DNA of 36,174 bases from Clostridia bacterium (GTDB taxonomy: Bacteria; Bacillota; Clostridia; Oscillospirales; Acutalibacteraceae): the NCBI GenBank assembly GCA_017440965.1, contig JAFSGH010000012.1:1-36174 (forward strand), written 5' to 3'. Shown one piece after another: positions 1-36,174 of this stretch. Position 1 is the stretch's first letter; each line of letters opens with the position of its first letter. Under the pieces are notes generated by a model that was given only the letters and a program-made list of their open reading frames with translations, was not told the DNA's origin and did not search any database. The position numbers were made by a program, and so were the translations under genes.

Positions 1-140
1 ATGCTTCCAATAGCGCAGGAGGGGAGAAAAACAGTCCGGTGGACTGTTTTTCGTTGGGAACCCTCGCCGGGGGTTCCCAAGTGCGAAGCACAAAATGATT
101 AAAGTGAGTAATATGATTCCCAAACTTTCCGTGAAGAGGG
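1..140 (+). repeat. Right end of modular hairpin repeat (copy 1, truncated by window start)
   Basis: Three hairpins follow one another: arms 27-37/41-51 (AAAAACAGTCC, loop GGT), arms 54-63/71-80 (TTGGGAACCC, 7-nt loop) and arms 81-84/88-91 (GTGC, loop GAA). They are followed at 93-140 by a segment that recurs almost unchanged at 21538-21583: a linker containing AAAGTGAGTAATATG, then the right arm ATTCCCAAACTTTCCGTGAAG (116-136) and GAGGG. The matching left arm is not here; it would lie upstream of the window. The terminal AGAGGG appears to serve as the ribosome site for the next gene. The repeat relationship is read directly from sequence; any mobility is inference. Confidence 0.75.
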
Positions 141-146
141 AAAAAA

Positions 147-422
147 ATGACAGAGAAGGTATTTATAAGAAAAATACCCTTACCGATAAATGTAAGGGCA
201 TTTACTCTTCCCGATGAAACGGGAAGCTACAATATTTACATCAATGATGCACTGTCTTATGAACAGCAGAAAAAGAGTCTGAAGCACGAGATAGCGCATA
301 TACTTAACGGTGATTTTCTGAAGGAGGACAGTGCCCTTGAAATAGAAGAAGCACTGAAAAAGCTTCTGAAGGAAGCGTTCTTCGGTGATACCGATACGGC
401 AGCGTCTTCTTCAGCCCTCTGA
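147..422 (+). CDS. Small ImmA/IrrE-like zinc metallopeptidase-domain protein, possibly truncated
   Basis: This 91-residue protein resembles the ImmA/IrrE (DUF955) group: a short beta-rich N-terminal half (residues 1-40) leads to a helix with the zinc motif HEIAH (about residues 47-51, in KSLKHEIAHILNGDF). ImmA/IrrE proteins usually cleave or inactivate helix-turn-helix repressors on mobile elements or stress regulons, but most are longer and carry a third zinc ligand downstream. Here the protein ends shortly after an acidic helix, and its last ~28 codons lie in a sequence that is duplicated just downstream, so the C-terminus may have been altered. No partner repressor is visible. The start ATG has AGAGGG six bases upstream, supplied by the preceding repeat. 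The domain call is fairly secure; activity is uncertain. Confidence 0.6.
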   Translation: MTEKVFIRKIPLPINVRAFTLPDETGSYNIYINDALSYEQQKKSLKHEIAHILNGDFLKEDSALEIEEALKKLLKEAFFGDTDTAASSSAL

Positions 423-527
423 TGCTGCAAAAAGAAGAGCTTTCCTGAAGGAGGACAGTGCCCTTGAAACAGAAGAAGCACTGAAAGCTTTTGAAGGAAG
501 CGTTCTTCGGTGATACCGATACGGCAG
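318..527 (+). repeat. Imperfect direct duplication of the 3' end of the ImmA-like gene
   Basis: Copy 1 (318-402, 85 nt) and copy 2 (445-527, 83 nt) both begin CTGAAGGAGGACAGTGCCC and both end in GATACCGATACGGCAG. The visible differences are AATAG against AACAG and a two-base deletion with one substitution in the middle of copy 2, which shifts its reading frame. Copy 1 is in frame in the gene; copy 2 lies after the stop codon and is non-coding. A 42-nt spacer separates them. This looks like a tandem duplication or a gene-tail remnant left by recombination. Confidence 0.8.
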
Positions 528-549
528 TATCACCGTAAGCCTTCTGATT

Positions 550-832
550 CCGTAGGGTGGCAAGTATAATCCAAACCCGTTTTTTGCGGGGCGGATTTCC
601 GCCATCTCTTCGTTAAAATACTCGTAAATCCGAAAGGATTTACTGCGTTTTGTGCCTTGATATGACAAAAATCCGCTGCGCAAAAAATCTTCGACCTGAA
701 AGTGCGAATTTTTGATGGATTTTTGGATGTTGAGGGGCGAAGACAGGCTGTCGCCTTTCAAGCCCGAAACGCCGGAAAGCCGCAAAAATTCACGCTTTCG
801 GGCGGGTTCGGATTACACTTGTCACCCTAAGG
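550..832. mobile_element. MITE-like element bounded by 30 bp inverted repeats
   Basis: The left end (550-579) begins CCGTAGGGTGGCAAGTATAA and the right end (803-832) is its reverse complement with 26 of 30 positions matching; the mismatches are at left-arm positions 3, 11, 17 and 24. The 223-nt interior has no convincing gene: a minus-strand open frame crosses it but has no ribosome site or recognisable domain. Size, terminal inverted repeats and lack of a transposase fit a miniature non-autonomous element. I could not identify a clear target-site duplication at the flanks, so insertion by transposition is inferred, not shown. Confidence 0.6.
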
Positions 833-836
833 ATAA

Positions 837-876
837 ATTATGCCTTGAGATATCTGAGTGTACCTCAAGGCATAAT
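837..876 (-). terminator. Perfect 13-bp hairpin at the end of the TabA-like gene
   Basis: Arms ATTATGCCTTGAG (837-849) and CTCAAGGCATAAT (864-876) pair perfectly with a 14-nt loop. The hairpin lies immediately past the stop codon of the minus-strand gene that ends at 878 and abuts the inverted-repeat element. There is no long T-run on the minus-strand exit side, so it could be an mRNA 3'-end stabiliser rather than a strong intrinsic terminator. Confidence 0.5.
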
Positions 877-877
877 A

Positions 878-1333
878 TCATAAAAGTATCTTAGCGACGG
901 CCTTTCTGACCTTGACGCCCTTACCGTCGGGAGCAACGCAGGGGCGGTGTGCTTCACCGGGGAAGATAACTGTGAATACACCCTCAGTCAGCATTGCGGT
1001 GCTGAAGGAAGAAGGATCCTTATAAAAAGCGATGTCATCTGTTTCAAGCCTGTCATCTGTTGCTTCAAGAGGCTCGGAATCCGTGATGTCGATCATCTCA
1101 CTGCCGTTTATTACAAACTGAATGTCGATATATCTTGCGTGATTTTCAAAAAGACATTCGCTTACATTCTTGTTTGTATATTCGGAGAGGTTGATGAATA
1201 TCTTATCTCCGTCTACGGTGATCTTTTCATTGGGTGTATCCTCATTGATGCCCTTAAGTGCCTCAAAGGCGGCCTTGAAGGACGGATGCACGCAATAGTA
1301 TTTGTCTGCATTTTTGATTGAATCAATTATCAT
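878..1333 (-). CDS. YhcH/YjgK/YiaL (TabA-like, DUF386) family protein
   Basis: The 151-residue product begins MIIDSIKNADKYY and matches the cupin-like YhcH/YjgK/YiaL family, whose members include TabA and EbgC. The family is linked to sugar (sialic acid, lactose) metabolism and to biofilm/toxin regulation; the exact substrate is unknown. Family hallmarks visible are the central HARYIDIQFVINGSE block (about residues 75-90) and the C-terminal PGEAHRPC motif (about 125-132), whose His and Glu resemble cupin metal ligands. The length is normal for the family. The start at 1333 is chosen because AAAGGA lies just upstream on the minus strand; a longer in-frame extension would run antisense through the neighbouring SLOG gene. 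It is transcribed divergently from that gene with a 48-base gap. Confidence 0.8.
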   Translation of the reverse strand: MIIDSIKNADKYYCVHPSFKAAFEALKGINEDTPNEKITVDGDKIFINLSEYTNKNVSECLFENHARYIDIQFVINGSEMIDITDSEPLEATDDRLETDDIAFYKDPSSFSTAMLTEGVFTVIFPGEAHRPCVAPDGKGVKVRKAVAKILL

Positions 1334-1381
1334 AATGAAAAATCCTTTCATAAAAAATTTTCTGAAAAAAGAGGGAACTAA

Positions 1382-1846
1382 ATGAATAATACATCCTGCT
1401 GCTTTACGGGACACAGAGAAATAAGCCGTGAAAAGATCCCGCATATAAAAATAAGGCTTGAGCAAGAAATAACCGCACTTATAGAAAAGGGCTATACCGA
1501 TTTTTACGCAGGCGGAGCAATAGGCTTCGATATGCTTGCGGAAACTAAGGTGCTGAAGCTTCGTAAAAAGTATACCCACATCAGGCTTCATATAATCGCA
1601 CCCTGTAAAAATCAGACCTATCGCTGGAGTGCAGAAAATATTGAGCTTTATAATAAGATAAAGGAAAATGCCGATGAATATCTGTGCCTTTCCGAAGCCT
1701 ATACCAAAGCGTGTATGCACGAAAGAAACAGATATATGGTAGAAAGATCCTCAGTTGTTATCGCCTTCGTGGAAAAAGACACGGGCGGTGCCGCAGCTAC
1801 CGTAAAATACGCAAGAAAAGAGGGAAGGGAGATCATACTTATCTGA
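1382..1846 (+). CDS. SLOG-family (DUF1273/YpsA-like) putative nucleotide-binding protein
   Basis: The 154-residue product opens with CCFTGHREI and has the glycine-rich FYAGGAIGFDMLAE segment (about residues 41-54) and a C-terminal ERNRYMVERSSVVIAFVE region followed by GGAAATVKYA. This pattern is that of the DUF1273/YpsA branch of the SLOG superfamily, Rossmann-like proteins thought to bind nucleotide-derived ligands; DprA and TIR-associated SLOG sensors are distant relatives. A function in this cell cannot be stated. The ATG is preceded by GAGGGA at good spacing. It is divergent from the TabA-like gene and no neighbour suggests a pathway. Confidence 0.8.
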   Translation: MNNTSCCFTGHREISREKIPHIKIRLEQEITALIEKGYTDFYAGGAIGFDMLAETKVLKLRKKYTHIRLHIIAPCKNQTYRWSAENIELYNKIKENADEYLCLSEAYTKACMHERNRYMVERSSVVIAFVEKDTGGAAATVKYARKEGREIILI

Positions 1847-2108
1847 CAAGGGAAAGCTTCTCTGAAATTTAGAATTTCTGACGGGCATTTCGTTTTCCTC
1901 TGTAAGAAGTCCCGGGGGGACAGAGACTGCTGAGTTTTTTCTGCAGGCGAGGGACTAAGCTTATGCTTTTTTGTTATACGGAAAATTCCCGTATTGTGAG
2001 AAAATATCTGAAATTGCCCGTATTGTGAAAATTTCTGTTAACAAGAAACACCTACAGCTCCGTCCCGGTGAAAACCGTGATCTCTTTTCATAGTTGCCGC
2101 CGACAGGT
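1847..2108. other. Intergenic region between convergent genes with short repeated motif
   Basis: This 262-base gap between a plus-strand and a minus-strand gene contains a direct repeat: CCCGTATTGTGA occurs at 1988-1999 and again at 2017-2028, each followed by A-rich sequence ending in TCTG. A partial inverted match (ATACGG against CCGTAT) lies just before the first copy. No strong intrinsic terminator is visible for either gene; AAGC/GCTT followed by six Ts near 1957-1975 is the only weak candidate. No open frame with a ribosome site was seen. Confidence 0.45.
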
Positions 2109-3860
2109 CTATTCACTGAACTGGCTTTTGAAGAGGGCGGCGTATCTGCCGTTAAGTGACAAAAGCTCTTTATGTGTGCCTGTTTCGAGAATTCTGCCCT
2201 TTTCCATATAAAGTATCTTGTCTGCTTCTAATATGGTGGAAAGGCGGTGGGCAACAAGAAAGCTTGTCTTACCCTGCATAAGTGCATTAAATGCCTTCTG
2301 GACTCTTATCTCGGTTCTTGTGTCTATTGAGGATGTGGCTTCGTCAAGAATGAGAATGTCGGGATCGCAGAGCATAACACGGGTTATGCACAGAAGCTGC
2401 TTTTGTCCCTGAGACAGACTTCCTCCGTCTTCTCCGATGACGGTGTCAAGTCCCTCGGGAAGTCTTTTAATAAATGAATACGAGTGGGAGAGCTTTGCCG
2501 CTCTGATGATCTCTTCATCGGTGGCTTCCGGCTTTCCCATTTTTATATTGTCTCTTACGGTACCGGGCATAAGCCAGGTCTCCTGAAGCACCATACCGTA
2601 ATGAGAGCGAAGAGACTGCCTTGTGATATCTCTTATGTCTGTGCCGTCAATTTCAATGCTGCCGCTTTTTACATCATAAAAACGCATAAGAAGATTGATA
2701 AAGGTGGTCTTGCCGCAGCCTGTAGGACCGACGATCGCAATTTTCTGTCCGCTTTTTACGCTGAGACTGAAATCCTCGATAAGCCTTTGTTCGGGAGTAT
2801 AGGAGAAGGAGATATTTTTTATCTCAATATTGCCCTTTGTCTCTGTTTTTATGACTGCATTTTCCTTGTGGGGTTTTTCGGGTGATTCTTCAAGTATCTC
2901 AATAACTCTTGCGGCGCAGGCAAGGGCATTCTGCAATTCTGCCGCAACGCCCGATATCTCATTAAATGGCTTCGTGTACTGATTTGCATAGGAAAGAAGG
3001 CAGGTGAGAATACCGACGGTGATACCGCCGCCCGATAAGACCGCGGCGGCACCCGAAAAAGCCACAGCGGCATAAACTATGGCATTGACAAATCGGGTGG
3101 AGGGATTTGTTATTGACGAATAAAAGATAGCCTTGAGGGATGCCTTTCTCAGTCTTTCGTTTATTTCACCGAATTTATCAAGTGAATCCTTTTCCTTTGA
3201 AAAGGCTCTGACGGTCTTAAGGTTTCCCGTTATCTCATTTATAAGTGCCGTCTGCTCGGCTCTTACGGAGGACTGCTCTCTGAAAAATTCATAGGTATGC
3301 TTTGCCACGAATTTTGCCACAAAAAGAGACACGGGAGTGAGAGCCGCAACAACGAGTGCGATCTTCCAGTCAAGCATAAGCATAAGAATGAGAGTGCCCG
3401 CAATTGTGAGAATACCCGAGAAAAACTGGGTAAAGCCCATAAGAAGTCCCTCTGAAAACTGATCGGCATCGCTTATCATCCTGCTTACGGTATCTCCTGC
3501 AGGATGGGAATCGATATAGGAAAGGGGCAGGGAATTTATCTTTGTATATGCCCTGTTTCTGATATCCATAACCACGGAATAGGTTATTTTGTTGTTAAGA
3601 GTATTCATTATCCATGTAAGGACGGCACAGACAAAGGCCAATGCTCCTGCCTTCAGAAGAATTTTTATTATCCCCGGAATATCCGCATTGCCCTTGCCGA
3701 TGATAAGGTCAATAGCGTCACCGAATAAAAGAGGGATATAAAGCGTGAGTGCCACGCTTAAGGCGGCTAAAATAAGAGAGAAAATTACGGAAAGCTTATA
3801 GTCCGATATAAAGCCTAAAACCTTTTTCAATGTGCCTGAGGGTGCTTTCTGACGGCTCAT
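2109..3860 (-). CDS. ABC exporter half-transporter, consensus-ATPase subunit
   Basis: This 583-residue type IV ABC exporter subunit has an N-terminal six-helix membrane domain (about 1-320) fused to a nucleotide-binding domain. Visible motifs are Walker A GPTGCGKTT (about 373-381), a variant signature LSQGQ (about 482-486) in place of LSGGQ, Walker B ILILDEATS with the catalytic Glu (about 503-511), and the switch-loop His in VAHRLST. It forms a pair with the upstream gene, overlapping by four bases (ATGA). The partner lacks the catalytic Glu and His but has a normal signature, so together they build one consensus and one degenerate ATP site, as in TM287/288, LmrCD and BmrCD. Probable multidrug or lipid export at the plasma membrane; the substrate cannot be read from sequence. 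Confidence 0.9.
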   Translation of the reverse strand: MSRQKAPSGTLKKVLGFISDYKLSVIFSLILAALSVALTLYIPLLFGDAIDLIIGKGNADIPGIIKILLKAGALAFVCAVLTWIMNTLNNKITYSVVMDIRNRAYTKINSLPLSYIDSHPAGDTVSRMISDADQFSEGLLMGFTQFFSGILTIAGTLILMLMLDWKIALVVAALTPVSLFVAKFVAKHTYEFFREQSSVRAEQTALINEITGNLKTVRAFSKEKDSLDKFGEINERLRKASLKAIFYSSITNPSTRFVNAIVYAAVAFSGAAAVLSGGGITVGILTCLLSYANQYTKPFNEISGVAAELQNALACAARVIEILEESPEKPHKENAVIKTETKGNIEIKNISFSYTPEQRLIEDFSLSVKSGQKIAIVGPTGCGKTTFINLLMRFYDVKSGSIEIDGTDIRDITRQSLRSHYGMVLQETWLMPGTVRDNIKMGKPEATDEEIIRAAKLSHSYSFIKRLPEGLDTVIGEDGGSLSQGQKQLLCITRVMLCDPDILILDEATSSIDTRTEIRVQKAFNALMQGKTSFLVAHRLSTILEADKILYMEKGRILETGTHKELLSLNGRYAALFKSQFSE

Positions 3861-5581
3861 TCGTTTGCACCTCCGTTCTGAGACATATATATTTCTCTGT
3901 AGACCTCGCTGGTTTCAAGAAGCTCGCTGTGTGTGCCGACGGCTTCTATCTCGCCGTCCTCCATTACGAGTATCTTATCACAGCCCATTACGGAGGAGGT
4001 ACGCTGGGAGACGATGAATACCAAGGGGTGAAAATCCAGCTCATTTATTGCCCGTCTTAATTTAAGATCGGTTGCAAGATCAAGTGCCGAGGCACTGTCA
4101 TCAAGTATCAGCACAGGAGCTTTTTTTACAAGGGCTCTTGCAATGGTAAGCCTCTGCTTCTGACCGCCCGAGAGGTTTTTTCCGCCCTCGGTGAGCATTT
4201 CTCCGAGGCCGTTTTCCTTGGCCTTTATTATATCCTCTGCCTGAGCGGTCTTTACTGCGGACAAAAGAAGCTCATCATCGGCATTCTTATTGCCCCATAA
4301 AAGATTTTCTCTTATAGTACCGCTGAATAATACAGCCTTCTGTGCCACCGTTGCCACGAGCATATTAAGTGTCTCACGGCTGTAGTCAGAAATATCGTGA
4401 CCGAAAAGCTCAATTTTTCCGGAAGATGCATCATAAAAACGGGGGATAAGATTTATGAGCGTTGATTTACCTGAGCCGGTAGAACCGATGATTCCTATCT
4501 TCTCTCCTTTTTCTGCCGTAAAGGATATGCCTGAAAGGGATCTTTCTCCTGCATTTTTGTAGGTAAAGGAAACATCCGTGAAGGTCACCGCAGGCTTTGA
4601 AAGATCAGGCTCTGCACCCTTTTCGGGGAAGGTAACTGAGGGGGAAGTATCAAATATCTCGGTTATTCTCCTTGCACTTGCAAAGGATTTTGTTATGGTG
4701 ATGATAAGATTTGCAAGCTTTATAAGCTCGACGAGTATCTGAGACATATAATTATAAAGGGCTACCACCGCACCCTGAGAGATGATGCCTGCCTCTACAC
4801 GGATGGCTCCCGTATAGATAAGAATGATAACGGCGGCATTTATAATAACATATGTCAGGGGATTCAACAAAGCGGATATCCTTGCCGCCTTCTGCTGTGC
4901 GGATAAAAGGAGCTGATTCTTTTCGGTAAAATCAGCGATATCTCTTTTTTCTGCGGAAAATGCACGAAGCACTCTGACACCTGAAAGGGTGCTTCGCGTT
5001 TTAAGAAGAATGCTGTCAAGGTGCTTCTGAACAGCCTTGTAAAGAGGTACTGTGCCGAGCATTATTGCAAATACGACAAGGGATAAAACGGGAATAGTGC
5101 CCGCAAAGGTGAGAGCAGAGCTTTTGTCAACGGTAAACGCCATTATCATAGCGCCGAATACAACAAAGGGGGAGCGAAGAAGAAGCCTCAAGGTGAGGTT
5201 TATTCCGTTTTGCACCTGATTTATGTCGCTCGTCATTCTCGTGATAAGCTTCGAAGTGCCGAGAGTGTCTATCTCGCTGTGAGTCAGCGTGCCGATGTGA
5301 GAGAAAAGAGAGTATCTCAGAGAGGACGAAAAGCCTACGGCTGCCCTTGCCGAGAAATACTGGGCGGTTATGGAAAAGGCAAGTCCCACAAAGGCAAGAA
5401 ATGCAAGAAGCACGCACATTTTCAGAATATATGTCAGATCGTTATTGGCAATTCCCGTGTCGATTATCCTTTTGACCACAAGAGGAACAAAAAGCTCGAG
5501 AGTTGCCTCGAACATCTTGAACAAGGGAGCAAGAACGGTCTCAAGAGTATATTTTTTAAGATAGATCAATAGTTTTTTCAA
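3857..5581 (-). CDS. ABC exporter half-transporter, degenerate-ATPase subunit
   Basis: This subunit has the same architecture as its partner: membrane domain, then a nucleotide-binding domain with Walker A GSTGSGKST (about 368-376) and a consensus LSGGQ (about 470). Walker B is LILDDSAS, with Asp where the catalytic Glu should be, and the switch loop is VSQRTSS, with Gln for His. This is the degenerate half of a heterodimeric exporter. I place the start at the TTG at 5581 (MKKLLIYLKKYTLE), because GGTGAT lies four bases upstream and a TTGAAA-17-TAGTAT promoter has its -10 box inside the nine-codon extension that a GTG start at 5608 would add. The two subunits are co-translated in one operon read towards lower coordinates. 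Confidence 0.88.
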   Translation of the reverse strand: MKKLLIYLKKYTLETVLAPLFKMFEATLELFVPLVVKRIIDTGIANNDLTYILKMCVLLAFLAFVGLAFSITAQYFSARAAVGFSSSLRYSLFSHIGTLTHSEIDTLGTSKLITRMTSDINQVQNGINLTLRLLLRSPFVVFGAMIMAFTVDKSSALTFAGTIPVLSLVVFAIMLGTVPLYKAVQKHLDSILLKTRSTLSGVRVLRAFSAEKRDIADFTEKNQLLLSAQQKAARISALLNPLTYVIINAAVIILIYTGAIRVEAGIISQGAVVALYNYMSQILVELIKLANLIITITKSFASARRITEIFDTSPSVTFPEKGAEPDLSKPAVTFTDVSFTYKNAGERSLSGISFTAEKGEKIGIIGSTGSGKSTLINLIPRFYDASSGKIELFGHDISDYSRETLNMLVATVAQKAVLFSGTIRENLLWGNKNADDELLLSAVKTAQAEDIIKAKENGLGEMLTEGGKNLSGGQKQRLTIARALVKKAPVLILDDSASALDLATDLKLRRAINELDFHPLVFIVSQRTSSVMGCDKILVMEDGEIEAVGTHSELLETSEVYREIYMSQNGGANE

Positions 5582-5591
5582 TATAATCACC

Positions 5592-5627
5592 AAAAAAGAT
5601 ACTATCACAGAATGTTATTTTTTTCAA
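5592..5627 (-). promoter_or_regulatory. Sigma-A-type promoter of the ABC exporter operon
   Basis: On the minus strand TTGAAA (5627-5622) and TAGTAT (5604-5599) are 17 bases apart. Transcription would begin near 5592, leaving a leader of only about ten bases carrying GGTGAT before the TTG start at 5581. It is back-to-back with the yebC promoter. Confidence 0.6.
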
Positions 5628-5645
5628 TAAGTTCATTTGTTTTTC

Positions 5646-5674
5646 TTGCATATCTGAAGTTTATATGTTAAAAT
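5646..5674 (+). promoter_or_regulatory. Sigma-A-type promoter of yebC-lgt
   Basis: TTGCAT (5646-5651) and TAAAAT (5669-5674) are separated by 17 bases. The -35 boxes of this promoter and the divergent ABC promoter are only 18 bases apart, so the two may interfere or be co-regulated. Confidence 0.65.
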
Positions 5675-5718
5675 ATGCTGTCACGATATGATTATTTTTA
5701 ACTGAAAGGATGTTTTTT

Positions 5719-6453
5719 ATGTCAGGCCATTCCAAATGGAGTACCATAAAGAGAAAGAAAGAAAAGACAGATAATGCCAGAGCTAAGGTATTCACCAAGA
5801 TCGGCAGAGAGATCGCCGTTGCTGTTAAAGAGGGCGGTCCCGATCCCGCAGGTAACTCAAAGCTCAAGGATGTTATAGCAAAGGCAAAGGCTGCAAACGT
5901 TCCTAACGACAATATCGACAGAATCATCAAGAAGGCTGCAGGCGAAGGCGGCGGAGATAACTACGAGGAGATCATCTATGAGGGCTACGGTCCCTCAGGC
6001 GTTGCCGTAGTTGTTGAAGCACTTACCGATAACAGAAACAGAACTGCAGGCGATGTGCGTCATTATTTCGACAAGTTCGGCGGCAACATGGGGCAGTCCG
6101 GCTCAGTTATGTTTATGTTCTCCCGTCAGGGTGTTGTTCTTGTTGACGGTGAGGATGTTGACGAGGATAAGATAATGGAGGATGCACTTGAGGCAGGTGC
6201 AGACGACGTTATCCCCGATGAGGGCGTATTTGATATCAGAACAGCAATAAATGCCGTAGCTGATGTCAGCGAAGCACTTACAAAGCTCGGTTATACAGTC
6301 GTTTCCGCTCAGCCCGAGTATGTTCCCTCTACATATACTGCTTTACAGGGTGACGATATCACCCGTATGGGCAAGATGCTTGAGATGTTTGAGGATAACG
6401 ATGACATTCAGGCTGTATGGCACAACTGGGAAAACGAAGACGATTACGAATAA
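5719..6453 (+). CDS. yebC: YebC/PmpR/TACO1-family protein
   Basis: The 244-residue protein begins MSGHSKWSTIKRKKEKTD, the signature opening of the YebC family, and continues with GREIAVAVKEGGPDP, the VPNDNIDRIIKKA block and the YEGYGPSGVAVVVEALTDN segment. Members were long annotated as transcription regulators (PmpR); more recent work assigns relatives (TACO1, YebC) to relieving ribosome stalling on proline-rich stretches. The family length is about 240-250, so it is complete. The ATG at 5719 is preferred over the in-frame ATG at 5710 because the AAAGGA site overlaps the latter. It stands nine bases before lgt, presumably co-transcribed. Confidence 0.93.
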   Translation: MSGHSKWSTIKRKKEKTDNARAKVFTKIGREIAVAVKEGGPDPAGNSKLKDVIAKAKAANVPNDNIDRIIKKAAGEGGGDNYEEIIYEGYGPSGVAVVVEALTDNRNRTAGDVRHYFDKFGGNMGQSGSVMFMFSRQGVVLVDGEDVDEDKIMEDALEAGADDVIPDEGVFDIRTAINAVADVSEALTKLGYTVVSAQPEYVPSTYTALQGDDITRMGKMLEMFEDNDDIQAVWHNWENEDDYE

Positions 6454-6462
6454 GGTGATAAT

Positions 6463-7623
6463 ATGACATTTTGTCCCGATAAAACAGAGGTTTTCTTTTC
6501 GTTTCTTGAAAACCCCGTAACAGTATCCTCGATCTTCTGTCAGATAGATCTTCCCTTTATGTCTTCTCCTATTACAATACGCTGGTACGGTGTTATCATT
6601 GCCTTCGGACTTATCCTTGCCGTTTTATTCGGCGGAAGAAAGGCATATGTCTGGAAGATGGATATCAATAAGATGCTTGATGTTCTTATCTACGGTGCAT
6701 TGGGCGGTGTTGTCGGTGCAAGGCTCTATTATGTTTTCAGTAAATGGGACTATTATTCAGCCTGCCCCGAGGAGATATTCCAGATATGGCACGGAGGACT
6801 TGCCATCTACGGCGGTCTTATAGGCGGTATTTTAGCGGCACTTATAGTATGTAAGGTAGAAAAGCTCAATATCCTGAATCTTCTTGATCTTTGCGGAATG
6901 AGCTTTCTTATAGGTCAGGGCATAGGCAGATGGGGCAATTTTGCCAATCAGGAGGCCTTCGGCACAAACACCGATTCCTTTATCGGTATGTATTCCGTAA
7001 AGACAGAGGCTTATCTTACAAGCCTTGTAAATTCAGGCACGGATATTATTGTCGATCCCTCAAAGCCCGTTCATCCCACCTTCCTTTACGAGTCACTGTG
7101 GTGTCTTTTAAGCTTTGTGATACTGTATATCGTCTGTCAGAAATTCCGTAAGTTCAGCGGACAGCTGTTTCTCGGCTACGGCTTCCTTTACGGAATTGAA
7201 AGAGCCGTAGTAGAGGGAATGAGAACAGACTCCCTTTATATCGGAGATACAAATATAAGAGTATCTCAGCTTCTCTCTCTCATTTTAGTTATTGTCTGCG
7301 GTACACTTCTTGTGATATTCACAATAAAGTATACTAAAAATCCGAAGCCCATTGAGGGTGTTGACTATTTCAACGAGATCCCCTTATACCGTCACAGAAA
7401 AAAGGCGGCTGATATGAAGGCACTTGTTGAAAAATATACCGAGGAGCTGACCGTGCTCAAGGCAAAGGCGGATGCCGATGTGGAAAACAAGCCCGATAAA
7501 AGAAAGATCGCTTCTCTCGAGGAAAAGCTCAGAAAAGCACAGAATGAGCTGAATACAGCCGAAGAAAAGGTTGCGATTCAGGATGCAAAAAAGGCTGCCA
7601 AGGCGGCTAAAAAAGCAAAATAA
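6463..7623 (+). CDS. lgt: Prolipoprotein diacylglyceryl transferase with C-terminal coiled-coil extension
   Basis: Lgt transfers diacylglycerol from phosphatidylglycerol to the lipobox cysteine of prolipoproteins in the plasma membrane. The family signature GRWGNFANQEAFG is at about residues 155-167, with RWYGVIIAFG near the N-terminus, a HGGLAIYGGLIGG segment and a downstream HPTFLYES. Seven or so hydrophobic segments fit the family. At 386 residues it is about 100 longer than usual: after about residue 300 comes a highly charged Lys/Glu/Ala-rich region of heptad character ending in KKAAKAAKKAK, likely cytoplasmic. The start ATG follows AAGGTGAT. The solute-binding lipoprotein encoded at 12118 is a likely substrate. 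Confidence 0.93.
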   Translation: MTFCPDKTEVFFSFLENPVTVSSIFCQIDLPFMSSPITIRWYGVIIAFGLILAVLFGGRKAYVWKMDINKMLDVLIYGALGGVVGARLYYVFSKWDYYSACPEEIFQIWHGGLAIYGGLIGGILAALIVCKVEKLNILNLLDLCGMSFLIGQGIGRWGNFANQEAFGTNTDSFIGMYSVKTEAYLTSLVNSGTDIIVDPSKPVHPTFLYESLWCLLSFVILYIVCQKFRKFSGQLFLGYGFLYGIERAVVEGMRTDSLYIGDTNIRVSQLLSLILVIVCGTLLVIFTIKYTKNPKPIEGVDYFNEIPLYRHRKKAADMKALVEKYTEELTVLKAKADADVENKPDKRKIASLEEKLRKAQNELNTAEEKVAIQDAKKAAKAAKKAK

Positions 7624-7630
7624 CAGTTTA

Positions 7631-7660
7631 TCCGGAAGTTCTTTTTCTTCCGGATTTTTT
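7631..7660 (+). terminator. Intrinsic terminator after lgt
   Basis: TCCGGAAG (7631-7638) and CTTCCGGA (7647-7654) form an eight-base stem with a T-rich loop, followed by six Ts. Only 17 bases remain to the next start codon, so transcription of the kinase gene downstream must read through this site or start inside lgt. Confidence 0.88.
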
Positions 7661-7677
7661 CAAAAAAGGAGAAGAAT

Positions 7678-8574
7678 ATGTATTTTCTCGGTATTGACGG
7701 CGGCGGCACTAAGACTACCTGCCTTGTATGCGACGAAGGACTCAATGAGATATTCCGTACCGTAGGCTCTTCGATAAATTTTTATTCGGAGGGACTCAGC
7801 ACAGCGCGGGAAAATATGAAGGAGATGCTTTCTGTTATAAAAAATAACACGGGCATTTCCCGTTTTGACGCTGTCTGCATAGGCTCATCGGCACTTTTCG
7901 GCAGAGCCGACGAAAAAACCAAGGCGGATTTCTGTGAGGGTGTTTTTGATGCCGATAAGATAATTATGGATTCCGACCTTTTTATTGCCCTGAAGGCTAC
8001 TGAAAAGAAAAACTGTGCTGTTGTAATAGCAGGCACGGGCTCTATGGCGGCAGGCTTCAACGCTGACGGTGAAATCATCACAAGGGGCGGCTACGGCTAT
8101 ATCTTAGGTGACGAGGGCAGCGGCTACAGAATTGCCCTTGACGGCATCAGAGAGGCGGTAAGGAGCCTTGACGGAACGGGAGAATACACTCTTTTGGGAG
8201 AGAAGCTTCTTTCCTTTGCAGGTGTTAAAACAAAGGAAGAGCTTGTAGATGCCTTCTATTCACCCGAAAAGGACAGAAAGTCCCTTGCGGCATTTTCTGT
8301 TTTTGTGGCAGAAGCAGCAAAAGAAGGGGATAAGACGGCGCTTGATATAATCCGCTTTCAGGCGAAGCTTTTAAGTAAGACTCTGAAGGCGCTTATTGAA
8401 GAAATGCCCCCCTTACCCCATATTGCTCTTTTCGGAGGACTTTTCCAGCATTGCACTCTTTTCAGGGAATTCTTTATTGAGTTTATAAAGGAAAGCTGCT
8501 CATCTGCGGCTGTTCTTGCAAAAGAGCCTGCCTTCGGTGCAGTGATAGCTGCGAGGGAGATCTATGATAACTGA
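7678..8574 (+). CDS. BadF/BadG/BcrA/BcrD-family ATPase, probable N-acetylglucosamine kinase
   Basis: The 298-residue protein has the ASKHA sugar-kinase fold: phosphate-1 loop GIDGGGTKT (about residues 5-13), DSDLFIAL, the GTGSMAAGF phosphate-2 loop (about 119-127) and GGYGYILGDEGSGYRIA (about 138-154), typical of the BadF group that includes GlcNAc kinase. It would phosphorylate an amino sugar with ATP in the cytosol. The GH84 hexosaminidase encoded at 13667 also lacks a signal peptide and could release GlcNAc for this kinase, which supports but does not prove the substrate. AAAGGAG precedes the ATG. The gene overlaps the HAD phosphatase by 11 bases, suggesting coupled translation. Confidence 0.85.
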   Translation: MYFLGIDGGGTKTTCLVCDEGLNEIFRTVGSSINFYSEGLSTARENMKEMLSVIKNNTGISRFDAVCIGSSALFGRADEKTKADFCEGVFDADKIIMDSDLFIALKATEKKNCAVVIAGTGSMAAGFNADGEIITRGGYGYILGDEGSGYRIALDGIREAVRSLDGTGEYTLLGEKLLSFAGVKTKEELVDAFYSPEKDRKSLAAFSVFVAEAAKEGDKTALDIIRFQAKLLSKTLKALIEEMPPLPHIALFGGLFQHCTLFREFFIEFIKESCSSAAVLAKEPAFGAVIAAREIYDN

Positions 8575-9187
8575 ATTTATATGGGATTTTGACGGTATGC
8601 TCTTTGATACCTATCCCCACACAACTGCAGTGCTTGTAGAATATTTCAGAAGACGCGCAAGGGCCATAGATCCCGAGGAGGCATTCTGCCATCTTAAGAT
8701 AAGCATCCGCGATGCCTTCAGCTTCTTCGGTGTCACAAAAGAGGGAGAAAAAGAATTTTACGAAATAGAGGACGATCTTTATTTTGAGCCGAGAGGCTTT
8801 CCCTATGAGGGCATCCCTGAAATATTAAGGTATATAAAAGACCGCGGAGGAAGAAATTATCTTTATACCCACAGAGACAAGGTGGCTGTTCAGTATCTTG
8901 AGCTCTTCGGTCTGAAGGAGCTTTTTTCCGATTTTGTGACAAGGGAAATGGATTTTCCCTTTAAACCCTCACCTGCTGCGGTAAGCTATCTTATAGAAAA
9001 GCACAGCCTTGATAAAAAAAGCTGTCTTATGCTGGGAGACCGTGCGATAGACTGCGGCTCAGGTCTCAATGCCGGAATTAAGGCACTTCTCTTCGACGAA
9101 TTCTCAGCCCTCGGAGACAGTGAATATACCTATTATACAAATACGATACCTGAGGTCTTTGAAAAGATCAGAGAGCTGATGGAATAG
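8564..9187 (+). CDS. HAD-IA family phosphatase (phosphoglycolate phosphatase-like)
   Basis: The 207-residue protein has HAD motif I WDFDGMLFDTYP (nucleophile Asp8, acid Asp10), a helical cap region (about 20-85), a motif II-like YLYTHRD segment (about 105) and motif IV GDRAIDCGSGLNAG (about 158-171). This is subfamily IA architecture, small-molecule phosphate hydrolysis in the cytosol. The substrate is not readable. The 11-base overlap with the BadF kinase gene suggests the two act on the same sugar-phosphate pool, possibly as a phosphosugar housekeeping phosphatase. The ATG is preceded by GAGGGAG within the kinase gene. Confidence 0.85.
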   Translation: MITEFIWDFDGMLFDTYPHTTAVLVEYFRRRARAIDPEEAFCHLKISIRDAFSFFGVTKEGEKEFYEIEDDLYFEPRGFPYEGIPEILRYIKDRGGRNYLYTHRDKVAVQYLELFGLKELFSDFVTREMDFPFKPSPAAVSYLIEKHSLDKKSCLMLGDRAIDCGSGLNAGIKALLFDEFSALGDSEYTYYTNTIPEVFEKIRELME

Positions 9188-9200
9188 CTGAATCTCATTG

Positions 9201-9236
9201 CCGCCCTTGTGTTTTGCTGACATAGGGGCGGTTTAT
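9201..9236 (+). terminator. Candidate terminator after the HAD gene
   Basis: CCGCCC (9201-9206) pairs with GGGCGG (9226-9231), with partial further pairing inside, followed by TTTATTA. The loop is long and the T-run is interrupted, so termination may be partial. Confidence 0.5.
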
Positions 9237-9299
9237 TAATTAAAAATAAATACCGTCAGAAAATTTGTGAAATTTTTACAGAATGTAAAGTTAAAACAC

Positions 9300-9328
9300 T
9301 TGACTTTTTCTCCTATTAATTATAAAAT
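9300..9328 (+). promoter_or_regulatory. Sigma-A-type promoter of rny
   Basis: TTGACT (9300-9305) and TAAAAT (9323-9328) are separated by 17 bases. It gives a long leader of about 147 bases before the rny start. Confidence 0.7.
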
Positions 9329-9334
9329 AATATG

Positions 9335-9481
9335 GATAATGCGAGGTACGGCGGTGAAGCGGAATCCGTCGGACTTTTTAAATAGATTTTTATATAGATT
9401 TTATTTATGCATTATTACTATTTTCCTGTGCTTTTGGCACATTGATTATACCTAAATATGAAAACAGGAGGTGTGGTATTA
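9335..9481 (+). other. Long 5' leader of rny
   Basis: About 147 bases lie between the predicted transcript start and the rny ATG. The first part is GC-rich (around 9340-9375, several CGG/CCG blocks that could pair locally), the rest AU-rich. I recognise no riboswitch consensus. An ATG at 9458 overlaps the AGGAGGTG ribosome site and lies in frame with rny. Self-regulation of RNase Y by cleavage of its own leader would be plausible but is speculation. Confidence 0.4.
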
Positions 9482-11041
9482 ATGGAAGTCAAAATTGTTG
9501 TTGCGATTATTATTGCAATCGTTGCGGCTGTGATAGCAGGTGCTGCAGGCTTTGTGCTCGGCGGTCTTCACAGAAAGAGAACGGCTGAAAAGGCTATAGG
9601 CTCCGCAACGGAAGAAGCAAAAAGAATTATCAGCAACGCTCTTACAACAGCTGAGACAAAAAAGCGTGAGGCTATCCTCGAGGCAAAGGACGAGATCCAT
9701 AAGGAGAGGACAGAGCACGAAAAAGAGATCAAGGAACGCAGAAATGAGGTTCAGCGTCAGGAACGCAGAATGATCCAGAAGGAAGAATCCCTCGATAAGA
9801 AGACAGAAGCTCTCGAAAAGAAGGAGGAGGCTCTTCAGAAGAAGATCAAGGATGCGGAGGACAGACTTGAAGAGGTCGAAGCCCTCAAGAAGAGTCAGTT
9901 CGATATGCTCGAAAAGATCTCAGGCTTTACAAAAGAGCAGGCTAAAGAATATCTCATTAAAAACCTTGAAGGCGATCTTGTTCACGAAAAGGCTCTTAAG
10001 ATCATGGAGATCGAGCAGCGTACCCGTGAAGAGGCAGACAATCTTGCCAAGGAGATCATCACCACTGCAATTCAGCGCTGTGCCGCTGACCACGCTGCAG
10101 AGGCTACAGTATCTGTAGTAGATCTTCCCAACGATGAAATGAAGGGAAGGATCATCGGACGAGAGGGCAGAAACATCAGAACTCTCGAAAGCATTACGGG
10201 TGTCGATCTTATCATTGACGATACTCCCGAGGCGATCACTGTATCAAGCTTTGATCCCGTCCGCCGTGAGATCGCAAGACTTACCATTGAAAAGCTTATA
10301 ACAGACGGAAGAATACATCCCTCAAGAATTGAGGAAATGTATGAGAAGTCAAAGAAGGAAGTCGAGGCTACTATCAAGTCCACCGGTGAAAGAGCTGCTA
10401 TTGAGGCAGGCGTTAACGGAATCAACGGTGAGCTTATAAAGCTTCTCGGCAGACTCAGATACCGTACAAGCTACGGACAGAATGTGCTCAATCACTCACT
10501 TGAGGTATCCTACCTTGCAGGTCTTATGGCTGCAGAGCTGGGTGCTGATGTGAAGGCTGCAAAGCGTGCAGGTCTCCTTCACGATATCGGTAAGGCTCTT
10601 GACCACGAGATAGAGGGTACACATATTTCTCTCGGTGTTGAATACGCCAAGAAATATAAGGAAAAGGATGAGATCGTTCACGCGATCGAGGCTCATCACG
10701 GCGATGTTGAAGCAAAAACCCTTGTCGCAGTTCTTGTTCAGGCCGCAGACGCAGTTTCCGCTGCTCGTCCCGGCGCAAGACGCGAGAATATACAGAACTA
10801 CATAAAGCGTCTCGAGCAGCTCGAGGAGATCTCCACATCCTTCCAGGGTGTTGAAAAATCCTTTGCTATCCAGGCGGGCAGAGAAGTAAGAATTATGGTA
10901 AAGCCCGATGTTGTAAGTGACGATCAGATGGTGGTTCTTGCAAGAGATATTTCAAAGAAGATAGAAGAAGAGCTTGAATATCCCGGTCAGATCAAGGTTC
11001 ATATCATCAGAGAAAACCGTGTGTTTGACTACGCAAAATAA
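9482..11041 (+). CDS. rny: Ribonuclease Y
   Basis: RNase Y is the membrane-anchored endonuclease that starts mRNA decay in many Firmicutes. The 519-residue protein has an N-terminal membrane helix (about residues 4-27), a long Lys/Glu-rich coiled coil (about 35-195), a KH RNA-binding domain with [12 protein letters not shown] (about 222-233) and an HD catalytic domain with [12 protein letters not shown] (about 364-375). Length and order are typical. The start at 9482 ([10 protein letters not shown]) is chosen because AGGAGGTG lies upstream; the in-frame ATG at 9458 precedes that site. It has its own promoter and a strong terminator, with ymdB following as in many Firmicutes. Confidence 0.96.
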
Positions 11042-11047
11042 TCCTGA

Positions 11048-11080
11048 ATCTCCCGGAAAAACTCTTCCGGGAGATTTTTT
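11048..11080 (+). terminator. Strong intrinsic terminator after rny
   Basis: ATCTCCCGGAA (11048-11058) and TTCCGGGAGAT (11065-11075) form a perfect 11-base stem with a six-base loop and a run of Ts to 11080. Confidence 0.92.
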
Positions 11081-11130
11081 GGAATAAGGACTCAAAAAAA
11101 CAGAGTAAAAAACGGAACTGAGAAAAAAGT

Positions 11131-11910
11131 ATGAGAATTTTGTTTGTGGGAGATGTGGTGGCTCCTCAGGGCTGTCAGCATCTCAGACGCGTTTTGCCTG
11201 CCTTTAAGAAGGCGCAGAATATTGATTTTTGTATTGTTAACGGAGAAAACTCCGCTCAGGGCAACGGGATGCTTCCCGGCTCCTGCGATCATATATTGGA
11301 CTCGGGTGCGGATCTTATCACCTCGGGCAATCATGCCCTTAAAAGAGTCGAGATCGAAAAATATTTTGAAAATGAGAATATCCCTCTTATAAGACCTGCA
11401 AATTTTCACCGTCTTGCCCCCGGAAAGGGTATGGCGGTGCTCGAGAAAAGGGGAATGCGTCTCGGTGTCATAAATCTTATGGGAAGAATATATATGGATA
11501 CCGTTGAAAATCCCTTTGATGAAGCGAAAAAGCTTGTCGATGCCCTGCATTCAGAGGGAATTCATAATATAATCGTTGATTTTCACGCCGAGGCGACAAG
11601 TGAAAAAAGAGTCATGGGCTTTGAGCTTGACGGAAAGGTCAGTGCGGTGCTGGGAACTCATACTCACACGCCCACAGCGGATGAGCAGATCCTTCCCTCG
11701 GGTACGGCATATATTACGGATGTGGGAATGACGGGTGTCATTAATTCCGTTCTCGGAGTTGAGATAAGCTGTGCTGCACATAAGGTAATAACGGGACTTC
11801 CCGTGCATTTTAAGAATCCCGACGGGGATTGCAAAATGGACTGTGTAATTGTAGAAACAGACAATAAAACAGGAAAAGCCTTAAGCATAGAGAGATTTTC
11901 TCTCACATAA
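11131..11910 (+). CDS. ymdB: YmdB-type metallophosphoesterase (TIGR00282 family)
   Basis: The 259-residue protein begins MRILFVGDVVAPQG and has the calcineurin-like metal-binding set GDV (Asp8), NGEN (about 38-41), SGNHALKR (about 67-74), FHAEATSEK (about 151) and GTHTHTPTADE (about 173-183). Bacillus YmdB hydrolyses 2',3'-cyclic nucleotides and influences the switch between biofilm and motility states; its gene commonly follows rny, as here. The terminator between the two genes suggests separate or read-through expression. The ribosome site is weak (GGAACTGAG upstream), but the N-terminus fits the family exactly. Confidence 0.92.
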   Translation: MRILFVGDVVAPQGCQHLRRVLPAFKKAQNIDFCIVNGENSAQGNGMLPGSCDHILDSGADLITSGNHALKRVEIEKYFENENIPLIRPANFHRLAPGKGMAVLEKRGMRLGVINLMGRIYMDTVENPFDEAKKLVDALHSEGIHNIIVDFHAEATSEKRVMGFELDGKVSAVLGTHTHTPTADEQILPSGTAYITDVGMTGVINSVLGVEISCAAHKVITGLPVHFKNPDGDCKMDCVIVETDNKTGKALSIERFSLT

Positions 11911-12117
11911 TTCCAACCGACGGAAGCCGCCGAAAAAGACTGCGGAAAGCCCACGAAAAAGGCTGCGGAAAAGCCGACAGCAAAACTGACGGCTCCTCTC
12001 TTGTGCTGACGCGAAGCTTCATATGTCGGCGGCAATTCAGCTCCTAAGATGACGAACTTTAAGGAACAAAAAAAGTGCAGAGGGCATAGTCCTTCTGCCG
12101 AGAAAGGTAGTTTTTAA
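11911..12117. repeat. Intergenic region with short tandem repeat
   Basis: Two adjacent units, CGAAAAAGACTGCGGAAAGC (from 11931) and CGAAAAAGGCTGCGGAAAAG (from 11954), differ at a few positions. The surrounding sequence is rich in CCG/CGG blocks that can pair with one another, for example GCCGCCGA around 11926 and TCGGCGGC around 12026. A hairpin GCAGAGGG/CCTTCTGC around 12076-12098 lies just before the next ribosome site. No convincing gene or consensus promoter was seen. Confidence 0.5.
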
Positions 12118-13653
12118 TTGAAATCTTCCCGAATATATAAAACAATAACTGCTATAGGCTTGATTTTTTGTCTGCTCTTTATCCTCCCGTCCTGCGAAGA
12201 GTCAGTAAACGAGGAGACAACGGCTTTGGAGGAGGAGACCACTGAGGCAGTGCTTCCGGGCGGAAGTCTCAGTGTGCCTTATCTTTCAGAGGACAGCCTC
12301 AATCCTTTTTATTCTGAGACAGTCCTTAATTCCTCGCTCAGCTCCCTTGTATTCCGTTCTCTTTACAGACTTGACACCTCTTTTTCGCCCGTTAAGGATC
12401 TTGCTGTATCTGAAAGCCTTTCCGGGCAAAGCCTTAAGGTATATTTCATTGAGGATCTGGTGTTCTCTGACGGCGGTGTGCTTACGGGGGCGGATATCGT
12501 ATATTCCTTTGACTGTGCAAAAAGCTCCGTAAGATATTCTGCGGCCTTGAGCGGTATTTCCTCCTGTAGTGAGGCATCTGACGGAAGTGTTGTCTTCACT
12601 CTTAAAAATGAAGATGTGAATGTGCTTAATGCACTTATTTTTCCTATCGTCAAAAACGGTACTGCAGGAAATGAGGGCTTTTTGCCCATCGGAAACGGCT
12701 TTTATCAGTACAGTCAGGACGGCATACGCCTTTCTCTCAAGGCAAATCTCAAGTATGCGGGCACGCTTCCGGAAATTGGCACGGTAAGGCTTACGGATGT
12801 CAGCAGAAATACTCAGCCCGAAAACCTTGTTGCCGCTCAGGAGATAGATTTCTTTTACAGCGACCTCTCCGACGGCTCAATAACGGGTGTTAATACCTCA
12901 GGTACGGGAATATATCTCAATAATCTTGTCTATATGGGTGTAAACCACTCCAATGTGGATCTTGTGCTTGCAAGCTTCCGTCAGGCAATATCTCTCGGTA
13001 TAGACCGTCAGGCTCTTTCCGAAAGTGCCTTCAGAGGTTATGCAAGAGGTGCTGTTGTGCCCTTTAATACCTCCTGGAGCGGATATTCGTCCTCGCTGTC
13101 ATTTGCAAATGTTTCCCTGTCGGGAGATAAGCAGAAGGCTCAGGAGCTTCTTGCTGAAAGAGGCTTCGGTGTTGACGGCAATCCCCTTAATTTCACTCTC
13201 GTATGCAATGAGAGCAATTCCTTTATAAGAAATACGGCAAATGAGGTGGCAAGCGCGCTCAAGAGTCTCAATATAAATGTGACGGTGCAGTTTTTAAGCA
13301 GTGAAAAGCTGAAAAGCACCGTAAGATCAGGTCTTTATGACCTTTACATCGCAGAGATAAAGCTTCCCTCAACAATGGATCTTTCCGCCTTCTTTTCTTA
13401 CGGCGGCGATGCCTCAAGCGGTATCATATTTGATAACTGCACCTCGGATGAAGCATATTTCAGCTACAAAAAGGGGGAGACGGGAATTGATGAATTTATC
13501 ACTGCCTTCAATAAGGATATGCCCTTTATTCCCCTTGTCTACAGAAACGGAAGATTTTTATACACAAGAAGGATAATTTCCGAGCTTACTGCAACGGAAG
13601 GCTTTTTGTACAGCGATATTTATAAATGGACATTTTCCGATATGATCTCCTGA
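12118..13653 (+). CDS. Extracellular solute-binding lipoprotein, family 5 (peptide/nickel type)
   Basis: The 511-residue protein has a lipoprotein signal: a hydrophobic stretch (about residues 10-22) ending in the lipobox ILPSC with Cys26, followed by a Glu/Thr-rich linker. The mature part resembles SBP_bac_5 proteins: an early YLSEDSLNPFYSETVLNSS segment, LVFRSLYRLD, the FSDGGVLTGADIVYSFD block (about 118-134) and a late region with SLGIDRQALSES and GDKQKAQELLAERGF. Such proteins present oligopeptides or similar ligands to an ABC importer. No permease or ATPase genes are adjacent, so it is an orphan, possibly serving a distant importer. The start is TTG with GAAAGGTAG upstream. It ends 13 bases before the GH84 gene, suggesting co-transcription. 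Confidence 0.85.
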   Translation: MKSSRIYKTITAIGLIFCLLFILPSCEESVNEETTALEEETTEAVLPGGSLSVPYLSEDSLNPFYSETVLNSSLSSLVFRSLYRLDTSFSPVKDLAVSESLSGQSLKVYFIEDLVFSDGGVLTGADIVYSFDCAKSSVRYSAALSGISSCSEASDGSVVFTLKNEDVNVLNALIFPIVKNGTAGNEGFLPIGNGFYQYSQDGIRLSLKANLKYAGTLPEIGTVRLTDVSRNTQPENLVAAQEIDFFYSDLSDGSITGVNTSGTGIYLNNLVYMGVNHSNVDLVLASFRQAISLGIDRQALSESAFRGYARGAVVPFNTSWSGYSSSLSFANVSLSGDKQKAQELLAERGFGVDGNPLNFTLVCNESNSFIRNTANEVASALKSLNINVTVQFLSSEKLKSTVRSGLYDLYIAEIKLPSTMDLSAFFSYGGDASSGIIFDNCTSDEAYFSYKKGETGIDEFITAFNKDMPFIPLVYRNGRFLYTRRIISELTATEGFLYSDIYKWTFSDMIS

Positions 13654-13666
13654 AAGGATTGATATT

Positions 13667-15310
13667 ATGCTTTTCCCCCAAGTCAAGAAGCTTGAAAAAT
13701 ACGGTGAATATTCCTTTGACGGTGCAGTATCAGTAAGCCTTTGCGAAAGTGACATAGAATATGAGAAGCTGTTTGACACCGTATTCGGCGGTATATCTTC
13801 ACCTGAGGGTAAGCTCGTCATCTCCTGTAAAAAGGCCGCGGCTGAGCCTACCCACGGGCAAGAGGAGTATTCACTTGTTATCTCGGAAAAGGGCGGCAAG
13901 GTCTTCTCTGAGGTTTCGGCATATTACGAAGAGGGTATTATGCGCGGTCTTCAGACAATAAAAAGAATGCTTCTTAAAAATGAATTCATCCTCGGAAATA
14001 TCAATGACTATCCCTCGTTCAAAGTTCGAGGCTATATAGAGGGCTTCTACGGAAAACCGTGGAAAGCAAGGGAGCGTCTTGAGATGCTCTCCCTTATGGC
14101 GCTTTTCGGAGAAAATACACATTACTATGCCCCGAAGGACGATCCGTATCACAGGGATAAGTGGCGAGAGCCCTATCCAGAAAAGAAGGCGGCGGAGCTG
14201 AAGCGACTTATAGATAAGGCAAAAAGCCTTTATGTGGAGCTTTATTACTGTATAGCACCGGGACTCAGTATGAAATATTCTTCAGATGAGGAGCTTCAGG
14301 CTCTTTTTGATAAGACAAGACAGCTTTTTTCTATGGGAATAAAGAATTTCGGTCTGCTTCTTGACGATATCCCCTCTGATCTCTTCTATGAAGAGGATAA
14401 AAAGCGTTACGGCAATGCGGTGAGAGCTCATATCGAACTTATCGGAAAATATTTTTCCTTCCTGAAATCGCTGTCTCCCGAATGCCGTCTTACCGTATGC
14501 CCCACAGCCTATCACGGAAAAGGCGATGAACGGGAGCTTACCGGGCTTACAGGAAATATCCCTTCAGAGGTCTCGGTATTTTACACGGGCAGTGACATCT
14601 GCTCCAAGGAGATAACAAGAGCTGAAGCGGAATATTTTGAAAAAAATAACAACCGTCAGCCTCTTTATTGGGATAATTACCCCGTAAACGATGCCGAGAT
14701 GTTTATGGAAATGCATATAGGACCCGTTATAGGAAGGGATAAGGAGCTTTATAAAAGCTGTGAGGGAATAATCTCCAACTGTATGGAGTATTTCAACTGC
14801 AATAAATTCTCCCTTATCACCCTTGCCGCATATATGTGGTCGCCCGAAGACTACGAGCCGGAAAGGGCATTCTCCGAGGCGGTAAGCTTTATGCTTCCCG
14901 AAAATGAAAGAGAGGCCTTTGTTCTTCTTGCCGATCAGTTCAGAACCTCCTGTCTTCACGATGAGAATTCGAGAATAATGGGAGAATATCTTTCTGCGGC
15001 TTCCGTAAGGCTTAGTACGGGAAATTATGAGTCGGCTTTGGAGATACTTACGGAATATACGGATAAAATTAATTCTGCCGCAGTCTCTCTTTCAGAAAAA
15101 AGCTCTCCCTTATATAAAGAGCTTTCAAGATGGATAAAGAAATTCATACTGATGAGCGATATTCTGACTCTTGCACTGTCCGTCATAAAGGGTGAGGACA
15201 AAAAGGCAGGGCTTAAGAGAAAAATGAGAAAATACAATGAATCTGCAACAGTGCTTACCGCATTCTGCTTCAGAGAGTATATAGAAAGTGTACTTGACTA
15301 TGAAAATTAA
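13667..15310 (+). CDS. GH84-type beta-N-acetylglucosaminidase, apparently cytosolic
   Basis: The 547-residue protein has an N-terminal alpha/beta domain (about 1-115) of the kind that precedes hexosaminidase barrels, then the GH84 hallmark RGYIEGFYGKPW (about 122-133), NTHYYAPKDDPYHRDKWREPYP (two short blocks about 150-171) and the catalytic aspartate pair in FGLLLDDIP (Asp233-Asp234). GH84 enzymes remove beta-linked GlcNAc by substrate-assisted catalysis. There is no signal peptide, membrane segment or carbohydrate-binding module, so it probably acts on imported or internal GlcNAc conjugates. The ATG follows GAAAGGATTG. Its 3' end overlaps the MATE gene. With the BadF kinase nearby it suggests amino-sugar salvage. 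Confidence 0.88.
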   Translation: MLFPQVKKLEKYGEYSFDGAVSVSLCESDIEYEKLFDTVFGGISSPEGKLVISCKKAAAEPTHGQEEYSLVISEKGGKVFSEVSAYYEEGIMRGLQTIKRMLLKNEFILGNINDYPSFKVRGYIEGFYGKPWKARERLEMLSLMALFGENTHYYAPKDDPYHRDKWREPYPEKKAAELKRLIDKAKSLYVELYYCIAPGLSMKYSSDEELQALFDKTRQLFSMGIKNFGLLLDDIPSDLFYEEDKKRYGNAVRAHIELIGKYFSFLKSLSPECRLTVCPTAYHGKGDERELTGLTGNIPSEVSVFYTGSDICSKEITRAEAEYFEKNNNRQPLYWDNYPVNDAEMFMEMHIGPVIGRDKELYKSCEGIISNCMEYFNCNKFSLITLAAYMWSPEDYEPERAFSEAVSFMLPENEREAFVLLADQFRTSCLHDENSRIMGEYLSAASVRLSTGNYESALEILTEYTDKINSAAVSLSEKSSPLYKELSRWIKKFILMSDILTLALSVIKGEDKKAGLKRKMRKYNESATVLTAFCFREYIESVLDYEN

Positions 15311-16646
15311 AGACAAATATTTTTATAAGACCTTTTTCAGCCTGTTTTTTGTGGTGGCTCTGCAAAATCTCATAGTATTCAGCGTAAACCTTGCAGACAG
15401 CATAATGCTCGGCTCTTACAGTGAAACGGCAATGAGCGGTGTCTCGCTTGCAAATCAGATTCAGTTTTTATTGCATATGTTTGTAAACGGTGCCGCCAAC
15501 GGCCTTGTGGTAATTGCTTCTCAGTATTGGGGCAAGAAGCAGACAGAACCGATTAAAAAGGTTTTTGCCGCCGCATTTTTTGCAGGTGTGGGAATGAGCG
15601 CAGTGCTTATGTGTGCGGTGCTTATTTCCCCTGAGGGAATACTTGGTATATTGTCGGATGAGGCACATATAGTAAATGCAGGTGCTCAATATATAAGGAT
15701 AATGGCATTTTCATATATAATTTTTGCTGTGACCAATATTCTTATCGCACTTATGCGTTCAATAGAGGCTGTAAGTATCGGATTTTATACCTCCGTTTTA
15801 GCTCTTTTTGTCAATATATCACTGAATTATCTTTTGATATTCGGTAAATTCGGCTTCCCCGAAATGGGTGTCGAGGGTGCTGCTATAGCAACCTTAATAT
15901 CAAGAGTTGCTGAGCTTATTGCGGTGCTTATATATGTATTTGTTGCGGATAAGAAGCTGAAACTTAAGATCAATGATGTATTGAAGCTTGAAAAAAACTA
16001 TGTTAAGGACTACATAAAAGCGGGACTTCCCCTTATAGGCTCAGGCGGCTCATGGGGAATTGCCATGACGGTGCAGACCGCCATCATCGGAAGGCTCGGT
16101 GCTGCCGCTATAGGTGCAAATGCCGTTGCCGCTCCCATATTTCAGGTGGTCTCGGTTTTATATACCTCCTCGGGTAACGCCTCAAGCGTGCTTATAGGTA
16201 AGACCGTGGGTGAAAATGATATCCCGAGAGTTAAGAAATATGCAAAAAAGCTTCAGATAATGTATATTATTATCGGTTTGTTGTCATCGGCTGCGCTTCT
16301 TCTCTCAAGAGATCTTATTATTTCACTGTATGATGTGAGCGCCGAAACAGCGGCCCTTTCAGTGACATTTATAAATATTCTTGCAGTAACTGTCATCGGC
16401 TCTGCCTATGAAGCCCCCTGTCTTTGCGGTATAGTATCGGGCGGCGGAGACACAAGATTTGTCTTTAAGAACGACATCATCTTTATGTGGTGCATAGTTC
16501 TTCCTCTGGCTTTTCTTTCCGCCTTTGTTTTTAAGTGGCCCGTTGCCGCAACATTCTTTATATTAAAATCAGATCAGCTGACAAAGTGCCTTGTGGCAAT
16601 ACCGAAGGTAAACCGCTTCAAGTGGATAAAGACGCTGACAAGATAA
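15300..16646 (+). CDS. MATE-family efflux transporter
   Basis: The product (448 residues from the ATG at 15300) is a twelve-helix membrane protein in two related halves, with the MATE features NLADSIMLGSYSETAMSGVSLANQ (seen as two blocks near residues 27-50), ASQYWGKKQ, GVEGAAIATLISRVAEL in the first half and AIGANAVAAPIFQVVSV opening the second. MATE proteins export drugs or metabolites in exchange for Na+ or H+. The ATG is preferred; a GTG at 15288 would add four residues. The gene overlaps the GH84 stop by 11 bases, so translation is probably coupled, although no functional link to the hydrolase is known. Confidence 0.9.
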   Translation: MKIKDKYFYKTFFSLFFVVALQNLIVFSVNLADSIMLGSYSETAMSGVSLANQIQFLLHMFVNGAANGLVVIASQYWGKKQTEPIKKVFAAAFFAGVGMSAVLMCAVLISPEGILGILSDEAHIVNAGAQYIRIMAFSYIIFAVTNILIALMRSIEAVSIGFYTSVLALFVNISLNYLLIFGKFGFPEMGVEGAAIATLISRVAELIAVLIYVFVADKKLKLKINDVLKLEKNYVKDYIKAGLPLIGSGGSWGIAMTVQTAIIGRLGAAAIGANAVAAPIFQVVSVLYTSSGNASSVLIGKTVGENDIPRVKKYAKKLQIMYIIIGLLSSAALLLSRDLIISLYDVSAETAALSVTFINILAVTVIGSAYEAPCLCGIVSGGGDTRFVFKNDIIFMWCIVLPLAFLSAFVFKWPVAATFFILKSDQLTKCLVAIPKVNRFKWIKTLTR

Positions 16647-16703
16647 ATTCAGATCCGTAATTCGCGGAAAATTAATAATTGATCATGCTATGAGGAAATT
16701 GTT

Positions 16704-17168
16704 ATGGCTATTGAGAAGGTAATTGAATATTTTGAAGGGCTCGGACTTTCTGACAGAATTATTCAGTTTGATGTGTCAAGTGCCACAGTGGAGCTTGCCG
16801 CAGAGGCTCTTCACTGTGAGGGAGCAAGAATTGCAAAGACGCTGTCCTTTCTTGTTGAAGGCTCTGCCGTGCTTATAGTAACGGCAGGGGATATGAAGAT
16901 CGATAATCCGAAATATAAGGCGTTTTTCCATACAAAGGCAAAAATGCTTTCTCCCCAGCAGGTGGATGAGCTTGTAGGACACTCTATAGGCGGTGTTTGT
17001 CCCTTCGCGGTAAATGAGGGCTGTAAGATATATCTCGATGTCTCTCTTAAGAGATTTGATACGGTCTATCCCGCTGCGGGAAATGCACAAAGTGCTGTAA
17101 GGCTCAGTCCCGATGAGCTTCAGGAATATACCGATAATCTCGGTTGGATAGATGTATGTAGATCGTAA
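16704..17168 (+). CDS. YbaK/prolyl-tRNA-deacylase-family protein
   Basis: The 154-residue protein matches the YbaK/ProXp/EbsC group, which hydrolyses mischarged aminoacyl-tRNA in trans. The conserved lysine lies in ARIAKTLSF (Lys45), and the GGVCPFA motif (about 96-102) corresponds to the family's GxxPFG-type substrate loop. The family members differ in which tRNA they correct (Cys-tRNAPro or Ala-tRNAPro), and sequence alone does not settle this. GAGGAAA precedes the ATG, and the membrane protein gene begins 12 bases after the stop. Confidence 0.88.
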   Translation: MAIEKVIEYFEGLGLSDRIIQFDVSSATVELAAEALHCEGARIAKTLSFLVEGSAVLIVTAGDMKIDNPKYKAFFHTKAKMLSPQQVDELVGHSIGGVCPFAVNEGCKIYLDVSLKRFDTVYPAAGNAQSAVRLSPDELQEYTDNLGWIDVCRS

Positions 17169-17180
17169 TGGGGTGAAAAT

Positions 17181-18569
17181 ATGATTTCAGCAGTATTGTT
17201 TGCAGGCTTTGCCGTATCCTTCGGATGGGGCATACGCGGATTTGTTATCGGCGGTGAGAAGGGTGCTTTGCTGCCCGGAGCTCTTATGGGACTTGCCGTC
17301 GCCTTCTTTGCAGCAGGCGATGCCGGACAGGAGCTTTATCTGTTTTTTGCCGCCGCAGGTGCTCTTTCAATGTTTTACGGCGGAACGGAGACCTATGCAC
17401 AGACTATGTCCTTCCTTTTGTCCCGAGATGTGAAGGGACCGTACTTCGGACAGCTGAAAAAGGGCGTTATAGGCATCTTCCTTAAAGGGGCGCTGTGGTT
17501 TTCTATTTCCGGCTTTATTCTCGCTATGCTCCCCGGAGCACTCAGCGGTATATATTCTCTTGCAGAGATAATAATCACCTTCGCGCTCTTCCCCGTGGTA
17601 TCTCTTGTCGGCACAAGGATATTCAATACTCCCTATGATAAGGAAAATAAGGTCTTTCCCCGATTTTATTTCTCCCTTGACCGCCGTGAGGAATGGGGAA
17701 GCAATGTGATGATAATTGCCGTGCTTACGGTGATAGCTTTAATTAACGGAGATTTCTTCTCCCTCGGAGCAGGTGCGGCAGGCTTTGTTGCAGGCGGCTT
17801 CGGCTTTCTTATCGGACTTGTCTTTTATGATATTGAAAGAAGACACGGTGAAATGATCTTTGGTTCTCTTTGTAAAAAAGGCTATATAGACGGCTGGAAG
17901 ATAATGGAGCATACCTTCGGTGCCTTCTCAGGCGGCGGTCTTATGCTTTATTTCTGCCTTACTTCAGAGCATCTGACAAGGCTTTGCAGTAAGATAAAGC
18001 CCGAGCTTTTCACCTTAGACGGAGATAAGTATCTCGGTGCCGCTGTCTGCCTTGTGCTTCTTGTGATATGCACTCTTCAGTATCCCTTAAGTGCGATCGT
18101 GAAAAAGAAAACGGGCAAAGAGCCTGATATTCATATATTTGAGCTGCTCGAAAGACCTATGTGGTCTGCAGTACCGCTTATTCTCATCTTCCTCGGCTCT
18201 CGATCGGCTGCCGTCTTTGCCGCCTTCGGTACACTCAGCTTTGCTCTTTGCGAAAAATGCTCTATTGAGTGGTATGAAAGATCCGCTTATAAAAAGATCT
18301 TAAGAGCTCTTTTTGCCGTTTTATGGCCTGTTTTACAGATATGGCTGTTTTTGAATATTGATTCTGTGAGTCTTCTTGATCTGATGATACTGTATTGCGC
18401 AGGCTATGCCGGCGCCTGTGTTATCTATTCATTCCTGCCCGACAGAATTTTTGAATACAAAAGTAAGAAAAAAAGCTTTGCAGCCGCCTTCGGCTCAGGT
18501 GTTACTGTTACGGGGCATATTGCATTGCAGGGAATCGTTTTATCGGTTATTGCTGCAATAATCGGTTGA
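17181..18569 (+). CDS. Uncharacterised polytopic membrane protein with GWGIRG motif
   Basis: I do not recognise a named family. The 462-residue product is mostly hydrophobic with roughly 11-13 membrane segments. Near the N-terminus it has FGWGIRGFVIGGEKGALLPG (about residues 14-33), a pattern I recall from uncharacterised membrane proteins of other phyla. Later it has GGTETYAQTMSFLL (about 66-79), a polar loop NTPYDKENKVFPRFYFSLDR (about 150-170), and KIMEHTFGAFSGGGLML (about 240-257). Conserved charged residues within membrane-adjacent glycine-rich segments suggest a transporter or membrane enzyme, but no function can be assigned. GGGGTGAAAAT precedes the ATG; it is probably co-transcribed with the YbaK gene. 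The queT promoter begins inside its last codons. Confidence 0.75.
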   Translation: MISAVLFAGFAVSFGWGIRGFVIGGEKGALLPGALMGLAVAFFAAGDAGQELYLFFAAAGALSMFYGGTETYAQTMSFLLSRDVKGPYFGQLKKGVIGIFLKGALWFSISGFILAMLPGALSGIYSLAEIIITFALFPVVSLVGTRIFNTPYDKENKVFPRFYFSLDRREEWGSNVMIIAVLTVIALINGDFFSLGAGAAGFVAGGFGFLIGLVFYDIERRHGEMIFGSLCKKGYIDGWKIMEHTFGAFSGGGLMLYFCLTSEHLTRLCSKIKPELFTLDGDKYLGAAVCLVLLVICTLQYPLSAIVKKKTGKEPDIHIFELLERPMWSAVPLILIFLGSRSAAVFAAFGTLSFALCEKCSIEWYERSAYKKILRALFAVLWPVLQIWLFLNIDSVSLLDLMILYCAGYAGACVIYSFLPDRIFEYKSKKKSFAAAFGSGVTVTGHIALQGIVLSVIAAIIG

Positions 18570-18594
18570 CTTACCGATAAAGATTTGATATAAT
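18566..18594 (+). promoter_or_regulatory. Near-consensus sigma-A promoter of queT
   Basis: TTGACT (18566-18571) and TATAAT (18589-18594) are 17 bases apart. The -35 box overlaps the stop codon of the preceding gene. Transcription would start near 18601, at the base of a small ATCCGT/ACGGAT hairpin immediately before the riboswitch. Confidence 0.85.
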
Positions 18595-18600
18595 AATATT

Positions 18601-18656
18601 ATCCGTTTACGGATTGTCAGTTCGAAACCATCCTGACATAAAACAAAACTACGGAG
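18601..18656 (+). promoter_or_regulatory. preQ1-I-type riboswitch controlling queT
   Basis: After a short leader hairpin (18601-18614) comes a perfect six-base stem TGTCAG/CTGACA (18615-18620, 18633-18638) enclosing TTCGAAACCATC, then the A-rich tail TAAAACAAAACTACGGAG (18639-18656). This is the layout of the preQ1-I class: stem, C-rich loop, A-rich tail folding back, with the terminal GG pairing to loop C residues to form the pseudoknot. The GGAG that would be sequestered is also the ribosome site for queT at 18665, indicating translational control: preQ1 binding would hide it. The queT gene downstream is the expected partner. Ligand binding is inferred. Confidence 0.85.
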
Positions 18657-18664
18657 TGATAAAA

Positions 18665-19180
18665 ATGAAAAAGAGAACAATGTTTCTCACCAAGGCAGCT
18701 GTAATTGCGGCTGTCTATACCGTTCTAACGCTTCTGTCAGCGGTTTTCGGCCTTGCCTTCGGCGGCGTGCAATTCCGTTTTTCCGAGGCATTATGTATAC
18801 TACCGCTGTTTTCCTCTGCGGCAGTTCCCGGACTTACGGTAGGCTGTATAGTTTCCAATATATTCAGCTCTGTAACTCCTCTTGATACTGTCATAGGCTC
18901 TCTTGCCACATTCCTGGCGGCTCTTCTGACAAGAAAGCTTCGAAGGATAACCGTAAAGGGTATACCCGTTCTTTCAATGTGCTTTCCCGTTTTGTTCAAT
19001 GCAGTGTTTGTAGGAGCGGAGATAGCCTTTGTATCAGGTGAAAAAACTCTTTTGCCCGTATTTATCACAAATGCCCTGAGTGTAGGCTTCGGTGAAGCGC
19101 TTGTTATTTTTACTCTCGGCACCGTTCTTTTTAATATCATATCAAAAAACCGCAGGCTCAGGGAGTTTATCTCTGACTGA
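18665..19180 (+). CDS. queT: QueT-family queuosine-precursor transporter (ECF substrate-binding subunit)
   Basis: The 171-residue protein has five to six membrane segments and the QueT-like features GGVQFRFSEALCILPLF (about residues 33-49), PGLTVGCIVSNIFSS (about 57-71) and a late FVGAEIAFV and GFGEALVIFTLG. QueT proteins are S components of energy-coupling-factor importers for queuosine precursors such as preQ1 or preQ0 and rely on shared EcfA/A'/T subunits, which are not encoded here. The riboswitch directly upstream strongly supports the assignment. The ATG at 18665 follows the GGAGTGAT ribosome site. Confidence 0.92.
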   Translation: MKKRTMFLTKAAVIAAVYTVLTLLSAVFGLAFGGVQFRFSEALCILPLFSSAAVPGLTVGCIVSNIFSSVTPLDTVIGSLATFLAALLTRKLRRITVKGIPVLSMCFPVLFNAVFVGAEIAFVSGEKTLLPVFITNALSVGFGEALVIFTLGTVLFNIISKNRRLREFISD

Positions 19181-19193
19181 CGGTGAAAATAAA

Positions 19194-19228
19194 GGCGGAA
19201 CACCGCCCTAATAACACGGAACACCGTG
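19194..19228 (+). other. Twin mini-hairpins before the response regulator gene
   Basis: GGCGG-AACA-CCGCC (19194-19207) and CACGG-AACA-CCGTG (19215-19228) are two perfect five-base stems with the same AACA loop, seven bases apart. They share the core GGAACACC. They lie between queT and the regulator's ribosome site. No T-run follows, so they are not ordinary terminators. Confidence 0.6.
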
Positions 19229-19245
19229 AAAAAGAAGGTAATATT

Positions 19246-19932
19246 ATGAAAAAAATTCTTGTTGCTGATGACGAGGAGCTTATAAGGCGTCTCGTCAGTG
19301 ACTTCCTTGTGCAGGAAGGCTATGAGCCGCTGCTTGCCGATGACGGCGATGTGGCACTGAAGCTCTTTGAGGAAAACCCCGATACGGCTCTTCTTATTCT
19401 TGACATTATGATGCCCACCATTGACGGCTGGGAGGTCTGCAGAAGAATAAGAGAACGCTCAAGCGTGCCGATTATTATGCTCACAGCAAGAAGCACTGAG
19501 TATGATCAGCTGACGGCATTTGATGCAGGTGCTGACGATTATGTCACAAAGCCCTGCAGTCCCTCTGTTCTTATGAAGAGAGTTGCCGCACTTTTAAGAA
19601 GAGGGGAAAATCCCTCCGTCTCCGCCAAGGTGCTTACAATAGATGAATTGAAGCTTGATTCCTTTGCTCACGAGGTTTGGCTTGACGGACAGAGCATCAG
19701 CCTTACTCTTAAGGAATACAGTATTCTTCAGAAGCTTCTCTCCGTTCCCGGAAGAGTTTATACGAGAGAGCAGCTGCTTGATGATATCTGGGGCTTTGAC
19801 TTTGACGGTGATGTGCGTACCGTAGACTCCCATGTGGCAAGACTTCGCACAAAGCTCGGTGAGTGGGGTGCTCAGCACATAAAGACCATATACGGAGCAG
19901 GCTATAAACTTGAGGTGAATAAGGATGCGTAA
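19246..19932 (+). CDS. OmpR/PhoB-family response regulator
   Basis: The 228-residue protein has a receiver domain (about 1-118) with acidic residues Asp8/Asp9, phospho-acceptor Asp53 in LILDIMMP, Thr80 and Lys102, then a winged-helix DNA-binding domain (about 130-226) with the VYTREQLLDDIWG and RTVDSHVARLRTKLG recognition segments and a GAGYKLE ending. It would be phosphorylated by the kinase encoded next to it. The ATG at 19246 follows GAAGGTAAT; an earlier in-frame start at 19183 would add a non-conserved tail. It overlaps the kinase gene by eight bases. The regulon cannot be inferred. Confidence 0.95.
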   Translation: MKKILVADDEELIRRLVSDFLVQEGYEPLLADDGDVALKLFEENPDTALLILDIMMPTIDGWEVCRRIRERSSVPIIMLTARSTEYDQLTAFDAGADDYVTKPCSPSVLMKRVAALLRRGENPSVSAKVLTIDELKLDSFAHEVWLDGQSISLTLKEYSILQKLLSVPGRVYTREQLLDDIWGFDFDGDVRTVDSHVARLRTKLGEWGAQHIKTIYGAGYKLEVNKDA

Positions 19933-21451
19933 AGGAAAAAACGCTTCCGGTAAAGAAAAGGTCATAAAAAGACAGAGAAAGATCACAGCGAGGCTCATGA
20001 GCAGCATCGCTCTGATCTTTTTTATTGCCGTAAGTATAATTACTGTAGGTTATTATTCTTTGCCGGATTGGGTGTATTATCTGAACCCGGCAGTAAGGCT
20101 TTATTTTGCCGCCGATGAAATAAATAATGCCTACGGAAGCGACAGGCTTTCGGAGGTGCTCAGGGACACGGAAAAGGGATATGACTCCAATATTGAGATA
20201 TATGACGCCGACGGCAGATTTATCTATTCGACTCTTGATCCCGATTCCACGGCTCTGCCGAAGGATCTTTCAAAAGCGGATACCGTGGATGAGAAGTATA
20301 AGCTTACATATACCACCTCAGTGGGTACCATAAATACAGGTGATAAGGGCTTTCTTATAAAGGTGTATTACAGCGGAAATATCGAGGTCGACTTTTTGAC
20401 CTGCTATTTTCATTTCCCTGCAGGTGAACGAATAGAGGTATGTATGCAGGTAAGCCAGGTTATTTCAACCACCAAGGTCGACTTTATTATTGCCTTTATC
20501 TTCCTGATGAGTGCCCTTTTTATAGGCTTTATTATCCTTATATTCTATTTAAGACGGTTTACAAAGCCTATCGATAATATGTGCTATATCACGGAACGGA
20601 TGGCAAAGCTTGATTTCTCACAGAAATGCCCGCCCACAAAGCTTGTTGAAATGACACAGCTTTCCGAAAGCGTAAACACTCTTTCAAATGCCCTTGATAA
20701 TGCACTGAATGATCTTAATGAAAAAAATGAGAAGCTCAGACAGGATCTTGAAAACGAAAAGACAATAGATAATCTGAGACAGACCTTTATTTCAGGTATT
20801 TCACACGAGCTTAAAACTCCCATTGCCATAATTCAGGGCTATGCCGAGGGCGCAAAGATGTTCTTTGAATCGGGAAACAGCGATGCTGCCGTTCAGTATT
20901 GCGATATTATCGCAGAGGAATCTGTGAGAATGAATAATATGGTAATGAAGCTTCTTGAGATAACAAAGTATGATTCGGGTGCATATGAGCCTCAGCGAGA
21001 GGATTTTTCACTGAGAGAGTTTGTCGATGACTGGTATGAAAGAAACGAGGCTATACTTTCAGAAAAATCCGTTACAGCGGTAAATGATGTGGATGACAGC
21101 TTCAGAGGAAACGGAGATATCATCATCCTTGCTTCTGTTCTCAATAATTATCTTTCAAATGCGGTGTCTCATATTGACGGAGAAAGGCTGATTTGTTGCC
21201 GTGCAGAGGATATGGGTGAAAGCTACCGCCTTTATGTGTTCAATACAGGTGAGCAGATAGCCGCAAAGGATATAGATAAGATATGGACATCCTTCTACAG
21301 AGCGGATAAATCCCTTTCCCGTTCTCAGGGGCGCTTCGGTCTCGGACTTGCCATAGTCGCTTCAATACAGAGGCTTCACAATGAGCAGTACGGCGTTGAA
21401 AACAAGGAAAACGGCGTGGAATTCTGGTTCGATATAAGAAAAGCCCGATAA
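19925..21451 (+). CDS. Membrane sensor histidine kinase
   Basis: The 508-residue protein has a first membrane helix (about 27-44), an extracytoplasmic sensor region of about 140 residues with a PAS-like YDADGRFIYSTLDPDS segment (about 98-113), a second membrane helix (about 182-205), a HAMP-type linker (KPIDNMCYITERMAKLDF), a short coiled coil, and the H-box FISGISHELKTP with His294. The ATPase domain shows the N-box ASVLNNYLSNAVSH and the G-box GRFGLGLAI. This is a complete two-domain kinase paired with the OmpR-type regulator. Signal and targets are unknown. A terminator follows. Confidence 0.93.
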   Translation: MRKGKNASGKEKVIKRQRKITARLMSSIALIFFIAVSIITVGYYSLPDWVYYLNPAVRLYFAADEINNAYGSDRLSEVLRDTEKGYDSNIEIYDADGRFIYSTLDPDSTALPKDLSKADTVDEKYKLTYTTSVGTINTGDKGFLIKVYYSGNIEVDFLTCYFHFPAGERIEVCMQVSQVISTTKVDFIIAFIFLMSALFIGFIILIFYLRRFTKPIDNMCYITERMAKLDFSQKCPPTKLVEMTQLSESVNTLSNALDNALNDLNEKNEKLRQDLENEKTIDNLRQTFISGISHELKTPIAIIQGYAEGAKMFFESGNSDAAVQYCDIIAEESVRMNNMVMKLLEITKYDSGAYEPQREDFSLREFVDDWYERNEAILSEKSVTAVNDVDDSFRGNGDIIILASVLNNYLSNAVSHIDGERLICCRAEDMGESYRLYVFNTGEQIAAKDIDKIWTSFYRADKSLSRSQGRFGLGLAIVASIQRLHNEQYGVENKENGVEFWFDIRKAR

Positions 21452-21474
21452 AGAAAATTTCATAGTTTTAGTCG

Positions 21475-21508
21475 GAAGCCGATGCCGTCAGATGTCGGCT
21501 TCTTTTTT
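21475..21508 (+). terminator. Intrinsic terminator of the two-component operon
   Basis: GAAGCCGA (21475-21482) and TCGGCTTC (21495-21502) form an eight-base stem with a 12-nt loop, followed by six Ts. The hairpin repeat begins only a few bases later. Confidence 0.88.
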
Positions 21509-21512
21509 GGTG

Positions 21513-21583
21513 CTTCACGGAAAGCCGGGGAATGATAATGATCAAAGTGAGTAATATGATTCCCGGACTTTCCGTGAAGAGGG
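21513..21583. repeat. Hairpin repeat, copy 2 (complete short form)
   Basis: The left arm CTTCACGGAAAGCCGGGGAAT (about 21513-21533) pairs with the right arm ending CTTTCCGTGAAG (21559-21579), 19 of 21 positions matching; the 25-nt interior includes ATCAAAGTGAGTAATATG. The right arm and linker match 93-140 and the left arm matches 36042-36062. In this copy the two halves are joined directly, whereas in the terminal copies extra hairpins appear between them. It lies immediately after a terminator T-run plus GGTG; the last copy likewise follows a T-run plus GGT. Confidence 0.85.
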
Positions 21584-21612
21584 TCTTTTTTTTCGGGAAA
21601 GCATTACTTATG

Positions 21613-21641
21613 TTGATTTATTTTGGCGACTTGTGTATAAT
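21613..21641 (+). promoter_or_regulatory. Sigma-A-type promoter of the membrane-protein gene at 21705
   Basis: TTGATT (21613-21618) and TATAAT (21636-21641) are 17 bases apart, giving a leader of about 55 bases. Confidence 0.75.
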
Positions 21642-21704
21642 TTTTAATTATATTTTTACACGGCAATAACGGAGATTTAATTTACAGTGTGAGGAGAAGA
21701 GCTT

Positions 21705-22466
21705 ATGTCAAGAATCTGGACAAAGGTTGCAACTATCGGAGTGATAATTCTGTTTATCGTGGGATTCCGTTCTATGATACTGACTGATGCGGCTGTGGGA
21801 GATGCATTTGAATCCTTGATGGAGTCTTTGCCCTTTGCGGAGCCGTTTTCAAAAATTATCTGCAATGTAATGAAATTTCAGAACGGACAGCCCTTTATTT
21901 CAACCACAGGCTTTATTGCGGACACCGCAAAGCTTATGGTTATGTCCTGTATACAGCCCGTGCTTACCGCTCTTTTGATGTTTATATTTTTAAGAATGCC
22001 CTCAGGACTTGACAGCTTCGGTATGGAATCCTTTATGAAAAGACCGGGCTATGTGATAAAGGAGTTTCTTATAAAGATCATAACAGCTCCCGTAAGTGCA
22101 GTAGCGGCAGGATATCTTATGAATTGGTTTATGGGGTGGTCAGCGGCTAAATTCGGCACTCTCGGCTCAATGCTTTTAGGTCTGTTGTCAACCGTTGTTG
22201 CCTTAGGTCTTTCGGCTCTTCCCATGATACTTTTAGGTGCGGCTGTTTCCGTAGCATTTTTATGGCGTTTTGTGGTGACTCTCATCGGCGGTATGCTTAA
22301 ATCCTTGGTAATAATAATCAGCAGCATCTTCGCCTATTATGCCTTTTTGAACGGTATTCCCTCTCAGATGGCGGGCGCCGTTATAAGCCTGTTTGTTTTG
22401 TTGCTGATCGTGGAGATAGTAATAAACTGCTTCCAGCAGATCCTCGGGGCATATTCCGCAAGCTGA
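21705..22466 (+). CDS. Uncharacterised integral membrane protein
   Basis: I do not recognise a family. The 253-residue protein has an N-terminal hydrophobic segment (about 7-26), a ~35-residue polar region with MESLPFAEPFSKIICNVMKF, then about four or five membrane segments (roughly 65-90, 120-145, 150-200, 215-245), with glycine- and alanine-rich faces in the last ones. No catalytic motif stands out. It is a single-gene unit with its own strong promoter, a GAGGAG ribosome site and a terminator, placed between the hairpin repeat and a secreted phosphoesterase gene on the other strand. Confidence 0.75.
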   Translation: MSRIWTKVATIGVIILFIVGFRSMILTDAAVGDAFESLMESLPFAEPFSKIICNVMKFQNGQPFISTTGFIADTAKLMVMSCIQPVLTALLMFIFLRMPSGLDSFGMESFMKRPGYVIKEFLIKIITAPVSAVAAGYLMNWFMGWSAAKFGTLGSMLLGLLSTVVALGLSALPMILLGAAVSVAFLWRFVVTLIGGMLKSLVIIISSIFAYYAFLNGIPSQMAGAVISLFVLLLIVEIVINCFQQILGAYSAS

Positions 22467-22510
22467 TAAATCCTTCATATCTTCAATGTTGTATATGGGG
22501 TAAAAAGTAA

Positions 22511-22548
22511 AACCAAGAAAGCTTCAGGCTCTCTTGGTTTATTCTTTT
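22511..22548. terminator. Bidirectional terminator between convergent genes
   Basis: AACCAAGAAAGC (22511-22522) and GCTCTCTTGGTT (22528-22539) pair at 11 of 12 positions with a five-base loop. T-rich tracts flank both exits (TATTCTTTT on plus; TTTACTTTTTA on minus), so it can end both the membrane-protein gene and the phosphoesterase gene. Confidence 0.8.
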
Positions 22549-22559
22549 CCTTCTGTAAT

Positions 22560-22612
22560 GCACGGTATTTAATGACTGTTATAAGCTGTCCTTAGTAATC
22601 CCGTGCTTTTTT
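22560..22612 (+). terminator. Second candidate hairpin with T-run
   Basis: GCACGGTATT (22560-22569) pairs with AATCCCGTGC (22597-22606) at nine of ten positions and is followed by six Ts. The loop is long (27 nt), which weakens the case; it may be a backup terminator. Confidence 0.4.
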
Positions 22613-22634
22613 GACAGGAGTCTTTTTCTTTCAG

Positions 22635-23927
22635 TTACAGCATTACGGGAATGTAGGAGATGATTCTTTCAAAAAATCTTATTATTGCCGTAAAAAGATT
22701 GAATTGCTTTGCTTGCTCGGAATTTTTAGTATTTACAACGGTGAAGCTGTCAAATAATTCTCCGGAATCCGTAAGATAGGAATTTACCTCTATGGTATCC
22801 TTTGTAAAGGTGAGAAGGGAATAGGACGCCTCCTTGTTATCTGCACTGTAAACTATAAAGGGGGAAGCGGAGGTATCGTAGCTGCTGCATTTTCCGCCCG
22901 AAGCGGAGCCCTGCTCGAAGTATACCGTGCCTATAGTGGAGATGCCGCCGTCATATATGGGATAGGTCCTTGAATAAAAATGATTGTGACCGCTGAGAAC
23001 AAGGTCGATATCAAACTCATCAAATGTGCTTTTAAGAGTTCCGGCACATATCATATTTGTAAATTCGTCTGCGCCTGCGGAATATGCACCGTGATGAAGC
23101 ATAATTACACGCCAGTCAGCATCGGGGAAGGCAGCTATCGCACTGCTTATGGTGAGTCTGTGCACGGGAGTCAGGATGTTATTTGAATCAAGGATAATAA
23201 AAAGTGCATTTCCGTAGGAGAAATATGAGTCATTTCCGAAAGCGTCAACACCGAGAGAGCCGAAATAAAGAGGATAAAGGGGGGAATAGAAGTCGTGATT
23301 TCCCGCCGTGGGAGCAAAGGGAAGTCTTTTCAGGGTATCGACGGAGAAAAGCGCATTGTACTGAGTAAGAGAGAAGCCGTCATTTACCTGATCGCCTGCG
23401 GTAAGTATAAGCTCGGCGCCCTTTTCTTCGGCATTCTTAAGAGTTCTTTCCCAGCCGTAGGTGTCATCCTGTACTGCCTTTTCGCTGTTATCTCCCGATC
23501 TGCCAAGCTGAGGATCGGCGCAGAATACTGCAGTGAAGGAGCTGTCTTTTGCAGATACCGAAAATGTACCCTCATAGGTATTCTTATCTGCCGTGTAGCT
23601 GTAGCGGTAGTTGCCGTCCTTAAGATCAGTAAGCTTTACCGTATTTATAACACCCGTAAGTGTTATTTTGTCCTGAACTTCAACGGTAAATCTGCTGACT
23701 CCGTCCGAATAAGAAAATGTATTTCCCGTATCAGCGGAAAGCCAGGTGAATATTCTGTCATTTTCATCTTCACCGGGATTCTGCCAGAGCTTTCCCGAAA
23801 GGGAGCTTCTCTCCTCCCAGTCCGAAAGCCAGTCCTCGGTTGCGCTTACGGGATTTGCCGCAAGTGCCTGAACGGATAGCGAAAATATCATAAGAGCCGA
23901 TATGATCAGAGCTGTAAATTTTTTCAT
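22635..23927 (-). CDS. Secreted purple-acid-phosphatase-like metallophosphoesterase
   Basis: The 430-residue protein has a signal peptide (about 1-23, ending in ALA-A), an N-terminal beta-rich domain (about 30-125) like that before purple acid phosphatase catalytic domains, and a calcineurin-type catalytic domain with FCADPQLG (about 134), TAGDQVNDG (about 171), TAGNHDF (about 209), MLHHGAY (about 275) and SGHNHFYSRTYP (about 310), together the expected metal ligands. It would hydrolyse phosphate esters outside the membrane. The C-terminus ends in a hydrophobic, amphipathic segment (FNLFTAIIRFFERIISYIPV) that could anchor or associate it with the membrane; no sortase motif is visible. AGGAGATGAG precedes the ATG. 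It is transcribed alone. Confidence 0.88.
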   Translation of the reverse strand: MKKFTALIISALMIFSLSVQALAANPVSATEDWLSDWEERSSLSGKLWQNPGEDENDRIFTWLSADTGNTFSYSDGVSRFTVEVQDKITLTGVINTVKLTDLKDGNYRYSYTADKNTYEGTFSVSAKDSSFTAVFCADPQLGRSGDNSEKAVQDDTYGWERTLKNAEEKGAELILTAGDQVNDGFSLTQYNALFSVDTLKRLPFAPTAGNHDFYSPLYPLYFGSLGVDAFGNDSYFSYGNALFIILDSNNILTPVHRLTISSAIAAFPDADWRVIMLHHGAYSAGADEFTNMICAGTLKSTFDEFDIDLVLSGHNHFYSRTYPIYDGGISTIGTVYFEQGSASGGKCSSYDTSASPFIVYSADNKEASYSLLTFTKDTIEVNSYLTDSGELFDSFTVVNTKNSEQAKQFNLFTAIIRFFERIISYIPVML

Positions 23928-23949
23928 AATCTCATCTCCTTATGAGCAT

Positions 23950-23978
23950 ATTTTATATCAATTTTTCTTATCTGTCTA
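23950..23978 (-). promoter_or_regulatory. Candidate promoter of the phosphoesterase gene
   Basis: On the minus strand TAGACA (23978-23973) and TAAAAT (23955-23950) are 17 bases apart, 23 bases upstream of the start codon. A TTGACA also occurs further upstream but has no -10 box at suitable spacing. Confidence 0.55.
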
Positions 23979-24104
23979 TAAAAAAATGTCAAATTAAAGA
24001 AATCTAAAGAAATTTAGTGCAATTTTACCTGATATTCGGTCTTTTCTTTTTTATTTATTTATGTTATTATATTTTTTAACAGTAAATAGTTCAAAAGGAG
24101 AATA

Positions 24105-25706
24105 ATGCTTATGAATAACTTTCTTCACAAGCTTTTCGGTACAACTCCCGGAACGGGCGTTCAGCCGAAGGAGGCTATTGCATACTCGGTTGCAGGCTTC
24201 GGACAGAATTTTATATGTACTATCATCGGCTCATACATAACCGTATTTATGACCGACGCCCTTCTTTTCGGTGCTGACGGTGTTATGGTCGGCGGCGTAA
24301 GCGGTGCTGTCGCAGTTGCTGTTCTTATGCTTGCAGCCCGTGTATTTGATGCTTTCAACGATCCCATCATGGGAAGCGTAGTTGATAAGACAAGAACAAA
24401 GTGGGGCAAGTGCCGTCCCTATCTTAAATGGATGGCTATTCCCATCGGTATTATGACGATCCTTTGCTTCTTACCCGTTTTCAGTGCAGAGTCCATCTAT
24501 GACGGAAGCAAGACCGTAATAGCCTTCACCACTATCGGTGCTATCTATATTCTCTGGAGTGTTATATATACCATCGCAGACGTTCCCTATTGGGGACTTT
24601 CCACCTGCCTTACAAATAACACAGAGGTAAGAGGTAACATTCTTACTGTTGCAAGAATGTTCTGTACAGTAGGTGCCGGTATAGTTACCATCTTTGTTCC
24701 TATGATCACGGGTGAGCTTACAAAGCAGTATAAATATGCAGATACTGCTGAGGATCTTGCACTTATTGCTGCCGATAAAGCAGAGGCTATCGCAAATATG
24801 GTTGCAAATCAGGGTATCGATGCCGACGCTGCTGCAAGAACCTTCCTCGGAACCGTAAAGCAGGGAATGGAAATTGCAAATGCAGAGACTCTCAAGTGGA
24901 TATATTTCGTTTGTGCAGTGGTTCTCGTTGTTGCCGCTATTCCCATGTTCTTCTACGGCTTCAAGCACACCAAGGAGCGCTTTACCTCTGATGAAGAGGC
25001 TCCCTCCCTCGGTCATAACCTTAAGCTCCTTTTCAAGAATAAAGAGCTGCTTCTTATCGTGCTTTCAGGTATCCTCGGCGGTGCAAGAATGGTTTATTCC
25101 TACACCGGTGGACTTTACTTTGCAAAGTACATCCTTCAGAATGAAGGTCTTTACGGTATAATCACTCTTCTTGTTGTTCCCGGCGGTCTTGTGGCTTCCA
25201 TCCTTGTTCCCTGGATGAGCAAGAAATTTACAAAGAAATGGTCATATATCGCAGTTCACCTCTTCGGCGGTGTCGTAATGGCTGTTATGTATTTTGTAGG
25301 CTATGATGCTCCCTGGAAGATCGCGATCTGTGCAATAGGACTTGTCCTTCTCGGTATTCCTCAGGGCGTAAACAACATCATCACCTATGCTATGATCGGT
25401 GACACCGTTGATTACCTCGAATGGAAGACAGGCGAAAGAGGCGAAGGCATCTGCTTTGCTATGCAGACTCTTATCAATAAGATCGGTATGGCTGTCGGTG
25501 CATTCATCGGCGTTATGTCCATGGCTATCGCTGGCATCAACGCAAGAACATACGAGGTTCAGAATCCCGATGCTCTCTGGAATGTTCTGATAATCTCAGG
25601 TGTCGTAAGTATGTTTGCCTGTGCAGTTCCTATGTTCTTCTACACAATTACGGAGAAGAGACAGAGAGAAATGGTTGCTGAGATAGCAGCAAGAAAGAAT
25701 AAATAA
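24105..25706 (+). CDS. GPH-family sugar:cation symporter (MFS)
   Basis: The 533-residue, twelve-helix protein belongs to the glycoside-pentoside-hexuronide:cation symporter family: AARVFDAFNDPIMGSVVDKT (about residues 83-102) and RTKWGKCRPYLKWMAIP (about 103-119) are its signature, with DVPYWGLSTCLTNNTEVRG (about 163-181) and LEWKTGERGEGICFAMQTL later. It imports a sugar with Na+ or H+. A ~55-residue polar insertion between helices 6 and 7 (about 205-260, rich in Ala/Asp/Glu) is longer than usual. No glycosidase gene is adjacent. AAGGAG lies four bases before this ATG; the ATG at 24111 is an equally good start. A weak extended -10 (TGTTATTAT at 24062-24070) is the only promoter candidate. Confidence 0.9.
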   Translation: MLMNNFLHKLFGTTPGTGVQPKEAIAYSVAGFGQNFICTIIGSYITVFMTDALLFGADGVMVGGVSGAVAVAVLMLAARVFDAFNDPIMGSVVDKTRTKWGKCRPYLKWMAIPIGIMTILCFLPVFSAESIYDGSKTVIAFTTIGAIYILWSVIYTIADVPYWGLSTCLTNNTEVRGNILTVARMFCTVGAGIVTIFVPMITGELTKQYKYADTAEDLALIAADKAEAIANMVANQGIDADAAARTFLGTVKQGMEIANAETLKWIYFVCAVVLVVAAIPMFFYGFKHTKERFTSDEEAPSLGHNLKLLFKNKELLLIVLSGILGGARMVYSYTGGLYFAKYILQNEGLYGIITLLVVPGGLVASILVPWMSKKFTKKWSYIAVHLFGGVVMAVMYFVGYDAPWKIAICAIGLVLLGIPQGVNNIITYAMIGDTVDYLEWKTGERGEGICFAMQTLINKIGMAVGAFIGVMSMAIAGINARTYEVQNPDALWNVLIISGVVSMFACAVPMFFYTITEKRQREMVAEIAARKNK

Positions 25707-25726
25707 ATAAAATAAGAAGATCCTCT

Positions 25727-25766
25727 GCTCAGGCTTGTTTTTCTTCAAGCCTGAGCTTATATTTTT
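25727..25766 (+). terminator. Strong intrinsic terminator after the symporter gene
   Basis: GCTCAGGCTTG (25727-25737) and CAAGCCTGAGC (25746-25756) form a perfect 11-base stem, followed by TTATATTTTT. The recJ promoter starts four bases later. Confidence 0.9.
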
Positions 25767-25769
25767 CTG

Positions 25770-25798
25770 TTGCTATTAATAAGTTTATATGATATAAT
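25770..25798 (+). promoter_or_regulatory. Sigma-A-type promoter of the recJ-rel run
   Basis: TTGCTA (25770-25775) and TATAAT (25793-25798) are separated by 17 bases. No further consensus promoter or terminator was noticed in the gaps down to hup, so this may drive a long operon. Confidence 0.75.
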
Positions 25799-25838
25799 AT
25801 TATGATAAAAAGAAGTGTATTAGATGTGAGGTTTTAGT

Positions 25839-27869
25839 TTGGGACGCAAGGTTTGGAATATAAGTGCATATGATAAAAATGCCGCATCTGTTCTTGCAAG
25901 TAAATGTCAGGCTGATGATTTTGCCGTTCTGCTTCTGCAGTCAAGAGGAATAAAGCGTGCCGAGGAGGTAGCGGAATTTCTTTCGGCGGCAGAAAATGAG
26001 CTGTCCTCTCCGTTTTTACTCAAGGATATGGAAAAGGCAGTGCTTCGTATAAGGCAGGCTATAGAAAACGGCGAGCATATACATATATTCGGAGATTACG
26101 ATGCTGACGGTGTGACCGGAACGGCACTTCTTACCTCATATCTTGAATCCGTCGGAGCCTTTGTTACCTGCTCCATTCCCTCCCGTCTTCACGAGGGCTA
26201 CGGACTTTCCCCCGATACCGCCCGCAGAATTGCAGATTCGGGAGCAGAGCTTGTAATTACCGTTGATAACGGTATCGCTTCCTTTGAAGAAGCAGAGATT
26301 TTGCGCTCCTTCGGAATAGATTTTATAGTGACTGACCATCATCAGCCGGGAGAAACTCTGCCCGCTGCCTTTGCAGTCATCAATCCCCACCGCCGTGACG
26401 ATGATTCTCCCGAGGAGGATCTTGCAGGTGTCGGAGTTGCTTTGAAGCTTGCGGCGGCTCTCGAGGACGGAGATTACGATGCTGTTTTTGATGAGCTCGG
26501 TGATCTTGCCGCCATAGGAACTGTAGCTGATATAGTTCCTCTTAAGGGTGAAAACCGTATTATCGTCGCAAGAGGACTCAGCGTTATTGATAATTCCTAC
26601 CGCCCGGGACTGCGCCTTCTTATTGAAGAAGCCGGCATAAAAGGGCACATCACCGCTTCGGGAGTAGCTTACGGCATATCTCCCAGAATAAATGCTTCGG
26701 GCCGTATGGACAGTGCCGAAACTGCCTTAAGGCTTCTTATGACGGATGATGAGGATGAGGCAAGAGAGCTTTGCGGAAAAATAATCAAGGCAAATGCTGA
26801 AAGACAGGGTGTGGAGGCTGATATAGCAAGGGAGGCAGAAAGCTCCTTTGACCGCACGCCCGATATAAGATATGATGAAGTCATCGTTGCCTATGGGGAT
26901 AACTGGCATCCCGGTGTTATCGGCATCGTTGCTTCAAGGCTTGTTGAAAAATACGGAAGACCGGCAGTTGTCATCTCCTTCGATGAAAACGGCAACGGAA
27001 GAGGCTCAGGCAGAAGCATAGACGGCTTTTCCCTTTATGATGCCTTAAACTATTGCTCGGAGCTTCTCACACAGTTCGGCGGACATACCCTTGCGGCAGG
27101 CTTTTCGCTGCAAAAAGAAAATATAGAAGCATTCAGAAAAAAAATGAACGAATATGCCTTAACACTGAAGCCCTTTTATCCCTCTCTTACTATAGATCTG
27201 AGGCTTAACCATAAGGCAATAAGCACGGATATTCTTGAATCTCTCGCCGTTCTTGAGCCCTACGGTGCGGGAAATCCCTCTCCTGTATTCGGACTTTTCG
27301 GAATGACCGTTTCGTCGGTAAAGCCCATCGGCGGAGACAAGCATCTTCGTCTTACCCTTACAAAGGACTCCGACAGCATCACAGCCGTTTATTTCGGTCA
27401 GACCGCCGCCGGCTTTCCTTATAAATCAGGGGATAAGGTGGATATTGCTGTTAAAATAGAGAAAAATGAATTCCGCGGAGAGGTAAAGCCCGGAATTCAG
27501 ATAAAGGATATAAGACCTCAGGGTGAGGACGATATTGCTTTGTTTCGTTCTCTTAAGGCTCTTCGCCGCTTCTACGGAGCGGGAAGCATCACCGAAGAGG
27601 AGAGAAAAATGCTTTGTCCCGACAGAGCCTTTCTCGGGAATGTATATAAATTCATCCGTGAGCAGAAGAGCTGGAGCTTTTCAGAGGAGATACTATGTAT
27701 GCAGCTTAACTGTGATTATTCTCTTGCAGGTGCAGTGAGAATATCTCTTGACGCACTGACTGAGGTCGGAATTCTTAAAAAGCAGGGCGAGGAATACACA
27801 CTTACGGATTTTTCAGGAAAAGCAGACCTGAAAAACTGCGAAATTTTAAATAAACTCGGTTATATATAA
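25839..27869 (+). CDS. recJ: Single-stranded-DNA-specific exonuclease RecJ
   Basis: RecJ degrades single-stranded DNA 5' to 3' in recombination and base-excision or mismatch repair. The 676-residue protein has the DHH-family motifs FGDYDADGVTG (Asp86-Tyr-Asp88-Ala-Asp90), VTDHHQPGE (Asp166-His-His168), a DHHA1 domain with GRGSGRSIDGFSLYDA and QFGGHTLAAGF (about 387-420), and an OB-like domain (about 450-560). A C-terminal helical domain (about 575-676) is of the sort seen in Firmicutes RecJ. The start is TTG with GTGAGG upstream; no upstream ATG fits. It precedes rel by 39 bases. Confidence 0.95.
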   Translation: MGRKVWNISAYDKNAASVLASKCQADDFAVLLLQSRGIKRAEEVAEFLSAAENELSSPFLLKDMEKAVLRIRQAIENGEHIHIFGDYDADGVTGTALLTSYLESVGAFVTCSIPSRLHEGYGLSPDTARRIADSGAELVITVDNGIASFEEAEILRSFGIDFIVTDHHQPGETLPAAFAVINPHRRDDDSPEEDLAGVGVALKLAAALEDGDYDAVFDELGDLAAIGTVADIVPLKGENRIIVARGLSVIDNSYRPGLRLLIEEAGIKGHITASGVAYGISPRINASGRMDSAETALRLLMTDDEDEARELCGKIIKANAERQGVEADIAREAESSFDRTPDIRYDEVIVAYGDNWHPGVIGIVASRLVEKYGRPAVVISFDENGNGRGSGRSIDGFSLYDALNYCSELLTQFGGHTLAAGFSLQKENIEAFRKKMNEYALTLKPFYPSLTIDLRLNHKAISTDILESLAVLEPYGAGNPSPVFGLFGMTVSSVKPIGGDKHLRLTLTKDSDSITAVYFGQTAAGFPYKSGDKVDIAVKIEKNEFRGEVKPGIQIKDIRPQGEDDIALFRSLKALRRFYGAGSITEEERKMLCPDRAFLGNVYKFIREQKSWSFSEEILCMQLNCDYSLAGAVRISLDALTEVGILKKQGEEYTLTDFSGKADLKNCEILNKLGYI

Positions 27870-27870
27870 T

Positions 27871-27890
27871 AAAGACATAAATTTGTCTTT
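27871..27890 (+). other. Small hairpin between recJ and rel
   Basis: AAAGACA (27871-27877) and TGTCTTT (27884-27890) form a seven-base stem with a six-base loop; no T-run follows. It lies between the recJ stop and the rel ribosome site and could affect processing or rel translation. Confidence 0.4.
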
Positions 27891-27908
27891 AACAAAGGGG
27901 ACACTGTT

Positions 27909-30098
27909 ATGGAAACAGGAAAAGAATATTATCAGCTTCTGAAGGAAACGGTTGAAGCGGCCTTTTCTGCCGAGGAGGCTGCCGTAATTGAAAAAGCCTT
28001 CTTCTTTTCTTATGATGCCCACGACGGACAGCTGAGAAAATCGGGAGAGCCCTATATCATCCATCCCATTGCCGTAGCTAAGATCCTTATAGGCTTCGGT
28101 ATGGACTGTCCTTCTGTTGTTGCGGCTCTTTTACACGATGTTGTAGAGGATACACCCGTTACAAGCGAAGAGATAAGAAGGATGTTCGGTGCAGATGTTC
28201 AGCTTCTTGTTGACGGTGTTACAAAGCTCGGTAAGGTGCCCTTGCAGAATAAGGAGGAGCAACAGGCGGAAAATCTGAGAAAGCTTCTTCTTGCAATGAG
28301 TGAGGACATAAGAGTTATTATTATCAAGCTTGCTGACCGTCTTCATAATATGCGAACGCTGAAGTTTGTCAGAGAGCAGAAGAGAAGAGATATCGCAAAG
28401 GAGACTATAGAAATATATGCTCCCATTGCTCACAGACTCGGTATCCGTCCCGTAAAGGAGGAGCTTGAGGATCTTGCAATAAGCTATCTTGATCCCATTG
28501 CCTATAAGGAGATCGAGGACGCACTTGCAGATCAGGAGCCTCTGAGGAAGGAATTTCTTGATAATATCAAGGATAAGATCGCTATCAGAATAAAAACGGT
28601 CGTATCCGAGGCTGTGGTTCAGGGACGAATAAAGTCCGTTCACGGTATATACAGAAAAATGTATATGCAGGGAAAGTCCTTTGAGGAGATATATGACATT
28701 TATGCTGTCAGAATAATAGTTGATACTGTCAGCGACTGCTATAACTGTCTCGGTGTTATCCACGATATGTATAAACCGATTCAGGGCAGATTCAAGGATT
28801 ATATCTCAACTCCCAAGCCCAATATGTACCAGTCTCTTCATACCACGCTTATCGGAAAAGAGGGTATTCCCTTTGAAGTACAGATAAGAACAGAGGAGAT
28901 GCACAAGACCGCAGAATACGGTATTGCCGCTCACTGGAAATATAAATTAGGCTACAAGGACAAGGAAGCGGACAAGAAGCTCGAAAAGGGTATCGGCTGG
29001 GTAAAGCATCTGCTTGAGGCTCAGAGCGAAACGGGAGATGCAACGGATCTTCTCAATACCATAAAGCACGATTTTGTCAGTGATGAGGTATATGTATTCA
29101 CTCCCAAGGGTGATGTTATTTCTCTTCCCATCGGTGCTACCGTTATAGACTTTGCTTATGCTATACATTCTGCCGTCGGAAATAAGATGACGGGTGCGAA
29201 GGTCGATAAGAGAATAGTCCCTCTGACATATGCGGTAAAAACCGGTGAAATAATAGAGGTGCTTACCTCATCTCAGCCTGGAAAGGGACCTTCGAGAGAC
29301 TGGCTTAAGATAGTCACCACAAATGAAGCAAGAACAAAGATACGCTCATGGTTCAAGAAGGAGAGAAGAGACGAGAATATTGTTGAAGGCAAGGCGGAAT
29401 ACGAAAGAGAGCTTCGCCGCAATAATATGAATATGACTCAGGAGCAGGAGAATACGCTTCTCGGCATAATTATAGATAAGCAGAAGTTCACCACCTTTGA
29501 CGATTTCTTTGCCGCGCTCGGCTACGGCGGCGTTATCCTTTCAAAGATAATGCCTATGATAAAGGACGAGTACAATAAGATAGTAAAGGCATCTCAGGAT
29601 GCTCCCGTAAAATATAAGCAGGCAAAGACGGTCAGCAGTGAGGGCGTCGTTGTTGAGGGAATCTCAAATTGCCTCATCAAGCTTTCAAGATGCTGTAACC
29701 CCATCCCGGGTGATGATATCATAGGCTTTATCACAAGAGGACACGGAGTATCCGTTCATAAAAAGGATTGCTCCAATGTGCCCGATGATATATATAACTG
29801 TCCCGAGAGCCACCGCTGGATAAAGGTCTACTGGAATTCCACCGTAAAGGCAGAGTTTTCCGCATCAATGCTTCTTACCTGCCTTGCCGGTAAGATGACA
29901 ATGAATGATATTTTTACCGCTCTCAATGCTATCCATGTTACCGTTCAGACGATCAACACAAGAGGCACGAAGGACGGAAGATTATTAATTAATCTTACCA
30001 TTGCGGCAAACAGCGTAGAGCATCTGAAATCCGTTATGACAAGGCTTGCAAAGCTTTCAGGTGTTCTGAGCGTTGACCGTTCGGGTGCCGATATATAA
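27909..30098 (+). CDS. rel: Bifunctional (p)ppGpp synthetase/hydrolase Rel
   Basis: This 729-residue long RSH protein makes and degrades the alarmone (p)ppGpp. In order it has an HD hydrolase domain with ALLHDVVEDT (His76-Asp77; intact, so hydrolysis is expected), a synthetase domain with the RFKD motif (Arg294-Asp297) typical of bifunctional enzymes rather than the acidic ExDD of RelA, followed by STPKPNMYQSLHTT, a TGS domain (about 390-450, VYVFTPKGDVISLP), a helical/zinc-finger-like region with SRCCNPIPGDDIIGFITRG, and a C-terminal ACT domain (about 655-729). The length is normal. AAAGGGGAC precedes the ATG. recJ-rel and rel-dtd adjacency is common in Firmicutes. Confidence 0.96.
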   Translation: METGKEYYQLLKETVEAAFSAEEAAVIEKAFFFSYDAHDGQLRKSGEPYIIHPIAVAKILIGFGMDCPSVVAALLHDVVEDTPVTSEEIRRMFGADVQLLVDGVTKLGKVPLQNKEEQQAENLRKLLLAMSEDIRVIIIKLADRLHNMRTLKFVREQKRRDIAKETIEIYAPIAHRLGIRPVKEELEDLAISYLDPIAYKEIEDALADQEPLRKEFLDNIKDKIAIRIKTVVSEAVVQGRIKSVHGIYRKMYMQGKSFEEIYDIYAVRIIVDTVSDCYNCLGVIHDMYKPIQGRFKDYISTPKPNMYQSLHTTLIGKEGIPFEVQIRTEEMHKTAEYGIAAHWKYKLGYKDKEADKKLEKGIGWVKHLLEAQSETGDATDLLNTIKHDFVSDEVYVFTPKGDVISLPIGATVIDFAYAIHSAVGNKMTGAKVDKRIVPLTYAVKTGEIIEVLTSSQPGKGPSRDWLKIVTTNEARTKIRSWFKKERRDENIVEGKAEYERELRRNNMNMTQEQENTLLGIIIDKQKFTTFDDFFAALGYGGVILSKIMPMIKDEYNKIVKASQDAPVKYKQAKTVSSEGVVVEGISNCLIKLSRCCNPIPGDDIIGFITRGHGVSVHKKDCSNVPDDIYNCPESHRWIKVYWNSTVKAEFSASMLLTCLAGKMTMNDIFTALNAIHVTVQTINTRGTKDGRLLINLTIAANSVEHLKSVMTRLAKLSGVLSVDRSGADI

Positions 30099-30137
30099 GT
30101 TCCCTATCAAAAAATTAAAATAAAAGGAGTTTTTACC

Positions 30138-30374
30138 ATGAAAAAGAAGCTTTACAGATCCACAACAGACAAAAAGATCGCAGGCGTTTGCGGCGGTCTT
30201 GCAGCATACCTCAATATCGATTCAACAATAATAAGACTTATCTGGGCTCTTCTGGTCGTATTTGCAGGCACAGGCATTCTTCTTTATATTATTGCCGCTC
30301 TTGTTATGCCCGAGGATCCCGGCTATACTCCCTATCAGGATGTAAATTCCGAGCATAGAAATAACGAGCAGTAA
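30138..30374 (+). CDS. PspC-domain membrane protein
   Basis: The 78-residue protein has the PspC domain: [26 protein letters not shown] at the N-terminus (basic, then GVCGGLA at about 16-22) and one long hydrophobic segment (about 33-57) containing [16 protein letters not shown]. Relatives take part in phage-shock and envelope-stress responses, but stand-alone small PspC proteins in Firmicutes are mostly uncharacterised. AAAAGGAG precedes the ATG. Its stop codon overlaps the dtd start by one base (TAATG), so translation is probably coupled. Confidence 0.88.
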
Positions 30375-30838
30375 TGAAGGCAGTAATACAGAGAGTCTCC
30401 TTTGCCGAGGTAAGGGTAGACGGAGAAATTGTCGGAAAAATTGATAAGGGGCTTCTTGTCCTTCTCGGTGTTATGGAAGGTGACACCGAGAAGGAAGCGG
30501 CTCTTCTTGCTTCAAAAACAGCAAAGCTTCGCATTTTTGAGGACAGCGACGAGAAGATGAATCTCAGTGTTACGGATGTTGCGGGCGGAATTCTTGCCGT
30601 TTCGCAGTTTACTTTGTGCGCCGATGTAAAAAAAGGTAACAGACCCTCCTTTACGCCCTCTGCTAAGCCTTCAGAGGCAAACCGCCTTTATGAAGCCTTC
30701 TGCGGATATCTTGCCAGTGAGGGCATTGAAAGGGTGGAAAAGGGCATTTTCGGTGCTGATATGAAGGTAAGCCTTCTCAATGACGGTCCCGTTACCATAG
30801 TTTTTGATACCGATATCTGGACTCAGAATAAAAGGTGA
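30374..30838 (+). CDS. dtd: D-aminoacyl-tRNA deacylase
   Basis: DTD removes D-amino acids (and glycine from tRNA-Ala) from mischarged tRNA in the cytosol. The 154-residue protein begins [18 protein letters not shown], has the SQFTL motif (Ser77-Gln78-Phe79-Thr80) and the NDGPVT motif (about 136-141) carrying the cis-Gly-Pro pair that excludes L-amino acids. Length is as expected. It is translationally coupled to the PspC-like gene and followed four bases later by the MBL hydrolase, in the usual rel-dtd neighbourhood. Confidence 0.95.
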   Translation: MKAVIQRVSFAEVRVDGEIVGKIDKGLLVLLGVMEGDTEKEAALLASKTAKLRIFEDSDEKMNLSVTDVAGGILAVSQFTLCADVKKGNRPSFTPSAKPSEANRLYEAFCGYLASEGIERVEKGIFGADMKVSLLNDGPVTIVFDTDIWTQNKR

Positions 30839-30842
30839 TATT

Positions 30843-31475
30843 ATGCTGGAAGTAAATTCAATTATAACAGGGCTCTATGCCACAAATACATATCTTATCT
30901 CAGATCCCGTATCGGGAGAAGCGGCAGTTATAGATCCTGCCGAATGCGATGCCGCATTTCTTTCCTTTCTCAAGGAAAACGGAGTGCGGGAGCTTAAATA
31001 TATTCTTCTGACACACGGACATTTTGATCATATCTGCGGTGTATATCCGCTGAAAAAGAGACTTGGCGGAAAGATACTTATCCATCAGGAGGATGCATTA
31101 TGCCTTAAGGATAAGAGAGTAAGCCTTGCCTCCTCTGTAGAGGGCTATGAGCAGATCGAAACGGAGCCTGATATAGAGTTTTCCGATAATGATGAATTCT
31201 TCCTCGGTGAAAATTCGATCAGGGTGATGCATACACCGGGACATACAAGAGGAAGCTCAATATTCATCACTGACGGATATATCTTCTCGGGAGACACTCT
31301 TTTCAGACTCAGCATGGGCAGAACAGATCTTCCCGGCGGCAGCACAAGAACGCTTTTTTCGTCTCTCAGAGCCATAGGACAAATAGAAGGGGAGTACAGA
31401 ATATTCCCCGGACACGGCGAAGAGACGGATCTTACATTTGAAAAAAGAAATAACAGATACCTTCGAGCAAGATGA
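30843..31475 (+). CDS. MBL-fold hydrolase, glyoxalase II-like
   Basis: The 210-residue metallo-beta-lactamase-fold protein has LLTHGHFDHICG (metal ligands His58, His60, Asp62, His63), a later MHTPGHTRGS (about 137-146), IFSGDTLF (about 155-162) and FPGHGEET near the end. This set matches the small glyoxalase II-like hydrolases common next to dtd and hemZ in Firmicutes; the thioester or other substrate is not established. The ATG at 30843 follows AAAAGGTGATATT, and its stop overlaps the hemZ start by four bases. Confidence 0.9.
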   Translation: MLEVNSIITGLYATNTYLISDPVSGEAAVIDPAECDAAFLSFLKENGVRELKYILLTHGHFDHICGVYPLKKRLGGKILIHQEDALCLKDKRVSLASSVEGYEQIETEPDIEFSDNDEFFLGENSIRVMHTPGHTRGSSIFITDGYIFSGDTLFRLSMGRTDLPGGSTRTLFSSLRAIGQIEGEYRIFPGHGEETDLTFEKRNNRYLRAR

Positions 31476-32950
31476 TACTTTATACGGAAAATCATACATA
31501 TAAATATGAATGCGAAAAGATCTGCAGGCTTTATTATCCTGCGGAAAGGATAGTTTTTGCCTGTGACACCGAAAAGGCAATCGACACTGACGAGAAAAGG
31601 CTTTATACGGGTATAGCCGAAAAAGGAGATATTCTGACCTTTTCCTGTAAGGCAGTAATGAATGAGAAGGAATCACAGTACAGCTTTCATTGGGAAAAGG
31701 ATGCTGAGGACAGCGACTCTTTAAGAGAGCGGCTTCTTGCAAAGGCTATGACAAGAGTGCTTACGGATATTACGGGAATCATTCCCCCCTGGGGGATCCT
31801 TACGGGAATACGCCCTGCAAAGCTTATGCATAAGTATATGAAGGAAGAGGGCAGTGAAAGAGCAGCAGAGAGATTTATGAATTTCTTTGAGGTATCTCCC
31901 GAAAAGACCGCACTTGCACTTAAGGTCGCACAGTGTGAGGATGCCTGCATAAGGCTTTCGGGCAGAAATTCCGTCTCCCTGTATGTTTCAATTCCCTTTT
32001 GTCCCACAAGATGCTCCTATTGCTCCTTTGTCTCTCATTCCATTGATAAGGCGCAGAAGCTCATTCCCGATTATATAAAAAATCTCTGTCTTGAGATAGA
32101 AGAGACTGCCCGTATTATGAAAGAGTCCTCTTTGAAGCTTGAGACGGTATATGTCGGCGGCGGAACACCTACCTCATTTTCGGCATCACAGCTGAAAACG
32201 GTGCTTGACGCTCTTAAAAAATTCCTTGATATGGAAAATGTAAGAGAGTTTACCGTAGAAGCGGGACGCCCCGATACTATAGATGAAGAAAAGCTGAAGG
32301 TATTGAAGGATGCAGGTGTCACAAGAATAAGCATCAATCCTCAGACCTTCAGTAACAGCGTGCTTGAGGCTATCGGCAGAAGCCATACGGCAGAGGATGC
32401 CGTAGAAAAATACCTTCTTGCAAGAAAAACGGGCTTTGACAATATAAATATGGATTTTATCGCGGGACTTCCCACGGACACTTTAGAAAGCTTCAGAAAA
32501 ACTATTGATAAGGCAATTTCGCTTTCCCCTGAAAATATTACGGTGCATACCCTTGCACTTAAGCGCTCATCCTCTATAGTGACGGAAAATGAGGAGAGTT
32601 CCCTCAGTGACTGCACTGTGCAGATGACTGAATATGCAAATAAGGTGCTTTCCGAAAACGGTTATTTTCCTTATTATATGTACCGTCAGAGTAAATCCTT
32701 AGGTAATCTTGAAAATGTAGGCTGGTGCAAAAAGGATATGCCCTGCCTTTATAATATATATATGATGGAGGAGATCCATACGGTTTTGGCCGTCGGCGGT
32801 GCTGCGGTGACGAAGCTCAAGGATCCCGGCTCTGATTGCCTTCAGAGAATTTTTAATTTCAAATACCCCTATGAATATATCACAAGATTTGACGAGCTGC
32901 TTCAGAGAAAAAAGCAGATAACCGAATTTTATGCTTCTCTTCCTCTATAA
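31472..32950 (+). CDS. hemZ: HemZ-type radical SAM protein (coproporphyrinogen dehydrogenase family)
   Basis: The 492-residue protein has an N-terminal domain (about 1-165) specific to HemZ, including GILTGIRPAKL (about 109-119), followed by the radical SAM core: the CxxxCxxC cluster at Cys177-Cys181-Cys184 in PFCPTRCSYCSF, VYVGGGTPTSFS (about 227-238) and INPQTFSNSVLEAIGRSH (about 287-304). HemZ is an oxygen-independent coproporphyrinogen III oxidase-like protein; the in vivo role of this branch is less certain than that of HemN, and some relatives insert haem. No other haem genes are in the window. It begins within the stop of the MBL gene. Confidence 0.92.
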   Translation: MILYTENHTYKYECEKICRLYYPAERIVFACDTEKAIDTDEKRLYTGIAEKGDILTFSCKAVMNEKESQYSFHWEKDAEDSDSLRERLLAKAMTRVLTDITGIIPPWGILTGIRPAKLMHKYMKEEGSERAAERFMNFFEVSPEKTALALKVAQCEDACIRLSGRNSVSLYVSIPFCPTRCSYCSFVSHSIDKAQKLIPDYIKNLCLEIEETARIMKESSLKLETVYVGGGTPTSFSASQLKTVLDALKKFLDMENVREFTVEAGRPDTIDEEKLKVLKDAGVTRISINPQTFSNSVLEAIGRSHTAEDAVEKYLLARKTGFDNINMDFIAGLPTDTLESFRKTIDKAISLSPENITVHTLALKRSSSIVTENEESSLSDCTVQMTEYANKVLSENGYFPYYMYRQSKSLGNLENVGWCKKDMPCLYNIYMMEEIHTVLAVGGAAVTKLKDPGSDCLQRIFNFKYPYEYITRFDELLQRKKQITEFYASLPL

Positions 32951-33021
32951 GTCTTTTCATTTGTGATAAAGCAAGTCCCGTGCGCATAGAATATACAAAA
33001 AACGAGATTCGGAGAATAGCT

Positions 33022-34791
33022 ATGGCAGAAAGAAAAAAACAATCTCTGTTGAACGGCGCCTTGGTGCTTTCCCTTGCGGTAATAGTAGTAAAGCTCACAG
33101 GTGTACTGTTCAAACTGTATGTAACTCAGAAAATAGGATATACTGCAAGAGGATACTATGCGACGGCGTATAATATCTATGTCCCCGTGTATTCCATTGC
33201 TCTGGCAGGACTTCCCACCGCCGTTTCAAAGCTTGTGGCTGAAAAGGCGGCTCAGGGGAAATATAAGGATGTAAAGAGTCTTTTCTCGGTTTCAAAGGGA
33301 CTTTTTACCCTGATGGGTGTAATAGGTACGGCAGTAATTCTTCTTATGTCATATCCCTATTCGCTGTCAGTAGGCTCAATAAATGCCCTTCCTGCAGTAA
33401 TCACCGTTGCTCCCTCGCTTCTTTTCTGCTGTATTATGAGCGGCTACAGAGGCTATTATCAGGGACTTCGCAATATGAATCCCTCTGCCGTGTCTCAGGT
33501 GCTTGAAGCGGCAGGAAAGCTTATTTTCGGATTTATATTTATGAATGCCGTGCTTCTGGGCGGAGTGGAATTTGCCGACAGCATCCCCTTTATCAGGGAT
33601 GTTGTGGATGACGCCGTAAGTGCTTATTCTGCCGCGGCGGCAATTTCAGGCGTAACGATAGGCTCACTTATGGCACTCGCCTTTATTGTGATAAGACACA
33701 AGGCTGATAAAAATACACTTTCCCGTGAACTGGTCGATGCTTCTCCCGAGGCTGAAAGCAAAAAGGCTCTGAGAAAGCAGCTTCTTGCCATCGCTCTTCC
33801 CATTGCCTTAAGCTCACTTGTTTTTAATCTTACAACCTTTATTGACAGCTGGACCATACAAAACCGTCTTCAGTATGTGCTTGATAATAATTTTGATACG
33901 GTAGCCAAGATGTATCCCGGTATCATTGAAGCAACAGGCTATGTCGCAAGTCAGGCAAAGGAGCTTAAATCTTATCTCTTCGGTGCATATGATACGGTGC
34001 TTGAAATCAAGAATATTATTCCTACCTTTACGATAACCCTCGGTCTTTCCTCAATTCCCGTATTGAGCGAGGCATGGATAAAGAGGGACAAAAAGGGTGC
34101 GGCAAGAGCCATATCCTCGGTGCTGAGAATAACGATGCTCATTTCTCTTCCCGCAGGTCTCGGACTCTTTGTGCTTGCAAAAGAGATACTTATGCTTATC
34201 TACGGCAGAAATCTCTCCACCGCTCCCGCTATAGAATACATAGCCCCCATACTTATGGCCTACGGTATTTCCGTATGCTTCCTGGCACTTGCTCAGCCGG
34301 TCACAAATATGCTTCAGGCTGTGGGCAGGACTGATGTCCCCGTGAAGAGTATGGCAATAGGTGCCAGTGTAAAGATAATTGCAAACTTTATTCTCGTAAG
34401 CATCCCTGCCGTAAATATTCAGGGTGCCGTTGTCGGCTCCTTCCTTTGCAATATCGTTATGGTATTCTACGGGCTTTATGTGCTGAAAAAGGAGACTCAG
34501 GCAAAATTCGATATCAAGGTGCTTTTATTAAAGCCGCTTTTCTGCGCGCTCTTATCCGCTGTGGGTGCATATGCAGTAAACAGCCTCTGCAGATACTTTC
34601 TTGAGGGCTACGGTATCAATTCGCTTCTCAGTGCAGGCAACATATCAACCCTTCTTGCCGTGTTTGCCGCAGTGCTTATATATGCCGTATCTCTTCTTCT
34701 CACAGGCTCATTGCAGAGAAGTGATATAAGAATGCTTCCCAAGGGAGAAAAAATAGCAAAAGTACTTGAAAAATACGGACTTTTAGGTTAA
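33022..34791 (+). CDS. SpoVB/MurJ-like MOP-superfamily lipid or oligosaccharide flippase
   Basis: The 589-residue membrane protein has about 14 hydrophobic segments and the MOP-superfamily opening KQSLLNGALVLSLAVIVVKL followed by KLYVTQKIG and YNIYVPVYSIALAGLPTAVSKLVAEKAA, characteristic of the SpoVB/polysaccharide-transporter (PST) group. These flip lipid-linked wall precursors or oligosaccharides across the plasma membrane. It has two sizeable inserted regions (about 165-250 and 290-330). I place the start at 33022 (MAERKKQ), preceded by CGGAG; the longer frame from 32980 adds a non-conserved stretch without a ribosome site. Spore versus wall role cannot be decided here. Confidence 0.88.
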   Translation: MAERKKQSLLNGALVLSLAVIVVKLTGVLFKLYVTQKIGYTARGYYATAYNIYVPVYSIALAGLPTAVSKLVAEKAAQGKYKDVKSLFSVSKGLFTLMGVIGTAVILLMSYPYSLSVGSINALPAVITVAPSLLFCCIMSGYRGYYQGLRNMNPSAVSQVLEAAGKLIFGFIFMNAVLLGGVEFADSIPFIRDVVDDAVSAYSAAAAISGVTIGSLMALAFIVIRHKADKNTLSRELVDASPEAESKKALRKQLLAIALPIALSSLVFNLTTFIDSWTIQNRLQYVLDNNFDTVAKMYPGIIEATGYVASQAKELKSYLFGAYDTVLEIKNIIPTFTITLGLSSIPVLSEAWIKRDKKGAARAISSVLRITMLISLPAGLGLFVLAKEILMLIYGRNLSTAPAIEYIAPILMAYGISVCFLALAQPVTNMLQAVGRTDVPVKSMAIGASVKIIANFILVSIPAVNIQGAVVGSFLCNIVMVFYGLYVLKKETQAKFDIKVLLLKPLFCALLSAVGAYAVNSLCRYFLEGYGINSLLSAGNISTLLAVFAAVLIYAVSLLLTGSLQRSDIRMLPKGEKIAKVLEKYGLLG

Positions 34792-34818
34792 AATAACATT
34801 TAGGGTAAAATTAGGACG

Positions 34819-35643
34819 GTGAAGACAGTGGTTGAGAATTTTCAGTTCAAGGATAAATATGACTGTAATGATCTTATAAACATTGTCTGTATTCTCCGTG
34901 CTCCCGGCGGTTGTCCCTGGGATGCAGAGCAGACGCATGAGAGCATCCGCAAGGATTTTATTGAGGAGACCTATGAGGTAATCGAGGCTATCAATAAAAA
35001 GGATCCCGCAATGCTCCGCGAGGAGCTGGGTGATGTTCTGCTTCAGGTAGTTTTTCATACCCTTATTGAAACGGAAAAGGGAGTATTCACCTTCGATGAG
35101 GTCACGGATGAGATCTGTAAAAAGCTCATCATCAGACATCCTCATGTTTTCGGTGATGTAAATGTTTCATCCACCGAAGAGGTGCTTACAAACTGGGATG
35201 CAATAAAAATGCAGACAAAAAAGCAGAAGACGGTAACTGAGACAATGCTCAGTGTTCCCCGTGAGCTTCCCGCTCTTATGAGAGCCTCCAAGGTACAGAA
35301 GAAGGCCTCAAAGATAGGCTTTGACTGGCCTGATATCAACGGTGCTCTTATGAAGGTAAGGGAAGAAACGGCAGAGTTTGAAGAAGCTCTCGGAAAGAAA
35401 GATCCCGAGGAGATCAAGGATGAGCTGGGTGATCTGCTTTTTGCCGTGGTAAATGCATCAAGATTTGCTTGTGTTGATTCCGAGGAGGCACTTACGGGTG
35501 CAACGGATAAATTCCTCAGCCGCTTTGCCTTAGTTGAAAAACTGGCAGAGCAGGAGGGAACGGATATCAATACAGCAGGACTTGAAAAGTTGGATGAGCT
35601 TTGGGACAAGGCAAAGCTTATACTCAAGGAACAAACGCCGTAA
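34819..35643 (+). CDS. mazG: Nucleoside triphosphate pyrophosphohydrolase MazG
   Basis: MazG hydrolyses NTPs and dNTPs to the monophosphate and pyrophosphate, clearing non-canonical nucleotides and influencing alarmone levels. The 274-residue protein has two tandem MazG domains: the first with [22 protein letters not shown] and [13 protein letters not shown] (about 30-80), the second with [13 protein letters not shown] and [12 protein letters not shown] (about 177-215), each carrying the EExxE and ExxD metal-binding pattern. Start choice is uncertain: GTG at 34819 or GTG at 34828 (after AGGACGGTGA). It lies 27 bases after the flippase gene and 31 before hup. Confidence 0.93.
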
Positions 35644-35674
35644 GGCTTTTGAATATTTAAGGAGGAAATTAATT

Positions 35675-35944
35675 ATGAACAAGACTGATCTCGTAAATGC
35701 AGTTGCAGCAAAGGGCCTTTCCAAGAAGGATGCAGATGTTGCAGTTAAGGCTGTTCTTGACAGCATCACAGATGCACTTAAGGCAGGAGAAAAGGTACAG
35801 CTTATCGGTTTCGGTACATTTGAAGTTCGTGAAAGAGCAGAAAAGGAAGCTCGTAACCCCAGAACAGGCGAAACAATCAAGGTTGCAGCAACTAAGGTTC
35901 CCGCTTTCAAAGCAGGCCAGGCTCTCAAGGATGCTGTAAAATAA
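35675..35944 (+). CDS. hup: HU-family DNA-binding protein
   Basis: The 89-residue protein is a typical [22 protein letters not shown] at the N-terminus, the [21 protein letters not shown] arm region (about 46-66, including the conserved RNP motif that inserts the proline into the DNA minor groove) and the [13 protein letters not shown] ending. It bends and compacts DNA as a dimer. The ATG is preceded by AAGGAGGAAATT, the strongest ribosome site in this part of the window, as expected for an abundant protein. mazG-hup adjacency is common in Firmicutes. A strong terminator follows. Confidence 0.96.
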
Positions 35945-36000
35945 GGAAAACAGATGCAAAAAGCATCCGCTTTTGACCGCACAAAATATTTGACGGTTTG

Positions 36001-36037
36001 TTGCCTTCAGCAGAGATTCTGCTGAAGGCAATTTTTT
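36001..36037 (+). terminator. Strong intrinsic terminator of hup
   Basis: TTGCCTTCAGCAGA (36001-36014) and TCTGCTGAAGGCAA (36018-36031) form a perfect 14-base stem with a three-base loop and six Ts, one of the strongest terminators in the window. Confidence 0.95.
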
Positions 36038-36041
36038 GGTT

Positions 36042-36174
36042 CTTCACGGAAAGTTGGGGAATGATGTCGGCACGGGAGTGCCGGGGAAAAGTTTTGCTTG
36101 AGCTTTTTCAAAAGCTCACGGTGTCAAGAGGCAGAGCCTCTTGTGGCACTGCGCAGAGTGCGAAATCTCTCAAG
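36042..36174. repeat. Left end of modular hairpin repeat (copy 3, truncated by window end)
   Basis: The left arm CTTCACGGAAAGTTGGGGAAT (36042-36062) matches copy 2 and complements the right arm of copy 1. Instead of the short linker it is followed by four hairpins: 36068-36083 (CGGCAC/GTGCCG), 36100-36117 (GAGCTTTT/AAAAGCTC), 36125-36143 (CAAGAGGC/GCCTCTTG) and 36146-36161 (GCACT/AGTGC). No gene is visible in this stretch. The right arm would lie beyond the window. Confidence 0.8.

What the first reader, a model, noticed from the sequence alone, without database searches (positions are those of the whole stretch)
36042..36174. Repeat appears to be a container for variable arrays of small hairpins
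In the copy at 21513 the two arms are separated by a 25-nt linker. At the window end the left arm is followed by at least four hairpins, and at the window start three other hairpins precede the right half. The hairpins differ in sequence but share short flanks (for example GTGCGAA at 81-87 and again near 36158-36164). This suggests a modular element that gains or loses hairpin cassettes between conserved ends, possibly an array of structured RNA or protein-binding sites.
Basis: partly seen in the sequence, partly recalled or inferred. Interest (0 to 1): 0.7.

Follow-up and report, generated by a model that had tools for sequence, protein, structure and literature searches.

The report
Mobile hairpin array in gut Clostridia
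The repeat is a small jumping DNA element that carries a fixed row of hairpins in this genome, and the same core of hairpins, with freely changing but almost perfectly paired stems, turns up in many copies in other gut Clostridia, with no settled function.

Summary
The window is a whole contig (36,174 bp) that begins and ends inside two copies of one ~265-bp element. In this genome the element is fixed: 15 of 16 closed copies examined are 262-266 bp with one hairpin order (h1-h8); only the 67-bp copy at 21513 lacks the interior. It is a miniature transposon: arms GGTTCTTCACGGAAAGTTGGGG, 8-bp A/T-rich target duplications, and the same or a similar arm at five ISL3-type transposase 3' ends in four relatives. 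Copies mostly sit at gene 3' ends. The core h2-h3-h4 recurs in 20 of 26 genus, 38 of 245 order and 20 of 391 class genomes, while other hairpins come and go. No Rfam family reached its threshold. Stems vary yet stay Watson-Crick: 1386 of 1420 free pairs in a sample chosen mainly by loops and linkers, 14 G-U (tRNA control: 58 of 839). One genome has 13 different fully paired h4 stems around a constant loop. Copies in the window's genome, however, decay without structural constraint. Mobility is well supported; the array's function (transcript-end structure, DNA hairpin, or arm-to-arm copying) is inferred.

The parts
1..136 (+). 3' part of a full element copy (h5 remnant, h6, h7, h8, right arm); the 5' part is cut off by the contig end
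   Evidence: aligns to columns 131-266 of the full element
27..51 (+). hairpin h6 (AAAAACAGTCC-ggt-GGACTGTTTTT); optional module in relatives
54..80 (+). hairpin h7 (TTGGGAACCC...GGGTTCCCAA)
81..91 (+). hairpin h8 (GTGCGAAGCAC)
116..136 (-). right terminal arm (B end), followed by the 4-nt terminus AGGG at 137-140
21501..21508 (+). left target duplication TCTTTTTT; the terminus GGTG follows at 21509-21512
   Evidence: 8 of 8 identical
21513..21579 (+). 67-bp short form: the two arms with a 25-nt linker, lacking the whole hairpin array
21584..21591 (+). right target duplication TCTTTTTT after the terminus AGGG (21580-21583)
36038..36174 (+). 5' part of a full element copy: terminus GGTT, left arm, h1-h4; the rest is cut off by the contig end
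36042..36062 (+). left terminal arm (A end)
36068..36083 (+). hairpin h1 (CGGCAC-ggga-GTGCCG), optional module in relatives
36083..36166 (+). core h2-h3-h4, match to covariance model R1 (87.7 bits)

Best explanation
The element is a non-autonomous miniature transposon of the ISL3 type. Its arms are, by inference, moved in trans by an ISL3-family transposase; it inserts into short A/T-rich targets with an 8-bp duplication (shown by the flanks) and is found mostly in gaps at gene 3' ends (shown). Its interior is an ordered hairpin array that is wider than this transposon: the core h2-h3-h4 exists across the order and in some genomes elsewhere in the class, with neighbouring hairpins gained, lost or exchanged (shown). 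My best inference for the array is a transcript-end structure: it lies between or just after genes and, if transcribed, would form a ladder of stable hairpins that shields 3' ends and hinders read-through in either direction, so insertions are tolerated and source copies persist. Stems may change freely because only perfect pairing matters. That functional step is inferred, not shown.
For: One length, 262-266 bp, in 15 of 16 closed copies examined (12 of them also). Target duplication: 8-mers outside the 4-nt termini agree at 95 of 128 positions against 63.8 (sd 6.9) in shuffled pairings, 0 of 10,000 shuffles as high; 5 of 16 copies identical over 8 bp; the signal peaks at exactly this offset. 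ISL3: a PF01610 C-terminal fragment abuts GGTTCATCACGGAAAGTTGGGG in G019; genes similar to that fragment end at the arm in G415 (two places, GGTTCTTCACGGAAAGTTGGGG), G348 and, less similar, G352. Placement here: upstream gene points at the core in 19 of 25 cases, downstream gene in 18 of 20, so 37 of 45 sides are gene 3' ends (p 1.5e-5). Array: 24 stem pairs, 99.3% of 430 cells paired, 15 pairs with double changes, 0 of 500 shuffles; 20 of 26 genus, 38 of 245 order, 20 of 391 class genomes, own genome included each time. In Butyricicoccus pullicaecorum 25 of 36 cores follow a co-directional gene, 18 of them 7-28 nt after its stop codon.
Against: No PF01610 match in the window's own genome, which is 86% complete, and 25 of 26 genus genomes have none, so the mobilising enzyme is inferred from relatives; the transposase genes seen at the arm are all short fragments, and 11 of 16 loci examined have no such arm. 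Sense orientation is not strict: 17 of 57 cores in three other genomes follow an oppositely directed gene; the wider sample of relatives shows 38 of 56 upstream (p 0.01) but no downstream bias (24 of 57) at the strictest setting, and no significant bias at the loosest (5 of its 115 'other' entries repeat a place). Gene calls are plain ORF calls; earlier settings gave other figures. No terminator-like site was found in the array. In one search one of five measures (further pair types) did not exceed its shuffles (117 of 500 as high). The stems of this genome's own copies diverge as much as the loops (0.028 against 0.023) with 93 mismatched, 41 A-C, 23 G-U and 4 compensated cells, many from a few shared variants, so no function at individual sites is visible here. 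No expression data.
Confidence: 0.7

Rival explanations
1. Modular container: the element itself gains and loses hairpin cassettes between its arms in this genome.
For: One of 16 closed copies lacks the whole interior. In relatives h6 is present or absent within one genome, and other modules vary by lineage. In Butyricicoccus 9 of 14 h4 stems occur with more than one h3 stem.
Against: 15 of 16 closed copies examined here have one length and order; no intermediate cassette number was seen among them. Odd copies L022 and L024 are truncations.
Confidence: 0.3
2. Hairpin stems are kept perfect by copying one arm onto the other (template switching at palindromes) or by exchange of whole hairpins between copies, not by selection for a function; the array is passive cargo.
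For: Both-sided changes almost without G-U: of 1420 free pairs in 142 distinct cores of six genomes, 1386 Watson-Crick, 14 G-U, 3 A-C, 17 other. In Butyricicoccus 13 distinct inner h4 stems, 74 of 76 distinct cores fully paired there, 1 G-U of 380 cells against 58 of 839 in a tRNA control (p 7e-9). h4 stems assort with several h3 stems. Own-genome copies show no structural selection.
Against: Loops, linkers and the order h2-h3-h4 stay constant over a whole order, which arm copying alone does not explain. In the window's genome one-sided changes are mostly left uncorrected (4 compensated cells).
Confidence: 0.35
3. A strand-specific structured RNA (small RNA or 3' UTR element) with a sequence-recognised loop.
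For: Constant loops, strong covariation, location just after stop codons in Butyricicoccus. In h3, G-U outnumber A-C: 20 to 3 in the model-picked set and 10 to 0 in Butyricicoccus, where most share one or two stem variants.
Against: Near absence of G-U in h2 and h4; both orientations common; no Rfam match at gathering in the window and only sub-threshold ones at relaxed settings; own copies drift with A-C 41 against G-U 23.
Confidence: 0.25
4. A REPIN-like system moved by a single-strand-specific (Y1) transposase that recognises the hairpins.
For: High copy number, intergenic palindromes, inverted pairs of cores in Butyricicoccus.
Against: In the window's genome the element has 8-bp target duplications and ISL3-type arms. 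A Y1 transposase was not searched for.
Confidence: 0.1

Closest known systems
Bacterial MITEs of insertion sequences (here ISL3 family)
   Same: Short, non-coding, terminal inverted arms shared with an IS, 8-bp target duplication, many copies, strong secondary structure.
   Different: The interior is a hairpin array that also exists without these arms in other genera; no derivation from an IS interior was seen.
Pneumococcal BOX elements (boxA-(boxB)n-boxC; PMC3049150, passages only)
   Same: Composite repeat with conserved ends and a variable number of internal modules, MITE features, folded if transcribed; in Streptococcus suis different end modules surround the same internal module.
   Different: Here the internal modules are unlike hairpins in a fixed order, not tandem copies of one module; stems covary while loops stay constant. 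No sequence comparison with BOX was made.
REPINs and REP elements (PMC3116915, PMC3733652: search listings and abstract starts only)
   Same: High-copy intergenic palindromes, sometimes in inverted pairs.
   Different: Much longer, several unlike hairpins in order, target duplications; association with a RAYT protein not tested.
Palindromic candidate structured RNAs of human microbiomes (PMC8040213, passages only)
   Same: Palindromic, intergenic, terminator- or REP-like candidates in gut genomes.
   Different: The palindromic examples whose host is named in the passages seen are from Bacteroidetes; whether this array is among its 3161 candidates was not checked, as supplementary tables were out of reach.

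Membership tests
ISL3-family MITE | Terminal inverted arms shared with an ISL3 insertion sequence | tested here: met
   The same or a similar arm at the 3' end of ISL3-type transposase fragments in 4 genomes, 5 places: G019, G348, G415 twice, G352; 25 of 28 positions equal for G019. Only the G019 gene was itself a PF01610 match; the others match its protein (E 1.8e-30 to 1.2e-6). 11 of 16 loci examined and 29 of 29 had no such arm.
ISL3-family MITE | 8-bp target site duplication | tested here: met
   95 of 128 positions, 0 of 10,000 shuffles; 5 of 16 exact. That 8 bp is usual for ISL3 is recalled.
ISL3-family MITE | No transposase gene inside | tested here: met
   about 265 bp, hairpins only
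ISL3-family MITE | Autonomous partner in the same genome | tested here: not met
   0 PF01610 matches in the draft genome, 86% complete; not required for membership
BOX-like modular repeat | Conserved ends enclosing a variable number of internal modules | tested here: inconclusive
   Fixed in this genome, variable between and within relatives
BOX-like modular repeat | Sequence homology to boxA, boxB or boxC | not tested
   no comparison run
Rfam RNA family | Match above a curated gathering score | tested here: not met
   0 in the window; only sub-threshold hits in L011 and 15 related loci
Intrinsic terminator | G+C-rich stem followed by a T run | tested here: not met
   0 sites in one full copy and its flanks; h6 has its T run inside the stem
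REPIN | RAYT (Y1) transposase in the genome | not tested
   PF01797 was not searched
REPIN | No target duplication, mobilised as single-stranded DNA (recalled feature) | tested here: not met
   8-bp duplications in the window's genome

The most novel reading that the evidence does not exclude
A family of shape-only hairpin arrays spread over an order and parts of its class: an ordered core (h2-h3-h4) in which loops and linkers are constant while stems are replaced as whole, perfectly Watson-Crick blocks, mixed and matched between copies of one genome, and which transposons pick up as cargo. It would be a genetic element selected (or mutationally held) for duplex shape alone, read at the DNA level or from both strands.
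Probability: 0.35. Interest if true: 0.8.

Novelty: new variant of a known kind. Interest (0 to 1): 0.55.

Why it matters
MITEs and palindromic repeats are known, but an ordered hairpin array whose stems are swapped as perfectly paired blocks, with few G-U pairs, in many copies over an order of common gut bacteria, reached no Rfam 15 threshold in the sequences tested and was not met in the nine literature searches made here. It gives a natural test of an open question: are palindromes in bacterial repeats kept by function or by a copying mechanism? It also explains why assemblies of such genomes break where they do (31 of 94 arms lie in the first 500 bases of a contig) and warns that covariation alone does not prove an RNA.

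Tried and rejected
Assembly artefact: rejected, since closed copies lie inside contigs with target duplications. Known RNA family: rejected for Rfam 15. Phage or plasmid origin: no blastn match of one full copy at E 1e-5 in 50,697 phage or 72,556 plasmid records; the core pattern hit 1 IMG/VR contig, not followed up. Shared flank GTGCGAA as a cassette mark: rejected as incidental. Insertion always just behind a terminator: 9 of 59 arms have a terminator-like hairpin right outside, some weak, so not a rule. Strict sense 3'-UTR rule: rejected. First orientation counts with open-ended ORFs and with ORFs overlapping the arrays were noisy and replaced; one search used 57 of the 63 matches (6 at contig edges or with weak scores left out). 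ISL3 genes elsewhere in the order: 15 of 245 genomes have PF01610; R1 found no array in the 14 of 29 such loci searched, and none of the 29 had the arm (the loose matches printed there are not it). Papers: 9 searches. For five sequence strings of the array only one paper, on human glaucoma genes, held one by chance. Seen: passages of PMC8040213, PMC12306157 and PMC3049150; the rest only as listings and abstract starts. One search scored at most 150 candidates per genome, at most 18 and 11, so copy numbers there are lower bounds. The 18 sequences were picked partly by requiring a paired h4, so h4 pairing there is biased, as are the model-picked hits. The pattern is fairer, but it fixes some stem bases (GGC/GCC in h3, CG/CG in h4), lists only part of the matches (100 of 143 for G145; none of the G125 rows) and duplicates within a genome were dropped. 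In some searches I left out a few distinct G145 rows by mistake (45 of 47 and 73 of 76 used); one search redoes G145 with all 100 listed rows, and the totals given here use for G145 and for the other five genomes.

Full report
What is there. The window is the whole of contig C86 (36,174 bases) of a draft genome of 2.28 Mb in 86 contigs. Its two ends lie inside copies of one repeat. The left arm with hairpins h1-h4 is at 36042-36174, hairpins h6-h8 with the right arm are at 27-136, and a 67-bp form with both arms and a 25-nt linker is at 21513-21579. The arm pattern, with up to 3 mismatches, occurs 47 times on each strand of the genome and its reversed control 0 times. Thirty-one of those 94 arms lie in the first 500 bases of a contig, so the assembly breaks at this repeat. 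Of 16 closed copies examined, 15 are 262-266 bp; only the window's short copy differs. Of 26 own arrays with enough sequence, 16 show all modules h1, core, h5-h8; the other 10 are cut by a contig end, truncated (L024) or have mutated hairpins in place.

The element as a transposon. Just outside the arms lie four bases. Of 58 arms listed, GGTT stands at the h1 end in 21 and CCCT at the other end in 19, with the reverse assignment in 5 and 4 and variants in the rest, as if the interior had flipped between the termini in some copies. Beyond them, 8-mers on the two sides agree at 95 of 128 positions; shuffled pairings average 63.8 and never reached 95 in 10,000 tries, and the signal peaks at exactly this offset. 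Five of 16 copies have identical 8-mers, among them the short copy (TCTTTTTT). Arms like GGTTCTTCACGGAAAGTTGGGG also stand at the 3' end of ISL3-type transposase genes: a PF01610 fragment in G019, and genes similar to it in G348, G415 (two places) and, with a less similar arm, G352. The window's own genome has no PF01610 match. That ISL3 elements make 8-bp duplications and begin with GG is recalled. I conclude that the repeat is an ISL3-type MITE; the inference rests on arms and target duplications, not on observed movement.

Where it sits. With ORFs of at least 130 aa and flanks of at least 900 bases, the gene upstream of the core points towards it in 19 of 25 cases and the downstream gene points towards it in 18 of 20 (other settings 19 of 25-26 and 17-19 of 19-21); together 37 of 45 sides are gene 3' ends. 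At the window end the neighbour is an HU-type gene (35675-35944; PF00216) followed by a terminator-like hairpin (36003-36029), and the element begins right behind it. A terminator-like hairpin directly outside was found for 9 of 59 arms, some weak.

The array beyond this genome. DNA search with a full copy found matches in 26 of 59 genomes (own included), often only to the interior. A covariance model of h2-h3-h4 (R1) matched 20 of 26 genus genomes (53 matches in the own genome), 38 of 245 genomes of the order in 26 of 127 genera, and 20 of 391 genomes of the class, 10 of these outside the order and several of them weak. The 80 record titles listed (of 119 stretches; the scan stopped at its limit) for a core pattern in the named genome collection read Ruminococcus, Oscillospiraceae, Butyricicoccus, Anaerotruncus, Oscillibacter, uncultured Clostridia and the like. 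Hairpins after the core differ: h5-h6-h7-h8, h5-h7-h8, or another hairpin in Butyricicoccus; h6 is present in some copies and missing in others of G014, G019 and G021 (the module search uses fixed strings and misses mutated hairpins). In G014 and G021 two arrays face each other inside other ends, and in Butyricicoccus pullicaecorum inverted core pairs lie between genes with further hairpins in the middle. So cassettes do come and go, but on the scale of species and genera.

Stems. In 18 chosen sequences, 99.3% of 430 stem cells pair, 15 of 24 pairs show changes on both sides, and no shuffle of 500 reached the covariation score, while the number of further pair types did not exceed its shuffles (117 of 500 as high). 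The choice of sequences favoured paired h4, so I repeated the count with a pattern that fixes loops, linkers and a few stem bases: reversed control 0 in all 10 genomes, 7 of 10 genomes hit. In 142 distinct cores of six genomes, 1386 of 1420 free pairs are Watson-Crick, 14 G-U, 3 A-C and 17 other (for five genomes, for G145). In Butyricicoccus (76 distinct cores from 100 listed of 143 matches) 13 different fully paired inner h4 stems surround the constant loop, 74 of 76 cores have it fully paired, and one cell of 380 is G-U; 40 distinct tRNAs found in the fetched loci have 58 G-U of 839 pairs (Fisher p 7e-9). Nine of 14 h4 stems occur with more than one h3 stem. In the window's genome, by contrast, 44 aligned pieces show 93 mismatched, 41 A-C, 23 G-U and 4 compensated cells, many of them from a few variants shared by several copies, and stems diverge as much as loops: these copies look like a recent burst that decays freely.

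What it does. The mobile part is settled well enough. For the array, three readings stay open: a transcript-end structure (location at gene 3' ends; in Butyricicoccus 18 of 36 cores start 7-28 nt after a co-directional stop codon), a DNA or two-strand hairpin selected for shape, and passive palindromes kept perfect by arm copying or whole-hairpin exchange. The rarity of G-U speaks against a plain strand-specific RNA; the constant loops and order speak against a purely mutational cause. I favour the transcript-end role carried as transposon cargo, with the shape-only property as the most surprising feature.

Known or new. MITEs and modular BOX elements are the nearest known kinds (PMC3049150, passages). 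No Rfam 15 family reached its threshold. None of nine literature searches showed a description of this array; most subscription journals and all supplementary tables were out of reach. I rate it a new variant of a known kind.

Noticed in passing
window 147-548: An ORF with an IrrE N-terminal-like (Peptidase_M78) match (147-422) is followed by a partial duplication of its own 3' half (314-423 against 441-548, 88-96% alike).
   Followed up: no
L021 (G000:C80:9100-11900), around 495-550, reading on the minus strand: The right end of the MITE is joined to a different array of small hairpins with TATTTCAC spacers, a second hairpin-repeat type in the same genome.
   Followed up: no
own-genome arms listed: The 4-nt termini GGTT and CCCT are swapped relative to the interior in a minority of copies (5 and 4 of 58 arms), as if the interior inverts between the arms.
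   Followed up: partly
L148-L155 (G127): After the core, these G127 copies share a further stretch (GAGAAGAGCGAGTGGGAACGAGTGATA and variants) that I did not notice in the other genomes printed.
   Followed up: no
L059 and L084 (G013): The h7 region seems split by an inserted block of other hairpins.
   Followed up: no
L354 (IMG/VR contig, 12,604 bp): The only viral-collection contig with the core pattern holds three cores; it may be host DNA.
   Followed up: no
h4 outermost pair in G145 and G167: The outermost h4 pair is A opposite G (either order) in a recurrent minority (13 of 76 distinct G145 cores; 2 of 16 G167 cores), the commonest tolerated mismatch.
   Followed up: no
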